Of a stretch of DNA of 64,000 nt, positions 1-64,000 are shown piece after piece (position 1 is the first letter of the stretch; every line of letters begins with the position of its first letter). The notes beneath the pieces were generated by a model. The model saw nothing but the letters and a program-made list of their open reading frames with translations, was not told the origin of the DNA and searched no databases. The translations under genes and the position numbers were made by a program. Source of the DNA: Xanthocytophaga flava (GTDB lineage: Bacteria; Bacteroidota; Bacteroidia; Cytophagales; 172606-1); assembly GCA_030068525.1 (NCBI GenBank), contig JASJOS010000016.1, positions 124,001-188,000 of the forward strand, read 5' to 3'.

Positions 1-2
1 CG

Positions 3-1079
3 GAAGTGCAACAAGCTATGCTGAATGTGATGCGTTTCTGGCTTGACAGAGGGGTAGACGGATTTCGAATTGATGTGATGTGGCATATGATAAAAGATCT
101 CCAGCTACGGGATAATCCTGTTAATCCGGATTATCAGAATCATATGGCGACTTATGAACAGTTATTGCCTGTTTATTCAACAGACCAGCCGGAAGTGCAT
201 GAGATTGTGCAGAAGATGAGGAAACTCCTGGACTCCTATTCGGATCGCATGATGATAGGAGAGATCTACCTTCCTATTCAGAAGTTGGTTACGTATTACG
301 GAATTGATGGCAAAGGAGCACACCTCCCTTTTAATTTTCAGCTAATTTCTCTACCCTGGGAAGCAAAAGTGATTGCTGCTGCTATAGATCAGTATGAAGG
401 TGCTCTTCCTGCTAATGGCTGGCCTAATTGGGTATTGGGTAATCATGATCAGCCCCGTATTACTAGTAGGGTTGGCATCCAACAGGCACGAGTAGCAGCT
501 ATGTTACTGCTGACTTTGCGGGGAACACCTACTATTTACTATGGAGACGAAATAGGTATGCGTGATGTACCCATTCCGTTTCAGGAAGTGCAGGACCCGC
601 AAGGGCTAAATATGCCGGATAAAAATCTCAGCAGAGACCCGGCACGTACACCGATGCAGTGGGATGCCAGTTTACAAGCTGGATTTACAGAAGGTAAACC
701 CTGGCTGCGTTTAGATAGAGCGTTTCAACGAACCAATGTACAGCTTCAGAAAGAAGATCCGTATTCTATGTTATTGCTCTACAAACGGTTAATTGACCTG
801 CGACACATTGAGCCATCACTGACTGTAGGAGACTATACCCCTGTTTGTTCTGACAATCAGATGTTGGCCTTTACCCGGCATGCGGAAGGGCATCCAAAAT
901 TTCTGATCATTCTGAATCTTAGTCATCGGCCATGTTATTTTAAGCCATCTACCTTAACCTTTACAGGGACAGTTGTAATGGCCACTTCTCCAGAGTTGGA
1001 AGGCTCTGTTGTGGATGAAAACATTAGCTTAAGCGGAGACGAAGGTGTTATTATTCGTATAACTGATACTGGATTGTAG
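3..1079 (+). CDS. GH13 alpha-glucosidase / oligo-1,6-glucosidase, 5'-truncated by window edge
   Basis: This is the C-terminal 359 codons of a glycoside hydrolase family 13 enzyme that cleaves alpha-glucosidic bonds in maltose- or isomaltose-type oligosaccharides. The reading frame is open at the window edge, so the true start lies upstream; the GTG at position 6 is not a start. All three GH13 catalytic acids are visible: the nucleophile Asp in GFRIDV, the acid/base Glu in MIGEIYLP and the transition-state Asp in GNHDQPRI. The segment ARTPMQWD is typical of the alpha-glucosidase subfamilies. After the barrel comes a C-terminal beta domain. The next gene, treZ, is also GH13, so the pair probably belongs to an alpha-glucan/trehalose locus that continues upstream. 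Exact substrate is not decidable here. Confidence 0.9.
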   Translation, partial: EVQQAMLNVMRFWLDRGVDGFRIDVMWHMIKDLQLRDNPVNPDYQNHMATYEQLLPVYSTDQPEVHEIVQKMRKLLDSYSDRMMIGEIYLPIQKLVTYYGIDGKGAHLPFNFQLISLPWEAKVIAAAIDQYEGALPANGWPNWVLGNHDQPRITSRVGIQQARVAAMLLLTLRGTPTIYYGDEIGMRDVPIPFQEVQDPQGLNMPDKNLSRDPARTPMQWDASLQAGFTEGKPWLRLDRAFQRTNVQLQKEDPYSMLLLYKRLIDLRHIEPSLTVGDYTPVCSDNQMLAFTRHAEGHPKFLIILNLSHRPCYFKPSTLTFTGTVVMATSPELEGSVVDENISLSGDEGVIIRITDTGL

Positions 1080-1122
1080 TAGCGATTGCTGAAATAAAAA
1101 ATAACTAAACGAATTGAAAAGC

Positions 1123-1136
1123 TAAGCGATCGCTTA
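1123..1136. repeat. 14-bp perfect palindrome
   Basis: The sequence TAAGCGATCGCTTA is a perfect palindrome 44 bp downstream of the glucosidase stop codon. It has the GCGATCGC core but no U-tract, so it is not a convincing terminator. Function unknown. Confidence 0.4.
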
Positions 1137-1150
1137 TACGATCTGTTTTA

Positions 1151-1322
1151 GAGGTTGTCTGGAATTATTATTAAGGGCTGCAAAGTCATCTTTTAGGCTG
1201 CACCTTTGCCTATTTTTCGGCCCATAGCCACTGGTTATGTTGCGGTTGGATTACAGATAAATATCTCGGTTCGCTCTAAAATCTGCTCTTTTCGCCTCTT
1301 TAATACTAATTTAGACAATCTC
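1151..1322. mobile_element. MITE-like element / internally deleted IS remnant
   Basis: A 172-bp non-coding block is bounded by imperfect terminal inverted repeats. The left end begins GAGGTTGTCTGGAATTA and the right end is the complement of GAGATTGTCTAAATTA, about 23 bp per arm with a few mismatches. The trinucleotide TTA lies immediately outside each end, consistent with a 3-bp target duplication of the TNA type made by some IS5-family elements. The interior has no ORF. It sits between the glucosidase stop and treZ. The IS family is inferred from end sequence and target size only. Confidence 0.55.
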
Positions 1323-1370
1323 TTATTTTAATTTTTTGAACTATAAATTCCCTTAGGAAAATTTTTAGAG

Positions 1371-3224
1371 ATGAAATTCGTAGGTGCGGAGTACTTAGGT
1401 AACAATCGCTGTGCATTTACTGTATGGGCTCCACAGAAAAAAAGTATGACCCTGCATTTTGTGTATCCCAAGGAACGCAAGATTGAGATGAAAAAAAATG
1501 AGCAGGGTTATTTCAATGTATTGCTTGATGAGGTATCTCCTGGCGATCGTTATTTTTTTGCTCCGGATGGAGACAAAATAGAACACTATCCAGATCCCGG
1601 CTCCTATTACCAGCCTGAAGGAGTAACAGGGCCCTCTCAGATAATTGATCACACAGCTTACCACTGGCAAGATCAACAGTGGAGAGGGATTCCTTTTAAT
1701 GAGTTGATATTTTATGAACTACACGTAGGACTATTTACTCCTGAAGGTACATTCGAAGCTATTATTCCTCATCTGGATGAGTTAGTAGCTATTGGGATCA
1801 ATGCTTTACAGCTGATGCCGGTAAATCAATTTCCTGGTAGCCGTAACTGGGGCTATGACGGTGTGTACCCATATGCTGTGCAACATTCGTATGGTGGACC
1901 TGAGGGATTAAAGAAATTAGTAGATGCTTGTCATCAAAAGGGAATAGCTGTTTTTCTGGATGTAGTTTATAACCATCTGGGGCCTGAAGGTAATTATTTT
2001 GACAAGTTTGGACCCTATACTACTAATGCGTACTGCACGCCTTGGGGAGATGCTATTAATTTTGATAAAGAATATTCTGATGGAGTGCGTGATTTTTTCT
2101 CAAACAATCCAGTATTCTGGTTTGAATTGTATCACATTGATGGACTTCGCTTTGACGCCATCCACCTGATGTATGATCATAATGCAGTTACTATCTGGAA
2201 TGAAATGCATACAAAAGTTCACATGTGTGAACAGCAAATGGGAAGACCTTTGTATCTGGTGGCAGAAAGTGATTTTAATAGTCCCAAAGTGATGCAGGTT
2301 CCAGAAGTAGGAGGGTTGGGTTTCCATGCTCAATGGCTGGATGACTTTCACCATGCTATGTATGTGCTATTAGATAAGAAAGGTCTTCATCGGTATGAAG
2401 ATTTTGGACAGATGGAACAACTTGCCAAAGCGTTTAAGGAAGGATTCGTACATACAGGAGAATATGTAAAGGCACGTAAACGTAAGTACGGCACTTCAGC
2501 TGCAGGATTATCCGGAGATAAGTTTATTGTCTTTACAATGAACCATGATCAGGCTGGCAATCGGGTAAAAGGAGAGCGATTGAGCAAACTAGTTGACTTT
2601 GAGCGACTAAAAGTGGCGGCGGCAGGGATGTTATTATCACCTTATCTGCCTATGTTGTTTATGGGAGAAGAGTATGCAGAAGATGTTCCCTTCTTTTATT
2701 TTATTGATTATTCTGAGAAAGGCCTGATCAAAATGGTACAAAAAAGTCGTAAAGAGCAACTGGCTGGTTATGGTGATGTCGGTAACCCTCCTGATCCGCA
2801 GGCAGAAGCTACTTTCAAGGCTTGTATATTGCAATGGGACAAACGAAGAAAAGGTAAGCATGCCAGTATGCTGGAATGGTACAAAACGTTGATCGCTGTG
2901 CGAAAACAATACGAAGTATTGCAGAACTATGCAAAAAATGATCTGACAGTTACTGTACTAGGCCAGTCAGGTATCGCTTTACTCAGACAAAGTAAGGATG
3001 GACAACAGAAATTAGTGTGTTTACTCAATCTGAAAGATGCGACTATAGAATATACATTTCCCAGTCTATCTGGATCATGGGAAAAGGTGCTGGATTCTAA
3101 AGATGCTCAGTGGCTTGAAAAAAAGCAAAAAGTAAAACAGGCTCCCGCAACAGCTAAGGCTGAAGAAACTATTCAGATACCATCTCTTGGTGTATTACTA
3201 TATGAACAAAAAATGGATGAGTAG
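1371..3224 (+). CDS. treZ: Malto-oligosyltrehalose trehalohydrolase TreZ
   Basis: A 617-residue GH13 enzyme that hydrolyses the bond next to the terminal trehalosyl unit of maltooligosyltrehalose, releasing trehalose; it acts in the cytoplasm with TreY. An N-terminal early-set beta domain (about residues 1-100) is followed by the (beta/alpha)8 barrel. Catalytic residues are visible: nucleophile Asp262 in GLRFDAIH, acid/base Glu299 in LVAESD, and Asp393 in NHDQAGNR. The conserved ELHVG and GYDGVYPYA segments are typical of TreZ and distinguish it from branching enzyme. Length matches the family. Its partner treY is not in the window and may lie elsewhere. The ATG at 1371 follows a MITE-like element by 48 bp, so its promoter lies in or close to that insertion. 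Confidence 0.93.
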   Translation: MKFVGAEYLGNNRCAFTVWAPQKKSMTLHFVYPKERKIEMKKNEQGYFNVLLDEVSPGDRYFFAPDGDKIEHYPDPGSYYQPEGVTGPSQIIDHTAYHWQDQQWRGIPFNELIFYELHVGLFTPEGTFEAIIPHLDELVAIGINALQLMPVNQFPGSRNWGYDGVYPYAVQHSYGGPEGLKKLVDACHQKGIAVFLDVVYNHLGPEGNYFDKFGPYTTNAYCTPWGDAINFDKEYSDGVRDFFSNNPVFWFELYHIDGLRFDAIHLMYDHNAVTIWNEMHTKVHMCEQQMGRPLYLVAESDFNSPKVMQVPEVGGLGFHAQWLDDFHHAMYVLLDKKGLHRYEDFGQMEQLAKAFKEGFVHTGEYVKARKRKYGTSAAGLSGDKFIVFTMNHDQAGNRVKGERLSKLVDFERLKVAAAGMLLSPYLPMLFMGEEYAEDVPFFYFIDYSEKGLIKMVQKSRKEQLAGYGDVGNPPDPQAEATFKACILQWDKRRKGKHASMLEWYKTLIAVRKQYEVLQNYAKNDLTVTVLGQSGIALLRQSKDGQQKLVCLLNLKDATIEYTFPSLSGSWEKVLDSKDAQWLEKKQKVKQAPATAKAEETIQIPSLGVLLYEQKMDE

Positions 3225-3254
3225 TCATAGATAGAATCAGAAGGAGTTTTAGAT

Positions 3255-3803
3255 TTATGCTGCAATGGATATAAACGCTAGTTTCTTTCCATTGCTTACA
3301 TGCAAATAATAAAACAGACTGTCCTGTAGTAATAGAAAAATACCCTGCATACAAACAGCTATCCCAAAGCCTTCCCATAAGTTCTGGTAAAGTTCTATGG
3401 CTGACTGTTGTTTATATAACAAAATACCAATAAGCACATACATCACATCAAGGAGACTATTTAGTAACAACATTTTCTTTACATGTTGTTGTAGCTGCAT
3501 TCTTTTGACAATGGTTTTTTGTTTAGGTGCACTTTTCCGGGTGTGCCAGTAAACAAAAGCTGCTACCCCCGAATTAATTACTCCCCATACCAGGTTCATA
3601 AGTGAGAAAAAGTACATTTCCTCCTGGGCAAAAACACTACATAAAATTCCTGAGGTGATATTCAAAAAGGCCCAGGTTAAGAGAACTCCTGCATGTATTT
3701 TATTTAGCTTGTTCATTTGTTTGTCAAATGGTATCAGACTAGCAGTAGGAGTCGCAATAGATATATGTATTGTCCAGAAGAGCGTAAAAGGCAGATGAAA
3801 CAT
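3255..3803 (-). CDS. Conserved membrane protein, DUF6992-like
   Basis: A 182-residue protein with about four predicted membrane segments (roughly residues 38-60, 66-88, 112-132 and 140-165) and short basic loops. It resembles a Bacteroidota membrane family (DUF6992-like) in the stretch NKIHAGVLLTWAFLNI. The function of the family is unknown. It lies convergent to treZ, with only 30 bp between stops, and about 110 bp from the LysR gene. The start is uncertain; the first ATG is used because the conserved region begins close to it. No catalytic motif is visible. Confidence 0.6.
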   Translation of the reverse strand: MFHLPFTLFWTIHISIATPTASLIPFDKQMNKLNKIHAGVLLTWAFLNITSGILCSVFAQEEMYFFSLMNLVWGVINSGVAAFVYWHTRKSAPKQKTIVKRMQLQQHVKKMLLLNSLLDVMYVLIGILLYKQQSAIELYQNLWEGFGIAVCMQGIFLLLQDSLFYYLHVSNGKKLAFISIAA

Positions 3804-3912
3804 GGTGAGAATCTTTAGAAAATAAAATTAGTTCTCTACCTGATGAATCTATATGATAACAATCATGATTTACACTAGTATTAAGCAACGTGGGTACAGA
3901 AAGTAATAATGG

Positions 3913-4797
3913 TTAGATAAAGAATATTTCATCGAGTAGTTCGAGAAAGAAATGTAAACTTGGATTAGGGTTATGCTTATCCCAAAGAGCTGTGATTTCT
4001 GCCCGTTGAGGTATATTAGGTAGCTCAATAAACTTAACGGATGCGTTGGTAATATCTTTAAAGGATGTAGGAAGCAATGAAATTCCCAAGTGATGATCAA
4101 TTAGTTTCAGTACTGTATGACCATGCACAGTTTCATGGGCTATTTGAGGTAAAAATCCTGCATCTTCGCAGATACTCCACTGTAACTGATAGTATTGTTC
4201 ACCATCTGCACGGGTTGGTAAAATAAACTTCTCATGAGCCACCTGGTGCATTCCTTCGAAGTTATGTTGATTTAAGTGATGTTCCTCCGGTAAGACCAGC
4301 GCAAAGGTTTCCTGAAAAATTAACTTTTCACCAAATCGTTTGTTGGCTGGCGGATTTCTTAGAAAGGCTACATCCAGTTCACCCTTTTGTATTGCCTGCA
4401 ACTGAGATGCAGAAGTCATTTCAGAAAGATATGTCTGGATTTCCGGATGCCTTTCATTGAGTACAGTTAACAGATCTGGTAAAAATGTGTGAATACACGA
4501 TCCTACATACCCAATGCGTATTTCTCCTTTCTGACCTTCTTCGACTAGACGCACCTTATTTTTGGCTTCTTCAAGTTTTTCTAATGCCTGAATTATCTCA
4601 TTCCGGAAGAACTCGCCTGCAATAGTCAGCTTTACTTTGCGTTTGTTTCGCTCAAACAACTGTACACCTAGTTCTTTCTCCAGATCCTGAATCTGTTTGG
4701 TAAGAGCTGGCTGTACAATGAATAATTTCTCTGATGCCTTTTTGAAGTGTAATTCTTCAGCAAGAGTAAGGAAATATTTTAGCTGACGTATCTCCAT
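3913..4797 (-). CDS. LysR-family transcriptional regulator, divergent to hut operon
   Basis: A 294-residue LysR-type regulator. Residues 1-60 form the winged helix-turn-helix (RQLKYFLTLAEELHFKKASE ... PALTKQIQDLE), followed by a linker helix and a type-2 periplasmic-binding-like effector domain (about 90-290). LysR proteins usually regulate the adjacent divergent gene in response to a small ligand. Here the divergent neighbour, 151 bp away, is hutH, so control of histidine catabolism is the simplest inference; urocanate or histidine would be the candidate ligand. The usual Proteobacterial regulator, HutC (GntR), is not seen. Regulation of something else, or mainly of itself, is not excluded. 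Confidence 0.88.
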   Translation of the reverse strand: MEIRQLKYFLTLAEELHFKKASEKLFIVQPALTKQIQDLEKELGVQLFERNKRKVKLTIAGEFFRNEIIQALEKLEEAKNKVRLVEEGQKGEIRIGYVGSCIHTFLPDLLTVLNERHPEIQTYLSEMTSASQLQAIQKGELDVAFLRNPPANKRFGEKLIFQETFALVLPEEHHLNQHNFEGMHQVAHEKFILPTRADGEQYYQLQWSICEDAGFLPQIAHETVHGHTVLKLIDHHLGISLLPTSFKDITNASVKFIELPNIPQRAEITALWDKHNPNPSLHFFLELLDEIFFI

Positions 4798-4948
4798 TTG
4801 ATCAATAAAAGTGATTACTAATGCAAGAAAATACTATTTTTTATTATTATTCGAAAAAGCGTATTTTGTTTTAGTTCACCACTGATGCCTACAAACAATT
4901 GATATCCACCAGTAAATACATATAAGAATCATTTTAAAGTTGTTTACA
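4798..4948. promoter_or_regulatory. Divergent LysR/hutH intergenic control region
   Basis: This 151-bp AT-rich spacer separates the two divergent start codons and must hold both promoters and any LysR binding site. A T-rich tract near 4838-4850 and the segment GTATTTTGTT near 4861 resemble a degenerate Bacteroidota -7 element, but no perfect TAnnTTTG is present. No single T-N11-A operator can be singled out by eye. Confidence 0.45.
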
Positions 4949-6469
4949 ATGGCTTTATTATCTGTTCAAGATAAATTACATTATATCAATCCTGAGTTAC
5001 TGACCAGAGACTTGATAGAAAAGATGATGGATCAGCAAGCTAAGTTGATTCTTTCAGATGACTCTATTGAAAAAATAACCCATTGCAGAGCATATCTGGA
5101 TGACAAATTGTCCCATTCGGATGCCCTTTTTTATGGTATCAATACTGGTTTCGGTTATCTCCAGAATGTACAGATTGACAAAGAACAAATAGCCCATCTG
5201 CAATACAATCTACTCCAGTCACATGCCTGTGGACTAGGTGAAGAAGTACCTGCTTCCATTGTAAAGCTGATGCTCTTTCTGAAAATACAGTCCCTGGCTT
5301 ATGGACATTCAGGAGTACAGTTGCAGACGGTACAACGTCTGATAGACTTTTACAATTATGACATTCTGCCTGTAGTATATACTCAGGGATCATTGGGAGC
5401 CTCAGGTGATTTGTCGCCCTTGTCACATATGAGTTTACCCCTGATTGGACTAGGTGAAGTCTATTTTCAGGGAAATAAATATCACTCACAGGATTTGTTG
5501 ACTAAGTTTGGCTGGACTCCGATAGATTTATCTTCCAAGGAAGGCATTGCTCTGATCAATGGGACTCAGTTTATGTCAGCTTATGGATTACATTGTTTGA
5601 TGCAGGCTGCCCGACTGATCAAATGGGCTGATGTGATATCGGCTATTTCCGTGGATGCTTTTGATGGCTCTGCTGAACCATTTCATGAAAGAATACATGC
5701 CGTCAGACCGCACAAAGGCCAGATACAGACTGCTGCCCGCTTACGTAATCTGTTAAAGCATAGCCCTATTTGTAACCTTCCCAAGAAACAGGTTCAAGAC
5801 CCTTATTCCTTCCGCTGTATTCCTCAGGTACATGGCGCTTCCAAAGATGCTTTTGCTCATGTAAATGATATTGTTTTACAGGAAATAAACTCTGTTACCG
5901 ACAATCCCAATATCTTTCCGGATGATGATCTGATTCTTTCCGGAGGAAACTTTCATGGTCAGCCATTGGCATTAGGGTTTGATTATCTCTGTATGGCTAT
6001 GGCTGAACTGGGAAATATCTCCGAACGGCGTACCTATCAACTATTGTCTGGTCAGAGAGGTTTGCCGTTGTTTCTGGTAAAAAATCCAGGTTTGCATTCC
6101 GGATTGATGATTCCTCAATATACAGCAGCAGGCATTGTCAGCGAAAATAAACAGCTTTGTACTCCCTCTTCTGTGGATTCTATTACTTCATCCAATGGTC
6201 AGGAAGATCATGTAAGTATGGGAGCCAATGGTGCGACGAAATGTTTTCGGGTTATCAATAACCTTGAAAAAGTGCTGGCTATCGAACTTTTGACTGCCTC
6301 TCAGGCACTGGAATTTCGAAGACCCTTGCAAACATCCGTAGTACTGGAAGATATCGTTGCAAAGTTTAGACAACTGGTGCCTTTTAATGAGACAGATCGT
6401 GTATTATCAACAGATATGCATCGGGCCATTGAGTTTTTAAGAGCTTATCCTTTATCTGCTATAGACTAA
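4949..6469 (+). CDS. hutH: Histidine ammonia-lyase HutH
   Basis: A 506-residue lyase that deaminates L-histidine to trans-urocanate, the first step of histidine degradation to glutamate. The self-processing Ala151-Ser152-Gly153 triad that forms the MIO prosthetic group is visible in [14 protein letters not shown], as are the N-terminal YGINTGFG loop and the LALGFDYL / SVTDNPNIF segments of the aromatic-ammonia-lyase fold. Full family length. The ATG at 4949 is preferred to an in-frame TTG nine bases upstream because it gives the normal N-terminus. First gene of a tight operon with hutU, hutI and hutG. Tyrosine or phenylalanine ammonia-lyase is an alternative by fold, but the operon settles it as HutH. 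Confidence 0.95.
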
Positions 6470-6497
6470 TATTCTCCACTTTTTTCAGAATACCTAT

Positions 6498-8174
6498 ATG
6501 GCTACAATGGTTAAAAATTATGACCCTGTACGTTATAAGACACCAACAGGATCTCAATTACACTGTAAAGGCTGGATACAAGAAGCCGCTTTACGCATGT
6601 TGCTGAACAATATCAATCCGGAAGTAGCAGAAAGGCCTGAAGAACTGATTGTATACGGAGGAAGAGGGAAGGCCGCCCGAAATTTTGAAGCACTGGATCT
6701 GATTGTTAAGGCATTGAAAGATCTTAATGAAGACGAAACATTACTGATCCAATCTGGAAAGCCTGTAGGAATTCTGCCAACACACAAAGATGCGCCTCGC
6801 GTAGTAATTTCTAATTCGCAATTGGTACCCAATTGGGCTAATTGGCAGCATTTTAATGAACTGGAGCAAAAAGGGCTGATGATGTATGGACAAATGACAG
6901 CTGGTTCCTGGATATATATAGGCTCACAGGGAATTGTACAGGGTACCTATGAAACGTTTGCTGCTATTGCGAGAAAACATTTTAATGGCACGTTAAAAAA
7001 TACGTTATCTGTGACTGCTGGCCTGGGAGGAATGGGAGGAGCACAACCACTAGCTGTTACCATGAATGAAGGTGTGTGTCTGGTAGCAGAAGTGGAGGAA
7101 TGGCGTATTCTGAAACGACTAGAGACAAAATACCTAGATGTATTCTACACAGATATAGATGAAGCCATTGACAAGGCATTACTGGCAAAGAAACAAGGAA
7201 ATACTTTGTCTATTGGAGTTCACTGCAATATTGTAGACTTACTTCAACGGCTTATAGATCGAAATATAACACCAGATATACTTACCGACCAAACCTCTGC
7301 ACATGATCCATTGATTGGTTACTTCCCACAGGATCTATCTGTTGAGCAAGCGAATATAGTACGTCAGGATAACCCAGAGAAGTACCTTGTACTTGCATAT
7401 GAGTCTATCGTAAAACATGTGCGTATGATGCTGGAGTTACAACAACGTGGAAGCATAACCTTTGACTATGGAAATAATATTAGAGGAAGAGCATTTGAAA
7501 AGGGATTGACCAATGCATTTGATTTTCCAGGATTTGTGCCTGCCTATATTCGTCCATTGTTTTGTGAAGGGAAAGGACCATTCCGATGGGCTGCATTATC
7601 CGGTGATCCGGACGATATTCGGGTAACAGACGAATTGATACTGTCGTTGTTTCCTGAAAATGAATCTCTTCGAAGATGGATTACTCTGGCTCAGAAAAAA
7701 ATTGCCTTTCAGGGATTACCTGCCCGCATTTGCTGGTTAGGACAAGGAGAGCGGGAAAAGGCAGGACTTGCCTTTAACGAACTGGTACGAACCGGTAAAG
7801 TAAAAGCACCCATAGTAATTGGTCGGGATCATTTGGATACAGGCTCTGTTGCATCTCCTAACAGAGAAACAGAAGCTATGTTGGATGGTTCGGATGCAGT
7901 GGCAGATTGGCCGGTACTGAATGCATTGCTTAATACTGCTGGTGGGGCGAGCTGGGTATCACTGCATCATGGAGGTGGAGTAGGAGTTGGGTATTCTATC
8001 CATGCTGGAATGGTAATTGTGGCAGACGGTACAGATGATGCCGCTATTCGTTTGAAAAGGGTATTACATAATGATCCGGGTTTAGGTGTGATTCGTCATG
8101 CTGATGCTGGCTATGATATTGCAAAAGATACCTCTAGAACGCATCGGCTAGACCTAAAAGAAAGGTTGAAATAA
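6498..8174 (+). CDS. hutU: Urocanate hydratase HutU
   Basis: A 558-residue urocanase, which adds water to urocanate to give 4-imidazolone-5-propionate using tightly bound NAD+ as an electrophile. The glycine-rich NAD+ site is visible as [10 protein letters not shown], followed by [19 protein letters not shown]. The conserved DQTSAHDPL and LPARICWLG segments, the latter holding the active-site Cys, and [14 protein letters not shown] near the C-terminus are also present. Length equals the usual bacterial enzyme (about 555). It starts 28 bp after hutH and is followed by hutI at 35 bp. Nothing is missing. Confidence 0.96.
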
Positions 8175-8209
8175 CGTATCGTGTCCTCACCTCTGTTATT
8201 TACGTTTCC

Positions 8210-9442
8210 ATGCTTATTATTAATATTAAACAACTCGTCGGCATACGAGAAGAAACCACCCTGCTGACAGGTAAGGCAATGGCGGAATTACCTTATCTTG
8301 ACAATGCATTTTTACGGATTATTGGTGACCAGATTGTCGAGTATGGAGAGATGAGAGATCTGTCAGAGAAAGGGTGGGATAATGAAGAGCAGATAGATGT
8401 TGCCGGACAGTATGTATTACCTGCCTGGTGTGATTCACATTCTCATCTGGTGTATGCCGGAAGCAGAGAAACCGAGTTTGTTGATAAGATCAAAGGAATG
8501 AGTTATGAGACCATTGCTAAAAATGGAGGAGGGATTTTAAACTCAGCACGATTGCTGAATAACACATCTGAAGAAGAGCTCTTCCAGCTTGCCTGGCAAC
8601 GGCTGGAAGAAGTGAAAAAGCTAGGGACTGGTGCTATTGAGATCAAAAGTGGTTATGGGCTTACAGTAGAAGGCGAACTGAAAATGCTTCGTGTGATCCG
8701 AAGGTTACAGGAAGAGTCAGATGTATTGATCAAATCCACATTTCTTGGAGCACATACCTATCCATCTGTATTTAAAGACAATCATCAGGCATATATCCAG
8801 CAGATTATAGAAGAGATGTTGCCTATTATTGCAGAGGAGCAACTGGCTGATTATATAGATGTTTTTTGTGAACAGGGATTTTTTAGCGTTCAGGAAACCG
8901 AACAGATACTGGAGGCGGGAATACGTTTTGGACTGAAACCTAAGTTACATGCAAATCAGTTACATGTATCAGGTGGAGTACAGATAGGGGTAAAATACAA
9001 GGCTATTTCGGTAGACCATCTGGAAAGTATAGGGGAAGCAGAAATTGATTGTTTAAAAGAGAGTAATACTATTGCGACACTATTGCCTTCAGCTGCTTTC
9101 TTTTTAAGGATGAACTACCCGCCTGCCCGTCAGATGCTGGATGCAAATTTGCCATTGGCAATTGCTACAGATTATAATCCGGGATCATCGCCCAGTGGAA
9201 ATATGCCCTTGCTGATAGCACTAAGCTGTATACAACTTAAAATGACACCCGAAGAAGCTATCAACGCTTCAACTATCAATGGAGCTTTTGCTATGGAATT
9301 GCAGGACATTATAGGAAGTATTAGCCGAGGCAAAAAAGCCAATCTGATTCTGACAAAGCCTATGCCTTCTCTTGCCTATCTGCCCTATTCGTTTGGTTCT
9401 ACTCTGATTGACAAAGTAATGATACAAGGCCAATGGGTATGA
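8210..9442 (+). CDS. hutI: Imidazolonepropionase HutI
   Basis: A 410-residue amidohydrolase-superfamily enzyme that opens imidazolone propionate to N-formimidoyl-L-glutamate. The metal-binding HSH pair (His77, His79) is in WCDSHSHLVYAG, and further ligand segments appear in FLGAHTYP, LKPKLHANQLHVSGG and the C-terminal ATDYNPGSSPSGN. Residues around ETEFVDKIKGMSYETIA are the usual substrate-recognition region. Length is typical. The stop codon overlaps the start of hutG in an ATGA arrangement, suggesting translational coupling. Confidence 0.95.
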   Translation: MLIINIKQLVGIREETTLLTGKAMAELPYLDNAFLRIIGDQIVEYGEMRDLSEKGWDNEEQIDVAGQYVLPAWCDSHSHLVYAGSRETEFVDKIKGMSYETIAKNGGGILNSARLLNNTSEEELFQLAWQRLEEVKKLGTGAIEIKSGYGLTVEGELKMLRVIRRLQEESDVLIKSTFLGAHTYPSVFKDNHQAYIQQIIEEMLPIIAEEQLADYIDVFCEQGFFSVQETEQILEAGIRFGLKPKLHANQLHVSGGVQIGVKYKAISVDHLESIGEAEIDCLKESNTIATLLPSAAFFLRMNYPPARQMLDANLPLAIATDYNPGSSPSGNMPLLIALSCIQLKMTPEEAINASTINGAFAMELQDIIGSISRGKKANLILTKPMPSLAYLPYSFGSTLIDKVMIQGQWV

Positions 9443-10443
9443 AACATTTTTATGCTTATGAGGCTGTCGATAGCAAACCCTATATCAGATATCGGGAAGG
9501 GGAAACCAAATTGGGTGAACAAATCGTAATTTCAAAAGCTGGCATTGCCAACAATTGCCAGTTTGTGCTACTAGGTATCAAAGAGGACATTGGTGTGAAA
9601 GCGAATCTGGGAGTTGGAGGAGCCAATACTGTATGGGACAGTTTCCTGTCTGCCTTTCTGAATATTCAAAGTACAGATTTATTTACCGGAAAAGAAGTGC
9701 AATTGCTTGGATATTTTGATTTCACAGAGCCCGTACATTCCTCAGATCCATATATATATCGTAAGCAAGTAGAAGACATCGATAGTGAGGTTGAGGCTCT
9801 GGTTATGAATATTGTGAAGCAGAACAAGATCCCGATTGTTATAGGAGGAAGCCATGCCAATGCCTATCCTATTATAAAAGGTGTTTATATGGGACTTCAG
9901 CACCTATATCCACTCTCTCATTCTTCTATAAATTGTATCAATCTGGATGCTCATGCTGATTTTCGGCAAAAAGAAGGTCGTCATAGTGGCAACGGTTTCC
10001 GGTATGCTTATGAAGAGAAGTTCTTAAAGAAATATGCTATTGTAGGCTTGCATGAAAATTACAATCCCCAAACTATTATCACAGAAATAAAGCAAAATGC
10101 AGATATATGGTTTTGCTTCTGGGAAGATATATTTCTGCGGGAAAAGTTATCTTTCAAGGATACCGTATACTCGGCTATAGAATTTACCAACGATACTCTG
10201 GCAGGGATAGAATTGGATCTGGATTGTATTGAAGATGTATTGTCAAGTGCCATGACTCCTTCTGGTATTTCGGCTACACTCGCCCGGTGGTATCTATATA
10301 CAACAGCCTTACAGTGTACGGTGGCCTATCTGCATATTTGTGAAGGAGCTACTCAGTTGACAGATGGCCGGAAAGATCCCACCACTGGAAAATTAATTAG
10401 TTATCTGGTTTCGGATTTTGTGAAAGGGTTTCTGGAAAAATAA
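9439..10443 (+). CDS. hutG: Formimidoylglutamase HutG (ureohydrolase family)
   Basis: A 334-residue arginase/agmatinase-fold hydrolase predicted to cut N-formimidoyl-glutamate into glutamate and formamide, closing the pathway. All six binuclear-metal ligands can be placed: His139 in GGSHAN, Asp170/His172/Asp174 in DAHADF, and Asp260/Asp262 in ELDLDC. Some surrounding residues differ from the standard arginase motifs (GGSHAN instead of GGGHE-type), as is usual for the Bacteroidota branch. The start at 9439 overlaps the hutI stop as ATGA; an in-frame ATG six bases upstream is an alternative. The pathway therefore ends without a formiminotransferase (folate-linked) step in this operon. Confidence 0.9.
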   Translation: MKHFYAYEAVDSKPYIRYREGETKLGEQIVISKAGIANNCQFVLLGIKEDIGVKANLGVGGANTVWDSFLSAFLNIQSTDLFTGKEVQLLGYFDFTEPVHSSDPYIYRKQVEDIDSEVEALVMNIVKQNKIPIVIGGSHANAYPIIKGVYMGLQHLYPLSHSSINCINLDAHADFRQKEGRHSGNGFRYAYEEKFLKKYAIVGLHENYNPQTIITEIKQNADIWFCFWEDIFLREKLSFKDTVYSAIEFTNDTLAGIELDLDCIEDVLSSAMTPSGISATLARWYLYTTALQCTVAYLHICEGATQLTDGRKDPTTGKLISYLVSDFVKGFLEK

Positions 10444-10477
10444 TACTCCTCACAAAGGATCTCTTTATGAGGAGTAT
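10443..10477 (+). terminator. Stem-loop after hut operon
   Basis: A perfect 10-bp stem ATACTCCTCA / TGAGGAGTAT with a 15-nt loop begins in the hutG stop codon. No uridine run follows, so it is either a weak intrinsic terminator or a 3'-end stabilising hairpin. Confidence 0.5.
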
Positions 10478-10514
10478 AGTAAAAGTGTCTAAGTGAAGGT
10501 GATTGCAATTGTGA

Positions 10515-11078
10515 TTATTGAATCTTCACAGGGAAGACAACTTCTACATCTGTTTCCCCTTTTGTAATAGCATCCCCTGCTGCTTTTTCACCTGGTTTAT
10601 GTTTTAAGGTAATTTTTAATGTGCCTTTAGATGCTGTAGTAGTTGCAATGGTAGATTTTAGACCTAATGGCAAGTTATTACTATCTACGTCTGTAGTTGT
10701 TACAGTCAACTGTGCTCCTGTAGCCTGATAATAAAACTGGTGAGCAATTGCTTCCTCTTCAATCTCGGCTGTTACATTATATCCTTCTGCTGTAGAAGAA
10801 AGCGTTTCATTTAGAATAGTCAATGCGCCTGTATAGCTTGTGTTGGCTTCAAGCACCAGGGTATCCGGCGTGATAGTACCACTTCCATCACCTTCAGGGT
10901 CTTTAAATGAAATACTTACAGGAGTCGAACTTCCTGATTTAGTTAGTGACAACGTAACTGTTGTAATTAACTCCTGTTCTAAAGGTTCCGGATCATCTTC
11001 TTTGGAACAACTGCTGAACACTGCCAATGAAGCGATACTCGTCCATAGTAGCATGGTTTTGAATGTGTGGTTTGTCAT
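10515..11078 (-). CDS. Small secreted lipoprotein paired with TonB receptor
   Basis: A 187-residue predicted lipoprotein. The N-terminus from Met at 11078 is a signal peptide ending in a lipobox-like AVFSSC, followed by an acidic stretch SKEDDPEPLEQE, as in surface-exposed Bacteroidota lipoproteins. The rest looks like a beta-sandwich rich in Thr and Ser, with an EGDGSG turn. No enzyme motif is seen. An upstream in-frame Met at 11120 would place the TTGCAA dyad inside the coding region, so 11078 is preferred. It follows the TonB receptor gene by 139 bp on the same strand but has its own copy of the operator, so it is likely co-regulated and may serve as a surface partner in uptake of the same ligand. 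Confidence 0.7.
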   Translation of the reverse strand: MTNHTFKTMLLWTSIASLAVFSSCSKEDDPEPLEQELITTVTLSLTKSGSSTPVSISFKDPEGDGSGTITPDTLVLEANTSYTGALTILNETLSSTAEGYNVTAEIEEEAIAHQFYYQATGAQLTVTTTDVDSNNLPLGLKSTIATTTASKGTLKITLKHKPGEKAAGDAITKGETDVEVVFPVKIQ

Positions 11079-11103
11079 AGCAATCTGGATTAATGTGGAA
11101 CTA

Positions 11104-11120
11104 TTGCAATTGTGTTGCAA
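11104..11120 (-). promoter_or_regulatory. Dyad operator TTGCAA-N5-TTGCAA upstream of lipoprotein gene
   Basis: Two TTGCAA palindromic half-sites separated by exactly five bases lie 26 bp upstream of the lipoprotein start. The identical arrangement occurs upstream of the TonB receptor gene at 13656-13672. A further single TTGCAA lies near 11153. Conservation of both half-site and spacing at two co-oriented genes supports a shared repressor site; a Fur/Zur-family metal regulator is the inference. Confidence 0.65.
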
Positions 11121-11217
11121 ATGTAAGGAAAGTTTTTGTTTGTGCTACATTGTTGCAATAAAATTCTAAAGAATAATTGTCTCACTACTCCAAATTTCAC
11201 CGAGCGGGGAAGACTAA

Positions 11218-13593
11218 TTAGAAACTGAATTTTAACCGTATGATTATATTTCGACCAATTTCATCTGAGAAGTAGCGAAAGCGGTTCAAATAGTCCCTAT
11301 ACCGGACATTGGCCAAATTATGACCAGATACCCCAATATCAGCTACATACTTCCCAACAGGCCATGCAAAGCCCATATCTGCACTCAGTAGCATATAGCC
11401 TACTGGAGGAGGAGCAAAGTCTCCTACATAAATAGTCCGGGTAGCTCCTCCTTCAGTAGTGGTTGTCGTGTAAGTAGGAGGGACGCGTCTTTGTTTAGAT
11501 ACATTCAGAACACTAATAGCTACATATACATTGGTAAGCTTCTTCCACTTTGTTTTCTCATAGCGGATAGTGTTTTCAATCCGATCTGTTGGTATCCAAG
11601 GCAAATACTCATCGGTAGTTCTGTTCAGTGCCCGTACCATAGCGAGTTTGCCTTGCCAGGACAGGTAAGGCAGAAACTGATATTTCAGAGTAGCATCCAG
11701 GCCTTTAAAGAGTGCATTGGTCTGGGTATAGGTATAAGCTGGAAATGCTCCACGGATGGTTACAATCGGTACAGAATCCGGTTTAAGATAAATATAGCCT
11801 GGCATATAATTGGAATATACACCAATATCTGCACTGAGTTTATCTGTAGGTTTCCAGTTAAGACTAACTGTAGTATGATACGACTGCTCAATCGAAAGCG
11901 CTGAGTCACCTTTTTCATAGGCTGCCGCTCCATGATGCACACCTGCACTATACAGTTCTGCAGCAGTAGGTGGTCTCCAGGCAGAAGAGAAGTTCAGATT
12001 AATACTAAGATTTTGATGGGGTTGATAGGTCGTACCTAATGTACCTGAAAAACTTGTATACGTATAACCAGGAGATATTACACTTTGACTACCTTGCTTT
12101 CTGCGATACACATCAAGATGCCGGTAATCATAACGAATACCTGCTTCTGCCTGCCATTGATTTTTAGCCCATTTCTCGATGATAAATCCACCTATACCCT
12201 GATTGTTAAAGTTAGGGATCAGGTATACGTTTCCACCTACATTGTTACCCTGATAGACAGTAGATACACCTATTGTTCCCGTTGTATTGGGTAGTATAGG
12301 TTTGTGTTCCCACAGCAACTCATAGGTATACGTGTACAAACGGAAGCGGATATTGGTGCTACGTACAGAAGGAGCATCGTATTCCTGGCGGAAATTATAC
12401 TGATACCCGAATAATAAACTGAATTTACCCAAGGCTGGACTGATGTAAAATGCATTGACTTTAGCCAGATTGTGAGAGATGTCCTGATAAGGCCTGCCTA
12501 TGCTATAGGAGAATTTGGATGAAACCAGTGGACGGTCTGCGTTAATGGCATTTTCCAGATCCGTTTGGTTGCCGATATGTGATCCGGTGAATATGCCTAT
12601 CTTGGTAGAGAAGTGGCTGAAAAATACATCGAAGCCATACTTAGCGGTTTTATACCCTGTTGCTGCAGAAATGTTTGCTTCTTCAAATTGGGAATTGGTA
12701 AGATAATAGTCTGGAGTACGTGAAGTACCTGCCTTTTTATACGTTCCCTGTACACGCCATCCTAAGCCATTTATTTTTTTTAATCCACCTTCCATCAAAC
12801 CTGATACTGTCCCTTGACGGTTATTACTAAATGCGTGAAGGTTTATTTCTCCTGAAATCTTATTGGTTTGTGGCAGAGGATCTGGTTCTACCAGAATCAC
12901 TCCCCCTATAGCATCAGCCCCATATCTGACACTGGAGGCTCCTTTGATAATTGTAATTCGTTTGGCTACAAACGGATCTATCTCAGGTGCATGTTCGCTA
13001 CCCCATTGTTGACCTTCTTGCCTGATACCGTTATTGAGAATCAGTACCCGGTTGCTATGCAGACCATGGATAACAGGTTTGGAAATACTGGGACCTGTTT
13101 GAATAGAATTCAGACCTGGCAGTGTCTTGACCATTTCACCCAGCGCTATGCCTTGTATACGTTCCAGATCCTTACCTTGTAACGATTGTTGTGGTAGTAA
13201 AGTCGCATTTTCCTGATGAGTGCCTTGTACCACAACGGTTTCCAGTGTTTCTTCCATCTCGTTCAGATGAAAGTTAAGATTACCTTGCGACTTGGTTATC
13301 TGAATATAGGTAGAATCTGTGTGGTGACCTACATATTGGCAAATAACTGTATAGGTACCTGGACAAACATGATCAATATAATAGCGCCCTTTCTCATCTG
13401 TAGTAGTCCCTTGCTTTAGCTCAACAATAAATACAACCGCCCCTGGAAAAGGTTGTTGTTGGGAATGTACTACTGTGCCACTAACCGATAACTGACAGTT
13501 CTCCTGAGCTTGCAGGCTGTTACCGAATATTCCTCCAATGAATAGTAGTAAGCTGTAGAGGGCTATTCTTTGAAGTATCTTGTACGTATTCAT
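11218..13593 (-). CDS. TonB-dependent outer-membrane receptor
   Basis: A 791-residue TonB-dependent transporter that imports a ligand across the outer membrane using the proton motive force via TonB-ExbBD. A signal peptide ends near residue 29. Residues about 32-110 are a carboxypeptidase-regulatory-like domain typical of Bacteroidota receptors. The plug (about 125-235) contains HGLHSNRVLILNNGIRQE, the His-containing EHAPEIDPF and YGADAIGGVILV. The remainder is a 22-strand-type barrel ending in the aromatic IIIRLKFSF. It is not a SusC type: it lacks SusC length and a SusD partner. The plug signature, operator dyad and adjacent lipoprotein suggest metal (zinc or copper) or metallophore import, but this is inference. 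Confidence 0.92.
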   Translation of the reverse strand: MNTYKILQRIALYSLLLFIGGIFGNSLQAQENCQLSVSGTVVHSQQQPFPGAVVFIVELKQGTTTDEKGRYYIDHVCPGTYTVICQYVGHHTDSTYIQITKSQGNLNFHLNEMEETLETVVVQGTHQENATLLPQQSLQGKDLERIQGIALGEMVKTLPGLNSIQTGPSISKPVIHGLHSNRVLILNNGIRQEGQQWGSEHAPEIDPFVAKRITIIKGASSVRYGADAIGGVILVEPDPLPQTNKISGEINLHAFSNNRQGTVSGLMEGGLKKINGLGWRVQGTYKKAGTSRTPDYYLTNSQFEEANISAATGYKTAKYGFDVFFSHFSTKIGIFTGSHIGNQTDLENAINADRPLVSSKFSYSIGRPYQDISHNLAKVNAFYISPALGKFSLLFGYQYNFRQEYDAPSVRSTNIRFRLYTYTYELLWEHKPILPNTTGTIGVSTVYQGNNVGGNVYLIPNFNNQGIGGFIIEKWAKNQWQAEAGIRYDYRHLDVYRRKQGSQSVISPGYTYTSFSGTLGTTYQPHQNLSINLNFSSAWRPPTAAELYSAGVHHGAAAYEKGDSALSIEQSYHTTVSLNWKPTDKLSADIGVYSNYMPGYIYLKPDSVPIVTIRGAFPAYTYTQTNALFKGLDATLKYQFLPYLSWQGKLAMVRALNRTTDEYLPWIPTDRIENTIRYEKTKWKKLTNVYVAISVLNVSKQRRVPPTYTTTTTEGGATRTIYVGDFAPPPVGYMLLSADMGFAWPVGKYVADIGVSGHNLANVRYRDYLNRFRYFSDEIGRNIIIRLKFSF

Positions 13594-13655
13594 TACCTAT
13601 TGAAAATGCTATGCTTGATGGTCTGCTTCTGAATAATATACAAATATACTAGTTT

Positions 13656-13672
13656 TTGCAACATGATTGCAA
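13656..13672 (-). promoter_or_regulatory. Dyad operator TTGCAA-N5-TTGCAA upstream of TonB receptor gene
   Basis: A TTGCAA / N5 / TTGCAA dyad flanked by T-rich bases lies 63 bp upstream of the receptor start codon, in a normal position for a repressor site overlapping the promoter. It matches the site at 11104-11120 in half-site sequence and in the five-base spacing, while the spacer bases differ. Confidence 0.65.
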
Positions 13673-13812
13673 TTTTACTTTTGAATGAAAAGAAATTATC
13701 TGAATACCTACTCAGAGTATAGCTGGTTGGGTGGAGTATATATAGTATAGCGTAGATAGGAAAAAGGTAGGTAAGCGAGCCTCAAAGATTAAATATGGTT
13801 TTCAAAAACGAT

Positions 13813-14076
13813 GGGGTAAGCTGGGGAATGATGGGGTAGCATACGGGGATGGGTTAACTGCCTGATACAGAAGCGGGGTAAGAGGGGGTGCATTTTTGGC
13901 CGGAAACTCTCCCGGAACAGACGGGAATAGTGGGGGTATGTATATACTATATATAGTATTTTTTATATTATTCTTTATATACGTATATATGGGAATTCTA
14001 CCCCGCTTACCCCCGCCTCAGTATCAGGCAGTTAATATTACCCCAAAATCTACCCCGAACTTACCCAGCTTACCCC
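13813..14076. repeat. 264-bp imperfect inverted repeat with G-tracts
   Basis: The outer arms are a perfect 13-bp match, GGGGTAAGCTGGG at 13813 against its complement at 14064-14076. Inside, TTAACTGCCTGATAC at 13854-13868 has its exact 15-bp complement at 14021-14035, and GCGGGGTAAG at 13873 pairs with 14006-14016 with one bulge. Between the matched blocks the arms diverge but keep the G-tracts in register. The left arm has four G4 runs starting at 13813, 13823, 13833 and 13845; the right arm has the matching C-runs. The centre is AT-rich with short palindromes. There is no convincing gene inside. It could fold as one long hairpin or as G-quadruplexes; a non-autonomous mobile repeat is the other possibility. 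Confidence 0.8.
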
Positions 14077-14280
14077 AAAAGTAGAAGAGTGACATTTTAT
14101 CAATGGAAAGATAAAATCGACATTGCAGCTAGCAGAATTACAAATTTAAGGGGATGAAAGTTTTCAGAATCATGGATGTAAAGGATATACACAGATGTCA
14201 AAGATTTTCTTTCCCCCATTTCACGTTAGAATCAACTTGAGTATTTGACCTGAACTCCGATCATTTTTTCGTTTGCGCAT

Positions 14281-14500
14281 AACTCACTACAAACAATTTT
14301 TTGAGTGGAATTCACTGCAACATTTTGTTTGCGGTGAAATAAACGCATCCGAATTTTTGCGGTGTATTCCTCGCAAAGACGTTTGTGATTGGAATACACC
14401 GCAAACTCTCTTCAAGGTGGGTTATATCTAAAGTTCACCACAAAGTTGTCAATGCGTGGAATACACCGCAAAAAAGTTTTTGCATAGAATTAACTGCAAG
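14281..14500. repeat. Cluster of degenerate GGAATaCACCGCAAA motifs
   Basis: About eight copies of a 14-16-bp motif with consensus GGAATACACCGCAAA occur in 220 bp. Forward-type copies lie at 14281-14294, 14307-14320, 14391-14406, 14430-14445, 14458-14472 and 14485-14500; reverse-complement copies lie at 14327-14342 and 14354-14370. Steps between copies are about 20-39 bp, several near 27-29. Three copies are exact over 13 or more bases and the others carry two to five changes. The reverse copy at 14356-14370 and the forward copy at 14391-14405 form a perfect 15-bp stem with a 20-nt loop. No ORF covers the block. Confidence 0.7.
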
Positions 14501-14628
14501 ATTTTTTTCGACCTAAGAAAAGCTCAAGCATAGTTTATACATTACATTCAGGAGCATAAAATGATGACTAATACTTGGCTTATCCTTCCTAGCCTTTCCA
14601 TAAAATGATTCCAACTATTGCAAAAAGC

Positions 14629-14665
14629 AAAAAGGCCTTTCCTATAAATCAGGGAAGGCCTTTTT
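14629..14665. terminator. Bidirectional intrinsic terminator downstream of ctpA-like gene
   Basis: A GC-rich stem AAAAAGGCCTT / AAGGCCTTTTT, extended inward by four pairs including one G-T wobble, closes a 7-nt loop. A-tract and T-tract flank it, so it can work on both strands. It lies 21 bp past the stop of the minus-strand protease gene. Confidence 0.85.
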
Positions 14666-14685
14666 ACTAGAAGAATGAGATATAA

Positions 14686-16350
14686 TTATTTGCTACTTGC
14701 CAATTTGCCTTGTTCCAGTGCCGCTGCTTTAGGGAAAGACTGTAGTGCTTTCTGGAATACAGGATCTTGTTCCAGGGTAATCTGATAATATTCATTATTT
14801 AAACCATCTTTCTCTGAACGTCTCCATACTGTACGTGCTATCAGTGCTTTTAACTGATTGGATAAGAATGCTTTGGAGCGCTGAAAGTCTTTATCGTTAT
14901 AGGTAATGTTGGCTTGGTTGGCCATCTTGATTACATCCTGTAACATGGCATCTGTGATGGTAACTTTTTTACGAAAGTCAGCAAAACTCATTTTGTCAAG
15001 TTCTTTACGATGATCTGTGGCATAGTTAAGTGCATATTCCCGAACAATATTGCTGTTATACAACTCTGCAAGGTATTTGGTATTGTAGTTGGTATCCAGA
15101 CTTACAAATACATCAGGCATGATTCCACCTCCACCATATACTGTACGACCTTTAGCTGTTTTGTACGTTTTAGATGTATTAAATTTAATACTATCTGCAT
15201 TAAAGAACTCTCCATGTTCATAGCGTTTTTCTATATCACGATCATAGTCATCTGTACCATCATGCGTATATTCTTTTTGAATGCTACGGCCACTAGGAGT
15301 ATAGTATCTGGAGATCGTAAGGCGTAACTCAGAACCATCTTCAAGAGGGATTGGAGCCTGTACGAGTCCCTTTCCAAACGAACGACGTCCTACTACCAAT
15401 GCTCTGTCATTATCCTGCAAGGCACCTGCTACAATTTCCGAAGCAGAAGCACTTCCTTCGTCCAGTAACACAATGATAGGACCTTTTTCGAAGATACCTG
15501 GCTGAGAGGCATTTACTTTCTGATCATAGCGTGATTCTTTGCCATCTGTATAGACGATTAACTTGTTTCCTGCCAGTAGTTCATCAACCATATTGGTAGC
15601 TCTATCCATATAGCCACCAGGATTGCCACGCAGATCCAGAACGAGTTGTTGCATTCCCTGCTTTTTCAGATTTCCAAGAGCTTTCTTGAATTCATCATAG
15701 GTATTGGCTGCAAAGCGGCTAACTTTGATATAACCCGTAGCATTGTCAACCATATGTGATGACTCAATAGAGAATTGAGGTATTTTATCTCTGGTAATAT
15801 TGAAATAGACTACCTCTTTTACACCTTTTCTGACAATGCCGATTTTAACTTTTGAGCCTCTGGGACCTCTCAAAGAAGTAAACACAAGATTGTTATCCAA
15901 ACTCTTACCTGTAAGCTTTACACCATTGGCTTCAACAATTTTATCACCAGCCCGAATGCCCGCTGATTCTGACGGACCACCCGCAAGAGGGGCAATCACA
16001 GAGACAGTGTCCCGAAATATATTAAATTCAACTCCGATTCCATCAAAGTCACTTTCCAGTTGTGCACGAGCCATCTGAATGTCACTGGCGGGTATATAGG
16101 CTGTGTGAGGATCTAGTTTTTCCAGCATCTTCTCAATGGAGTAATCTACCAGCTTTTCAATGTTGACAGTATCCACATAATCCCGGTCAATTAGCGAAAG
16201 TATCTCCCGATATTTCTGATAACTTTTGGCCACATTACCATTGTTACTGTTTCCTCCGACTTTTGCTCCCAGAAAAATCCCTCCAGCCAGAGTTACGGCC
16301 AGCAAAATAGGTAAACGCACATAAAAGCTGGAATTTCGTATTGTACTCAT
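14686..16350 (-). CDS. S41-family C-terminal processing peptidase (CtpA/Prc-like)
   Basis: A 554-residue periplasmic serine protease of family S41 that degrades or trims proteins from the C-terminus. An N-terminal signal anchor (about 12-29) is followed by a PDZ domain (about 95-180, with DGIGVEF and SAGIRAGDKIVEANG) and the peptidase core. The Ser-Lys dyad is predicted as Ser302 in GSASASEIVAGAL and Lys327 in RRSFGKGLVQ; the 25-residue spacing equals that of E. coli Prc. LDLRGNPGG, which precedes the active site, is also present. The C-terminal helical extension (about 400-554) is usual for Bacteroidota forms. Monocistronic, with a strong terminator; the divergent neighbour is 431 bp away. 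Confidence 0.93.
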   Translation of the reverse strand: MSTIRNSSFYVRLPILLAVTLAGGIFLGAKVGGNSNNGNVAKSYQKYREILSLIDRDYVDTVNIEKLVDYSIEKMLEKLDPHTAYIPASDIQMARAQLESDFDGIGVEFNIFRDTVSVIAPLAGGPSESAGIRAGDKIVEANGVKLTGKSLDNNLVFTSLRGPRGSKVKIGIVRKGVKEVVYFNITRDKIPQFSIESSHMVDNATGYIKVSRFAANTYDEFKKALGNLKKQGMQQLVLDLRGNPGGYMDRATNMVDELLAGNKLIVYTDGKESRYDQKVNASQPGIFEKGPIIVLLDEGSASASEIVAGALQDNDRALVVGRRSFGKGLVQAPIPLEDGSELRLTISRYYTPSGRSIQKEYTHDGTDDYDRDIEKRYEHGEFFNADSIKFNTSKTYKTAKGRTVYGGGGIMPDVFVSLDTNYNTKYLAELYNSNIVREYALNYATDHRKELDKMSFADFRKKVTITDAMLQDVIKMANQANITYNDKDFQRSKAFLSNQLKALIARTVWRRSEKDGLNNEYYQITLEQDPVFQKALQSFPKAAALEQGKLASSK

Positions 16351-16781
16351 GTGTTTAAATAATTAAAATTAATACTTACTATCTCTACCATCTGTTAGGT
16401 AAGCAGTTTATATACAGAGTATAGTTTATGCTATTTCCATTTTGCCCCTTCATTGTAAGTGAGGCTTTTTCATTTAATACATTCTCCAAAGAAGAATGAT
16501 TCAGACTGTAATGGCAAACTTAAGGTTAAATTTTTTAAGCTAGAATGTATCTATAAAAATAAAGAAAAAAGTGCAATGATAGTGGAGAAATTTGATAGAC
16601 GGGATTCGCACGTTTTTTGCTGGCAATAAAAACACATAAGCTGCGTTTTTTCTCAATTAAACAATAAAGATATACATACAATGATTTTTATCATTGGTAG
16701 TCTTTTCTGTATATTGTTTTTTTGCAGGCTAAACCACTTCATTAAAAGATTTTTCTACCTTTGTAAGAAAGACAAGTACTT
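16351..16781. other. 431-bp divergent intergenic region
   Basis: This spacer separates the protease gene and the divergent hemerythrin gene. Apart from the TACCTTTG promoter element at its right end, it is AT-rich with no repeat, RNA gene or short ORF that can be supported. Confidence 0.5.
16756..16763 (+). promoter_or_regulatory. Bacteroidota -7 promoter element (hemerythrin gene)
   Basis: TACCTTTG matches the Bacteroidota sigma-A -7 consensus TAnnTTTG exactly and lies 18 bp before the ATG at 16782, giving a very short leader. No clear -33 TTG is seen at the usual spacing. Confidence 0.6.
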
Positions 16782-17528
16782 ATGGAACATACCATTCTTC
16801 GCCGTAAAATTACTGAACTTGTAGATGATAACTATGTGTATGCACATGTATTGTATTATTTTGGTATTCGGTTTTATGAATATGCAGATGATACACTGGA
16901 ACAAGTTTGTCGGCGTCGGGGATTGAATGTGTCTCAGGTAGTGCATAGTTTGGAATATGCTTTACAGCAGAAGAATACCAAATCTCTTACCCTGGAAAAT
17001 CTTCCGGTTGATTTGATTATAGAGTTTCTGCGTCATACCCATGCTGTTTTTGTAAAGCAAACATTGCCTTATATGGCTCATCTTGTAGAGACGCTACGAT
17101 ACGAATCAGATCCATGTATAAAAGACCTTCAGCTTTTGTTCCCTCTTTTTGTTGAAGACTTTATTCTACATATTCACGAAGAAGAAGATACCCTCTTTAA
17201 CTATGTTGCGTTACTTCAAAAGGCTCAACAACGTAAAGTATCTCTGGGAAAAGTGTTCTTTGAACTGGGAAGCAAGTCTGTTCAGCATTTTGCGGATGAT
17301 CATGAAACACATGACGATGAAATGGTTGGTATACGTGAGATCACTAATAACTATACATTACGTCCAGGAAGCAGTCAGCATCTGAAGGTTGTTTTTGCAG
17401 AGTTGAAATCCTTTGAGACAGAACTGCACACACATGCCCGTATAGAAAACGAAATTCTGTTTCCAAAGGTGCTTGAACTGGAAAAAGAGGTACGAGAGGT
17501 GGTAAAGCAGATTGCGATTTTAAATTAA
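16782..17528 (+). CDS. Hemerythrin-domain protein, ScdA/RIC-like
   Basis: A 248-residue protein related to the di-iron iron-sulfur-cluster repair proteins (YtfE/ScdA/RIC). Residues about 10-60 resemble the ScdA N-terminal domain (VDDNYVYAHVLYYFGIRFYEYADDTL), but the usual Cys-Cys pair of that domain is absent. A hemerythrin-like four-helix bundle follows, with candidate di-iron ligands His85/His87, His130/His132 with the EEED run, His174/His177 and His216 with Glu222. It probably binds a non-heme di-iron centre and acts in oxidative or nitrosative stress. That would fit with an NO synthase elsewhere in the window, though the genes are 15 kb apart. Likely monocistronic or read into ruvX. Confidence 0.8.
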   Translation: MEHTILRRKITELVDDNYVYAHVLYYFGIRFYEYADDTLEQVCRRRGLNVSQVVHSLEYALQQKNTKSLTLENLPVDLIIEFLRHTHAVFVKQTLPYMAHLVETLRYESDPCIKDLQLLFPLFVEDFILHIHEEEDTLFNYVALLQKAQQRKVSLGKVFFELGSKSVQHFADDHETHDDEMVGIREITNNYTLRPGSSQHLKVVFAELKSFETELHTHARIENEILFPKVLELEKEVREVVKQIAILN

Positions 17529-17540
17529 AAAAAGACATAC

Positions 17541-17571
17541 ATAAGATTCCAGTATATAGTTGGAATCTTAT
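17541..17571. repeat. 11-bp stem-loop between hemerythrin gene and ruvX
   Basis: ATAAGATTCCA and its exact complement flank a 9-nt loop. It starts 13 bp after the hemerythrin stop and ends 12 bp before the ruvX ATG. There is no U-tract on the plus strand, so a terminator call is weak; it could modulate ruvX translation. Confidence 0.5.
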
Positions 17572-17582
17572 TGACATACTAT

Positions 17583-17996
17583 ATGCCACGTATTTTAGCA
17601 ATTGATTATGGGTTGAAGCGAACAGGACTAGCTGTAACAGATCCTTTACAGATTATAGCTTCCCCTTTGGATACAGTTGCTACACACCAATTGATGGAAT
17701 TCCTCAAATCCTATATGGTACAGGAAGAAGTAGAGGGCTTTGTGGTTGGGCAGCCAAAACAGACAGATAATACACCATCCGAAATCGCCCCCCATGTAGA
17801 AGGATTTGTTAAGCGGTTAAAGGCACAATTTCCTGATACACCTGTTCATCGAGTGGATGAACGCTTTACTTCCATCATGGCTCAACAGACTCTGATAGCT
17901 GGTGGAATGAAAAAGAAAGATCGTCAGGATAAATCAAACATAGACAAAGTCAGTGCTGCTATTATTCTACAATCTTTTATGGAATCAAGAAAATAA
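17583..17996 (+). CDS. ruvX: RuvX/YqgF family nuclease (pre-16S rRNA processing)
   Basis: A 137-residue RNase H-fold nuclease; the family (YqgF/RuvX) is essential in many bacteria for maturing the 5' end of 16S rRNA and was once named a Holliday-junction resolvase. Conserved acidic segments are visible: ILAIDYGLKRTGLA near the N-terminus, VEGFVVGQPKQ, HRVDERFTSIMA and the final KSNIDKVSAAIIL. The ATG at 17583 gives the standard MPRILAIDYG start; a TTG four codons upstream is not needed. Length is normal. It follows the hemerythrin gene by 54 bp with a stem-loop between them. Confidence 0.92.
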   Translation: MPRILAIDYGLKRTGLAVTDPLQIIASPLDTVATHQLMEFLKSYMVQEEVEGFVVGQPKQTDNTPSEIAPHVEGFVKRLKAQFPDTPVHRVDERFTSIMAQQTLIAGGMKKKDRQDKSNIDKVSAAIILQSFMESRK

Positions 17997-18071
17997 CAGA
18001 CCTGTCTACTGGTTTTCTTCAATAGTACTATCCTAAAATCTTTTGAAAGGAGGCAATGCTTATAAGATAGG

Positions 18072-18482
18072 TTATTGAATCTTAATACATACCCAGGTTG
18101 CTTCTGCGACAGGAACTTCATCCACATAGGCTATACCTGATTGTTTTACGATCTTAGTGCTTATTTTAAGATTTTTAATAATCATTTTGACTGTCTTGCC
18201 GAATTCTACACCTGCGTGAAAACATGCCATTTCGATACCTGCCAGGCCAAAAAGCCCTTCGGTTGCGTTTATTTTTCGGGCTCCGGCTCCACCACATTGT
18301 GCCATTGACTCAATTAAAATCATTCCAGGCACATAAGATGTTTCCGGAAAGCTGCTATTCAGAAATGAATCAGAACTATCAAATTGCTTTATTCCGATTA
18401 CTTCTTCCAGTGTGGCCGAAATAATGGAATCTACATAGAGAAATGGATCCCTATGAGGTAATAAACTTTCAATTTCCTTCAT
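18072..18482 (-). CDS. Stand-alone FabZ-like 3-hydroxyacyl-ACP dehydratase
   Basis: A 136-residue hot-dog-fold protein of the FabZ family. The catalytic His10 is in LLPHRDPFL and the catalytic Glu58 in VPGMILIESMAQ, so it should dehydrate 3-hydroxyacyl-ACP or a related thioester. It differs from housekeeping FabZ in the active-site helix (ETSYVPGMILIE). In many Bacteroidota the housekeeping fabZ is fused to lpxC, so this copy is likely a second, specialised dehydratase, or a thioesterase-like protein. It lies convergent to ruvX and divergent to def, without other lipid genes adjacent. Substrate unknown. Confidence 0.8.
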   Translation of the reverse strand: MKEIESLLPHRDPFLYVDSIISATLEEVIGIKQFDSSDSFLNSSFPETSYVPGMILIESMAQCGGAGARKINATEGLFGLAGIEMACFHAGVEFGKTVKMIIKNLKISTKIVKQSGIAYVDEVPVAEATWVCIKIQ

Positions 18483-18611
18483 ATCGATGTTTGGTATTTA
18501 TTTGTTCATAAAAACAGAATAAATGCTGTAATCTATCTAGCTATACCAAATATATTAAAAACATGCTGACTTTCAAATTCTCCTTTTTTTTCCTGCCCGC
18601 CTTTTTTTGCC

Positions 18612-18619
18612 TATCTTTG
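18612..18619 (+). promoter_or_regulatory. Bacteroidota -7 promoter element (def)
   Basis: TATCTTTG fits TAnnTTTG exactly and lies 26 bp upstream of the def ATG. The region just upstream is T-rich with no obvious -33 TTG. Confidence 0.6.
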
Positions 18620-18645
18620 TAAAAACGTTTTCACTGATTTAGTTT

Positions 18646-19197
18646 ATGATTTATCCTATTACAGCGTATGGCGACCCTGTTCTGAAAAAAGTCGCACAGC
18701 CAATTGAGAAAGGAACTGATATTAAAAAGCTGGTAGATGATATGTATGAGACCATGTACAATGCCAGTGGAGTAGGCTTGGCTGCCCCTCAGATAGGAAT
18801 GAGCGTCCGAATATTTGTAACAGATGGTAGTCCTATGGATGAGGAAGATGAGGTATTGCAAAAGTTTAAAAAGGTATTTGTCAATCCAACAATTCTGGAA
18901 GAGACAGGCGAGGAGTGGGCTTTTGAAGAAGGTTGTTTGAGTATTCCCGGTATTCGTGCCGACGTAAATCGTCCTCCAAAAGTAAAGATTCACTATTTTG
19001 ATGAGAACTGGAACGAATATACTGAAGAATATGAAGGTATTCCTGCCAGGATCATTCAGCATGAATATGACCACTTGCAGGGAGTATTGTTTGTAGATAA
19101 GGTGTCTGCTATGAAGAAGCGCCTGATTCAATCAAAGCTAACTGACATTAGCAAAGGGAAGGCTCGGGCTGATTATCGCTTACGTTTTGCCAAATAA
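18646..19197 (+). CDS. def: Peptide deformylase
   Basis: A 183-residue metalloenzyme that removes the N-formyl group from nascent proteins. The three signature motifs are complete: GVGLAAPQIG, EEGCLSIPG with the metal-binding Cys, and QHEYDHLQG with both metal-binding His and the catalytic Glu. Length is that of a standard bacterial enzyme. It stands alone, with its own -7 element and a terminator hairpin downstream; the usual partner fmt is not adjacent. Confidence 0.97.
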   Translation: MIYPITAYGDPVLKKVAQPIEKGTDIKKLVDDMYETMYNASGVGLAAPQIGMSVRIFVTDGSPMDEEDEVLQKFKKVFVNPTILEETGEEWAFEEGCLSIPGIRADVNRPPKVKIHYFDENWNEYTEEYEGIPARIIQHEYDHLQGVLFVDKVSAMKKRLIQSKLTDISKGKARADYRLRFAK

Positions 19198-19207
19198 TAA
19201 TTCAGTG

Positions 19208-19247
19208 TCTACCTTTATCTGTTGGTTGATGCCCGGATAAAGGTAGA
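19208..19247. terminator. Hairpin between convergent def and 5-formyl-THF cycloligase genes
   Basis: TCTACCTTTATC pairs perfectly with its complement around a 16-nt loop, 11 bp after the def stop. Only a short T-run follows, so termination strength is uncertain. Confidence 0.55.
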
Positions 19248-19301
19248 TTTCCACTGTATGAGTATCATATGTATCGGTATGTATATAAGACCCAGGAGCT
19301 A

Positions 19302-19904
19302 TCAGAACATCCATACTGTTTCAGGAGTGACACAATAGTCCAAAGGAATATCATATTGATCTATATCCTCTATTTTTTCTACGGGAACATTGTAAGATAA
19401 TCCTATCTTTATTACATCCGGACGGCATTGTGCCAGAAACCGATCATAGAATCCTTTTCCATAACCTACGCGGTATCCTTGTCGATCATAGGCTAAGAGT
19501 GGAACCAATACATAATCTATCTGTGTAGTTTCTATTCTTTCAATAACTTCCGGTTCCTGAATACCCCAGTCTGATACTGTAAGAACTGTATCCTGTGCTA
19601 GCAAACAGCTAATCATTGAAAGGGATGCTGCATCTGTTTTAGGTATTACAATCTGAGTATTCGGGAAGTCTTGCTGGAGCCTTTGTATTATAAGCCATGT
19701 ATTGATTTCATTGTTCTTTACAATGGGTAAAAAGCAATGTATTGTCTGGAGAGTGTGAAAGTTGAAAGTCAGAAATAACTGATCAGAAATTTGTTGACTT
19801 AAGCTCTGGACCTCTTGCTGTGACAACTTTTTCTGATTGGTAAGGTATGTACGACGTAAACTGGCTTTTGTTTCGATGGTTGTATCAGGTATCTTTTCTG
19901 ACAT
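19302..19904 (-). CDS. 5-formyltetrahydrofolate cyclo-ligase
   Basis: A 200-residue enzyme of the MTHFS/YgfA family that converts 5-formyl-THF to 5,10-methenyl-THF with ATP, rescuing a dead-end folate. The basic N-terminal KASLRRTYL, and the C-terminal phosphate-binding loop GYRVGYGKGFYDRFL are diagnostic. Length is typical. It is the last gene of the minus-strand operon and starts 9 bp after the CNNM gene. No missing motif. Confidence 0.92.
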   Translation of the reverse strand: MSEKIPDTTIETKASLRRTYLTNQKKLSQQEVQSLSQQISDQLFLTFNFHTLQTIHCFLPIVKNNEINTWLIIQRLQQDFPNTQIVIPKTDAASLSMISCLLAQDTVLTVSDWGIQEPEVIERIETTQIDYVLVPLLAYDRQGYRVGYGKGFYDRFLAQCRPDVIKIGLSYNVPVEKIEDIDQYDIPLDYCVTPETVWMF

Positions 19905-19913
19905 AGCGCAAAT

Positions 19914-21191
19914 TTAATCTTTACTCTCCTCAATGGATAATTTAACAACATCAATATGTGAATCCTTCATTGACAGGATTGTAAATGTAAAAGGAGATAG
20001 CTGAATTTGTTTATTTACAGAAGGGAGATCTTCATAGATTGAAATAATCAGCCCTCCCAATGTACCGTATTCGCCCTTTGGAAGATTTAAATTGTATTTA
20101 TCATTCAGATAATCAATCTCATGACGTGCACTCAGTAAGTAGGTCGACTCGTTTAGCTTTTCTTCTACCCAGTCTTCACTTATATCATATTCGTCCTGAA
20201 TCTCACCCAACAATTGCTCAATAATATCTTCAATACTAACCAAACCAGAAGTGCCCCCATATTCATCCACAACCACTGCCAGGCTCTTTTGTGACTGTGT
20301 CAATTCTATTAATACATCTGTAACAGGAGTAGTTTCGGCTACGATTTTTACAGGAGTCAAAAGTTGTTGAATATCCTTTGGCTTTTTAAATAACTCTATC
20401 GCATGACAATACCCAATGATATTATCAATAGAGTCTTTGTATACCAACACCTTAGAATGCCCACTTTCTACAAATTCCCTTTTTAACTCACTCATACCCT
20501 CTTCGATATCTATTGCAGAAATTTCTGTGCGGGGAATCATGCAATCCCGCACCTTGATTCGTTTGAATGAAAGTGCATTGTTAAAGATCTGAGTATCTAC
20601 CTCATCTTCTTCTTTGGCTGTTTCTGTATAGTCCAGTTGTTCCAGATATACAGTTAATTCTGTCTGGCTAAACAAGGGTTGTATGTCTTTTTCCGGAATA
20701 CGTAGTACATGCTTGATTACCCATCGGGAAATAGTAGCCATACCAGTCATAAAGGGATACAGAAGAATATAGGCAACCCGAAAGGGAATGATGGCAATTT
20801 GTAACCAGCGATGAGGATTCACCAGAAACAAGAATTTTGTGAGACATTCTACAACCAGATAATACCCTGTAAATATCAGAAGTAAGGATAGTGGCAATAA
20901 AATATAACTATGATTGTACAGAGTAGTCTGGAGAAGATCTTTTAACCAGGGATATAATTGACTGAATACCAATATCGCATAAGCTACAGTTGAAAGGATC
21001 TTTCCGATCAACGTTGTACCAATCAATCCGGAAGTGTTTTTTACAAACCGAGATAATACCTTGCCTGAGTATAAGCCTTGTTCTTCCTGTAACTCTATGT
21101 GAAGTTTGCTGGCAGAAACAAAGGCAATTTCAATACTGGTAAAAAAAACAGCAGATACCAATGCCAGAAATATACCCAGTACAGAATTCAT
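19914..21191 (-). CDS. CNNM/CorC-family membrane protein (hemolysin family)
   Basis: A 425-residue membrane protein of the HlyC/CorC/CNNM group, associated with Mg2+ or Co2+ export. The DUF21 transmembrane domain (about 1-190) has four hydrophobic segments. A CBS pair follows (about 205-330, beginning RIKVRDCMIPRTEI and containing VVDEYGGTSGLVSIEDIIE), then a CorC/HlyC domain (about 345-420). The name hemolysin is historical. It sits between a small membrane protein gene and the folate gene in the lptC operon, an arrangement often seen in Bacteroidota. Confidence 0.9.
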   Translation of the reverse strand: MNSVLGIFLALVSAVFFTSIEIAFVSASKLHIELQEEQGLYSGKVLSRFVKNTSGLIGTTLIGKILSTVAYAILVFSQLYPWLKDLLQTTLYNHSYILLPLSLLLIFTGYYLVVECLTKFLFLVNPHRWLQIAIIPFRVAYILLYPFMTGMATISRWVIKHVLRIPEKDIQPLFSQTELTVYLEQLDYTETAKEEDEVDTQIFNNALSFKRIKVRDCMIPRTEISAIDIEEGMSELKREFVESGHSKVLVYKDSIDNIIGYCHAIELFKKPKDIQQLLTPVKIVAETTPVTDVLIELTQSQKSLAVVVDEYGGTSGLVSIEDIIEQLLGEIQDEYDISEDWVEEKLNESTYLLSARHEIDYLNDKYNLNLPKGEYGTLGGLIISIYEDLPSVNKQIQLSPFTFTILSMKDSHIDVVKLSIEESKD

Positions 21192-21264
21192 GAAGTGTCA
21201 GATAAAATATTTTAAATAGACTAATGCTTCATCTCTTCTCTTTTAAAGAGAGCATAATTAATAA

Positions 21265-21486
21265 TTACTTTTTCTTTCTGGTAGCTTTTGATGTTGACTG
21301 TGGTGGTTCTTTACTTGTCTGCTGAGTTGCCTGCTTCGTTCTACGCCATTGGTATCCAAACAATAAAATCAGAGCAAACATCAAAATCCAATAACTCTGG
21401 GCAAAACCTCTTAACAGAATTTGATGCAGGCCAATAAGCAGAAGTGCAAATGCCGGATATAATAAAAGTACGTCAATAAGTTTCAC
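21265..21486 (-). CDS. Small two-helix membrane protein
   Basis: A 73-residue protein with two hydrophobic segments (about 5-24 and 31-45) and a strongly basic, Gln/Ser/Thr-rich tail ending in RKKK. Function not recognised. It lies in line between lptC (107 bp) and the CNNM gene (73 bp) on the same strand, which supports its being real and co-transcribed. A role in the envelope is only implied by context. Confidence 0.6.
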   Translation of the reverse strand: MKLIDVLLLYPAFALLLIGLHQILLRGFAQSYWILMFALILLFGYQWRRTKQATQQTSKEPPQSTSKATRKKK

Positions 21487-21593
21487 TGTCGGAATTGATG
21501 TATAATGAATGCGAAAATAGATAGTTGCATAATTACAGTTTACACAGATATCTATTTCTTCGTTAAAATAAAGCGTATACTTAAAATAAAATA

Positions 21594-22139
21594 TTATTGG
21601 TCTACAGAAAATACTCCTGAAATTTTGCGCATTGTATAAGAGCTAAAATCCTGCTTTGCTTCGAGACCTGTTCCCTCTATCCGTTCTTCTGGAGTAATAA
21701 TTGTAACAAATTTATCTGTATACAATTTTTTAGTATCCGGATTCCAGTTAAGGCGCTCTGTTTTTAATGTCTGATTCTTTTCCAGGTTGGTAACTATTAC
21801 ATTTCCAAGCGCAATGTGTACGTTAGTAGACCGGTATTGAACCCCTTTGTCAGCTCGTAGTGTAGTAGTTTTAACGCCGTTTTTATTGTAAAACTCAATA
21901 AAGATCCCTTTCGTAAAATGTTGATCTTCATTTTGCATCACTAACAGCTTAGGTGCCTGCAGCCGAACACTTAATCGGGCTGAATCCGTCATAATCAACT
22001 CCATGTTATCCTCTTCCCGTTTAGGCCCTTTGTATTTGCCTGTTTGCTGGGCAGGAGCCTCTTCTTCACAGGAAGTCATTAAAACACAAAATACCAACCC
22101 CAGGGTCAGTATTTTGCTTTTTGTTAGTGTATTTTTCAT
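21594..22139 (-). CDS. lptC: LPS export protein LptC (lipoprotein form)
   Basis: A 181-residue LptC: periplasmic part of the LptB2FGC lipopolysaccharide extractor that passes LPS to LptA. The N-terminus carries a signal with lipobox VLMTSC instead of the transmembrane anchor of E. coli LptC, as is usual in Bacteroidota. The body (about 50-175) has the beta-jellyroll pattern of the OstA/LptC family, with FYNKNGVKTTTLRADKGV and a tail EGTGLEAKQDFSSYTMRKISG. It is co-directional with and 44 bp downstream of the outer-membrane barrel gene. Confidence 0.88.
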   Translation of the reverse strand: MKNTLTKSKILTLGLVFCVLMTSCEEEAPAQQTGKYKGPKREEDNMELIMTDSARLSVRLQAPKLLVMQNEDQHFTKGIFIEFYNKNGVKTTTLRADKGVQYRSTNVHIALGNVIVTNLEKNQTLKTERLNWNPDTKKLYTDKFVTIITPEERIEGTGLEAKQDFSSYTMRKISGVFSVDQ

Positions 22140-22183
22140 AGCGATATATAGATGGAAGAAAATACAGCACCAAATACCATGCC

Positions 22184-23479
22184 TTAATCAATCTTATACC
22201 TGCGGAACCAGTCAAATGCACTAATACTAAAGTCAAATACAATTTTGAAGTAATTCTCCTTAACCATCGCTTTGTCACCACGCTGACCCAGAACAAATGT
22301 TGCATTCAGATAAGAAAGCGCACTTCGATCCTGAGTAGTAACCGGGAACGATGCCCCAAAACTTATGCTTCGGTCAGATAATTGTTTATCGTTATACTTG
22401 ATTGGCATCTGACTATAGTTAAAACCAGCTCTGAGTGTTACACGTTTCAGATAACTGTTGACAGAGTTAATGTCGGGAGTATATTCGGCTCCTACACCAA
22501 ATCCATAGGCTGATGATAGTGAATCTGTATTATAGGAGATATCGTAACCTGACCAGTTTTTGTAATAGAAATCTCCGGATACAGCCCATTTGAATGGTTT
22601 CTCTATATTAAAGCCTGCTCTGAACCCACCTGGCATCAATACCCTCCCTGATTCATTTTTTACCAGACTATCTTGTCCGAAGGGGCCCGATTCTCCATTG
22701 TCTGAACGATTTTCCAGTACCCGATCTCTTTGAAGATTAATTCTTCCTGGTATATCATAAGTACCTGCAAAACTCACATATACAATTTTTAAACTATCTT
22801 TTTTGTCATAGTTAACTCGTTTCCGATAGGCAAATCCCGGTTTGAAGGTAAATCCGGATGCTGTGATATTCTGAGTATACGCAGAGGTAAAAGGAAGTCC
22901 ATGAACTTGACTGATATTCTCCTTAGTTGTAGCCCCAAAAATATAAGAGGTTTGCAATCCAAGGTATAACCGGTTCTTTAATAAGCTAAATCCATTGTTC
23001 CAGTTTAAACTGGTAAATCCGCCTTTACCTAGGTAACGTGTGGTTGCCGTATAAGCTGTACCTGTTAATATTCTAGTATCACTAATATCATAGTTTACAG
23101 AACTAAGAGGAGACAAAACCAATCCAGTTGTCCAGTAACGCGCTACAGGAAGTGCCAGTGCCAGGTTATTTAGTGTACCGCCCGTTACTGTCTTGGATGC
23201 ATCACTTGTACTCATTTTTTTATACTGACCTATCACGCCAACTTCCAGTGTAACACTTCTGTTTCTGGCCCATAAAGCAGGGTTGATATTGTTAATAAAG
23301 AAACCATTGGAATAAGCAACACCTGCACTTCCCATCGCTTGTTGAGGCCCAAAGGCAGGGTTTACGATATCTCCGATCCCTAATTGAGAGTAAGGAGAGC
23401 TTCCCATATTCTGGGCCTGTAAAACAGTATTACAAAGAATAAAAGCAAAGACAAAAGATAATCTGAGAAAAAAACGCAT
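22184..23479 (-). CDS. Outer-membrane beta-barrel protein (OmpP1/FadL-like)
   Basis: A 431-residue outer-membrane protein with signal peptide (about 1-22, cleaved after LQA) and alternating barrel strands ending in the aromatic KIVFDFSISAFDWFRRYKID. The N-terminal GSSPYSQLGIGDIVNPAF...GSAGVAYSNG resembles the FadL/PorV-like barrels of Bacteroidota, though no lipid-transport role can be shown. It is located between coaX (89 bp) and lptC (44 bp), a conserved neighbourhood that suggests involvement in envelope biogenesis. Confidence 0.75.
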   Translation of the reverse strand: MRFFLRLSFVFAFILCNTVLQAQNMGSSPYSQLGIGDIVNPAFGPQQAMGSAGVAYSNGFFINNINPALWARNRSVTLEVGVIGQYKKMSTSDASKTVTGGTLNNLALALPVARYWTTGLVLSPLSSVNYDISDTRILTGTAYTATTRYLGKGGFTSLNWNNGFSLLKNRLYLGLQTSYIFGATTKENISQVHGLPFTSAYTQNITASGFTFKPGFAYRKRVNYDKKDSLKIVYVSFAGTYDIPGRINLQRDRVLENRSDNGESGPFGQDSLVKNESGRVLMPGGFRAGFNIEKPFKWAVSGDFYYKNWSGYDISYNTDSLSSAYGFGVGAEYTPDINSVNSYLKRVTLRAGFNYSQMPIKYNDKQLSDRSISFGASFPVTTQDRSALSYLNATFVLGQRGDKAMVKENYFKIVFDFSISAFDWFRRYKID

Positions 23480-23568
23480 GTGAAATAGGTTCAGAGTTCA
23501 GGATTTTAGAATAAAAGTATACGAATCAATTCTCTACTAAGAAAATGAATCACTATACTTCTATATTA

Positions 23569-24300
23569 CTATCTCTTTAAATTGTCAATAGTATAATTTA
23601 GAATATGATTTAAGCCAATCAGAACTAATTCCGAAACAACAAATATCGGAGTTTTAAGCTGCCTTTCAAAAAAATGTGCATCCCCCCCACAAATAATTAC
23701 ATTACTAACAGAGTATTGTTGTTTGTATTGCTCAATAATCCCTTCAATTTCTGCTGTCATACCTTTGATAACTCCACTTTGCATTGCTTCCTGTGTCGTA
23801 GTGCCTGTAAGAAATGCTTCTTGTTCCGGTTCCAACAAAGGTAATTTACGGGTAAACGTATGCATAGCCTGAAAGCGCATATACAATCCGGGTGATATAC
23901 TTCCTCCCCTATAGTCTATGCCATTTTCCAGCCATTCATATTTAATACAGGTTCCCGCATCAATAATCAGACAGGATTGCTGTGGGTATAATGCCTGCGC
24001 GCCAGCTACTGCTGCAATACGATCAGTTCCAAGAGTATGAGGAGTTTTATAATGATTATTAAATGGTAATGGTAACTGACTGTTTAGAATCCAGATATCA
24101 GACGTTATATCTGAAAGAGTCTCTTTCCACGTTTCAGCATCTCCTGTAACGGATGAGATTAATATAAAGTCGGGCTTCATCTCCATTGCTATAGCTGGTA
24201 ATTCACTGGAATCGACTCTCTTATAAATAGAGTGAGAAGAGTCTGCTCCGAAATAACCTACTTTTGCAGAAGAATTGCCAATATCAATAACCAGATTCAT
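23569..24300 (-). CDS. coaX: Type III pantothenate kinase CoaX
   Basis: A 243-residue ASKHA-fold kinase that phosphorylates pantothenate in the first committed step of coenzyme A synthesis; the type III form is not inhibited by CoA and needs a monovalent cation. Phosphate-binding motifs are visible: NLVIDIGNSSAKVGYF at the N-terminus and LIIDAGTCIKYEW mid-protein, with GTDRIAAVAGA and YRGGSISPGLYMR between them and the helical tail. The ATG at 24300 gives the standard MNLVIDIGN start. It heads the six-gene minus-strand operon running to 19302. Confidence 0.92.
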   Translation of the reverse strand: MNLVIDIGNSSAKVGYFGADSSHSIYKRVDSSELPAIAMEMKPDFILISSVTGDAETWKETLSDITSDIWILNSQLPLPFNNHYKTPHTLGTDRIAAVAGAQALYPQQSCLIIDAGTCIKYEWLENGIDYRGGSISPGLYMRFQAMHTFTRKLPLLEPEQEAFLTGTTTQEAMQSGVIKGMTAEIEGIIEQYKQQYSVSNVIICGGDAHFFERQLKTPIFVVSELVLIGLNHILNYTIDNLKR

Positions 24301-24515
24301 ATATAATTTCAGGAACACATGTCATTAGCAGATGACATGTGTTGTATGCAGAATGAGATCTTTCAATGAGAGTAAAACAATCAATCATACAGAAGTTACT
24401 AGTGCTTTACCAGTTTTTAGAAAAAAACGGATTAAATGGCTGAGTTACCTTTGGCTTATCTGTTGATAATCTTTTGTTTTATGTATTTTGCGCCTGCTTC
24501 GACTGACAAAGCTAC

Positions 24516-24523
24516 TACCTTTG
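24516..24523 (+). promoter_or_regulatory. Bacteroidota -7 promoter element (lipoprotein gene)
   Basis: TACCTTTG, a perfect TAnnTTTG match, lies 50 bp before the lipoprotein ATG. A TTTTG at 24486-24490 could act as a -33 element, although the 25-bp spacing is longer than usual. Confidence 0.55.
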
Positions 24524-24572
24524 TTCAGGATTTACATAATTTTAACAACTTTTAACCTTGCACCTTATTTAC

Positions 24573-25772
24573 ATGAAAGTTCAGGTATACTGTTCTTATT
24601 TTTTACTATTGTGCTGTATTGGATTTTTTTCCTGTGGTACTGATACCCAAAACGAACAAAAAGAGAATGTTGCCACAGTTGACTCTGTTTCTCACAAAGA
24701 TTCTGTAAAGTCAGAACCTACAGCAGATCCCATATCCTTTGATCGTACGGATGATTATACATCACGAATTATTGCAGGTATGCAGGATGGAGATACCAAT
24801 CCTTATAAAGCTGTAAGTGAGTATACTTCCTGGAAGAAATTTGCCGCAACAATGGATAGCAGCTGGGCTCGTGTCAACAGACAACGCCTGGGTAAGATGC
24901 GCAACTGGTCAGAGACCGAACTAGAAAATTTATCTGCTACAACTGTCTTCTATCCGTTTTCCGGACCTGATTTTATTCACGCTACTACTTTCTTCCCTAA
25001 GGCAGACAAGTACTATTTATTTGGACTGGAACCTATAGGTGATCTACCTGATCTCAACAATAAGTCAGAGAAGGATGTTTCTGCCTATTGTGAAGCCATG
25101 CAAGGTGCATTGAGAGATATTTTTCAGCGTAGTTATTTTCTGACAAAAAAAATGTCGGCAGATATGCCAAAGATTAATGGAGTAGTACCCATGATCTGTA
25201 CTTTTCTTGTACGTACTAATCATATAGTTACAAAAATACAACCCTTATTATTGATGGAGAATGGGCAGACAATGAACTGGGTTGGTACAGCAAGCGATTC
25301 TCCTAAAAAATTACCTCGTTTGGTTCGGATTGATTTCCTGGATACAGATATGCGGAAACCTAAATCTGTATTTTACTACTCTGGAGATCTTTCGGATAAT
25401 GGAGTTAAGGTGAAACCTGCTATAAAAGCTTTTCTGGATGCTTTGCCTGAGGGATGTGTTGGGTATTTGAAGTCTGCCAGCTATCTGATGCATTATGAGT
25501 CATTTTCAACCATCAGAAATGCAATGCTTGGAAAATGTAAGGCCATTTTACAGGATGATACAGGGATTGCCTATAAATATTACGACTCTGCTCAATGGAA
25601 TGTACAACTATATGGAGTGTATACACCTCCTATTGAAGAGTTTAAAGGCCGTTTCCAGAAAGAACTTGACCATGACTACAAAGACAGTAGTCGGGTTAAA
25701 CCCTTACCGTTTGAAATAGGGTATCATTGGGGTACCCATAAGGATAACTTACAATTGGCAACAAAGAAATAA
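24573..25772 (+). CDS. Conserved lipoprotein of unknown function
   Basis: A 399-residue predicted lipoprotein. The signal peptide ends at Cys21 in IGFFSC, followed by a charged, low-complexity linker to about residue 60. The globular part has mixed alpha/beta character, with YPFSGPDFIHATTFFP, GYLKSASYLMHY and GYHWGTHKD as notable segments. I do not recognise a family with known function. The ATG at 24573 is chosen because it begins the signal peptide; a TTG five codons upstream is not needed. It has its own -7 element and terminator, so it is probably a single-gene unit. Confidence 0.75.
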   Translation: MKVQVYCSYFLLLCCIGFFSCGTDTQNEQKENVATVDSVSHKDSVKSEPTADPISFDRTDDYTSRIIAGMQDGDTNPYKAVSEYTSWKKFAATMDSSWARVNRQRLGKMRNWSETELENLSATTVFYPFSGPDFIHATTFFPKADKYYLFGLEPIGDLPDLNNKSEKDVSAYCEAMQGALRDIFQRSYFLTKKMSADMPKINGVVPMICTFLVRTNHIVTKIQPLLLMENGQTMNWVGTASDSPKKLPRLVRIDFLDTDMRKPKSVFYYSGDLSDNGVKVKPAIKAFLDALPEGCVGYLKSASYLMHYESFSTIRNAMLGKCKAILQDDTGIAYKYYDSAQWNVQLYGVYTPPIEEFKGRFQKELDHDYKDSSRVKPLPFEIGYHWGTHKDNLQLATKK

Positions 25773-25792
25773 GTATACTAAACTGCTTCTGA

Positions 25793-25824
25793 AAATCCAT
25801 TGCATACCAGCAATGGATTTTTTT
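25793..25824 (+). terminator. Intrinsic terminator after lipoprotein gene
   Basis: AAATCCATTGC pairs perfectly with GCAATGGATTT around a 6-nt loop, followed by a T-run. Classical rho-independent terminator 20 bp past the stop. Confidence 0.85.
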
Positions 25825-25886
25825 ATGTGTCGTGATCTTTATAAAAAATATTTTGTCTTTTCTTTATAAGTAAACGAACATTCATT

Positions 25887-25894
25887 TATATTTG
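25887..25894 (+). promoter_or_regulatory. -7 element abutting the TetR start codon
   Basis: TATATTTG is a perfect TAnnTTTG match that ends only six bases before the ATG at 25901, implying a transcript with almost no leader. It overlaps AACGAACATTCATTTA (25873-25888), which resembles TetR-family operators containing an ACATTCAT core, so autorepression is plausible. Confidence 0.5.
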
Positions 25895-25900
25895 TATTCA

Positions 25901-26491
25901 ATGAGAACAAGAGATGAAAATAAAGAAAGTATAGTAAAGGTAAAAGCATTGGAAATGCTTGTGAATGAAGGGTTTGATGGTTTTAGTATGCAAAAGTTGG
26001 CAAAGGCAGCAGGCGTATCTCCTGCTACTCTTTACATCTATTATAAAGATAAAGATGATTTGATTGTAAAGTTGGGGATAGAAGAAGGAAAGAAGATGAT
26101 TGCCGCCACATTTGAGAGTTTTTCTCCTGAAATGCCGTTTGCAGAGGGATTACGTGTTCAGTGGTATAACCGGGTTCGGTATTGTATGGAGCAGGGTATC
26201 TCAACCTGTTTCTTTGAACAAGCTAAACATTCTCCTTATAGAGATAAAATAACTGCTTCTATTGTCGAAGACTTTAAAGAGGTTATGGGGAAGTTTATAC
26301 AGAACGCGATACAAAATAGAGAGTTAGTTAGTGTACCTGTTGAAGTATTCTGGTCAATAGCCTTTGCCCCACTTTATAACTTGATTCGATTTCACCAAAC
26401 CGGCAAGAATATGGGGAACCGGGATTTTAGCTTAACAGATGATTACATTGAACAGACGCTTACTCTGGTAATAAAGGCATTAAAACCATAA
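25901..26491 (+). CDS. TetR/AcrR-family transcriptional regulator
   Basis: A 196-residue TetR-type repressor. Residues about 8-55 form the DNA-binding domain with the helix-turn-helix in GFSMQKLAKAAGVSPATLYIYYKDKDDL (split: MQKLAKAAGVSP, then TLYIYYKDKDDL). The C-terminal helical ligand domain is variable, as usual. The ATG at 25901 gives the normal N-terminus; an upstream TTG would run into the -7 element. The nearest downstream genes are an HMA-like small protein and an MFS transporter, so the regulator probably controls efflux and itself. Confidence 0.9.
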   Translation: MRTRDENKESIVKVKALEMLVNEGFDGFSMQKLAKAAGVSPATLYIYYKDKDDLIVKLGIEEGKKMIAATFESFSPEMPFAEGLRVQWYNRVRYCMEQGISTCFFEQAKHSPYRDKITASIVEDFKEVMGKFIQNAIQNRELVSVPVEVFWSIAFAPLYNLIRFHQTGKNMGNRDFSLTDDYIEQTLTLVIKALKP

Positions 26492-26789
26492 ATATATTCA
26501 ATATAAGAACTTAACTATTCTGGATACCACTCATGCAAATTTTTTTCAGATGAATATATAGTCACAGTAAATTGAGCCTTAGTAGATACGTGTAGTCTAT
26601 TTACTATATAGTTCAAAAATAAGCCGCCTCAGTAAAATAACTCAGTAGTTTATAAAGTAAAGCATCTGTCTGATACGTCTTCCCAACAGACAAGTACTAC
26701 CTGTCGCCTATCAGTATGGACTGATTGATGATCAGATGTGATTTACATTTTTTATGTACACCAATGCCTCATTGCAAATTTTATCAGTT

Positions 26790-27032
26790 ATGACTATCAC
26801 TACAACGCAAAATGACATTTTAATTTTTCGGACCAATATCCGAAACAAAAAAGATCTGCTGACAATAACGCCTGTCCTGAATGCTGATACCCGAATCCTT
26901 CATTGGAATATAGCTCAGGATGATACAGACAGGGTATTACGTGTGAAATCCAATTCGTCTGTGTTGTACCCGCAGGACATTATCTTTTTACTAAGAGAGG
27001 CTGGCTTCTTCTGTGAAGAGTTGCCAGACTAA
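26790..27032 (+). CDS. Small ferredoxin-fold (HMA-like) protein without CxxC
   Basis: An 80-residue protein resembling a recurrent Bacteroidota family with a heavy-metal-associated-like ferredoxin fold. The pattern is ILIFRTNIRNKKDL, then a central ILHWNIAQDDTDRVLRV and a terminal REAGFFCEELPD. The CxxC metal site of true HMA domains is absent; only one Cys remains. Start assigned at 26790; an ATG twelve codons upstream is possible. It precedes the MFS gene by 20 bp and is likely co-transcribed. Function unknown. Metal binding should not be assumed. Confidence 0.65.
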   Translation: MTITTTQNDILIFRTNIRNKKDLLTITPVLNADTRILHWNIAQDDTDRVLRVKSNSSVLYPQDIIFLLREAGFFCEELPD

Positions 27033-27052
27033 CAACTTAACTACACCTGTTC

Positions 27053-28318
27053 ATGGAAAATAAAGCTACATCTAAGGAAAAAAAATTTACAAGCTATCAG
27101 ATATTTATTATCGCCATACTAGCTATTCTTCAGTTTTCAATCATTTTGGATTTTATGGTACTGTCACCTTTGGGTGCACAGTTAATGAAAGAGCTTACTA
27201 TTTCAACCAAACAATTCGGATGGGTTGTTTCTGCCTATGCATTTAGTGCAGGTGCATCCGGATTACTGGCTGCAGGATTTGCAGATAAGTTTGACCGTAA
27301 AAAATTACTCTTGTTCTTTTACGCCGGTTTTATTATCGGAACGCTATTTTGTGGGATGGCGCCTGATTATCAATCTCTGTTGGCTGCTAGGGTAGTTACA
27401 GGTATATTTGGTGGTGTAATAGGATCTATCGGGTTTGCTATTATTACAGACCTTTTTCCAATGGAAGTAAGAGGGCAGGTAATGGGATTTGTACAAATGG
27501 CATTTGCGTCCAGTCAGATTCTTGGTATTCCAGTAGGTTTATATCTGGCCAATCATCTGGGGTGGCATTCTCCATTTCTGATGATTGTAGGAATAAGCAT
27601 ATTGATATGGATTGCTGTATTTATATATATGCAACCTATAGATGCTCATTTAAGAATTCGGTCAGACAAGAATCCATTTCTGCATCTGGTCCATACAGTC
27701 TCACAACCTGAGTATTTGAAAGCATTTGCTTCTACAGCTCTTTTAGCAACAGGCGGATTTATGCTTATGCCATTTGGAAGCGCATTTAGTGTTCATAACC
27801 TTGGATTGTCACTGGATGACCTGCCTATGATTTATATGGTTACAGGTGTTTGTGCTATGATCGCTGGACCTGTTGTTGGAAAAGTTAGCGATAAAATTGG
27901 TAAGTATAGAATGTTTTGTATCGGTTCGGCCATCAGTAGTGTGATGATATTTATTTATTGTCATTTGGGAATTACTCCTTTATGGACAGTTATTCCGATC
28001 AATGTTATTCTCTTTGTTGGAATTTCTTCCCGTATGATTTCTTCTTCTGCTTTGGTGAGTGCAGTACCCTTACCTCAGGATAGAGGTGCTTTTATGGGAG
28101 TCAACTCTTCTATACAGCAGATCTCAGGAGGAATAGCCTCTGCCGTGGCAGGTTTGATTGTAGTTCAAAAATCGAAGGATGCTCCTCTTGAACACTATGA
28201 TATTCTAAGCTATGTGGTGATCGGTTCTATTCTGGTTACAGTAGCAATGATGTATATGATTCACCTGTATGTTACCCAAAAAGTAGTAACTACTCAGGTG
28301 CCAAAACCTGCTCTGTAG
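27053..28318 (+). CDS. MFS transporter, drug/metabolite efflux type
   Basis: A 421-residue major facilitator with 12 predicted membrane helices. The loop 2-3 motif GFADKFDRKKLL matches the MFS signature GxxxDRxGRR loosely, and LDFMVLSPLG in helix 1 and VTGIFGGVIGSIGFAIITD (motif of the DHA1 drug:H+ antiporters) are seen. The second half starts near residue 222. It is the third gene after the TetR regulator and 20 bp after the HMA-like gene, so an efflux role under TetR control is inferred. Substrate cannot be read from the sequence. Confidence 0.88.
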   Translation: MENKATSKEKKFTSYQIFIIAILAILQFSIILDFMVLSPLGAQLMKELTISTKQFGWVVSAYAFSAGASGLLAAGFADKFDRKKLLLFFYAGFIIGTLFCGMAPDYQSLLAARVVTGIFGGVIGSIGFAIITDLFPMEVRGQVMGFVQMAFASSQILGIPVGLYLANHLGWHSPFLMIVGISILIWIAVFIYMQPIDAHLRIRSDKNPFLHLVHTVSQPEYLKAFASTALLATGGFMLMPFGSAFSVHNLGLSLDDLPMIYMVTGVCAMIAGPVVGKVSDKIGKYRMFCIGSAISSVMIFIYCHLGITPLWTVIPINVILFVGISSRMISSSALVSAVPLPQDRGAFMGVNSSIQQISGGIASAVAGLIVVQKSKDAPLEHYDILSYVVIGSILVTVAMMYMIHLYVTQKVVTTQVPKPAL

Positions 28319-28339
28319 TATATTTCTGGATTCTTTCGA

Positions 28340-28391
28340 CCTCTCTGTCTTTTCTGCTAATACTTAGTAGCAAGGACAGAGAGGCTTTTTT
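28340..28391 (+). terminator. Intrinsic terminator after MFS gene
   Basis: CCTCTCTGTC and GACAGAGAGG form a perfect 10-bp stem across a 25-nt loop, followed by CTTTTTTATT. Strong rho-independent terminator. Confidence 0.85.
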
Positions 28392-28473
28392 ATTAGAAAG
28401 TCCTTTGGTGGGAAAGTAACTGCCTTTAAAAAAGGTTATACCTACTATATGTGAATTTATGCATGTCGTATTG

Positions 28474-28481
28474 TATCTTTG
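28474..28481 (+). promoter_or_regulatory. Bacteroidota -7 promoter element (small lipoprotein gene)
   Basis: TATCTTTG, a perfect match to TAnnTTTG, lies 60 bp before the ATG at 28541 and just after the MFS terminator. Confidence 0.55.
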
Positions 28482-28540
28482 AGGCCTTGAAGTTGTCTAA
28501 AATATTTTAAATTATTTAATTCTATATTCTAACCCGGAAT

Positions 28541-29011
28541 ATGCTTAGCAAAAACATTTTTTCCAAAATTACCTTATTACTACTCTTAAGTGTACTCTTA
28601 TTAAATTGTTCGAAAGATGAAGAGCCTTGTGTGACTTCACCTCCCGCATTAGTATTTGCGTTGTTGGATAGTACTAATCAATCTATTATTACAGCAGATA
28701 ATCGTGGCTCTCTTAAGATCTCATACACAAATAAAGGTGGCTCCAAGGCCTATATTTCTGATGTAACTACTGGGAAGCCTACTAATTCGCAACTATTTTA
28801 TGGCAGTAGTTATTTGGTTATAGCAACTGCCAGAGGAGAAAGTATTTCCTCATTCGATCTGGAAATTTCTGGAAAAGTAATAGGCACTCTTTCACTTGAT
28901 ACTTATCAGAGTAGCAATAATTGCGGGAGCTGGGTATATGCTTCTGCTTTACGGTTTAATAATACGCCTGTTACTCTCACAGATGGTGTCTACATGATCA
29001 AAGTTAACTGA
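28541..29011 (+). CDS. Small secreted lipoprotein, unknown function
   Basis: A 156-residue predicted lipoprotein: signal peptide of about 22 residues ending in the lipobox VLLLNC, then SKDEEPC. The body looks like an immunoglobulin-like beta-sandwich, with two further Cys (in EEPC and SNNCGSW) that could form a disulfide. No recognisable domain or enzyme motif. It stands alone between a terminator-plus-promoter and the SBF-like transporter gene, 112 bp downstream. Confidence 0.7.
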   Translation: MLSKNIFSKITLLLLLSVLLLNCSKDEEPCVTSPPALVFALLDSTNQSIITADNRGSLKISYTNKGGSKAYISDVTTGKPTNSQLFYGSSYLVIATARGESISSFDLEISGKVIGTLSLDTYQSSNNCGSWVYASALRFNNTPVTLTDGVYMIKVN

Positions 29012-29123
29012 TTGGTCAGTAACTTATTTTACTATTAATTAAAGTGTTGTTTTATACCTAGGGAACAAATAACATAATTGGAGGAGTTACACTAGTAATT
29101 CTTTGATTACAAATTTGTTCTCT

Positions 29124-30155
29124 ATGAGTAATTCCCCTACAGGCTTTCAGAAAATAGCAGCTATTCTGCAAAAAGCTGGATTAGACGGTTTTCTGCTTGC
29201 ACTTCTGTCAATGATTGGCTTGGCTTATCTATTTCCTTATCCAGGCACAAAAGATAGTCCATTTCATATGGATGAGATAGCCAACTATGGTGTGTCATTG
29301 ATTTTTTTCTTTTATGGATTACGCCTAAGCCCGGAGAAGTTAAAAGCAGGATTGAGCAACTGGCGATTACATACACTGATACACTTTACTACCTTTATCC
29401 TTTTCCCTTGCCTGATTCTGTGTTTGCAAGGCTTGTTTAAAGCCCAACATGGAGAGGTATTATGGTTGGCTGTATTTTATCTGGCTACTCTTCCTTCTAC
29501 AGTTTCTTCTTCTGTAGTTATGGTGTCGATCGCTGGAGGTAATATGCCGGCAGCAATTTTCAATGCCAGCATTTCAAGCTTACTGGGTGTTTTTATTACT
29601 CCTTTGTGGATGAGTTCCTTTCTGAACGCCAATTCTGGAGATTATCACCTGGGTGATGTAATTGCCAAACTGGCCTTGCAAGTATTGCTGCCTGTTGTAT
29701 TAGGTGTATTGTTACATTCCCGATGGGGAGAGTTTGCTGAGAAGAATAAACAAAAGCTTCGGATGATGGATCAAACCATTATTCTGATGATTGTCTATAC
29801 TTCGTTTTGCGAATCTTTTTCTGAAGGTATCTTCCGTAGTTATACGTTGATAGATATTTTTCTGTTGGGAGTAGGTATGCTGGCTTTATTTTTCCTGGTA
29901 TTTTCTGTGGTACATCTGATTAGTAAGTTATTGAAATTTTCACAAGAAGATCGTATCACTGCTTTATTTTGTGGCTCGAAGAAATCACTGGTACATGGTA
30001 CCGTTATGTCTAAAGTATTATTTCCGGATGTAGCAATGGCTGGAATTATGCTGTTGCCATTGATGCTTTACCATGCCTTACAATTGTTGGTAGCAAGTAT
30101 TACGGCACAGTCAATTGCCAGAAGTGAGCAGGAAAAAAAGAAGAATACTGTTTGA
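29124..30155 (+). CDS. Bile acid:sodium symporter-like (SBF-like) transporter
   Basis: A 343-residue polytopic membrane protein with about ten hydrophobic segments, belonging to the SBF-like subgroup of the bile acid:Na+ symporter superfamily. Diagnostic segments are the N-terminal GLDGFLLALLSMIGLAYLFP, the crossing region TLPSTVSSSVVMVSIAGGN and CGSKKSLVHGTVMSKVLF near the C-terminus. Substrate in bacteria is generally unknown and bile acids should not be assumed; small organic anions are likely. The ATG at 29124 is preferred over a TTG seven codons upstream. It converges on the histidine kinase gene 132 bp away. Confidence 0.85.
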   Translation: MSNSPTGFQKIAAILQKAGLDGFLLALLSMIGLAYLFPYPGTKDSPFHMDEIANYGVSLIFFFYGLRLSPEKLKAGLSNWRLHTLIHFTTFILFPCLILCLQGLFKAQHGEVLWLAVFYLATLPSTVSSSVVMVSIAGGNMPAAIFNASISSLLGVFITPLWMSSFLNANSGDYHLGDVIAKLALQVLLPVVLGVLLHSRWGEFAEKNKQKLRMMDQTIILMIVYTSFCESFSEGIFRSYTLIDIFLLGVGMLALFFLVFSVVHLISKLLKFSQEDRITALFCGSKKSLVHGTVMSKVLFPDVAMAGIMLLPLMLYHALQLLVASITAQSIARSEQEKKKNTV

Positions 30156-30287
30156 GTTATCACCTGCCAATATCTTATGGCAGATTTACCAATTTTACTC
30201 TGCGAGAAGATTTGATCAGAATTTTGATGAATCCTCAAAACAATCGGAATTCCGAATCTCTTTTGAGTGACTATGATTTCAGTTAAA

Positions 30288-32360
30288 TCAGCAAATACTG
30301 GCTTCATGTATTTTGCTTCTCTCTCGTGGGAAAGTAAACGTGAAGATACTACCTTCTCCTGGTATACTTTCAATATGTAGATGCCCATTATTTAATGCCA
30401 GGAATTCCAGACAAAGATGTATTCCAAGTCCTGTACCTTTCTCACCTGATGTGCCCACTGTAGAGTAAAAGCTTGTGGGAGTTAATATCTTTTTTCTGAC
30501 CTCTTCATCTATGCCCTGTCCTGTATCATGAACAGATACAGAAATATGACTTCCCTTCAAGATTGCACGAATACAGATTGTATCATTTTCTTTACAGAAC
30601 TTGATTGCATTACTAACCAGATTACGTAGAATAGTTTCAATCATATCAGGGTCTGCATACCCTTTCAAGGAAGGTTCTATCTGCGTCGTAATGCTGATTT
30701 TTTTCTGGTTAGCCTGGAGTTCTAGTATTTCGGTGCTTCTGAAAATTACTTCCGCTAAATCAAATGTTTTAGGATTTACCTGGAAGCCTTCAAGCTGGCT
30801 TTTAGACCACAGCAACAATTTATCCAATAGCTCGGAAGACTTATGTACCTGAGCTCCCAGCTTCTGAACAACAATCTGCATCTCCTGAGCATCAAGTAAT
30901 TCTTCTTCGAATAGAGTAATTGTACCTTCAATAGATCGGAATGGAGCCCGTAAATCATGCGCAATAATACTAAATAGTTTATTGAGGGCTGCATTTGCTT
31001 TTGTAAGGTCTTCTCTCTGAATAGAAATCTGATCATTTTGGGACCTGATTTCTTCATTTTGCGCTTCTATCTCCTGTTGTTGTAGAGCCATCGTCTGATT
31101 CATCCTTTTCTGGCGCTTGTATGTAATCCGATAGAAAACCGTAGTCGCAATAAAAATTAGTAGTAGCCCAAGAATAAACCTACGCCTTGTCTTATTACGA
31201 TCAAATTCTTCTTCCTTGAGTTTTTTATCTTTTAGTAGAGATTGATTAATAAGGTCTTTCTTTTCCAGTTGATAGTTGTATTGTAATTTTTCAATCTGAA
31301 GTGCTTGCTGAACATTATTCAAACTGTCATTCAAGGAGATATATAAATCCTGGAAGTGTACTCCTTGTTTATAGTTTTCCTGTAATGTAAATATGTGAGC
31401 TAATTGTTTGTAACATTTTACCTGCCATCGGCTGGATTTTGTTTTTTTTGTAAATGCCAATGCCTTAAAAGCTTGATCTAAAGCATTTTGGAGCTGATTA
31501 CTGGCAAGAGAAATTTCGCTTCGATAATAGTATATCTGAGTAAGTATGGAATTACTATGATTTTGCTCTGCTATTACCAATGCTTTAGTAAGGTAGTTAG
31601 TTGCCTTTGTATATTCTTGTTGACGGATATATACGTTGCCAATACTTGTTTGCGTCCCTGCTATCAGCCAGGAGAGTTTCAGTTGCTGAGCTATTTCCAG
31701 CGACTGTTCATACATTTTCAAAGCTCGCTCGTATTGTTTCTGCTCAAGATAGATATCTCCAAGATTAGATAAGGCTATAGATGTTCCTTCGGGACCATCT
31801 GATAATGGTTTCCATATGTTAATAGCTTTAAATAGATTTTTTTGAGCTTTATCCCATTCTTTCAGGTCTATGTATACACTACCGATGTTATTAAAACAAG
31901 CACCTACAAAGAATGACTCATGTATTTTTTCATACAATGGAATGGCTTTTAGATAATATTCAATTGCTTGCACACTTTTACCCTTATGTGCATGGGAAAT
32001 TCCGAGATGTCTGTAGGCAGAGGCTTCTCCTAAAGTATATTTTAGTTTTAATGATAAGCTTAATTCTTTCTGAGCAATTATTCTGGCTTGTTCATGGTCA
32101 GAATAACGGTATTCATTAAATAGTAGCCGAAGCACCTCTACTTTGTTGGTATCTTCTGGCATAGTTTTCAACATGGCCTGCAAGCTATCTGTGAGATGCT
32201 TGTTTTGTGCATAACCAGATATAGTGGATAAGAAGAGAGTAAACAGAATAACGCAAGTGAATCGTATACGACTGGCTATAATCCCTACTACTGACCCATA
32301 TTGTAAGGTATAAGTTTTATATAAGGTGTATCCTTTAGAGATCATTTCATTTTTCAACAA
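30288..32360 (-). CDS. TPR-containing sensor histidine kinase
   Basis: A 690-residue membrane-bound kinase. A signal/anchor segment (about 33-51) precedes a periplasmic array of tetratricopeptide repeats (about 75-345), a coiled-coil, a transmembrane helix (about 394-411), a second coiled-coil and the kinase core. The phospho-acceptor is His468 in FSIIAHDLRAPFRSI; the ATP-binding N box has Asn584 in RNLVSNAIKF, followed by HDTGQGI and GEKGTGLGIHL. It lacks a receiver or DNA-binding domain, and no response regulator gene is adjacent, so its partner is unlinked. The start is uncertain: Met6 (32345) or a later Met would also keep the signal segment. Confidence 0.9.
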   Translation of the reverse strand: MLKNEMISKGYTLYKTYTLQYGSVVGIIASRIRFTCVILFTLFLSTISGYAQNKHLTDSLQAMLKTMPEDTNKVEVLRLLFNEYRYSDHEQARIIAQKELSLSLKLKYTLGEASAYRHLGISHAHKGKSVQAIEYYLKAIPLYEKIHESFFVGACFNNIGSVYIDLKEWDKAQKNLFKAINIWKPLSDGPEGTSIALSNLGDIYLEQKQYERALKMYEQSLEIAQQLKLSWLIAGTQTSIGNVYIRQQEYTKATNYLTKALVIAEQNHSNSILTQIYYYRSEISLASNQLQNALDQAFKALAFTKKTKSSRWQVKCYKQLAHIFTLQENYKQGVHFQDLYISLNDSLNNVQQALQIEKLQYNYQLEKKDLINQSLLKDKKLKEEEFDRNKTRRRFILGLLLIFIATTVFYRITYKRQKRMNQTMALQQQEIEAQNEEIRSQNDQISIQREDLTKANAALNKLFSIIAHDLRAPFRSIEGTITLFEEELLDAQEMQIVVQKLGAQVHKSSELLDKLLLWSKSQLEGFQVNPKTFDLAEVIFRSTEILELQANQKKISITTQIEPSLKGYADPDMIETILRNLVSNAIKFCKENDTICIRAILKGSHISVSVHDTGQGIDEEVRKKILTPTSFYSTVGTSGEKGTGLGIHLCLEFLALNNGHLHIESIPGEGSIFTFTFPRERSKIHEASIC

Positions 32361-32877
32361 TGCTGTATTTCCTGCTCTATACTTATTTTTAGCTGATTGC
32401 TAATGATAGTTATTGATTGTGAACTTCATTAGTGGTATAACAAAAAAAGATATGTATGTAATAATGCTATATGGAAAAACTTTTTCTTTTGTATCCTATC
32501 TTCAACATTTCAACTTGAAAGATTGTAAGGGTTATCAATGAGTACATTCTAATGACTTATAAGAGAAAACACCAAGATTTTTTTCTATCCATTAAGATAG
32601 CATTCAATATACTTACTACTACAAAAGGAAACGTGTGGTTGGATTTTACAAGAATTGAATGAGTAGAATACCCTTTTTACAGGTACATTTTTATGTGTGT
32701 TTATATAACAAATAAAATCTATCTTTTCATTTTATGCTAGTATAAATCAATGATTTACTGTCATGAGTAAGATTAATGAATATTCTGATAAATTAGTATG
32801 CATGCAGAGAGGTCTATTCTACAGAACAATTTTAGTCTTGGCTTTTCTGCTGTAAATATTTTGGATTATCAGTGAGA
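32361..32877. other. 517-bp AT-rich intergenic region
   Basis: This spacer lies between the NOS gene's 3' end and the kinase gene's 5' end, so it should contain the kinase promoter. It is very AT-rich. I see no ORF, RNA gene or convincing repeat in it. Confidence 0.5.
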
Positions 32878-33999
32878 TCATTGCCATAGACAGGTTTTAG
32901 CGGAAGTAAATGGGATGTTTTCCTGAGTAAGAAAATTTGGTTTACACATAGTATTCTTCCATGTAGCATGAAAGACCTCAGTTGTTGAGCCAGAGATTGG
33001 AGGAACAATCCAATCCCAATCTGCAAATACTTCACGCTGATTTTTGGTTTCCAGACTATTATGTATTATAAACTGATCTGATGCTGTATGGTGATCGACT
33101 ATTTTAACTCCAGCCTGCTGATATGAGTGTAATACTGCGATGTTGAGTTCCACAAGGGCACGATCTTTCCAGAGTGTGTGATTAGCAGATGTATTCAGAC
33201 CCATTTTGTATGCTATAGTAGGTAGAAGATTGTATCGTTGGACATCTCCCAGATTGCGGGCGCCTATCTCCGTTCCCATATACCATCCATTAAAGGGGGC
33301 TGCTGTATATTCAATTCCACCAATTTCCAGCTTCATATTGGATATGACCGGAACAGCATACCAGCGAAGCTGTAAATCTGTGAACCAGTCATAATCAGGA
33401 TGAGATAGTATAACCTCTTTTATTTTTTCTGATGGAATTGTAAACATACGAGCCTCTCTATAAGGTAATTGTATGAGTAGAGGTAAAATGTCGAAATGTG
33501 TACGGGGACTTTGCCAGCCTAATTGTTGACACTTGTTTGTAAATTCATATTGGGCTGGATCTCCGATATATGTATGCGTATCCATTGAATAGTAGCCAGC
33601 ATATCGGACTAACTGGTGGTTGAGGATACGAATACCTTCAGTTTGTGAAGGGTGTTTGGGGGAGAAGATACTGATCACGGAACGAATGTTTCCCTCATTA
33701 GTAGCATAATCAAGATGCTCAAGTAATGCAGTAAAGATATCTTGTTCTGTTTGGAGATGTCTCATATCGCGTACTTTAAGGGATTTCCAGTAAAGTCTGC
33801 CAATACATCTGTTGCTATTCCTCCAGGCTAATTTGGCTCCATAGTCAAGTTCTTCAAATGTATGGATATAGGTTCCAGAGGTGTTTATGTCATCAACCAC
33901 CTGATTGATTCGTGTGGGAAGATCTGCTTCTAAGGCGAGTTCTGTATAGGTCTGAGATAGAAATTTTATCGCTTCTTGTTTCAAGTAATCCGGATTCAT
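32878..33999 (-). CDS. nos: Bacterial nitric oxide synthase oxygenase
   Basis: A 373-residue NOS oxygenase domain that oxidises L-arginine to citrulline and nitric oxide using borrowed reductases. The proximal heme ligand is Cys65 in WRNSNRCIGRLYW. The arginine-binding Glu244 is in PFNGWYMGTEIGARNL, and the pterin/dimer region DWDWIVPPISGSTTEVFH contains Trp330. The protein lacks the N-terminal hook and the C-terminal reductase domain of animal NOS, and its length matches the Bacillus enzymes (about 360). No dedicated reductase is adjacent. It lies downstream of an SRAP-like gene, with a perfect hairpin just before its start. NOS is uncommon in Bacteroidota, so horizontal acquisition is possible; the AT content does not stand out. 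Confidence 0.95.
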   Translation of the reverse strand: MNPDYLKQEAIKFLSQTYTELALEADLPTRINQVVDDINTSGTYIHTFEELDYGAKLAWRNSNRCIGRLYWKSLKVRDMRHLQTEQDIFTALLEHLDYATNEGNIRSVISIFSPKHPSQTEGIRILNHQLVRYAGYYSMDTHTYIGDPAQYEFTNKCQQLGWQSPRTHFDILPLLIQLPYREARMFTIPSEKIKEVILSHPDYDWFTDLQLRWYAVPVISNMKLEIGGIEYTAAPFNGWYMGTEIGARNLGDVQRYNLLPTIAYKMGLNTSANHTLWKDRALVELNIAVLHSYQQAGVKIVDHHTASDQFIIHNSLETKNQREVFADWDWIVPPISGSTTEVFHATWKNTMCKPNFLTQENIPFTSAKTCLWQ

Positions 34000-34004
34000 A
34001 CTTC

Positions 34005-34043
34005 ATCAATGGTATTCTGAATGAAAACCAGAATACCATTGAT
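34005..34043 (-). promoter_or_regulatory. 15-bp perfect stem-loop immediately upstream of nos
   Basis: ATCAATGGTATTCTG (34005-34019) and its exact complement (34029-34043) flank a 9-nt loop, ending five bases before the nos start codon. As RNA it would bury the ribosome-loading region; as DNA it could be an operator. No U-tract lies on the minus-strand side, which argues against a simple terminator for the upstream SRAP gene. Confidence 0.6.
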
Positions 34044-34162
34044 ATGGTTTCGATTCTGGATACAGTTAAATACTGTTTTGATTAACTATCTGGAAATGAG
34101 TTTTAAATAGAGAAAATAAAGTGGGCAGTGAAAGATAGTGGCCTTGTAAATGAATCTATAGC

Positions 34163-34840
34163 TTATTCAAATAAGACGTAGTTGCCAAACTGGTCAGTAG
34201 GCTGCGATGGAAGTGTAACTTCAGGTATATTCATATCTAATTGATTAATCTGACCAGACACTGGGAATAAACGGAGTTGATCGCTGGAATAGGGTTTAAT
34301 AAGAGGTAGAATTTCAGGTAATGTAGTGTTTGTTTGCAACCAGGTTTTTTCCTGTTCAAGAGGAAGCATAAGTGGCATTTTAGTAGCGATAGGTGCAATC
34401 AGTTCATTAGCATCTGTGGTGATCATAGCACATGAGATCTGGTTATTATTGTGTGATTCATATTGCCATACACCTGCAAACGCAAACGGCATATTCCACT
34501 TAAGTGTAATACGGTAAGGAATGCGACTTTTATAGGAGACCTTCTTCCAGAGATAAAAGCCGTCTGCAAGGATGATACAACGTTGGGTGAGGAATTGGGT
34601 TGTTTGGGGTGTTGTCTTTTGAGTATCCTGTTTGATAAACACTTTATGAATTGGTGTTTTTCTGTTCTCTGAAATACCCCATACCGCTTTTGTCAACTGT
34701 TTAGGCTGCAGATCAGTAATAACAGATATAGTATTTCCAGGAGAAATATTGTATTGAGGTTCTATGGTTCCTGGGACCTTTATCTCAAAACGACGTATAA
34801 TTTTTTCTTTTGGAAGACTAAAGGAATAACGATCGTACAT
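34163..34840 (-). CDS. SRAP/YedK (HMCES) family protein lacking catalytic residues
   Basis: A 225-residue homologue of the SOS-response-associated peptidase fold (YedK/HMCES), which normally crosslinks abasic sites in single-stranded DNA through Cys2. Family landmarks are clear: RYSFSLPKEKI near the N-terminus, YNISPGNTI, ILADGFYLWK, PFAFAGVW and the CAMITTDANELI block. Yet the catalytic residues are changed: Cys2-Gly3 is Tyr2-Asp3, the Glu of GFYEWK is Leu97, the His of IHxRMP is Ala152, and the NARxET segment is unrecognisable around residue 68. The frame is intact, so this is a maintained paralogue, not debris. An in-frame Met nine codons upstream would not restore the N-terminal Cys. Possibly a DNA-binding or regulatory derivative. 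Confidence 0.85.
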   Translation of the reverse strand: MYDRYSFSLPKEKIIRRFEIKVPGTIEPQYNISPGNTISVITDLQPKQLTKAVWGISENRKTPIHKVFIKQDTQKTTPQTTQFLTQRCIILADGFYLWKKVSYKSRIPYRITLKWNMPFAFAGVWQYESHNNNQISCAMITTDANELIAPIATKMPLMLPLEQEKTWLQTNTTLPEILPLIKPYSSDQLRLFPVSGQINQLDMNIPEVTLPSQPTDQFGNYVLFE

Positions 34841-35472
34841 AAACTCACAAAATATTCGATATAACACGACTCAACAAAGCTATAAAAATACAGAAAATAT
34901 GAATACCTCATTGAGATAACAGCTCTACTACTAGTAATAACTTTATAAACGAAATAGTTTATTCTATCTGGACTTTTATGGTAAGAGTCGTTTGGTCTGT
35001 TGACTTAAAGTTATCGTCTGTAAGAATAAGTGTAGGTACATATACTTGGATTTTTTCAATAAATGTAAGTTTTTCTAAACAACTATGGATTTTATTAGAA
35101 GCTTATTCGCATGAAGGAATACGGTTTTACTAATGAGAATTTATCTTTTTTACTGAGATATAAAAAGGGTTTATTTGTAATATGTTGATATTTAAGTTTT
35201 TATGGTTTTGTTTTTATAGTATAGTATAACAAAAGCTACTTGCTGGAAAATAGGTTTCATACGAAAAAATACGAGTTTTATCGGAAGAATCGCTAGGTTA
35301 ATAGACATTAGATATAAGGGAAACAGGATTTTTATATTGATTGTTAGAAGTTTAGGTGATTATAATGCACTAGTAACCAGCCTCTCACTTAAGGATAAAC
35401 TACAACTTCTTACAATTTGTGAGATATTTGTATACAGGAATAGACATGAGTGAATCATATTATATTTTAACT
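34841..35472. other. 632-bp AT-rich intergenic region
   Basis: Divergent spacer between the SRAP-like gene and the DUF4468-like gene. It is rich in A/T homopolymer runs. I see no RNA gene, repeat or supported short ORF. Confidence 0.5.
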
Positions 35473-36045
35473 ATGAAAAAACTAGTACTGACAATTGGTA
35501 TTGCTTTAATTAGCTGTGTAATAAGCATTGCTCAACATGCTGAGTTAATGATGTTTTCAGGAGAGATAAAAGTAGAGAAACTGGAAAAAGATGAAGTCTA
35601 TAAGAAATTATCTTCCTGGCAGCAAGAATATATGCCTAAAGAAACTATAGTTGAATCAGATCGAGGAGCAGGAGAGATCAAGGGAACATCTTATCTGATC
35701 TATAACAGTAATGTGCATGCAGCAAGTGAAGTTACAAAAGGTTTTATCTTGTTTGATTTTAAGTTTGTTGCTGTAGAAGATGGTTTTCGCTATCAGATAA
35801 CAAACTTCAGACACGAAGGAAAGATTCGATTCCATACTATTCTGATGACACCTAGTTTTCCCTACAAGATCAATGCAGTAGAAAAGCCTTGGTATGACCT
35901 GGTTTGGAAAGATATAAGAACACAGATAACTCAACAGACACCTAAAATGGTAGCCTCAGTAAAAGATGTTATAGAAAAAGCAGCTTTGTTAGCTAAGAAT
36001 GAAAGTGAAGAAAAAGATACGCTTTTATCTCAGATTGGTAATTGA
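35473..36045 (+). CDS. Secreted DUF4468-like (TBP-fold) protein
   Basis: A 190-residue secreted protein. The ATG at 35473 begins a clean signal peptide (KKLVLTIGIALISCVISIAQ). The mature part resembles the DUF4468 family, with a TBP-like alpha/beta fold: FSGEIKVEKLEKDEVYKKLSSWQQEY followed by a beta-rich block that includes ILFDFKFVAVEDGFRYQITNFRHEG (written here in parts: ILFDFKFVAVEDG and RYQITNFRHEG). The C-terminus is a charged helix. Function of the family is unknown. Single-gene unit with a strong terminator. Confidence 0.6.
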   Translation: MKKLVLTIGIALISCVISIAQHAELMMFSGEIKVEKLEKDEVYKKLSSWQQEYMPKETIVESDRGAGEIKGTSYLIYNSNVHAASEVTKGFILFDFKFVAVEDGFRYQITNFRHEGKIRFHTILMTPSFPYKINAVEKPWYDLVWKDIRTQITQQTPKMVASVKDVIEKAALLAKNESEEKDTLLSQIGN

Positions 36046-36085
36046 GAGTTTTACTAAATGCATTTTACTTCTTATAATTACTATG

Positions 36086-36126
36086 TTAAGCTTTATAGTA
36101 GACACTATAAAGCTTAATTTTTTATT
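36086..36126 (+). terminator. Intrinsic terminator after DUF4468-like gene
   Basis: A perfect 14-bp stem TTAAGCTTTATAGT with a 4-nt loop is followed by TTTTTTATTT. Strong rho-independent terminator that isolates the following riboswitch transcript. Confidence 0.9.
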
Positions 36127-36211
36127 TAATAGTTAGTGTATTATATGTTGCATATTAAGTAAAATGAAATAATTCTATAATCTCTATAAAAAAAGTAGAC
36201 AATTTGTTTGC

Positions 36212-36219
36212 TATATTTG
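36212..36219 (+). promoter_or_regulatory. Bacteroidota -7 promoter element (riboswitch transcript)
   Basis: TATATTTG, a perfect TAnnTTTG match, lies 57 bp before the riboswitch P1 helix and after the preceding terminator, so it is well placed to start the leader transcript. Confidence 0.6.
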
Positions 36220-36275
36220 GTTTCGTATATATATATTTGCAATATAATCCTGCTAATTAATACCACCATTAATTA

Positions 36276-36385
36276 GTTAATTTATACAGAGGAAGGGAGA
36301 GAACAGGCTCGCAGAACTTCCAGCAACCTTCCGACCACCCGGAAACAGTGCTACATCCTGACCGAATAGGTAAATATAAATTAAC
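36276..36385 (+). ncRNA. SAM-I-type (S-box) riboswitch
   Basis: P1 is a perfect 11-bp helix, GTTAATTTATA (36276-36286) with TATAAATTAAC (36375-36385). Inside, GGAAG and CTTCC (P2) enclose a kink-turn-like GAGAACAGGCTCGCAGAA. AGCAACC then leads into the P3 hairpin TTCCG/CGGAA, and the SAM-I core ACAGTGCTACATCCTGACC follows, closely matching the family consensus AAGGUGCUAAUUCCUGC. The order of elements equals SAM-I. It precedes a short Cys/Met-containing ORF and a cysteine desulfurase gene. The expression platform is not obvious: no terminator with a U-tract follows, so control may be at translation. Confidence 0.85.
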
Positions 36386-36391
36386 AATCGT

Positions 36392-36442
36392 ATGCTAAAA
36401 ACAACTTATTACCCTACCTGCGGACGAATGTGTTGCTACTAA
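36392..36442 (+). CDS. 16-residue Cys/Met-containing leader peptide
   Basis: An ATG seven bases after the riboswitch P1 opens a complete 16-codon frame, MLKTTYYPTCGRMCCY, ending in TAA. Three of the last seven residues are Cys and one is an internal Met (CGRMCCY), a composition expected of an attenuator-type leader peptide that senses charged tRNA-Cys or tRNA-Met. It lies between the SAM-I aptamer and the cysteine desulfurase gene. Two short hairpins (36447-36465 and 36482-36494) follow. I infer that its translation couples cysteine supply to expression of the downstream gene. It is below the size normally annotated; no homologue search was possible. Confidence 0.6.
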   Translation: MLKTTYYPTCGRMCCY

Positions 36443-36446
36443 AATA

Positions 36447-36494
36447 GATACATTTTTTCTGTATCGCATCTGGCAACATAAGAGGTTAGACCTC
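36447..36494 (+). promoter_or_regulatory. Two small hairpins after the leader peptide
   Basis: GATACA/TGTATC with a 7-nt U-rich loop (36447-36465) and GAGGT/ACCTC with a 3-nt loop (36482-36494) follow the leader ORF. They may form the switching structures of the leader; neither is a classical terminator. Confidence 0.4.
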
Positions 36495-36607
36495 AACTCA
36501 GACATTATATCTATGTTTAGAGAGCCTGAACATTTCGACTCCTATAAAAGAAAGTGCTATTATGTCTGTTCCATATCTTTTCACTTATTATTCTTTAGTA
36601 CAACTTT

Positions 36608-37771
36608 ATGGAAATATACTTCGATAATGCAGCTACAACACCTTTAGATTCGCAGGTATTAGAAGCTATGTTACCTTACTTAGGTAAGCATCATGGTAAT
36701 CCTTCATCAACACATCAATATGGAAGACGGGCTAAAGATGCAGTAGAGTCAGCCAGAAATACAATTGCTACTTTGCTACATGCTTCACCTGAGGAGATTT
36801 TCTTTACATCAGGAGCCACAGAAGCAAATAATCTGGCATTGGCAGGTAGTATTCATACGTTACGTTTTCGGCATTTTATAACAAGCCCTTTAGAACATGA
36901 TTCAGTGTTAAAGAGTCTGGATTTTTATCGCAAGAATTATCAGATAAGAGTTAGCCTGGTTGAGACAGACGCATGGGGTAGAGTTAATCTTGGACACCTT
37001 CAATACTTATTACAAAAGAATCCTGCATCCTTTGTAAGTCTGATGCATGGAAATAATGAAATTGGGAATCTGAATGACATAGAAGAAATTGGCAGTATAT
37101 GCCGCACTTATAAAGCTGTATTTCATTCAGATACGGTTCAGACTCTAGGGAAAAGGCGATTAAATCTTTCAAAGGTTCCGGTTCATTTTTTAGTTGGTTC
37201 AGCCCATAAGTTTCATGGGCCCAAAGGAATTGGCTTTCTCTATGTAAATAAACAGATCCATTTGCAACCATTGATGCATGGTGGCTCTCAGGAAAAAAGT
37301 TTGAGAGCGGGTACTGAAAATGTTGCAGGTATTGTAGGTTTGTCAACCGCCTTATCACTTGCCTATGAGAACCTGGATGACACACAGAAATATCTGCAAA
37401 AATTAAAAGGTTATCTGATCCGAAGATTGAAAGAAATATTTCCGCAACTTACCTTTAATGGCGATAGCGATCAACAAGATAAGAGCCTTCCCTCTATTGT
37501 TAATATTGGGTTTCCTGCTTTAGGTGATAGAGCTCTGGTAGATATACTGAATGAAAAAGGAATATATGTATCAGGAGGAAGTGCATGTTCCAATCTGGTA
37601 GAACATGGGTCACATGTACTTAGACAGTTAGGTCGTAATCTGGAACTAGAGAATATTCGCTTCTCATTTAGTAAGTACAACACGCTGGCAGAAGTGGACT
37701 ATCTGGTTAAGATTTTATCAAATCTTTATGAACCTCAAAATATACTACACTATGTTGGTGTAGCTAAGTGA
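36608..37771 (+). CDS. Cysteine desulfurase (NifS/IscS-like)
   Basis: A 387-residue PLP enzyme that removes sulfur from L-cysteine as a protein persulfide, supplying Fe-S clusters or other sulfur users. The N-terminal IYFDNAATTPL, GNPSSTH and the PLP Lys201 in VGSAHKFHGPKG are clear. The catalytic Cys327 lies in SGGSACSNLVEHGSHVLR, so it is a class I (NifS/IscS-type) enzyme and not SufS. No iscU/iscA or tRNA-thiolation genes are adjacent, so it is not the standard isc operon. Its leader holds a SAM-I riboswitch and a Cys-rich mini-ORF, which suggests expression set by methionine/cysteine status. Downstream genes include ComA and a fatty-acid-hydroxylase-type enzyme. Confidence 0.93.
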   Translation: MEIYFDNAATTPLDSQVLEAMLPYLGKHHGNPSSTHQYGRRAKDAVESARNTIATLLHASPEEIFFTSGATEANNLALAGSIHTLRFRHFITSPLEHDSVLKSLDFYRKNYQIRVSLVETDAWGRVNLGHLQYLLQKNPASFVSLMHGNNEIGNLNDIEEIGSICRTYKAVFHSDTVQTLGKRRLNLSKVPVHFLVGSAHKFHGPKGIGFLYVNKQIHLQPLMHGGSQEKSLRAGTENVAGIVGLSTALSLAYENLDDTQKYLQKLKGYLIRRLKEIFPQLTFNGDSDQQDKSLPSIVNIGFPALGDRALVDILNEKGIYVSGGSACSNLVEHGSHVLRQLGRNLELENIRFSFSKYNTLAEVDYLVKILSNLYEPQNILHYVGVAK

Positions 37772-37877
37772 TTGTTTTTTAGGAATTTATATGAGTAGTG
37801 AAAATTTTTTTATATTAATCTCTATAAAATCTATAGGAATTATGTATTTTTGTGAGGCGAAATAAAAAGATCTGTTT

Positions 37878-37966
37878 TAAATACCCTGAGCAATGGCTAA
37901 ATAGAATAAAAAATATATGGTGGTAAATGTATTCTTCTTATTCTCAGGCTATTGCCAGGGTATTAA
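37878..37966 (+). promoter_or_regulatory. Long imperfect hairpin upstream of hydroxylase gene
   Basis: AATACCCTGAGCAATGGC (from about 37880) pairs with a downstream arm reading GGCTATTGCCAGGGTATT (37948-37965), leaving one or two bulges and a 50-nt AT-rich loop. It ends about 50 bp before the hydroxylase ATG. Either a terminator for the desulfurase transcript (followed by AAAAA, not T) or a 5'-leader structure. Confidence 0.45.
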
Positions 37967-38017
37967 AAACCTGAAGGAAGATTGTCCGCTTATATTTCAA
38001 TAAAGGTCTTGTTTACT

Positions 38018-39241
38018 ATGAAATTAAATTATCTGGCATTTGCAATTCCTGTTTTCTTGTTGTTTACGGCACTAGAATATTGGGTCGCAAGAAAACAACA
38101 GAAAGAAGATTATTTCCATTTTGATAGGTCTATTGTCAATATAAGTATTGGTATTGCTGAAAGACTTGCGGATTTATTTACAGTTGGTATTTTCTATTAT
38201 TTCTATACATACATTCATACTCATTTTGCTTTATTTCATATCAAACCAAGTATATTATTATGGTTAGCATTGTTCTTATGTACAGATTTTGTCTGGTATT
38301 GGTATCATCGTTTGGCTCATGAAATTAGCTTATTATGGAGTGTACATGTAGTACATCATCAAAGTGAAGACTTTAACTATACAGTTTCTGCACGTATTAC
38401 TGTTTTTCAGGCATTAGTTCGGGTTGGTTTCTGGTCTGTACTCCCTTGGATTGGTTTTCCACCAGAAATGATTACAAGTATTTTATTAGTTCACGGTGCT
38501 TATCCTTTTTTTATTCACACACGCACTATTGGCAAACTGGGAGTGCTGGAATATATATTGGTAACACCTTCCCACCATCGGGTGCATCATGCTTCAGACG
38601 AGCATTATCTGGATAAGAATTATGGAGATGTGCTTATTATTTGGGATAAGATCTTCGGAACTTTTGTTGAAGAAAAGGAAGAGCCACACTATGGTTTGAC
38701 AAAGCCACTAAACAGTCATAGCTTTTTATGGCAGCACTTCCATTTTATACTAGAGTTGCTATATACAGTTAAACATACACAAGGGTGGGGCAATAAAATA
38801 AAAATCGTTTTTGGTGGACCTGATTTGATTTCTGACGATGTAAGGGATAAACTGGAAAAAAGATTTCTTTTTAACAAATCAGTCAATGTCAGTAGTATAC
38901 GATTTAAAAATTATGTCATATGGCAGATTGGAAGTGTACTTCTTAGTTTGTTTCTGGTTATTTTATTTGAACATCAGATTTCGCTTAGCATACAAATCGG
39001 AGTGGCACTGTTAATAGTATTAACACTTATTAATTGTGGTGCTATTTTAGAACAACGGACATGGGTTTTTTACCTGGAATATACGAGGCTAATAACTGCT
39101 ACATTGTTTGCCTACATTTATTTTGGTCCAACAAATATAGTTGTGTTTGGTAGCCTGTTTGTAGTAACTCTGATCTGCTTCTTTACCTGGTTTGAAAAAC
39201 AGTATCTGCGTTTAATTTATGGTTCTGTTGTTGCAGCTTAA
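38018..39241 (+). CDS. Fatty acid hydroxylase / sterol desaturase superfamily membrane enzyme
   Basis: A 407-residue integral membrane di-iron oxygenase-type protein. Histidine clusters of the superfamily are present: WYHRLAHE (HxxxH), HVVHHQ (HxxHH), a His in the loop FFIHTR, and SHHRVHHASDEHY, followed by NYGDVLIIWDKIFGTF. Several membrane helices precede them and three or four follow the catalytic part (about 310-405), an extension typical of bacterial alkylglycerol-monooxygenase-like members. It probably hydroxylates or desaturates a lipid chain. The ATG at 38018 is chosen over an upstream TTG. Its place between a cysteine desulfurase and ComA hints at sulfonolipid modification, which is inference. 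Confidence 0.85.
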   Translation: MKLNYLAFAIPVFLLFTALEYWVARKQQKEDYFHFDRSIVNISIGIAERLADLFTVGIFYYFYTYIHTHFALFHIKPSILLWLALFLCTDFVWYWYHRLAHEISLLWSVHVVHHQSEDFNYTVSARITVFQALVRVGFWSVLPWIGFPPEMITSILLVHGAYPFFIHTRTIGKLGVLEYILVTPSHHRVHHASDEHYLDKNYGDVLIIWDKIFGTFVEEKEEPHYGLTKPLNSHSFLWQHFHFILELLYTVKHTQGWGNKIKIVFGGPDLISDDVRDKLEKRFLFNKSVNVSSIRFKNYVIWQIGSVLLSLFLVILFEHQISLSIQIGVALLIVLTLINCGAILEQRTWVFYLEYTRLITATLFAYIYFGPTNIVVFGSLFVVTLICFFTWFEKQYLRLIYGSVVAA

Positions 39242-39428
39242 TTCTTGTCTGAGGTTTATGTTACATTATTTTGCCTCTTATGCTTGTTATTGTTGTTGGT
39301 GATTACCAACGGACTTTAACATTAATTTAAACAGTTTATCTGGGGGAGTTTGAGAGGAACTGTTTTTCAGTCCTATATCTGAGGACATTATTTATAAACT
39401 TATCTGTAGACTTTAAAAAACGACATAT

Positions 39429-40097
39429 ATGCAATCTTATATAAATGCCCGGTCTCTTCCTTTTATTCCTGATTTTCAACCTGAATTTGCATTTGAAAAT
39501 TCAATAGCGGATTATTCAACACGTTTTTTCGCTGAAAAGACTTTTATTCCTCAGCCATTAACTGTTGGAGAAAAGGCTCCTTTAATTGAACTATCACGTC
39601 AGCAAGGTGTATGGCAACAGCTACCTGGACACTTATTCTCTCACCCAAAGGTATCTATTGTTGATTTAGTTGAATACAAACCATTGGTTATCAGCTTTTA
39701 TACTCCGGCGTGGGGAGAATATAGCAAGTTACATCTGGATTTATTAGATAGATCACATCAGAAAATTTCAGGACTTGGAGGACAACTGCTTGTATTAACT
39801 CCTTTGGAGACAGATGAAATATCAAATCTTATCAAGGAGACCGGATTACAGTTTAACTTCATTCATGATCAGAACAATCAGGTAGCAGAGCGATTTGGGG
39901 TATACTCCTCTACTTATCCTTTCTGGCAACGTATTTCTGGTATTAATGGAGAAGTACCATTTCCTGCTACGTTTGTAATTGCTCCAAATGGAGTTATTGT
40001 ACATAGTTTCTATACAGAAGATCTTAGTAATCTATATGATATTCGAGAGGTCCTTACTGCTATCTATACAGTGAGAGATATTCGACAAAGTGCCTGA
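39429..40097 (+). CDS. Cysteine-free redoxin (AhpC/TSA-like)
   Basis: A 222-residue protein with the thioredoxin/peroxiredoxin fold: the LTVGEKAPLIEL entry, KPLVISFYTPAWGEYSKLHLDLL at the active-site helix (in parts, VISFYTPAW and GEYSKLHLDLL), GGQLLVLTPLETD, and PFPATFVIAPNGVIVHSF, with the conserved cis-Pro. In related peroxiredoxins the active-site loop is FYRGxWCPYC; here both Cys positions are Gly and Ser, and the whole protein contains no cysteine. It therefore cannot be a classical peroxidase or thiol oxidoreductase. It may be a structural or binding derivative. It has its own terminator downstream. Confidence 0.8.
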   Translation: MQSYINARSLPFIPDFQPEFAFENSIADYSTRFFAEKTFIPQPLTVGEKAPLIELSRQQGVWQQLPGHLFSHPKVSIVDLVEYKPLVISFYTPAWGEYSKLHLDLLDRSHQKISGLGGQLLVLTPLETDEISNLIKETGLQFNFIHDQNNQVAERFGVYSSTYPFWQRISGINGEVPFPATFVIAPNGVIVHSFYTEDLSNLYDIREVLTAIYTVRDIRQSA

Positions 40098-40146
40098 TAA
40101 AAAGGGAATTAGGCCTTTTTATTTTTAGGGATGTTTTGCGCTTAGT

Positions 40147-40180
40147 AAAACCACAGATGCCTCATCTGTGGTTTTATTTA
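40147..40180 (+). terminator. Intrinsic terminator after redoxin gene
   Basis: AAAACCACAGATG pairs perfectly with CATCTGTGGTTTT around a 3-nt loop, followed by ATTTATTT. A weaker A/T hairpin (40099-40120) lies directly at the stop codon. Confidence 0.85.
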
Positions 40181-40397
40181 TTTAAAAGCATAAAATGCTG
40201 TAAAATAGTTAATTGTGATTTTTTCATGATCTATAGGAATGTGAATTTCTGTGCTTTATATTGTGGATTTGAACAATTGCACGTTTCTTTGAAAGCTGAA
40301 AGTCTTACAAATTCTTTGTCTATACGTAATGACATAAAGTCGTTGAGAAAATATCAAACTAAAAACCACTATCAATTTTATTTCTGAGTCTTATTCT

Positions 40398-41174
40398 ATG
40401 AATGCAGAATCGTACTTAAACTATCATCTGACGCAGCTTCCTGAAAGATCTGTGAAACCTCGTGAGGCAGGTTTGACAATGGTTATGGATAAGGGATTGA
40501 GTTTGCGGGAAGCAGGTGACTTTATAGAAAAAGGATCTGAATTAACAGATCTTGTAAAATTAGGTTGGGCTACTTCTTATCTGACACCTAATTTGAGGAA
40601 GAAACTGGCTTTATACAGAGATGCAGGATTGCCTGTCTATTTTGGGGGAACCTTATTCGAAGCATTTGTAATCCGTAATCAGTTTGATGATTATCGACGA
40701 TTACTGGATGAGTTTGGTATGACACACGCTGAAGTATCGGATGGTTCTATTGACATGCCACATCAGGAAAAATGTTATTATATTGAAGCTCTGTCTCAAC
40801 AGGTAACAGTCATCTCTGAAGTAGGATCAAAGGATGGCGAAAAGATAATTCCACCTTATAAGTGGATTTCCATGATGAATGCCGAAAAGCAGGCAGGTGC
40901 ATGGAAAGTGATTGCAGAGGCCCGAGAATCTGGAACCGCAGGTATTTTCAGAAGTAATGGCGAAGTTCGTCCCGGTCTGGTAGATGAAATCTTATCTCAA
41001 ATACCACCAGAATATATCATCTGGGAAACGCCACAAAAAGCACAACAGGTTTGGTTTGTAAAATTGTTGGGGGCAAATGTGAATCTAGGAAATATTGAAC
41101 CCAATGAAGTTATTTCTGTAGAGACCATACGCTTAGGGTTACGAGGTGATACTTTTCTTACGTTCATTAATTAA
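40398..41174 (+). CDS. comA: Phosphosulfolactate synthase (ComA family)
   Basis: A 258-residue TIM-barrel enzyme of the ComA family, which adds sulfite to phosphoenolpyruvate to give (R)-phosphosulfolactate, the first step of coenzyme M synthesis in methanogens. Family segments are visible: PREAGLTMVMDKGL, VKLGWATSYL, VYFGGTLFEAF, AEVSDGSIDMP, VISEVGSKDGEK and the C-terminal LGANVNLGNIEP. Length agrees with archaeal ComA (about 250). Bacteroidota do not make coenzyme M, so it likely feeds another C3 sulfonate such as sulfolactate, or cysteate used for capnine-type sulfonolipids. comB/comC genes are not adjacent. Confidence 0.9.
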   Translation: MNAESYLNYHLTQLPERSVKPREAGLTMVMDKGLSLREAGDFIEKGSELTDLVKLGWATSYLTPNLRKKLALYRDAGLPVYFGGTLFEAFVIRNQFDDYRRLLDEFGMTHAEVSDGSIDMPHQEKCYYIEALSQQVTVISEVGSKDGEKIIPPYKWISMMNAEKQAGAWKVIAEARESGTAGIFRSNGEVRPGLVDEILSQIPPEYIIWETPQKAQQVWFVKLLGANVNLGNIEPNEVISVETIRLGLRGDTFLTFIN

Positions 41175-41184
41175 TATGAAATAA

Positions 41185-41240
41185 TTACATTAATGCAAAA
41201 GGTTAAATAGGATACTACTTAACCTTTTGCATTAATGTAA
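41185..41240. terminator. 22-bp perfect inverted repeat between convergent genes
   Basis: A 22-bp arm at 41185-41206 is repeated exactly in reverse complement at 41219-41240, with a 12-nt loop. It starts 10 bp after the comA stop, and the right arm covers the stop codon of the convergent membrane protein gene. It probably terminates both transcripts, although neither side has a long U-tract. Confidence 0.75.
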
Positions 41241-41684
41241 CTGATCAATCCATTTGGTGACAAAGAAAAATAGTGTACATGTAATCAGAGAGATTGTCAG
41301 ATTTAGAACAGCCATAATAATTGTGTACTGTATTATATTAGACAGTATATAGCCTTCAGATATATCTAGTGTAATTACCAGATTATAAATCTGGAAGAAC
41401 AACAGAGGTAAGATTGAAAGTTGAATAGTGAATAATACTACTACCTCATAGCTAAGAGCGATTCTTTCCTGTTTTTTTAGATAATATAATCCTATTAACA
41501 AAATGATACAGAACGAAGCCAGCATAATAATTAATCTGCTAGCACCTTCCATTTGAGCCAGAAATCCAGTTCTCAGATAATTGAATATAATAAGTATCAA
41601 AGTATCTGCAAGAACAAATCCCCATCCTTGATTCAATACTTTTGCGGCAAGCAATTTGCGCTCAGCTAAGAATTTCAAAACCAA
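41232..41684 (-). CDS. Four-helix membrane protein, unknown function
   Basis: A 150-residue protein with four predicted membrane helices (about 24-42, 47-68, 78-103 and 115-143) and a basic N-terminus. No family recognised and no conserved polar motif visible. It is convergent to comA and its stop codon sits inside the shared 22-bp inverted repeat. No operon partner is adjacent; upstream is a 368-bp non-coding stretch. Confidence 0.55.
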   Translation of the reverse strand: MVLKFLAERKLLAAKVLNQGWGFVLADTLILIIFNYLRTGFLAQMEGASRLIIMLASFCIILLIGLYYLKKQERIALSYEVVVLFTIQLSILPLLFFQIYNLVITLDISEGYILSNIIQYTIIMAVLNLTISLITCTLFFFVTKWIDQLH

Positions 41685-42052
41685 TCTGCGTTAAATAGTA
41701 GAGTAGAGCCATAAGGCCTTCTTTTCCTGAAACTTACGTATGAAACTTTGGGCTGGTTTTGTATGGGAAATATGTCTTTACAGACTAAAAGAATATTTCT
41801 TTGTGAAAAGTGTTTGTATAGGATTACAGATAGCAATTTCTATAGATATAGATGGATTTGCAACGTTATGTAAGATATTATTCCTTTTTTGTGATCTTTT
41901 TGGAGAAAAGTAAGGAAATAGGCTTATTAACTGATATCGGTATTAATGCAGTTAGTAAAGGAGATGTAAGGTGAGTTTCTACTAATAAGCTAAAGAACAG
42001 TATATTGTATTGATGATGCTGATAGTGTATCAGCATCATCAATACAAGACTC
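41685..42052. other. 368-bp intergenic region
   Basis: AT-rich spacer on the minus-strand side. Apart from the hairpin at 42005-42047, I see no RNA gene, repeat or supported ORF. The promoter of the membrane protein gene should lie near 41700. Confidence 0.5.
42005..42047 (-). terminator. 20-bp stem with 3-nt loop after secreted protein gene
   Basis: A perfect 20-bp stem (42005-42024 with 42028-42047) around the loop GTG lies five bases past the stop of the minus-strand gene. The stem is long and nearly loopless; there is no U-tract, so it may act as an RNA stabiliser or bidirectional terminator. Confidence 0.65.
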
Positions 42053-42769
42053 TTATCTATCTTTTATGTTAGCTATGTCTGTTTGAAGTTGATAGTCCAT
42101 TCTTTGATGTGAAATGGATCGTATCGAAAGTTCGTACACAATGCTTTTTTGTTTTGTGTGAATCAAAAGTGAGTATTCTCCTGCTGGTAAGGCGCTTATA
42201 TCCAGTTTCTGATTAAAGGTGGTATCAAATAAAGACTTCTCAAAAAAATATTCCTCTTTATCATTCATTAACCTCATATAGATGCGTTTACTGGCAGGAT
42301 TTCTGATTTGAATATATAACTTTTTATTTGAGGCTAGAAGACAGTCAATTTGTTGAGATCCTTTAGATGTATTGGTATTTTGTTGACTCACAGCTTTGGT
42401 CCGTTCATTTGATTTGTGTTGCGTAGATATCAACTGATCAGATAATAAATGACTATGCAGTTGTTCGCCTAGTAACTTATTTCTTACCAATTTATGGAGT
42501 GTGCTATCCAATAAACGAGTGTTGCGCGTGTTAAGTTTGATATACTGACCCTTCAAAATCTCTCTGTAAATTAGATTATCATCTTCATCAAAAAACTTAA
42601 TTGTTGTAGTAAGAGTTTGGGCATCCGTCTTTACTTCCCAATGTGCTCCTGTTGAATCTATGCGTGCCCAGTCAAGATCTTTTTCCTGTGCATAGGAAGT
42701 TATAGGGTAGATAAATAGAAATGCCAGCATAAGCCAGCCAGAAAGGAGTGTTTGTTCTATAGTTTTCAT
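42053..42769 (-). CDS. Secreted protein with C-terminal beta-sandwich, unknown function
   Basis: A 238-residue secreted protein: signal peptide cleaved after SYAQ (about residue 28), a Ser/Thr/Gln-rich linker (about 110-140), and a C-terminal beta domain (about 148-220) with LYIQIRNPASKRIYMRLMN and DISALPAGEYSLLIHT. The latter resembles the fibronectin-type sorting-like modules of Bacteroidota, whose LPAGxYxL pattern occurs in type IX secretion CTDs. It does not end as a CTD normally does, so T9SS export is uncertain. It may be a metabolite-responsive surface protein; no partner is adjacent. Confidence 0.6.
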   Translation of the reverse strand: MKTIEQTLLSGWLMLAFLFIYPITSYAQEKDLDWARIDSTGAHWEVKTDAQTLTTTIKFFDEDDNLIYREILKGQYIKLNTRNTRLLDSTLHKLVRNKLLGEQLHSHLLSDQLISTQHKSNERTKAVSQQNTNTSKGSQQIDCLLASNKKLYIQIRNPASKRIYMRLMNDKEEYFFEKSLFDTTFNQKLDISALPAGEYSLLIHTKQKSIVYELSIRSISHQRMDYQLQTDIANIKDR

Positions 42770-42812
42770 AATGTAAAATGATGGGAAAGTTGTAGATATT
42801 TACTATTCAAGA

Positions 42813-42829
42813 TGGCAAAGGATTTGCCA
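42813..42829. promoter_or_regulatory. Palindrome TGGCAAA-N3-TTTGCCA
   Basis: A perfect 7-bp dyad with a 3-bp spacer lies 44 bp upstream of the secreted-protein start. A related half-site arrangement, CATTTG-N5-CAAATG, is found at 43108-43124 ahead of the PadR gene. Both could be regulator sites, perhaps for PadR. Confidence 0.4.
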
Positions 42830-42996
42830 AATGCTTGGAAAAAAGAAAAAATGAGGTGAAAAGTTGTTTTTAGCGAGTAGTATAGAAGACTTTTCGCTAA
42901 AAAGTGAATTCGACAAATGTTTTTCTTGTAAACTGTCTCTATTTTGATAGATATAAATGGAAGCCTTTTTTGTCTGATTTGAAAGCTCCGTTGGTA

Positions 42997-43038
42997 GTTG
43001 TCCGCTAGTGAACGGTTTGTTGTTCATTAGCGGACAAC
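42997..43038. promoter_or_regulatory. 17-bp inverted repeat upstream of padR
   Basis: GTTGTCCGCTAGTGAAC and its complement (one G-T pair) flank an 8-nt spacer. It lies in the divergent interval between the secreted-protein gene and padR, about 109 bp before the padR ATG. It may be an operator or an RNA hairpin of the permease operon. Confidence 0.5.
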
Positions 43039-43146
43039 ATTCTTTATATAATTTGCTGTATATGCGTGTTTTAGCCTTAATAGAAGGCTGTTTTCATTTT
43101 GGCAAGGCATTTGTTTAGCAAATGTGAAGATAATAAATCTGGAGCC

Positions 43147-43467
43147 ATGAATAGAGACTATCTGGGTGAATTTGAAGAACTGATATTATTGACTGTTGCT
43201 TTTATGGATGGGGCAGCTTATGGAGCCGCAATCCACCAGGATATCCGGCAACGAACAGGGCGATCCGTTCAGTTAAGTGCTGTGCATATTGCCTTATATA
43301 GGTTGGAAGAAAAAAAACTGGTTACCTCTGAGATTGGTGGAGCAACCGCTCAAAGAGGTGGTAGAAGGAAACGTTTCTTTACAATTACGCACGAGGGGAG
43401 GCATATTCTGAGTGAAATCCGTCAGGTGCGTGAACAACTCTGGCAACTGATTCCCAAGATGATCTGA
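43147..43467 (+). CDS. PadR-family transcriptional regulator
   Basis: A 106-residue PadR-type winged-helix regulator. The core is LGEFEELILLTVAFMDGAAYG, then VHIALYRLEEKKLVTSE and the wing RRKRFFTITHEGR. The ATG at 43147 gives the standard MNRDYLGEFEE start; an ATG-like codon further up gives an unlikely extension. PadR proteins commonly precede tandem FtsX-type permease genes in Cytophagales. It is 13 bp from the first permease and so probably autoregulates the whole five-gene unit. Confidence 0.9.
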   Translation: MNRDYLGEFEELILLTVAFMDGAAYGAAIHQDIRQRTGRSVQLSAVHIALYRLEEKKLVTSEIGGATAQRGGRRKRFFTITHEGRHILSEIRQVREQLWQLIPKMI

Positions 43468-43480
43468 TCCGTTACTATTT

Positions 43481-46147
43481 ATGGAAAACATACCACAGCC
43501 ACCTAAATGGGTTGATCGCATTGTCAAATGGCGTTTATCTGACTCTGACTATGAAGATATGCTGGGCGATATGCATGAGCTATATGAGATATGGGTTGCT
43601 GAAATGGGTGTAAGGAATGCACGCTTTCAGTATCTACGTCAGGCAATGGGATTCATACGACCATTACCAGTCAGAATACAAAAGCAATTGCCAGAACTTC
43701 CGCCTTCTCCGATACACACATCGTTTAATCCAAATCCAATGAGTATGCTTCGTAACTATTTTAAAGTCACATTTCGGAATCTGACCCGAAACAAAGGATA
43801 TTCCTTTATCAACATTGGTGGACTTGCTATAGGAATGGCTGTAGCTATGCTTATTGGACTATGGGTCTATGATGAAATATCATTTAATTCATATCATAAA
43901 AATCATCATTCTATTGCTCGGGTACTTCGAAACGGTACTGCCAATGGAGAAACATTTACAGTACAATACTTACCCTATTCCCTAGGAGAAGAGCTCAGAA
44001 CCAAGTATGGTGCTAATTTTAAACAGGTTCTTATGGCCTGGGCTGTGCAGGATCATATTCTTTCTGTTGGAGATAAAGTGCTTTCACAGAAAGGCGAATT
44101 TATTGATGCTAGTGCACCGGAAGTATTTTCCCTGAAAATGTTAAAAGGAAACTACAATGGATTAAAAGATCCCCATTCGATTTTTCTCTCTGAGTCGTTT
44201 GCCAAGGCCTTATTTGGGGGACAAGATCCTATGGGAAAGGTATTGCAGATCAAGAATTACAGTGCAATGGAGGTAAAGGTAACAGGTGTGTACAAAGATC
44301 TTCCTCACAATTCACATTTTGCCGGAGTTCAGTTTTTTGCACCTTGGGATTTGTTTGTATCCGTTAATTCCTGGATGACTACACAAGGGTTTAAAAATAA
44401 CTTTCTGGATATCTATGTACAGCTTGCTCCTCACACTACATTCGAAAAAGCTTCTCTTTCCATCAAAGATGCTATTCTAAATAATATCAGAGATGATAAA
44501 GAATATGTGAGTTTCAATCCGCAGATCTTTTTGCATCCAATGGACAAATGGCATCTTTATTCTGAATGGAAAAATGGAGCAAACATAGGAGGGATGATAC
44601 AATATGTATGGTTATTTGGCATTATCGGAGCATTTGTATTGATACTGGCCTGTATCAATTTCATGAACCTATCCACTGCCCGTTCTGAAAAACGTGCCAA
44701 AGAAGTGGGCGTTCGTAAAGCTATTGGTTCTGAGCGAACACAGTTAATCTGGCAGTTTTTTAGCGAGTCGTTTCTTATTGTAATATTGGCCTTTGTGATT
44801 TGTTTAGGTCTGGCAAGCATCGCTATTGGTTTCTTTAATGATTTGGCTGACAAGCAGATTGTCATGCCTTGGAGTAATACATGGTTTTGGCTGATCTCAC
44901 TGATATTTATTTTGTTTACAGGCCTGATTGCAGGTAGTTATCCTGCTCTGTATTTATCTTCCTTCCATCCGGTTAAGGTATTAAAAGGAACATTTCGGGT
45001 AGGAAGATTTGCCTCTACTCCACGTAAAGTACTGGTTGTTGCACAATTTACAGTTTCTGTTACGCTTGTTATAGGAACCTTGATTGTGTATCAGCAAATC
45101 CAGTATGCTAAGAACAGACCTGTTGGGTATAAGCGGGATGGTCTCCTGATGGTTCAAATGAAGACAGCCGAATTCTATACTAAGTATGATGCAATTAAAG
45201 ATGAATTAAACAGGACAGGAGTTGTTGCTGAAATGGCTCAATCTTCCAGCCCTGTTACAAATATCTGGTCAAGTAACGGCGGATTCTCCTGGCGAGGCAA
45301 AAATCCTTCTTTACAGACGGATTTTGCAACGTTGACAGTTGCTCCTACCTATGGTAAAACAGTAGGGTGGCAATTTGTAGCTGGTCGTGATTTTTCTCAG
45401 GAACTTGCCAGCGACTCTACCGGATTTGTGATCAATGAAGCTGCATTGAAGTTTATAGGACTGAAACAACCTATTGGAGAAGTTGTTACCTGGGCACCTT
45501 CTGGTAGTGAAGCAAAGAACTATCGCATTATTGGTGTTATAAAAGATATGGTGATGGTTTCTCCTTTTGACCAAGCGGTCCCTACTGTTTTTTATCTGGA
45601 TGGAAATCTGAACTGGATCAATATCAGATTTACCCCTCATGCAAATACCAGTGAAGCATTGAGTAAGATAGAAGCTGTTTTTAAGAAATTCGTCCCTTCC
45701 GCTCCATTCAACTATACATTTGCCGATCAGGAATATGCATTGAAATTTGCAGCAGAAGAACAAATAGGAACATTGGCCTCTGTATTTGCAAGTCTGGCCA
45801 TTTTCATCTCCTGTTTAGGTTTATTCGGATTAGCTTCATTTGTGGCTGAACAACGTACAAAAGAAATTGGTATCCGCAAAGTATTAGGAGCCACTATCCT
45901 CAGTCTATGGCAATTACTTTCTAGGGAGTTTATTGTATTAGTATTGATTGCTTTTGCGATTGCTACTCCTTTAGCCTGGTATTTTCTGAATGATTGGCTG
46001 GCAAAGTATCAGTATCATACTCGGATATCCTGGTGGATTTTTGCAGTGACAGGTATGGGGGCTTTGCTGATTACCTTGCTAACCGTGAGTTTCCAGGCTA
46101 TCAAAGCAGCACTTATTAATCCAGTGAAGAGTTTGAGAAACGAGTAA
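43481..46147 (+). CDS. FtsX/MacB-type duplicated permease, copy 1
   Basis: An 888-residue inner-membrane protein made of a cytoplasmic prefix (1-75, with DMLGDMHELYEIW), a transmembrane helix (108-130), a periplasmic MacB-type core domain, a three-helix FtsX unit (about 375-500), then a second helix, second periplasmic domain and second FtsX unit (about 770-885). This doubled layout equals the so-called orphan duplicated permeases. The FtsX units carry INFMNLSTARSEKRAKEVGVRK-type coupling helices (in parts, INFMNLSTARS and KRAKEVGVRK) and SFVAEQRTKEIGIRKVLGA. It should need an ATPase to work, but none is encoded nearby. Likely function: export of a small molecule or peptide, or envelope stress; substrate unknown. 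Confidence 0.9.
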   Translation: MENIPQPPKWVDRIVKWRLSDSDYEDMLGDMHELYEIWVAEMGVRNARFQYLRQAMGFIRPLPVRIQKQLPELPPSPIHTSFNPNPMSMLRNYFKVTFRNLTRNKGYSFINIGGLAIGMAVAMLIGLWVYDEISFNSYHKNHHSIARVLRNGTANGETFTVQYLPYSLGEELRTKYGANFKQVLMAWAVQDHILSVGDKVLSQKGEFIDASAPEVFSLKMLKGNYNGLKDPHSIFLSESFAKALFGGQDPMGKVLQIKNYSAMEVKVTGVYKDLPHNSHFAGVQFFAPWDLFVSVNSWMTTQGFKNNFLDIYVQLAPHTTFEKASLSIKDAILNNIRDDKEYVSFNPQIFLHPMDKWHLYSEWKNGANIGGMIQYVWLFGIIGAFVLILACINFMNLSTARSEKRAKEVGVRKAIGSERTQLIWQFFSESFLIVILAFVICLGLASIAIGFFNDLADKQIVMPWSNTWFWLISLIFILFTGLIAGSYPALYLSSFHPVKVLKGTFRVGRFASTPRKVLVVAQFTVSVTLVIGTLIVYQQIQYAKNRPVGYKRDGLLMVQMKTAEFYTKYDAIKDELNRTGVVAEMAQSSSPVTNIWSSNGGFSWRGKNPSLQTDFATLTVAPTYGKTVGWQFVAGRDFSQELASDSTGFVINEAALKFIGLKQPIGEVVTWAPSGSEAKNYRIIGVIKDMVMVSPFDQAVPTVFYLDGNLNWINIRFTPHANTSEALSKIEAVFKKFVPSAPFNYTFADQEYALKFAAEEQIGTLASVFASLAIFISCLGLFGLASFVAEQRTKEIGIRKVLGATILSLWQLLSREFIVLVLIAFAIATPLAWYFLNDWLAKYQYHTRISWWIFAVTGMGALLITLLTVSFQAIKAALINPVKSLRNE

Positions 46148-46190
46148 AAGAGAAATAGAATTTCTTTAGCAAACTAACTTACCTATACCC

Positions 46191-48854
46191 ATGAGTTCTG
46201 AACAAAAACCACAGCCTCCCCGATGGGTACAAAGGTTGCTTCAGTATCGCTTACCTACAGGATTGTCTGAAGAGGTTCAGGGCGATCTGGATGAACTCTT
46301 TGACTTGTGGGTAGATGAATTTGGTATTCAAAAAGCTCGCTGGAAATACATTGGGCAGGTTCTCGGATTTCTCAGACCCTTGCCAGAAAGAAAACAATCC
46401 TATATACCAAGAGATGTTTTGCCATCATCTCTTTTAACTACACCCTCACCTATAACTCAGATAAGTATGTTCCGTAACTACTTCAAAATCGCCTTTAGGA
46501 ATCTGACCCGCAACAAAGGATATTCTTTTATCAACATTGGTGGACTCGCTATAGGGATGGCTGTAGCTATGCTTATTGGGTTATGGATTTATGACGAAGT
46601 TTCGTTTGATAGATATCATAAAAACTATGATCGCATTGCACAAGTAGTACAAAATCAGACTATTGATGGACGAGTGCAAACCTGGCTGGGACAGGCAATG
46701 CAATTAGGACCTGCCATTGAAAGTTCTTATGGAAATTACTTCAAACATATAGTCCGAACTTCATGGCCTGGCGATCATATCCTTAAGACTGGAGATAAGA
46801 CACTGGTGAAGAGTGGTATGTATATGGAACCAGGTGGTCCGGAAATGCTTAGTCTGGTTAAGATAAGAGGATCGATGGATGGTTTAAAAGATCCTTATTC
46901 TATCTTATTATCTGAGACTGTTGCTCAAGCTATTTTTGGAGATTCAGATCCTATAGGGAGGTTAATAAAAATTGACAATAAGATGGATGTAAAGGTAACA
47001 GGAGTATATAAAGATCTTCCTGTCAATTCTACATTTGCTAACATAACTTTCATTGCTCCCTGGGATCTGCTTATTAGTAGTGAGAACCTGAAAGACAAGG
47101 TAGGGTGGGGGAATAGCTGGTTCCAGACATTTGTACAAGTTTCTGATAAAGTGGACATGAATCAGGTTTCTGAAAAGATTAAGTACGTGAAGCGGGATAA
47201 TATAAAAGTGGATAGAGACGATCTTCGGTTTAAACCAGAGATGTTTCTGCATCCTATGAGCCAGTGGCATTTGTATTCAGAATTCGAAAATGGTGTCAGT
47301 GTAGGAGGAAAGATTCGGTTTATATGGTTATTTGGCATTATCGGAGCATTTGTATTGATACTGGCCTGTATCAATTTCATGAACCTATCCACTGCCCGTT
47401 CTGAAAAACGTGCCAAAGAAGTGGGTGTTCGTAAAGTTGTCGGTTCTGAGCGTGGTCAGTTAATCAGTCAGTTTTTAGGTGAATCGCTACTGGTGGCATT
47501 TTTTGCTCTGGTTATTGCAATACTTTTGGTAGTCCTTACTTTGCCTTTGTTTAATGAGATAGCAGATAAAAAGATATCCATTTTATGGGTAAGTCCCTGG
47601 TTCTGGCTGTCGTGTATAATTTTTTGTTTGTTTACAGGTCTGATTGCAGGTAGTTATCCTGCTCTGTATTTATCTTCCTTCCATCCGGTTAAGGTATTAA
47701 AAGGAACATTTCGGGTAGGAAGATTTGCTGCTGCTCCACGTAAAGTGCTGGTCGTGTTGCAGTTTACTGTCTCAGTATTTTTGATTGTAGGCACCTTGGT
47801 TGTATTTCGGCAGATTCAGTTTGTGAAAGATAGACCACTAGGTTATGACCGAAACGGGCTGTTGACTATTCCTATGAAAACTCAGGAGAGCCATGATCAT
47901 TATAACGCTTTCCAAAATGATTTAATGAACACCAGGATGGTGAGTTCAATGGCACAATCCGAAAGTGCTATTACAAACGCATGGGTTACCAACGGAGGAT
48001 TTCAATGGAAAGGAAAAGATCCAGGTTTACAGGATGAGATTGTCACCGTAGGAGTTACCCATCATTTTGGAAAGACAGTAGACTGGAAGATAAAGTCAGG
48101 AAGAGATTTCTCAGAGGCATTCTCTACAGATTCTTCCGGATTTATCCTCAATGAAGCGGCTGTAAAATACATGGGATTTAAACAACCTCTTGGAGAAGTA
48201 GTCAAGGCATTTGGAGGACAGTATACTGTCATAGGAGTGGTAAAAGATATGGTTACCCAATCTATCTATGATCCCGTTCGGCCAACAATTTTCTATATTG
48301 ATACCTTCAAACGACTAAGCTTGATTGATATTAAAATCAGCCCGCAAGCCAATACGTCTCAAGCTATTGATAAAATTAAAATGTTGTTTCTGAAACACAA
48401 TCCCGCTACTCCTTTTGACTATCGATTCGCAGATGAAGAGTTTGCTGCTAAATACAAGGAAGAAGAACGTATAGGTAAACTAGCCTCTATATTTGCTACG
48501 TTAGCCATTTTCATCTCCTGTTTAGGTTTATTCGGATTAGCTTCATTTGTGGCTGAGCAGCGCACAAAAGAAATAGGCATTCGTAAGGTATTAGGAGCTA
48601 CAGTGATCAGCCTATGGCAATTACTTTCCAGAGAATTTGTATGGCTAGTGTTGATCGCCTTTATAATTGCTACACCTCTAACCTGGTATTTCCTCAATAG
48701 TTGGTTACAGGATTATCAATATCGTACCAACATTCCCGGATGGATCTTTGCCGCCACTGGGTTGGGTCTTCTCTTGATTACCTTATTGACAGTAAGTTTC
48801 CAAGCTGTTAAGGCGGCTTTAATCAATCCAGTGAAGAGTCTGAGAAATGAGTAA
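46191..48854 (+). CDS. FtsX/MacB-type duplicated permease, copy 2
   Basis: An 887-residue paralogue with the same prefix/PCD/FtsX/PCD/FtsX order as copy 1, 43 bp after it. The prefix reads PPRWVQRLLQYRLPTGLSEE and is closest to copy 4, while the FtsX units are closest to copy 1. Runs of identical DNA are shared with copy 1 at 47323-47425 (103 bp) and 47640-47728 (89 bp), and with copy 4 at 46237-46312 (76 bp). The periplasmic domains have diverged much more, so ligand or partner specificity may differ. Frame fully intact. Confidence 0.9.
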   Translation: MSSEQKPQPPRWVQRLLQYRLPTGLSEEVQGDLDELFDLWVDEFGIQKARWKYIGQVLGFLRPLPERKQSYIPRDVLPSSLLTTPSPITQISMFRNYFKIAFRNLTRNKGYSFINIGGLAIGMAVAMLIGLWIYDEVSFDRYHKNYDRIAQVVQNQTIDGRVQTWLGQAMQLGPAIESSYGNYFKHIVRTSWPGDHILKTGDKTLVKSGMYMEPGGPEMLSLVKIRGSMDGLKDPYSILLSETVAQAIFGDSDPIGRLIKIDNKMDVKVTGVYKDLPVNSTFANITFIAPWDLLISSENLKDKVGWGNSWFQTFVQVSDKVDMNQVSEKIKYVKRDNIKVDRDDLRFKPEMFLHPMSQWHLYSEFENGVSVGGKIRFIWLFGIIGAFVLILACINFMNLSTARSEKRAKEVGVRKVVGSERGQLISQFLGESLLVAFFALVIAILLVVLTLPLFNEIADKKISILWVSPWFWLSCIIFCLFTGLIAGSYPALYLSSFHPVKVLKGTFRVGRFAAAPRKVLVVLQFTVSVFLIVGTLVVFRQIQFVKDRPLGYDRNGLLTIPMKTQESHDHYNAFQNDLMNTRMVSSMAQSESAITNAWVTNGGFQWKGKDPGLQDEIVTVGVTHHFGKTVDWKIKSGRDFSEAFSTDSSGFILNEAAVKYMGFKQPLGEVVKAFGGQYTVIGVVKDMVTQSIYDPVRPTIFYIDTFKRLSLIDIKISPQANTSQAIDKIKMLFLKHNPATPFDYRFADEEFAAKYKEEERIGKLASIFATLAIFISCLGLFGLASFVAEQRTKEIGIRKVLGATVISLWQLLSREFVWLVLIAFIIATPLTWYFLNSWLQDYQYRTNIPGWIFAATGLGLLLITLLTVSFQAVKAALINPVKSLRNE

Positions 48855-48884
48855 TTACAGACAATGCTTCTAAGCAATTGTATT

Positions 48885-51578
48885 ATGGCGCATGAACACA
48901 AACCACAGCCACCTCTTTGGGCGCAAAGATTACTTCATTTCCGTTTGTCTGAGGGCTTATCCGAAGAGATACAAGGTGATCTGGATGAACTTTTTGACCT
49001 ATGGGTAGAGGAAATGGGTATTCAGAAAGCTCGCTGGAAATACATTGGGCAGGTTCTCGGATTTCTCAGACCCTTACCGGAAAGAAAAGAGCAGTATGTA
49101 CAAATCAGGAATGGAAAATTGCCACCTGCACAAATAGACGTATCATCCAACTCACTCCAAACTTTTAAGGTTATGCTACAAAACTATATCAAAATCGCCT
49201 GGCGTAATTTGCTTCGCAATCGAACTTCATCGGCTGTTAATATCATCGGGTTAGCTGTTGGGATGGCTACTTGTTTATTACTTGTGTTGTTTGTTTTGAG
49301 CGAATTAAGTTATGATCGCTATCATACAAATTCAAAGCAGATGTATCGGATGACCATGCATGGACAAATGGGTGGAAAAGAAATCAATACAGCCTTTGTT
49401 AGTGCTCTTGCTGGTATTGTACTGGCAAAAGAATATTCTGGGGTTGAGGCGGTGACTCGTTTACGAACAGAGGGTTCTTTTATTATTAAGTCAGGCAATG
49501 AAAGCTTTAAGGAAGAACATGTAGCCTTTGTTGATTCCAACTTCTTTCAGTTTTTTACCATTCCGTTAGTGAAGGGAAACATAAGAACAGCTCTGACAGA
49601 ACCTAATGCTTTGGTTATATCAGAGACAATAGCACATAAATATTTTGGCAACGAAGATCCTATTGGAAAAAGCCTGACTTTAGGAAGGATGGGATTATTT
49701 AAGATAAGTGGTGTGTGTAAAGATGTGCCAACTAACACCCACTTTCATTATGATTTCTTTGGCTCTTTTCTTTCTATCAATCCTGGCAATAAATGGTTAA
49801 ACAGTGGTGCCTACACCTATTTAAAGATAGAGGAAGGATACCCGATTGATAAACTACGTACTCAGAGTGCAAAAATGGTCGAAAAATACATCGGTCCGGA
49901 AATCAAAGAGTTTGTAGGAATTGATCTGAAAGAATTTATAAAGACTGGTAATCGGATCGGGTTTAACTTTCAGCCTGTTACAGATATTCATTTGCATTCA
50001 GATCTGGAGGGAGAGCTGGAAGCCAATGGGAATATTAGTTATGTGTATATCTTTTCTGTAATAGCAGGTTTTATTCTGTTGCTTGCCTCCATCAATTTTA
50101 TGAATCTTTCTACGGCGGGTTCTTCTGCCAGAGCCAGAGAAGTTGGGGTGCGAAAAGTGCTTGGTTCAGTACAAAGACAACTCATTGGTCAATTTCTGAC
50201 AGAGTCTGTCCTACTGGTATTTCTGTCATTGGGTGTTGCTTTGGGGTTAGTGCTTCTGTTGTTACCAGGGTTTAATCAGTTATCCGGAAAACAATTTGGT
50301 ATACTAACATTGGCAAGTGGCTGGATGCTACCTGGTATCATACTGTCTGCATTATGTCTGGGATTGATTGCGGGTAGTTATCCTGCTTTATTCCTATCTT
50401 CTTTTGCACCCATACAAGTACTGAAAGGGAAGTTGCAAACAGGATTAAAGACAGGAGGGTTACGAAATGTTTTGGTTACCATTCAGTTTGTGGTTTCAGT
50501 CTGTATGATTATCGGAACCATTGTTGTATATCAGCAATTGCATTTTATACAAAGTAAAAAAATAGGCTTTGACAAAGAGCAAGTTCTGGTCATAAACGAT
50601 ACCTATGTATTGAAGTCCGGGATCAATTCCTTTAAGAATGAAATCGAAAAGCTGGCTTCTGTAGAACGAGTAAGTCTGGCTGGGTATTTACCTGCAGGAA
50701 GTTCCAGTTGGGGTGTTGAAGGGATAAAAATAGAGAACCATGCTTCGCAGTCAGAAGTTTTTAGGTCAAAAGCATATTGGATTGATGAAGACTATTTGCC
50801 TACGCTGGGTATCCAACTAGCTCAGGGACGCAATTTCTCGAAGGATTTTCCTTCTGATAGTGCTGGTGCACTCATTAATGAAACTGCTGCTCATATCTAT
50901 GGACTTAAGAATCCAATTGGTACAAGAATTTCAACTGTAGGAGACAGAAGTAATACCTATACCATCGTTGGCGTAGTAAAAGATTTTCACTTTGAATCAA
51001 TGCACCAGCAGATTACTCCAATGGTGATATTTTATGGAGGGGACAACGGGCAGATTGCCATTCGATTGAAAACATCTAATATCCCTGATCTTTTGTCTCA
51101 GATTGAAGAAAGATGGAAAAAGTATTCTGATAATCCATTTTCGTATTCTTTTCTGGATGACAGATTCAATGCCATTTATAGTTCAGAACAACGCATTGGT
51201 AAATTGTTTGGCATATTTGCTGGCCTAGCTATTTTTATAGCCTGCCTTGGTCTTTACGGTTTGGCGTGGTTTGTAGCTGAACAACGTACCAAAGAGATTG
51301 GAATTCGCAAGGTGCTGGGAGCTACAGTATCCAGTATTGTAGTCTTACTCTCCAGAGATTTTATAAAGCTGGTAATCATTGCTATGCTTATAGCTACTCC
51401 AATTGCCTGGTATGGTATGCATCAATGGTTACAGGATTTTGCCTACCATATTGATCTTCAATGGTGGATCTTTGTAGTAGCAGGCTTGCTGGCTATAAGT
51501 ATTGCATTGTTCACAGTGAGTTTTCAATCCATTAAAGCTGCTTTAACCAATCCTGTGAAGAGTCTGAGAAACGATTAA
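48885..51578 (+). CDS. FtsX/MacB-type duplicated permease, copy 3
   Basis: An 897-residue paralogue starting 30 bp after copy 2. The ATG at 48885 aligns with the other copies (MAHEHKPQPPLWAQRLL); an ATG seven codons upstream is in frame but unneeded. The prefix shares a roughly 50-bp identical DNA stretch with copy 2 (from about 49028). The first transmembrane unit reads TSSAVNIIGLAVGMATCLLL and differs from copies 1-2, and the coupling helix has AGSSARAREVGVRKVLG. The end segment, including EIGIRKVLGATVSSIVVLLS, is shared with copy 4. Confidence 0.9.
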   Translation: MAHEHKPQPPLWAQRLLHFRLSEGLSEEIQGDLDELFDLWVEEMGIQKARWKYIGQVLGFLRPLPERKEQYVQIRNGKLPPAQIDVSSNSLQTFKVMLQNYIKIAWRNLLRNRTSSAVNIIGLAVGMATCLLLVLFVLSELSYDRYHTNSKQMYRMTMHGQMGGKEINTAFVSALAGIVLAKEYSGVEAVTRLRTEGSFIIKSGNESFKEEHVAFVDSNFFQFFTIPLVKGNIRTALTEPNALVISETIAHKYFGNEDPIGKSLTLGRMGLFKISGVCKDVPTNTHFHYDFFGSFLSINPGNKWLNSGAYTYLKIEEGYPIDKLRTQSAKMVEKYIGPEIKEFVGIDLKEFIKTGNRIGFNFQPVTDIHLHSDLEGELEANGNISYVYIFSVIAGFILLLASINFMNLSTAGSSARAREVGVRKVLGSVQRQLIGQFLTESVLLVFLSLGVALGLVLLLLPGFNQLSGKQFGILTLASGWMLPGIILSALCLGLIAGSYPALFLSSFAPIQVLKGKLQTGLKTGGLRNVLVTIQFVVSVCMIIGTIVVYQQLHFIQSKKIGFDKEQVLVINDTYVLKSGINSFKNEIEKLASVERVSLAGYLPAGSSSWGVEGIKIENHASQSEVFRSKAYWIDEDYLPTLGIQLAQGRNFSKDFPSDSAGALINETAAHIYGLKNPIGTRISTVGDRSNTYTIVGVVKDFHFESMHQQITPMVIFYGGDNGQIAIRLKTSNIPDLLSQIEERWKKYSDNPFSYSFLDDRFNAIYSSEQRIGKLFGIFAGLAIFIACLGLYGLAWFVAEQRTKEIGIRKVLGATVSSIVVLLSRDFIKLVIIAMLIATPIAWYGMHQWLQDFAYHIDLQWWIFVVAGLLAISIALFTVSFQSIKAALTNPVKSLRND

Positions 51579-51619
51579 TAAGAGTGGTCCTTTGTTTCTG
51601 AAATACTATATCTATATCC

Positions 51620-54292
51620 ATGAATTGTGAACACAAACCAACTCCACCTCTTTGGGTACAGAAGCTGCTTCAGTATCGCTTACCTACAGGATTGTCTGAA
51701 GAGGTTCAGGGCGATCTGGATGAACTCTTTGACTTGTGGGTGGAGGAAATGGGTGTTCCGAAAGCTCGCTGGAGATACATTAGACAGGCACTTGGATTTC
51801 TCAGACCCTTACCGGAAAGAAAAGATTATTATATGCCAACCAGAGGTAATATGCCTCCACCACTTTTAACTACATACTCATCCATAAATCAAATAGGTAT
51901 GCTACGCAACTATATCCGCTTTGCCTGGAGAAATCTTGCAGGCAATAAAGTATTTTCTGCTATCAACATTCTGGGACTAGCTTTGGGCATCGCTACCTGT
52001 CTGACGGTTGCTTTACTTGTGATTCATGAGGAGAGTTATGATAGTTATCATTCCAAAAGAGAGAGAATCTTTCGGGTTGAGGGCCGAAATGTTAGAGAAG
52101 GGCATACCTATCCGGGTAATTATACAGGATTAGTGCATGCCTTGCGTAATGATATACCAGAAATCGAGGTTGTAGTACCTATGTACAAAAGGGGTGGTGT
52201 AACTATTCAGGAACCCATATCTGGAAAATTGTTTAAGGAACCAGTTGTATTTGCTGGAAATGAGTTATTTCGAACCTTTGACTATACATGGATTGCTGGT
52301 AATCCTAAAACTGGCTTGTCTCAGCCTAATACTATAGTCGTAACCCGTTCACAAGCTGAAAAAATATTTGGCACAACTCAGGTATTAGGTAAGATACTAC
52401 AATATGATAGCAAACACAATTTGATGATAGTAGGCATAGTGGAAGATTATCCTGTTACAACGAGCTTTCCGTTTGATATGTTAATCTCATTTGCATCTAT
52501 TTCAGAGATAATGCCTGATTTTGACCTTAACAAATGGAATGGCTGGGGGGATGATTTTCAGATATTTGCTTTACTGAAAGAGAGTGTTGACCCACAACAG
52601 GTGAGCCGACATTTTCCTGGGATCATTACAAAATATATGGGGAAAGAAGCTGTGGCTGAAAAACAGTTTTTATTAGCTCCTCTCCATGAATTGCATTATA
52701 CATCCAGTTTCAGTGGGCACACTGCAAATCCAACATTTCTTAAGACTTTATTTTGGATAGGTATTTTTGTTTTGTGTATTGCCTGCATCAATTTTATCAA
52801 TCTGACTACTACACAGGCTATTAAACGGGCTAAGGAAATTGGAGTACGTAAGGCTGTAGGTAGTAATCGATTGGCTCTTATATATCAGTTTCTGATTGAA
52901 ACTGCACTAATTGCCGGCATTGCCATCTTGTTTGCGATTCCTATTGTATATGGCCTGTTACCTCTGATAAACTCCATTCTGGGTGTAAGGCTTTCAATTA
53001 CAGATCTGTTCTCCTGGCAGACAGGAACTATTGTAAGCTGCTTGTTTGTCGCAACCGTGTTGCTGGCAGGCGCCTATCCTGCATTCTATTTGTCGGCAAT
53101 GGCTCCAATATGGGCTCTAAGAAGCAATAATAAGACGATTACAAATCGTGGATTTACTTTACGTCAGGGGTTGGTAATAGCTCAATTTACAGTATCTCTG
53201 GTTCTCATTAGTTGTACATTGTTGATCCGGCAGCAACTTTCTTTTTTCCAGAATGCAGATCTGGGATTTAATAAAAACGCCATCCTTACAGTAGGATTAC
53301 CTGATAATAGCCCTGCAAAGCTTCAATTGTTACGTACACGGTTACTGCAGTCAGCACAGATTAAAAACGTGAGTTTTTCCTTCAACAGTGCCTCTGCAGA
53401 AAGTAACTGGATGCAAATGATGGAGTATCGACTGAAGGATACTGTGGTCCGGATTAAAACCCAGATGAAAATGGTTGATGCGAATTATATTGATACGTAT
53501 GGCATTCAGTTGCTGAAAGGAGAAGTTTTCCGTGAAGGAGATACATTGCCTAAAGTTATTGCTAACGAAATATTTCTTCATCGTATGGGGATACAACGGC
53601 CTCAGGATGCAATCGGACAGGTTGCTTTTTATGGAGATGGTCAGGAATCGGTGCCCATTATAGGTGTAGTAAAAGACTTTCATGTCAATTCCCTGCACCA
53701 AAATATTGATCCTACCTTGATGATGGTGGTTCCCAAACATTTTTATCAGGGAAGTATCAAACTGCAAAGTGAACAACTGAGTAGCCAATCTATTAAGGAA
53801 ACACTAGCATATATTGAAAAGATCTGGACTGCTACTTTTCCCAATCAACTATTTGAATATAAATTTTTGGATGATACACTAAGTCAAGCCTACCAGAACG
53901 AAATCCGTACTGAACAGATGATAGAGGTGTCTACCTTTCTGGCAATAGTGATTGCATGTCTAGGTTTGTTTGGATTAACTCTTTTTACTACACAGTCCAG
54001 AATCAAGGAAATTGGTATTCGCAAGGTGTTGGGAGCTACAGTATCCAGTATTGTAGTGTTGTTATCCAGAGATTTTGTAAAATTGGTTGCTATTGCTTTA
54101 TGTATTGCTACTCCGATTGCCTGGTATATGATGAGTCAATGGCTACAAAGCTTCGCTTTTAAGATTACGATTGTCTGGTGGGTATTTGTAGTAGCTGGTG
54201 GAGGTATACTGATTATCACTCTTATAACCGTAAGTTTTCAGGCTATCAAAGCCGCTTTAACTAATCCAGTCAAAAGTCTGAGGACAGAATAA
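51620..54292 (+). CDS. FtsX/MacB-type duplicated permease, copy 4
   Basis: An 890-residue paralogue 41 bp after copy 3 and the last of the set. Prefix near-identical to copy 2; C-terminal FtsX unit closest to copy 3. The periplasmic domains are the most divergent of the four (for example GITRRGGV-type loops differ, and INFINLTTTQAIKRAKEIG replaces the copy 1 coupling sequence). A strong hairpin follows 26 bp past the stop, closing the padR-permease operon. Confidence 0.9.
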   Translation: MNCEHKPTPPLWVQKLLQYRLPTGLSEEVQGDLDELFDLWVEEMGVPKARWRYIRQALGFLRPLPERKDYYMPTRGNMPPPLLTTYSSINQIGMLRNYIRFAWRNLAGNKVFSAINILGLALGIATCLTVALLVIHEESYDSYHSKRERIFRVEGRNVREGHTYPGNYTGLVHALRNDIPEIEVVVPMYKRGGVTIQEPISGKLFKEPVVFAGNELFRTFDYTWIAGNPKTGLSQPNTIVVTRSQAEKIFGTTQVLGKILQYDSKHNLMIVGIVEDYPVTTSFPFDMLISFASISEIMPDFDLNKWNGWGDDFQIFALLKESVDPQQVSRHFPGIITKYMGKEAVAEKQFLLAPLHELHYTSSFSGHTANPTFLKTLFWIGIFVLCIACINFINLTTTQAIKRAKEIGVRKAVGSNRLALIYQFLIETALIAGIAILFAIPIVYGLLPLINSILGVRLSITDLFSWQTGTIVSCLFVATVLLAGAYPAFYLSAMAPIWALRSNNKTITNRGFTLRQGLVIAQFTVSLVLISCTLLIRQQLSFFQNADLGFNKNAILTVGLPDNSPAKLQLLRTRLLQSAQIKNVSFSFNSASAESNWMQMMEYRLKDTVVRIKTQMKMVDANYIDTYGIQLLKGEVFREGDTLPKVIANEIFLHRMGIQRPQDAIGQVAFYGDGQESVPIIGVVKDFHVNSLHQNIDPTLMMVVPKHFYQGSIKLQSEQLSSQSIKETLAYIEKIWTATFPNQLFEYKFLDDTLSQAYQNEIRTEQMIEVSTFLAIVIACLGLFGLTLFTTQSRIKEIGIRKVLGATVSSIVVLLSRDFVKLVAIALCIATPIAWYMMSQWLQSFAFKITIVWWVFVVAGGGILIITLITVSFQAIKAALTNPVKSLRTE

Positions 54293-54318
54293 CTTTTGGG
54301 AGCAAAGGATATTTTCAA

Positions 54319-54364
54319 CCAAGTCTTCTTTATCTGTTTAACAGAGCAGATAAAGAAGACTTGG
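54319..54364 (+). terminator. 18-bp stem-loop ending the permease operon
   Basis: An 18-bp perfect stem (54319-54336 with 54347-54364) with a 10-nt loop begins 26 bp after the last permease stop. The T-run after it is weak (CTTATTT). Confidence 0.75.
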
Positions 54365-54830
54365 CTTATTTAGAAGTGAAAATGTTTTCTTAATACTTAT
54401 CGTGTTTACTTTGTAGTTCTCCCCATTCTGACATGTCATTTAGGATTGATTTCAGTGTTTTCCCAGATCACTTAATTCGTATAACTACATCATAGCAAAT
54501 GACAGGATAGTTCATTTTAAAGTCTGCTCCTCCCTCCTGTCACAAGTAAAATCTGAGAAATAGTGAAAATAGTATTAAGACAGATTAATAATGTATCACT
54601 ATTTTATCAGGTAAATATCTTTATTTGATAAGGATATACGCCTATCCAACCACTGCCTAAGTGGTATTTTTTAAGCCTGTATCTGACAGATGAATACGCT
54701 GACTACATTATAGGCTTTGGTTATACCTATTTCTTTATTCTGTTATCTTCATACTTCTAAAAGTCAGAGCATATAATTCAGCGACTGGTTTCTACCTGTT
54801 GTGGGATGAGTTTGACTGTTATCACTTACT
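54365..54830. other. 466-bp intergenic region before GH43 gene
   Basis: Spacer holding the presumed GH43 promoter. AT-rich, no exact TAnnTTTG spotted near the start and no repeat, RNA gene or short ORF that I can support. Confidence 0.45.
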
Positions 54831-57800
54831 ATGAGATATTTTATTGTTTGTATTGTTGTTTTGTGTGTGCTTTTGGAGGTACAGGCACAGCAAATTGGTA
54901 ACCATCAGGCTCCAGGAGTGGGGAATCCTCTTATTCCCGGTTATTTTGCAGATCCTACCGTCAAAAAATTTGGTGATACTTACTACATCTATGCTACTAC
55001 AGATGGAAACGGGGGTGGTTTTGGCCCTTCACAGGTATGGATGTCAAAAGACTTTGTCAACTGGACTATGCAGCCTATGAACTGGCCTACTACTCCACAT
55101 TTCTGGGCTCCGGATGTAACACAAGGCAATGATGGAAAATACTATATGTATTATTGCCAGCCTACAGTTGAAATTTATGGAGCTTCCGGAAAAACGCCTG
55201 TTGGTCCCTGGACTCCTTTATTTACAGACGAACGGGCAATTGTTAAAAACTATGATGTTCCTAATGTAATTACACTGGATGGACAAACTTTTCGGGACGA
55301 TGATGGGAAGTTTTATATGTTTTGGGGAACCTGGGGTATTTACCCCAATAGTGGGTGTGGAATAGGCTTGCTGAATGATGATATGAAAACCTTCAGTAAA
55401 ATGATCAAGTTGCCTAACACTATCGCAAAAGATTTCTTTGAAGCCCCTTTTATGTTTAAACGTAATGGAATCTATTATTTACTGTATTCTTCAGGCCGTT
55501 GCGAAGACCATACCTATCGGATACAATATGTTTTTAGCAAAACGGGACCTATGGGGCCATTTGAGTATGGCAAAACAAATCCGATTCTGGTCACTAACAC
55601 AGATGGCACAGTGCATGGACCGGGACATCAGTCTGTAATTGAACATAAAGAAAACTATTACTTAGTTTATCATCGTCATAACAATCCCCATTCCAATGGT
55701 GGATATCACCGTCAGGTATGTGCTGACAAACTGGTATTTGATGCAGAAGGAAACATTGAGAAAATAGTACCTACTCATACAGGTATTGGCCCGCTGGGGA
55801 AATTAGAAGAAACAGCTCCTAATCTGGCTTTCACAAAGTCAGTAACAGCTTCTTCCTATTATGATATAGACTTCAAACCAGAGTTTGCAGTAGATGATAA
55901 TAACGGTACCTTATGGAAACCTCGTGATAATACCAGTGAGGCGTGGTTACAGATTGATCTGGGAAGTATACAACCTGTAAACCGCATTCATACCCAGTTT
56001 GAATATGCGACCTGGTATTATCAGTATCTATGGGAGTATTCAACAGATGGAAAACAATGGACTATGTATACTGATCAGCGGAAGAATACAAAGATAGGCA
56101 GCCCAATGGTAGATGCTGGGAGTGTAAAAGCCCGTTATCTGCGATTAACCATTACAGACACCCAATATCCTGGTTTAAATAAAGCTGTCTGGAATATTAA
56201 AGTATATTCTACAGATAGACAGGTACTAGCTCCTGGACAACAGCCTGTTGCTGCTGCACATCAACCTGTTTTCAGAAAGGGTTTATTGGTAGATCTTAGT
56301 GCGGACTCATTACCATTAGGAAAGCCAGTCAATGAGTGGTACAATAAAGGGAATATGGAAGGTTCGATAAAGGTTGCATCAACCCGTATTCCGCGTGTAG
56401 ACCTGATTGCAGGGCGAAAGGCTCTTATATTTTCAGGGAAAGAATATTTTCAATCAAGTGTGAATGCACTGCCCTCATTAGCTGGAAATAGTCCATGGAC
56501 AGTAGCTATGTGGATATATAATCCAGAAATAGGAGAGGAGGAGCCTGTTGTTTGCTGGACACCACGAGGTGGACGTGATCTGAGTAATGTATCAATAGGG
56601 TATGGTCGTAACCGAAACTGGGGAGCTGTAGCACATTGGGGGTGGCCAGATCTCCCATATAAAACTTTACCAGAAGCAGCTCGCTGGCATCATATAGCCA
56701 TTACGTTTGATGGTACCATGGAACGTATATATGTGGGTGGTAAACTGGATCAGGAAGATCGCCGGATGTTATTTGTACAATCAGACCAACCATTGGTAAT
56801 TGGTACCAATGGAGATAAAACTGCCTTCTTCTCTGGTGCACTCTCTTCGTTGAAAGTCTATGATAAGCCTTTGTCTAAAGACGAGGTAATTGCATTGTCA
56901 CAACAGAAAAATGAATCACCTGTATTAGCAAGTTTAATGCCGACCAAATTGGTTTATGGCTCTACCTCCAAGATTATAAATGAAGGGTATGGAGCAAGTG
57001 AGTTCATTGTGAATAAAGGGTCTGTGGTTGTAAAAGATCTCAATAAAAAGATAGCCATTGTAATACCTCCTGGCACTTCTTTGGACTTGAAAGGACAGGC
57101 AATTTCCAGATTACAGAAGGGCTATTCAACTATAATGGTTGTTATGTCTGGTAAAGACTGGATACAGCAGATTGAAGTACAACAGAATCAGACAATAAAA
57201 ACATATATCAATGGAGTTCTTACTAAAACACAGTCTATTTCTAGTAGTGAAAATTCTTTGTCGGGTATTTCGCTAAGCAATCTAATTCTCACATCTTATC
57301 AGATATATGATTACCCATTTGTTGAAGGAGAGATTAAAACATTTTTTACAGAATGGAAAAACTCTTCTGTTAAACTGGCAAAACCATTCTTCCAGTTAAA
57401 GCCAAGAGCTATCAGTCCTCAAATAGTTCAAATGTCTGCAAGTAATACAGCACCTGGACTACAATACTGGTTTGAAGAGATTGGTACTAAAAAAGCCAGT
57501 GGCTGGCTTGATGACCCTGTGTATATGGCATATGGTTTACAACCTAACCGGAAATATAACTACACCGTGAAAGTACGGGATGCGTTTGGTAATGTATCAT
57601 TGGCGTCAGATCCTGTTTCTGTAAATACGATGATAAACCAATTTAGCATTAAGCAGGATGTATTTGAGAAGGAGAAAGATTTTCTGAAAGAAGGAGTTAA
57701 TACTACTATATGGGATGGATATATAGGAAAGAACTTGGATGAGACTGCTTTGTCTATAACTAGTAAAGCTGGTCACTTACGTTTGGAATCAACTGACTCC

Positions 57801-58304
57801 AAGTGGGATGATACAACTCCTAAAGGACCGTTTCTGTATACGAATGTAACTGGAGACTTTGTGGTGCAGATAGAGATTGCTGATGTAAGTGGACTCAAAG
57901 AGAAAAAGACAAATGGTGCGAATGATGTAGGGCTTATGGTCCGCTTGCCTCAAGAAGACAGAAAGACTGGAGAAAGTCTGATCCAGAGCAGTATTTTTCC
58001 GGGCTGGGGAGTAGGCAATATGGTCACCAACCTTTCTGTTAAGGGACGAGAACAAACCAACAATCAGTCTGCCTGGGCATTTGACCGATATTTACAGATA
58101 CAACGTATGGGGGACTATTTTTACTTACGTAGTAGTAAGGACGGTATTCTATGGAAGGATTTACCTGGGAGCCCAATACAACGCCCTGACTGGACTGGCA
58201 AGTCAGTTCAGGTTGGTTTATATCAGGCTACCTATGGAAAAAAGCAGGGATATGGAGAATTCCAGAAGTTTGAATTAATCATCCCTGTTAAGATTTCACG
58301 ATAA
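54831..58304 (+). CDS. Secreted multidomain GH43 glycosidase
   Basis: A 1157-residue secreted enzyme. After a signal peptide (about 1-20) comes a five-bladed GH43 catalytic domain (about 30-320): predicted base Asp41 in YFADPTV, Asp in the FRDDDGKFYMFWG pKa-modulator region, and acid Glu204 in KDFFEAPFMF. A discoidin/F5-8C-type carbohydrate-binding domain follows (about 330-470, with AWLQIDLGSIQPVNRIH), then a LamG/concanavalin-like domain (about 490-700), a fibronectin-like segment (about 860-930) and a C-terminal DUF1349-like beta domain (about 950-1150). It should remove arabinose- or xylose-type residues from plant or algal polysaccharides. No SusCD pair is adjacent, and it does not show a T9SS CTD. 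Confidence 0.9.
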   Translation: MRYFIVCIVVLCVLLEVQAQQIGNHQAPGVGNPLIPGYFADPTVKKFGDTYYIYATTDGNGGGFGPSQVWMSKDFVNWTMQPMNWPTTPHFWAPDVTQGNDGKYYMYYCQPTVEIYGASGKTPVGPWTPLFTDERAIVKNYDVPNVITLDGQTFRDDDGKFYMFWGTWGIYPNSGCGIGLLNDDMKTFSKMIKLPNTIAKDFFEAPFMFKRNGIYYLLYSSGRCEDHTYRIQYVFSKTGPMGPFEYGKTNPILVTNTDGTVHGPGHQSVIEHKENYYLVYHRHNNPHSNGGYHRQVCADKLVFDAEGNIEKIVPTHTGIGPLGKLEETAPNLAFTKSVTASSYYDIDFKPEFAVDDNNGTLWKPRDNTSEAWLQIDLGSIQPVNRIHTQFEYATWYYQYLWEYSTDGKQWTMYTDQRKNTKIGSPMVDAGSVKARYLRLTITDTQYPGLNKAVWNIKVYSTDRQVLAPGQQPVAAAHQPVFRKGLLVDLSADSLPLGKPVNEWYNKGNMEGSIKVASTRIPRVDLIAGRKALIFSGKEYFQSSVNALPSLAGNSPWTVAMWIYNPEIGEEEPVVCWTPRGGRDLSNVSIGYGRNRNWGAVAHWGWPDLPYKTLPEAARWHHIAITFDGTMERIYVGGKLDQEDRRMLFVQSDQPLVIGTNGDKTAFFSGALSSLKVYDKPLSKDEVIALSQQKNESPVLASLMPTKLVYGSTSKIINEGYGASEFIVNKGSVVVKDLNKKIAIVIPPGTSLDLKGQAISRLQKGYSTIMVVMSGKDWIQQIEVQQNQTIKTYINGVLTKTQSISSSENSLSGISLSNLILTSYQIYDYPFVEGEIKTFFTEWKNSSVKLAKPFFQLKPRAISPQIVQMSASNTAPGLQYWFEEIGTKKASGWLDDPVYMAYGLQPNRKYNYTVKVRDAFGNVSLASDPVSVNTMINQFSIKQDVFEKEKDFLKEGVNTTIWDGYIGKNLDETALSITSKAGHLRLESTDSKWDDTTPKGPFLYTNVTGDFVVQIEIADVSGLKEKKTNGANDVGLMVRLPQEDRKTGESLIQSSIFPGWGVGNMVTNLSVKGREQTNNQSAWAFDRYLQIQRMGDYFYLRSSKDGILWKDLPGSPIQRPDWTGKSVQVGLYQATYGKKQGYGEFQKFELIIPVKISR

Positions 58305-58306
58305 GT

Positions 58307-58376
58307 AAAAATGACATACGTATAAAAACAAGGTGGTTGAATGAACTATCCTTTTTTTACTACGTATGTCATTTTT
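58307..58376. terminator. Bidirectional terminator between GH43 and SGNH genes
   Basis: A 16-bp perfect stem AAAAATGACATACGTA with its complement encloses a 38-nt loop and is flanked by A and T runs. Its right arm overlaps the last codons of the convergent SGNH gene. Confidence 0.8.
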
Positions 58377-59169
58377 CATATTTTTTCAAAAAGGTAAGCT
58401 TTTGGCTTACCTGTCTGATCCACTCTCGTGCCATAAGTTCATGTCCGGGTACTGTAGGATGTATACCATCCCAGATCCAGTAATCCAATGGAGCTCGCTT
58501 AACTGCCTGATCAAATACAGGCTGAAAGTTCACCAAAACTGCCTGATATTCATTGGCTAGCTTTTCCACTACTTTTTGTCGGGCCTGAACATCTTCATGC
58601 CATCGTGTCCATTGTTCTTTTACTTTTTTGAGAGGTAGTACAAATGGAGAGCATAGTACAAAAATAACATCTGGAAATTTTTCCTTGGTTTGAGTTAGTA
58701 ACATACGATAGGTACTCTCAAATTTATCTATCGTAATGCCTGGTTTCTGGCCAATTGCTGCATAGCTATCATTGATTCCTATCAGAATGCTAAGTACATC
58801 TGGCTTTAGATCCAATGTATCAGTTTGCCAGCGAAGAGCCAGATCTGCTACGGTATTGCCACTAATACCTCTATTGAAGAATAGCATGTTTTTATCTGGA
58901 AAATCGGCCCCTACACGACTGGCAATAGAGAATGCATACCCATGTCCCATGATATGATTAGGATCGTCATTACGGCCACGATTGCCATCTGTAATAGAGT
59001 CTCCCTGAAATAGTATAACTAATCCTTTTTTAGGAGGTATATGTCTGAATGCGTTTTCGGATGCGAGAGAAATAGGCGAAAGGCCAGAGGTTAAGCCTAC
59101 TCCTGCAAAGGTTATTTTCTTAAGAAAGCTTCTTCTTGTATTGGTTGAAGTGGTACTAGTTATATCCAT
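58369..59169 (-). CDS. Tat-exported SGNH/GDSL hydrolase
   Basis: A 266-residue esterase/lipase of the SGNH superfamily. All four block residues are visible: Ser58 in FQGDSITDG, Gly104 in NRGISGNTVADL, Asn133 in IGINDS, and Asp234/His237 in WDGIHPTVPGHELM. The N-terminus carries a textbook twin-arginine signal TRRSFLKK, then a hydrophobic stretch ending near SLA, so it is exported folded. In polysaccharide loci such enzymes often remove acetyl groups, and the convergent GH43 gene supports a role in deacetylating the same glycans. Not proven; phospholipase or thioesterase activity is also possible. Confidence 0.88.
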   Translation of the reverse strand: MDITSTTSTNTRRSFLKKITFAGVGLTSGLSPISLASENAFRHIPPKKGLVILFQGDSITDGNRGRNDDPNHIMGHGYAFSIASRVGADFPDKNMLFFNRGISGNTVADLALRWQTDTLDLKPDVLSILIGINDSYAAIGQKPGITIDKFESTYRMLLTQTKEKFPDVIFVLCSPFVLPLKKVKEQWTRWHEDVQARQKVVEKLANEYQAVLVNFQPVFDQAVKRAPLDYWIWDGIHPTVPGHELMAREWIRQVSQKLTFLKKYEK

Positions 59170-59211
59170 AAAGGTAGATTTTCTCTTGAGACAGAATCCT
59201 GAAATGTATTT

Positions 59212-59829
59212 TTATTCTTTATCTGCTTGGCAAACTTGTGTATACATATCATCAAAATCTTTGTTTTTAAGTTCTACTGCCAACTTGGAATGCTTTTCTT
59301 CTATACTTTTCAGTAAATGAATACAAAGTTGAATAGAATCCTCATCCAGATCTCCTAAAACCATCTCACTGGCTTTTGAAGCATACTCGTAGCAATCTGC
59401 CAGTGTCTTTCTTCCTTTCTCTGTTAAACTAATGAGTTTAGCTCTTCCATCTCTTTCATCTGCACGTTCCTGAATCAGGTGTTCTTTCTGTAGTCGGGTA
59501 ATGGCCTCCATACCTGTTGTATACTCCATCAACAAATAATTAATCAGTTCTGTTTTACGTACTTCACCTAAAAATGCGAGCCCGTTAAGAAAATAAAACA
59601 AGTCAGGAGAGGGTAAATTTGTCTTGTTCATTGCTGCCTTGTGATAAAGGCTAAATGCACTGGTTATACGTCCTAGCGTCTTAAGCAACAGACCTCTGCT
59701 TTGAACACCTGCTGGTTGGGGTTGCTTGTTTTGAGAAAGGAAAAATCTGCAAAAGTCATCCAGATTTGAATTTGGATGCTTCTCTTCAAATGCATCCCAG
59801 GCTATTAGAAGTTGTACTGCTTTATTCAT
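59212..59829 (-). CDS. MarR-family transcriptional regulator
   Basis: A 205-residue winged-helix regulator of the MarR family. The DNA-binding part is about 105-165: LAFLGEVRKTELINYLLMEYTTGMEAITRLQKEHLIQERADERDGRAKLISLTEKGRKTL (in parts, TTGMEAITRLQKEHL and RADERDGRAKLISLTEKGR, the wing). An N-terminal extension of about 65 residues is unusual. The ATG at 59829 is preferred because upstream codons would extend into the operator. It is transcribed divergently from a putative glycosidase with a perfect 22-bp palindrome pair between them. Confidence 0.85.
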   Translation of the reverse strand: MNKAVQLLIAWDAFEEKHPNSNLDDFCRFFLSQNKQPQPAGVQSRGLLLKTLGRITSAFSLYHKAAMNKTNLPSPDLFYFLNGLAFLGEVRKTELINYLLMEYTTGMEAITRLQKEHLIQERADERDGRAKLISLTEKGRKTLADCYEYASKASEMVLGDLDEDSIQLCIHLLKSIEEKHSKLAVELKNKDFDDMYTQVCQADKE

Positions 59830-59890
59830 ATTACTAAAGATATATCGAAAACGATGTAAATATACGAAATAAATAGTGAAACTAGTGTAT

Positions 59891-59943
59891 TTTATATCTA
59901 AATAGATGTATATTTGTGCTTTATACATCTATTTAGATATAAA
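59891..59943. promoter_or_regulatory. 22-bp perfect operator inverted repeat around a -7 promoter (MarR divergon)
   Basis: Two 22-bp arms (59891-59912 and 59922-59943) are exact reverse complements with a 9-bp spacer. Each arm holds its own dyad ATCTA-AA-TAGAT, the size of a single MarR operator. A perfect -7 element TATATTTG lies at 59909-59916 at the end of the left arm, so binding to both arms would bracket the promoter and start site of the 59945 gene. Right arm ends two bases before that ATG. Confidence 0.8.
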
Positions 59944-59944
59944 A

Positions 59945-60892
59945 ATGAGCCGTAAACTAATTTTTGGTATTTATCCGGGTGGGACTTCCGGTACAGAAGC
60001 AGGATTAACTGTAGCAAAGCCAGATAATGCTATTCTAGTAAATGATGCTTTGGCAAAGTTGCAGGATAGTCTTTCTCTATTTTTGGTAAGATGTTATACT
60101 AGCTTTGGCAGTACGAATAAATGGACTCCTGCAAATCCGCTACAATATCTTAATAATGGAAGGAAGATGGACTTGGTAGTAGGATACCAATCAAAGGAAG
60201 GAGATATAGAGGGATGGATAAATTTTATAAGAAATATAATTAACCAGTATGGGAGACATATGGCAAAAGTGCAAATTACAGAAGAGCCGAATCTGCACAA
60301 TATCCCTGTTGTAGATGGGGACTATCCCAGAGTCAGGGAAGCGGTGGTTGAGGGGGTAATTGCTGCAAAAAAAGTAATTCGAAAAAGAGGGTTACCTATT
60401 GAGGTTGGCTTTAATGCTGTTCCAACATTTGATCCTGCAAATGATTTCTGGAGAGAGATTGGCCGATTAGCTACACCTGCATTTTATGAGTCACTGGATT
60501 ATGTGGGATTGGATTTCTTTCCGGATGTATTTCGTCCTGTGGCTCTCGATGAATTGGAAGAGGCTGTTCGGTTTGTGTTAAATCATTTCAGGTACATCAG
60601 TCTGGCAGAGGCAAATATTCCATTTGTAGTACCTATACATATTACTGAGAATGGATGGGCAACTTCTCCTGAACGTTCAGCAGAGAAACAGGCAAAGGTA
60701 CTTGAATGTGTGATAAGGGCGATTCATGAATACCGGATAGAAATGAATGTGACGCATTATGAGTTGTTTGGCCTCCGAGATGCAGATTCTCAGAATCCTA
60801 ATATATTTCATCAGTTTGGGATTATGCAGGATGACTATTCACCAAAGCCTGCCTTTGCTATGTATCAAAAACTTATAGCTGAATTGGGCTAA
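59945..60892 (+). CDS. Putative clan GH-A-like TIM-barrel glycosidase
   Basis: A 315-residue cytoplasmic protein with no signal peptide. Two acidic segments resemble the clan GH-A catalytic pair: TEEPNLHN (Glu114 as acid/base, like the NEP motif) and HITENGWAT (Glu235 as nucleophile, after beta-strand 7). LDYVGLDFFPDVF and VEVGFNAVP-type strands support a TIM barrel. I do not recognise a named GH family; a distant relation to GH5/GH39-type enzymes is possible, as is a non-hydrolytic protein. The ATG at 59945 is preferred; upstream codons lie within the operator. It is controlled by the divergent MarR gene by inference, and convergent to a nucleoside hydrolase. Confidence 0.7.
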   Translation: MSRKLIFGIYPGGTSGTEAGLTVAKPDNAILVNDALAKLQDSLSLFLVRCYTSFGSTNKWTPANPLQYLNNGRKMDLVVGYQSKEGDIEGWINFIRNIINQYGRHMAKVQITEEPNLHNIPVVDGDYPRVREAVVEGVIAAKKVIRKRGLPIEVGFNAVPTFDPANDFWREIGRLATPAFYESLDYVGLDFFPDVFRPVALDELEEAVRFVLNHFRYISLAEANIPFVVPIHITENGWATSPERSAEKQAKVLECVIRAIHEYRIEMNVTHYELFGLRDADSQNPNIFHQFGIMQDDYSPKPAFAMYQKLIAELG

Positions 60893-60916
60893 TAGGGATA
60901 TTTCTTTGTGATAAGC

Positions 60917-60948
60917 ATACTTGCCAGATAATTTTGTCTGACAAGTAT
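60917..60948. terminator. Hairpin between convergent glycosidase-like and nucleoside hydrolase genes
   Basis: ATACTTGCCAGA pairs with TCTGACAAGTAT (one mismatch) around an 8-nt loop. Lies between two convergent stop codons; no U-tract. Confidence 0.55.
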
Positions 60949-60958
60949 ACAGGCTGGG

Positions 60959-61921
60959 TTATGTAGTGGGACTCTGGTTAAATTTATCCAGCAGATAGGT
61001 ATAAAAGTGATCTTTGTTAACTCCTGTCGCAATCGTAACCCACTGTCCGGAACCTGGTTTCCGATAAGTTCTACCTGCACCAGGTCCGGAAGATAAAATG
61101 TCTATTTCAATAGTTTCTGTAGTAAAGGCTTCCGGAATAGCCAGATAGCTGGTCGCTAATACATCCCACATAAAATAGGTATAGTCATAGGATGGGATGG
61201 TATCTATAGTAGTTGCCCAGAATTGTCCAGCCAGGTCTGAGTAAAAGTGATTGGATTGTAGTGCCAGTCGTTTCAGAAAATCGAATGTCACAGGAACTGC
61301 ATTTGTCGCATCCAATGGAATAAATGTGAGAGGCAAAGAATATTGTAAAAGTTTGGCAGAAGAAATAGGGTCCCAGAATACATTCCATTCTGCACTGCCA
61401 TCATGGTTAAAGGTTCTTACGTTTCCAACCACATCTATTGCTCCTGCCATCCATACTACACTGCCTATTTTTTGTGCCAGAGATGGATCTTGTGCTAACA
61501 CCTGGACTAGGTTGGTACAAGGACCTGTCAGCAATATGCTTACAGGAGCTTCTGCCTCTTTTAACTTTTGAGTGAGCAATATCTGGCTTGATACAACTGT
61601 TGATAAAGAAGCTGTGGTATCAATATTAATAAGTAAAGGAAGTGCATTCAGTATTTTGGGTCTGGCTCTCCATTCTGAAGGAAATGCATTAATACCATGT
61701 AAATTGCCCAAGCCAACAGGTATATCTAATCTACCTGCTTTTGACAATAGTTTTAATGTGGTTTCTACTGCATTTTCTCCATAACAATCTGCAGGTGTGA
61801 TAGAAACCCCTATTAGGTCAACATTATCCATCAAAAGTAGTAATACCATAGATAAAAAATCATCAGCAGAGCCATCGTGATCTAATAGAACAGAAATTTT
61901 AGCAGAAGTTGTCATGCTCAT
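60959..61921 (-). CDS. Inosine-uridine-type nucleoside hydrolase
   Basis: A 320-residue nucleoside N-ribohydrolase that splits ribonucleosides to base and ribose. The Ca2+-binding N-terminal cluster reads LLDHDGSADD with Asp14, Asp16, Asp20 and Asp21 in register with the DxDxGxDD pattern, but the usual central Gly is Ser. Further segments are LTGPCTNLV, VVWMAGA and AEWNVFWDP, all in the family order. Near the C-terminus the usual HDPLA is replaced by MWDVLA, so the active-site His is missing while the metal Asp remains. No membrane or signal sequence. Substrate preference is not predictable; purine/pyrimidine salvage is the likely role. Confidence 0.85.
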   Translation of the reverse strand: MSMTTSAKISVLLDHDGSADDFLSMVLLLLMDNVDLIGVSITPADCYGENAVETTLKLLSKAGRLDIPVGLGNLHGINAFPSEWRARPKILNALPLLINIDTTASLSTVVSSQILLTQKLKEAEAPVSILLTGPCTNLVQVLAQDPSLAQKIGSVVWMAGAIDVVGNVRTFNHDGSAEWNVFWDPISSAKLLQYSLPLTFIPLDATNAVPVTFDFLKRLALQSNHFYSDLAGQFWATTIDTIPSYDYTYFMWDVLATSYLAIPEAFTTETIEIDILSSGPGAGRTYRKPGSGQWVTIATGVNKDHFYTYLLDKFNQSPTT

Positions 61922-62420
61922 TGAATAAGTTGGTTCGTAAAGTGGAATGGTATATCAATTAGTAATAGGCAGACGTAAATAACTTAGCTAAATAGGAAAA
62001 ATAATTGATAGTATTCTTATCTTTTTCTATCTGTGGATCTGTATAAGGTTAATTGTAGATTCTCTTTTCTCTAAAAAATAAAATCGCCTTACCGATAATC
62101 CTTAAGTAAAGGGTGTTCCTGTATTTTCTATTGCAATTAATCTATAGATTATAGTATTTATTACTTGTCTGTAGAGAATAGCTATCTGAATAAGATCTAA
62201 ATTCTATTAAGGCAGATTATTTATATACTATAAAGTTTGAGGTAAGGTTTTATATGAATAAGCGATTTTTATTTATATAAAAAATATAAAATTGAAACAT
62301 GAAAGAGTCTAATCTCTTTGTTGTACAGACAAATTAAGTAAATTTGCTAACAGTAACTGTTGGTATAGTAGTCCAAATGCAGTTGTTTTTTACGTCACAC
62401 TACCTTTCCTCGCTGTTACT
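61922..62420. other. 499-bp AT-rich intergenic region
   Basis: Between the divergent nucleoside hydrolase and HigA-like genes. No ORF for a HigB-type toxin, RNA gene or repeat can be supported here. Confidence 0.5.
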
Positions 62421-62699
62421 ATGATTATTATGCAGAAAATGACAATCCATCCGGGGCTGATCATAAAAAGTTATTTGACTCAGGGACAGATTTCTTCATC
62501 GTTTGCAGCTCAGAAAATGGGTATGCACGCAAGTCAGTTTTGTGATATACTGAATGGGAAGAGAGATTTGAATAGCCGTGTTGCCTTGTTATTGGAACAG
62601 GAATTTGGTTATTCGGCACGGGAGTTAATGCATTTGCAGGCTGAATATGATCTGGAAAAAGAACGAAGCCTGCTAACTAAGCAGGGGTTATTACCGTAA
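62421..62699 (+). CDS. HigA-like XRE-family protein (orphan antitoxin-type)
   Basis: A 92-residue helix-turn-helix protein of the HigA/VapI group. The pattern IHPGLIIKSYLTQGQISSSFAAQKMGMHASQFCDILNGKRDLNSRVALLLEQEFG (in parts, IHPGLIIKSYL, QKMGMHASQFCDILNGKRDL and RVALLLEQEFG) is typical of HigA antitoxins. Normally HigB lies directly upstream; here there is none within 499 bp, so it is an orphan. The start is ambiguous among ATGs at 62421, 62430 and 62439; all leave the domain whole. It may regulate unrelated genes or answer to an unlinked toxin. Confidence 0.75.
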   Translation: MIIMQKMTIHPGLIIKSYLTQGQISSSFAAQKMGMHASQFCDILNGKRDLNSRVALLLEQEFGYSARELMHLQAEYDLEKERSLLTKQGLLP

Positions 62700-62721
62700 C
62701 TATATTTTTTTAAAAAAAAGA

Positions 62722-62762
62722 ATCCTCCATTATCCAGTCCTATTGATTGGATAATGGAGGAT
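62722..62762. terminator. 15-bp bidirectional terminator
   Basis: ATCCTCCATTATCCA and its exact complement flank an 11-nt loop between the convergent HigA-like and DUF1080 genes. A-runs and T-runs border it. Confidence 0.8.
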
Positions 62763-62777
62763 ATAAAATTTTAGGTA

Positions 62778-63464
62778 TTATTTTAATTCTTTGATTTTGA
62801 TATTTCGTAGGTAGATAGGTGCTCCTGCATGTTTACCTTGAAAACCAATATGGCCTTTTAGTGGTAGTTCTGCCAGCGGATTGCTTAACCAGGATGGGAT
62901 TTCGCTGCCATCTGGATTGGTTTTACCAGAAGTGAATTTGCTCATATCACATTCATTTACCAGTTCTCCATTTAATACTACCCAGATTTTTCTTCCCACA
63001 CAGGTTACTGTATAGTGATTCCATTCACCTGCTTTCTTTACTGCTTTTTTGCTCGCTGCCTGATGTCCAAATACAGCTCCACATTGCCAGTTGGCCGGGG
63101 CTTTAGACCATTGTTCTGAATAATCATCTGCTATTTGTATTTCTACGGAATTTGGTATCCAGTCTTCCAGATTACTGGTGTGCACAATTACTCCACTGTT
63201 AGTTCCGTCTGCATTTTTAAATTCGAGATCCAGTATAAAGTTCTCATACATATTTTTGCTCCAAAGGGCCTGATCTTCCGTTGCAGTAAACACTCCTTCT
63301 GATACACTCCATACACCTTTTGGATAAATAGCATTGGTAAGGTCTGAGGTAAATAGTTCATGCCAGCCTTTTTGAGAGGTATTTGGATGTTTGGTGTAGG
63401 ATTTCTGCGCAAATGACGTGTACACACTGCATAGCAGTAGGACAATAAGAAAGCTTTTTTTCAT
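62778..63464 (-). CDS. Secreted DUF1080 (3-keto-disaccharide hydrolase-like) protein
   Basis: A 228-residue secreted protein: signal peptide KKSFLIVLLLCSVYTSFAQ, then a DUF1080 concanavalin-like beta-sandwich covering the rest. Landmarks are GWHELF, the DLEFKNADGTNSGVIVHT strand pair, EIQIADDY, GEWNHYTVTCVGRKIWVVLNGELVNE (in parts, GEWNHYTV and IWVVLNGELVNE) and the closing LPLKGHIGFQGKHAGAPIYLRNIKIKEL (PLKGHIGFQGKHAG and IYLRNIKIKEL). Members act in 3-keto-glycoside pathways, often next to Gfo/Idh dehydrogenases and sugar isomerases. Consistent with this, a new gene starts 521 bp upstream on the other strand. Confidence 0.88.
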   Translation of the reverse strand: MKKSFLIVLLLCSVYTSFAQKSYTKHPNTSQKGWHELFTSDLTNAIYPKGVWSVSEGVFTATEDQALWSKNMYENFILDLEFKNADGTNSGVIVHTSNLEDWIPNSVEIQIADDYSEQWSKAPANWQCGAVFGHQAASKKAVKKAGEWNHYTVTCVGRKIWVVLNGELVNECDMSKFTSGKTNPDGSEIPSWLSNPLAELPLKGHIGFQGKHAGAPIYLRNIKIKELK

Positions 63465-63985
63465 GAAAGTAAAGTAGAAATTAAGTTAGTGCAACAAAAA
63501 TAGAAGTCCTTTTAGTATTTGAGAAAAGAGTTTACACTTTTGTATATAGCTTTTTAATTTTTGGCACTATTCCTGTGTAGACTTATATAATTTATTGAGG
63601 TATTGACGATTTAAGTGGATATTTGGTTTTTTATAACGATCTGAGAATAAACTTGCAGTGATTTTAGATTCACAAATAAGTAAATAAATGCAGCAATAAT
63701 AATGACCTGAAAGTTGCTTGATTATTTGTTTGGCAAGTTTGAGAGCTGAAGGAGAAAAAACTATAAATAGGGATAATGCTAATAAAAAATATAATAATCT
63801 CTGATAATTCTTCTATTTGATGTATCTTTCGGGGAAATAGGAAATTTTTTGTTAACATCTTCTCAGCCTTTTCAGGTTAGGCAGGTAAGATTAACAAAAA
63901 AGGATATTTCTGTTACGAAAGACATTTTTGGAGTGTCTGAACAAGGCCTATATAAAACCAATCTCTTTATTACAACTCCTAAACA
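63465..63985. other. 521-bp intergenic region
   Basis: AT-rich divergent spacer with T-tracts. I see no ORF, repeat or RNA gene that can be supported. Confidence 0.4.
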
Positions 63986-64000
63986 ATGAAAAGAAGAGCA
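63986..64000 (+). CDS. First codons of next gene, cut by the window edge
   Basis: An ATG after the AT-rich spacer opens MKRRA before the window ends. MKRRAF-type starts are common in Bacteroidota Tat-exported oxidoreductases, which often flank DUF1080 genes, but five codons cannot prove it. Confidence 0.3.

Follow-up and report, generated by a model that had tools for sequence, protein, structure and literature searches.

The desulfurase locus and its surroundings

Within the window, by which we mean the whole 64,000-nt stretch of Xanthocytophaga flava DNA that was analysed, an element assigned to the SAM-I riboswitches is followed on the forward strand by a short ORF with Cys and Met codons and by a predicted cysteine desulfurase gene. 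The features of the locus are as follows.

36208-36239 (+): predicted promoter, with TTG at 36208-36210, then 21 nt, then TATATTTG at 36232-36239 (pattern match in the window and in the congener, G002)
36276-36286 (+): 5' strand of P1 in its extended form, GTTAATTTATA (read in the sequence; three pairs beyond the Rfam P1)
36279-36382 (+): SAM-I riboswitch aptamer (RF00162), TATAA subtype (cmscan, 68.4 bits, E 7.5e-14)
36375-36385 (+): 3' strand of P1 in its extended form, TATAAATTAAC (read in the sequence; ends 6 nt ahead of the leader ATG)
36392-36442 (+): leader ORF MLKTTYYPTCGRMCCY plus stop, 16 codons (read in the sequence; frame, stop position and Cys/Met codons kept in G002)
36429-36480 (+): predicted stem pairing the Met-Cys-Cys codons (36429-36438) with 36471-36480 over 10 bp, around a hairpin at 36447-36452/36460-36465 (RNAfold minimum free energy)
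36482-36494 (+): small hairpin GAGGT/ACCTC, with no T-run after it (sequence and RNAfold; kept in G002)
36569-36613 (+): predicted pairing of TTCCATA (36569-36575) with TATGGAA (36607-36613), over the desulfurase start codon (fold of 36389-36640)
36608-37771 (+): predicted cysteine desulfurase of the IscS/NifS type, 387 aa, a genus-restricted second copy (Pfam and NCBIfam)

The match to the SAM-I model is full length (model positions 1-108 of 108), exceeds the gathering threshold of 44.4 bits and is the sole Rfam match above gathering in the whole window; by its covariance-model score the element is a SAM-I riboswitch, with SAM binding predicted. It is one of five SAM-I sites in a genome of 63 contigs and 9.49 Mb. 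An 11-bp P1 can be drawn, against 8 bp in the Rfam version. A predicted promoter of the Bacteroidota type, for which the consensus is TTG / TAnnTTTG, fits at 36208-36239. A preliminary description made from the DNA letters had named a promoter, a SAM-I-type aptamer, an 11-bp P1, two small hairpins and a downstream cysteine desulfurase, and all of these were recovered: the promoter pattern matches, the Rfam model gives 68.4 bits at 36279-36382, both P1 strands are present and the hairpins are predicted at 36447-36465 and 36482-36494. As neither hairpin is followed by a T-run, both were rejected as terminators, and the window does not have the form of an intrinsic-terminator platform. The mini-ORF that had been placed seven bases past the aptamer is likewise present and complete, its ATG lying 6 nt past the 11-bp P1 and 9 nt past the 8-bp Rfam P1.

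The desulfurase carries an Aminotran_5 domain (Pfam, E 5e-77), and its top NCBIfam models are FeS_nifS, DndA and IscS, every one under its equivalog cut-off (the best, FeS_nifS, at 367 bits against 531). It is thus a cysteine desulfurase of the IscS/NifS type by sequence class, at scores below the equivalog cut-offs. Its identity is 97% to the congener's copy and 51% to a paralog in its own genome (G000:C11). Congener aside, a SAM-I element precedes a desulfurase in two other genomes. One site (G023, L087) has an ORF without Cys; at the other (G154, L154), where the desulfurase is 51% identical, no ATG-started leader was found, and the ORF has fewer than two Cys if GTG and TTG starts are allowed. 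Control of a desulfurase by stacked SAM and Cys/Met sensing had been called unusual; desulfurases are indeed not the usual targets, and the window copy is genus-restricted.

Elsewhere in the window, the reverse strand carries a gene for a bacterial nitric oxide synthase oxygenase (32878-33999; Pfam NO_synthase, E 2e-161) and, adjoining it, a SRAP-domain gene (34163-34867). On the 3' side of the desulfurase, a gene of the fatty acid hydroxylase family (37982-39241, +; Pfam FA_hydroxylase) is probably transcribed separately. A ComA-like phosphosulfolactate synthase gene (40398-41174, +; Pfam ComA, E 6e-88; TIGR03849, 240 bits, under the cut-off of 280), which is sulfur-related, lies 2.6 kb downstream of the desulfurase.

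The leader ORF has Cys codons at 36419-36421, 36431-36433 and 36434-36436 and an internal Met codon at 36428-36430. With three Cys and one internal Met in 16 codons, it has the make-up of a leader-peptide attenuator, a short upstream ORF with codons for amino acids of the pathway. When the downstream DNA was shuffled 20,000 times, an ATG ORF at the window's spacing and with three or more Cys among its last 12 residues appeared at a rate of 0.0005.

The congener (locus L037) has the same aptamer, leader and desulfurase. It differs from the window at 2 of 104 nt in the aptamer, 2 of 51 nt in the leader and 17 of 166 columns in the spacer, with 12 differences in the 60 nt upstream of the aptamer. 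In the leader, one change replaces Pro by Ser and the other exchanges one stop codon for another (TAA-to-TGA), so that the frame, the place of the stop and every Cys and Met codon are kept. The predicted 10-bp stem over the Cys codons has a shorter form in the congener, and the block predicted to pair over the desulfurase start codon is identical, two sequences being too few to prove either pairing. A second small ORF, at 36513 in the window, was rejected, a stop following directly after that start in the congener. In the third genome of the genus, which is 72% complete, neither the aptamer nor the window desulfurase was found, the best protein match being 51%.

The genus has further pairs of SAM-I copies (L004 and L005 in G000:C25; L038 and L040 in G002:C21), 13-19 kb apart and in opposite directions, with leader ORFs starting at +9 or +11. 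One copy of a pair stands before a secreted gene, presumably YceI-like, and behind the other, the first downstream stretch contains no gene of 100 codons or more.

Leader ORFs behind SAM-I aptamers in related bacteria

SAM-I sites were drawn from three sets. The first holds 105 sites, from the window's own genome and from 47 of the 59 relatives searched, of which 90 were used. The second consists of 71 further sites among those listed for the class and phylum, 60 chosen for spread and 11 of 30 ready loci, and the third of at least 120 named loci from a pattern scan that demanded a TATAA end and that include Pedobacter, Mucilaginibacter, Pontibacter and Algoriphagus. After 8 repeats were dropped from 281, there were 273 distinct sites; because sites share descent, their counts, and a Fisher value as well, overstate independence. 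A site was assigned to the TATAA subtype when the 3' strand of P1 begins with TATAA (or TATGA, or AATAAA), and a leader was called a Cys leader when at least two Cys fall within the last 12 residues of the ORF.

In the first set, an ATG at +5 to +14 past P1 with a stop within 100 codons is present at 52 of the 90 sites (13.7% in shuffles). CCC occurs in 24 of these 52 ORFs, in none of 18,000 shuffles and in 1 of 2,520 upstream control windows. In the 24 leaders, the Cys run lies close to the stop or directly at it and is encoded by both TGT (97) and TGC (48); since both are used, it is codons that are conserved, rather than one RNA word. Over the first two sets, with GTG and TTG starts allowed, ORFs of 8 codons or more that start between +5 and +14 are found at 55 of 63 TATAA sites and 21 of 98 other sites. 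Sites from outside the class yielded no CCC leader (0/26). Among the 120 pattern-scan matches listed, 92 have an ORF, 46 have CCC and 72 have two or more Cys among the last 12 residues.

Over the 273 distinct sites, Cys leaders stand behind 109 of 176 TATAA aptamers versus 3 of 97 others. A count with any start from -3 onward and at least three Cys in the last 12 residues gives 96 of 176 and 6 of 97, where shuffles give 5.0 of 273; of the 96 ORFs, 84 begin at +5 to +14. In the 142 TATAA leaders, Cys makes up 30.6% and Met 8.0% of the last 12 residues, versus 1.8% and 1.1% of the preceding part, and many leaders of the class end in poly-Cys. The window leader is a short member of this class, with three Cys, in two genomes of one genus. 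A motif xxCGRMCCx, put forward in the preliminary description as possibly conserved among relatives, is not conserved beyond the congener, and the exact motif CGRMCC was rejected as the conserved unit. The feature conserved in relatives is a Cys-rich (and Met-rich) leader end immediately 5' of the stop.

One genus was re-sampled. It has a GTG at exactly +9 in 12 of 13 TATAA sites (one of the 13 already in the first set), and all 12 GTG ORFs have adjacent Cys codons, which in L317 lie before the last 12 residues. Of its 17 other-type sites, 12 have an ORF, and two of these (L311, L320) qualify as Cys leaders, though with no adjacent Cys within the last 12 residues. The leaders L333 and L334 differ by a whole codon. 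Searched against NCBIfam, eight leader peptides gave no curated family at E <=0.001 (one weak hit, E 0.25), and four of the same eight gave no match in Pfam. Rfam searches of 10 leader loci returned SAM alone at gathering level.

Two observations stand apart from the Cys leaders. Seven other-type sites of one genus (L306, L307, L309, L312, L320, L322, L323) have an ORF with a common SSDLSEGLFL-like stretch, which may be coding or may reflect a conserved terminator hairpin. The SAM-I pattern is also matched on a contig titled Nitrosopumilus, an archaeal MAG (L265), by chance or through a binning error.

Gene classes were assigned by sequence motifs, with one representative of each (MetY, MetH, MetX, MetZ, PAPS reductase, sulfite-reductase-like, L154 desulfurase) checked against NCBIfam and Pfam. 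The MetY (TIGR01326) and PAPS reductase representatives scored above the NCBIfam cut-off, and the MetH, MetX and MetZ fragments or proteins and the nitrite/sulfite reductase family protein were best matches under the equivalog cut-offs. Each gene was taken to start at the first ATG that opens a frame of 100 codons or more, which will be wrong at some sites (e.g. L008, L274). So classed, TATAA sites have Cys leaders at 68 of 89 MetY genes, 5 of 5 sulfite-reductase-like genes, 4 of 12 MetX genes, 1 of 17 MetZ/MetB genes and 2 of 3 desulfurases (the window and its congener). MetH has none at 36 sites (0/5 TATAA, 0/31 other). By these counts, the leader accompanies sulfide- or sulfate-fixing steps and leaderless sites belong more to methionine-only steps, with MetX mixed. 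Since MetY has a Cys leader at 1 of 14 sites of the other subtype, the subtype matters besides the gene. A RimK-like ATP-grasp protein follows a TATAA-type SAM-I element and a Cys leader at six loci (L071, assigned by NCBIfam and Pfam; L053, L319, L326, L331 and L334, assigned by eye), and a sulfur-linked role for it is worth a look.

A proposed serial switch and competing explanations

The linkage of the ORF to the TATAA subtype, its fixed start spacing, the enrichment in Cys and Met, the use of both TGT and TGC, the sulfur-assimilation targets and the conservation in the congener together suggest that the window holds an example of a two-input sulfur switch of Bacteroidota, where SAM-I would gate the entry of ribosomes to a leader ORF rich in Cys/Met codons. 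Judging from sequence comparison, we give this reading a probability of about 0.62. The odds appear even that the class as a whole is a widespread natural serial RNA AND gate, reading SAM and then Cys (perhaps Met), generally without an intrinsic terminator. The preliminary description had envisaged a two-input circuit of stacked sensors. The two inputs draw strong support from the comparison, in which Cys/Met-rich ORFs go with the subtype and with sulfur-assimilation genes and not with metH, although sensing by the peptide is presumed. As for the stacking, the aptamer lies where the leader begins, and two sensors in series look a better description than two independent ones. Cys sensing by the leader is likely for the class as a whole and less certain at the window locus.

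We infer a gate by SAM on the leader start, a ribosome stall and an output step. At high SAM, P1 would be stabilised with its 3' strand a few nucleotides before the leader start, leaving the leader untranslated and the gene off. At low SAM, ribosomes would load onto the leader. If Cys-tRNA (and perhaps Met-tRNA) were ample, they would reach the stop and leave; if it were scarce, they would halt on the Cys codons before the stop, protecting the RNA behind and allowing the gene to be expressed. Expression would then require both low SAM and low Cys.

The proposed gate has a parallel at TATAA sites without a leader, where in 7 of 34 cases the main gene itself starts with an ATG at +4 to +11, against 1 of 76 other-type sites without an ORF; six of the seven are MetX by sequence. 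Together with the SAM-I forms described in PMC2258182 as having the ribosome-binding site in P1, these direct starts argue for a gate on the start codon. Pairing beyond P1 was equalled in 0 of 500 permutations at TATAA sites with an ORF, in 1 of 500 at TATAA sites without one and, more weakly, in 4 of 500 at other sites (6 sites in this test having no recognisable 5' P1 strand). Because TATAA sites without an ORF have the extra pairs too, these mark the subtype, not the leader, and were rejected as leader-specific evidence.

The output step is the weakest part of the model. Rho-dependent termination past the leader would be a first guess for the class, and an alternative local to the window would be the unmasking of the gene's start. 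Folding of the 100 nt past the leader stop is stronger than in shuffled sequence (mean z -1.25, n=108). For the Cys codons, pairing with post-stop RNA found no class-wide support (mean z -0.37, n=108, against -0.43 in a control segment, n=104), and local stems taking in Cys codons occur in some genera. Hiding of the start codon is also disfavoured as a general output, the gene-start region being unpaired at 0.62 in 107 Cys-leader sites versus 0.47 in 76 other-type sites without an ORF. The excess of C over G is 0.26 past the leader stop (n=103) versus 0.10 past P1 at leaderless sites (n=81), two groups that differ in genes and taxa; this is in keeping with Rho loading, and Rho is encoded.

Intrinsic termination bears on this step as well. 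Terminator-like hairpins at Cys-leader sites are slightly over shuffles (15 of 109, shuffles 4-9; around the stop 19 of 109, shuffles 8-17), which counts against the model, as intrinsic termination may act there. They are frequent at other-subtype sites without an ORF (27 of 76, shuffles 1-7), as would be expected if the window held an ordinary terminating SAM-I riboswitch, its ORF a chance frame and its small hairpins the expression platform. TATAA sites without an ORF show no such excess (4 of 32, shuffles 0-6), no T-run follows either hairpin in the window, and both the ORF and its Cys content are above chance, making this explanation highly improbable. A Cys/Met-rich peptide that acts as a product, nascent or free, sensing thiols, metals or oxidants rather than Cys-tRNA and arresting the ribosome or binding a partner, would account for the enrichment of Met besides Cys, as the side chains of both bind metals. 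Such a peptide sits poorly with targets that are sulfur-assimilation genes, and the wide variation in run length, spacing and flanking residues suits codon counting over a folded binding site; we consider it improbable.

A simpler gate, in which SAM alone sets whether ribosomes cover the leader, would make amino acids irrelevant at the window locus and its Cys codons a relic of the class. Leaders without Cys that keep the start spacing occur in the window's own family (e.g. L049, L050, L042) and among some Algoriphagus-like sites, and a Cys-consuming target would need no Cys input. Two further observations count against Cys sensing: MetY leaders of the own family mostly have no Cys run while their ORF start is kept, and the L004 leader ends in ECC in the window's genome (G000) and in GC, with a single Cys, in the congener. 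However, the three Cys codons and Met13 are kept in the window and the congener while the single amino-acid change falls elsewhere, and enrichment in Cys and Met runs across the class, so that a gate by SAM alone seems unlikely, if less so than either explanation above. Under the two-input switch, the desulfurase is a genus-restricted and physiologically puzzling target, the induction of a Cys-consuming enzyme at low Cys being odd. Its induction might guarantee persulfide for indispensable uses, or the window locus may respond in the opposite sense.

Relation to known regulators and significance

The arrangement in the window is real and part of a wider one, two known devices in series. The sulfur operon of Clostridium acetobutylicum pairs a T-box with an S-box, and in Bacteroidetes the Bacteroid-trp motif contains a leader peptide. 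The latter is listed as a cis-regulatory motif in PMC2864571, and a SAM-I antisense element is mentioned for the former in PMC2258182. The Clostridium pair brings SAM and Cys inputs to one sulfur locus, as we propose here, but through antisense RNA and a T-box; T-boxes (RF00230) gave 0 matches in the window's genome. The SAM-I (S-box) elements treated in PMC2258182 belong to the same aptamer family (RF00162), and their spacing from P1 to the start is alike at metX-like sites. Unlike the forms with a ribosome-binding site in P1, the start next to P1 is here that of a leader ORF and not of the regulated gene.

Cys-rich leaders are known from other phyla. PMC13236596 mentions mycobacterial polycysteine short ORFs (Canestrari 2020), Cys-responsive attenuators, which resemble the present ones as poly-Cys short ORFs before sulfur genes. 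They are described as leaderless, with no riboswitch named in that mention, whereas the present ORFs come after an aptamer and about 150 nt; in the window, the aptamer sits between the predicted promoter and the ORF, so that the ORF would not be leaderless. The cysS leader uORFC-8-2 of Rhodobacterales also has tandem Cys codons upstream and a proposed ribosome-mediated attenuation (PMC8632094), but in the account given there it differs in having an intrinsic terminator, no riboswitch, and another phylum and target. The SAM-II leaders of metA and metZ in Sinorhizobium, as summarised in PMC9373788, likewise have a SAM aptamer that masks a ribosome-binding site and regulates translation from a distance. 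They differ in aptamer class and in having two AUGs in frame with metA and, in that summary, no amino-acid-sensing ORF. Among the papers listed in our searches of the open PubMed Central literature, no description of a SAM riboswitch joined to a Cys leader was found.

Both riboswitches and leader-peptide attenuators are familiar devices; in the present arrangement, the former appears to control the access of ribosomes to the latter. If this is true, the arrangement would be a compact natural logic gate, would explain one SAM-I subtype that has no excess of terminators, and would show that bacteria without T-boxes can sense their supply of Cys at the level of RNA.
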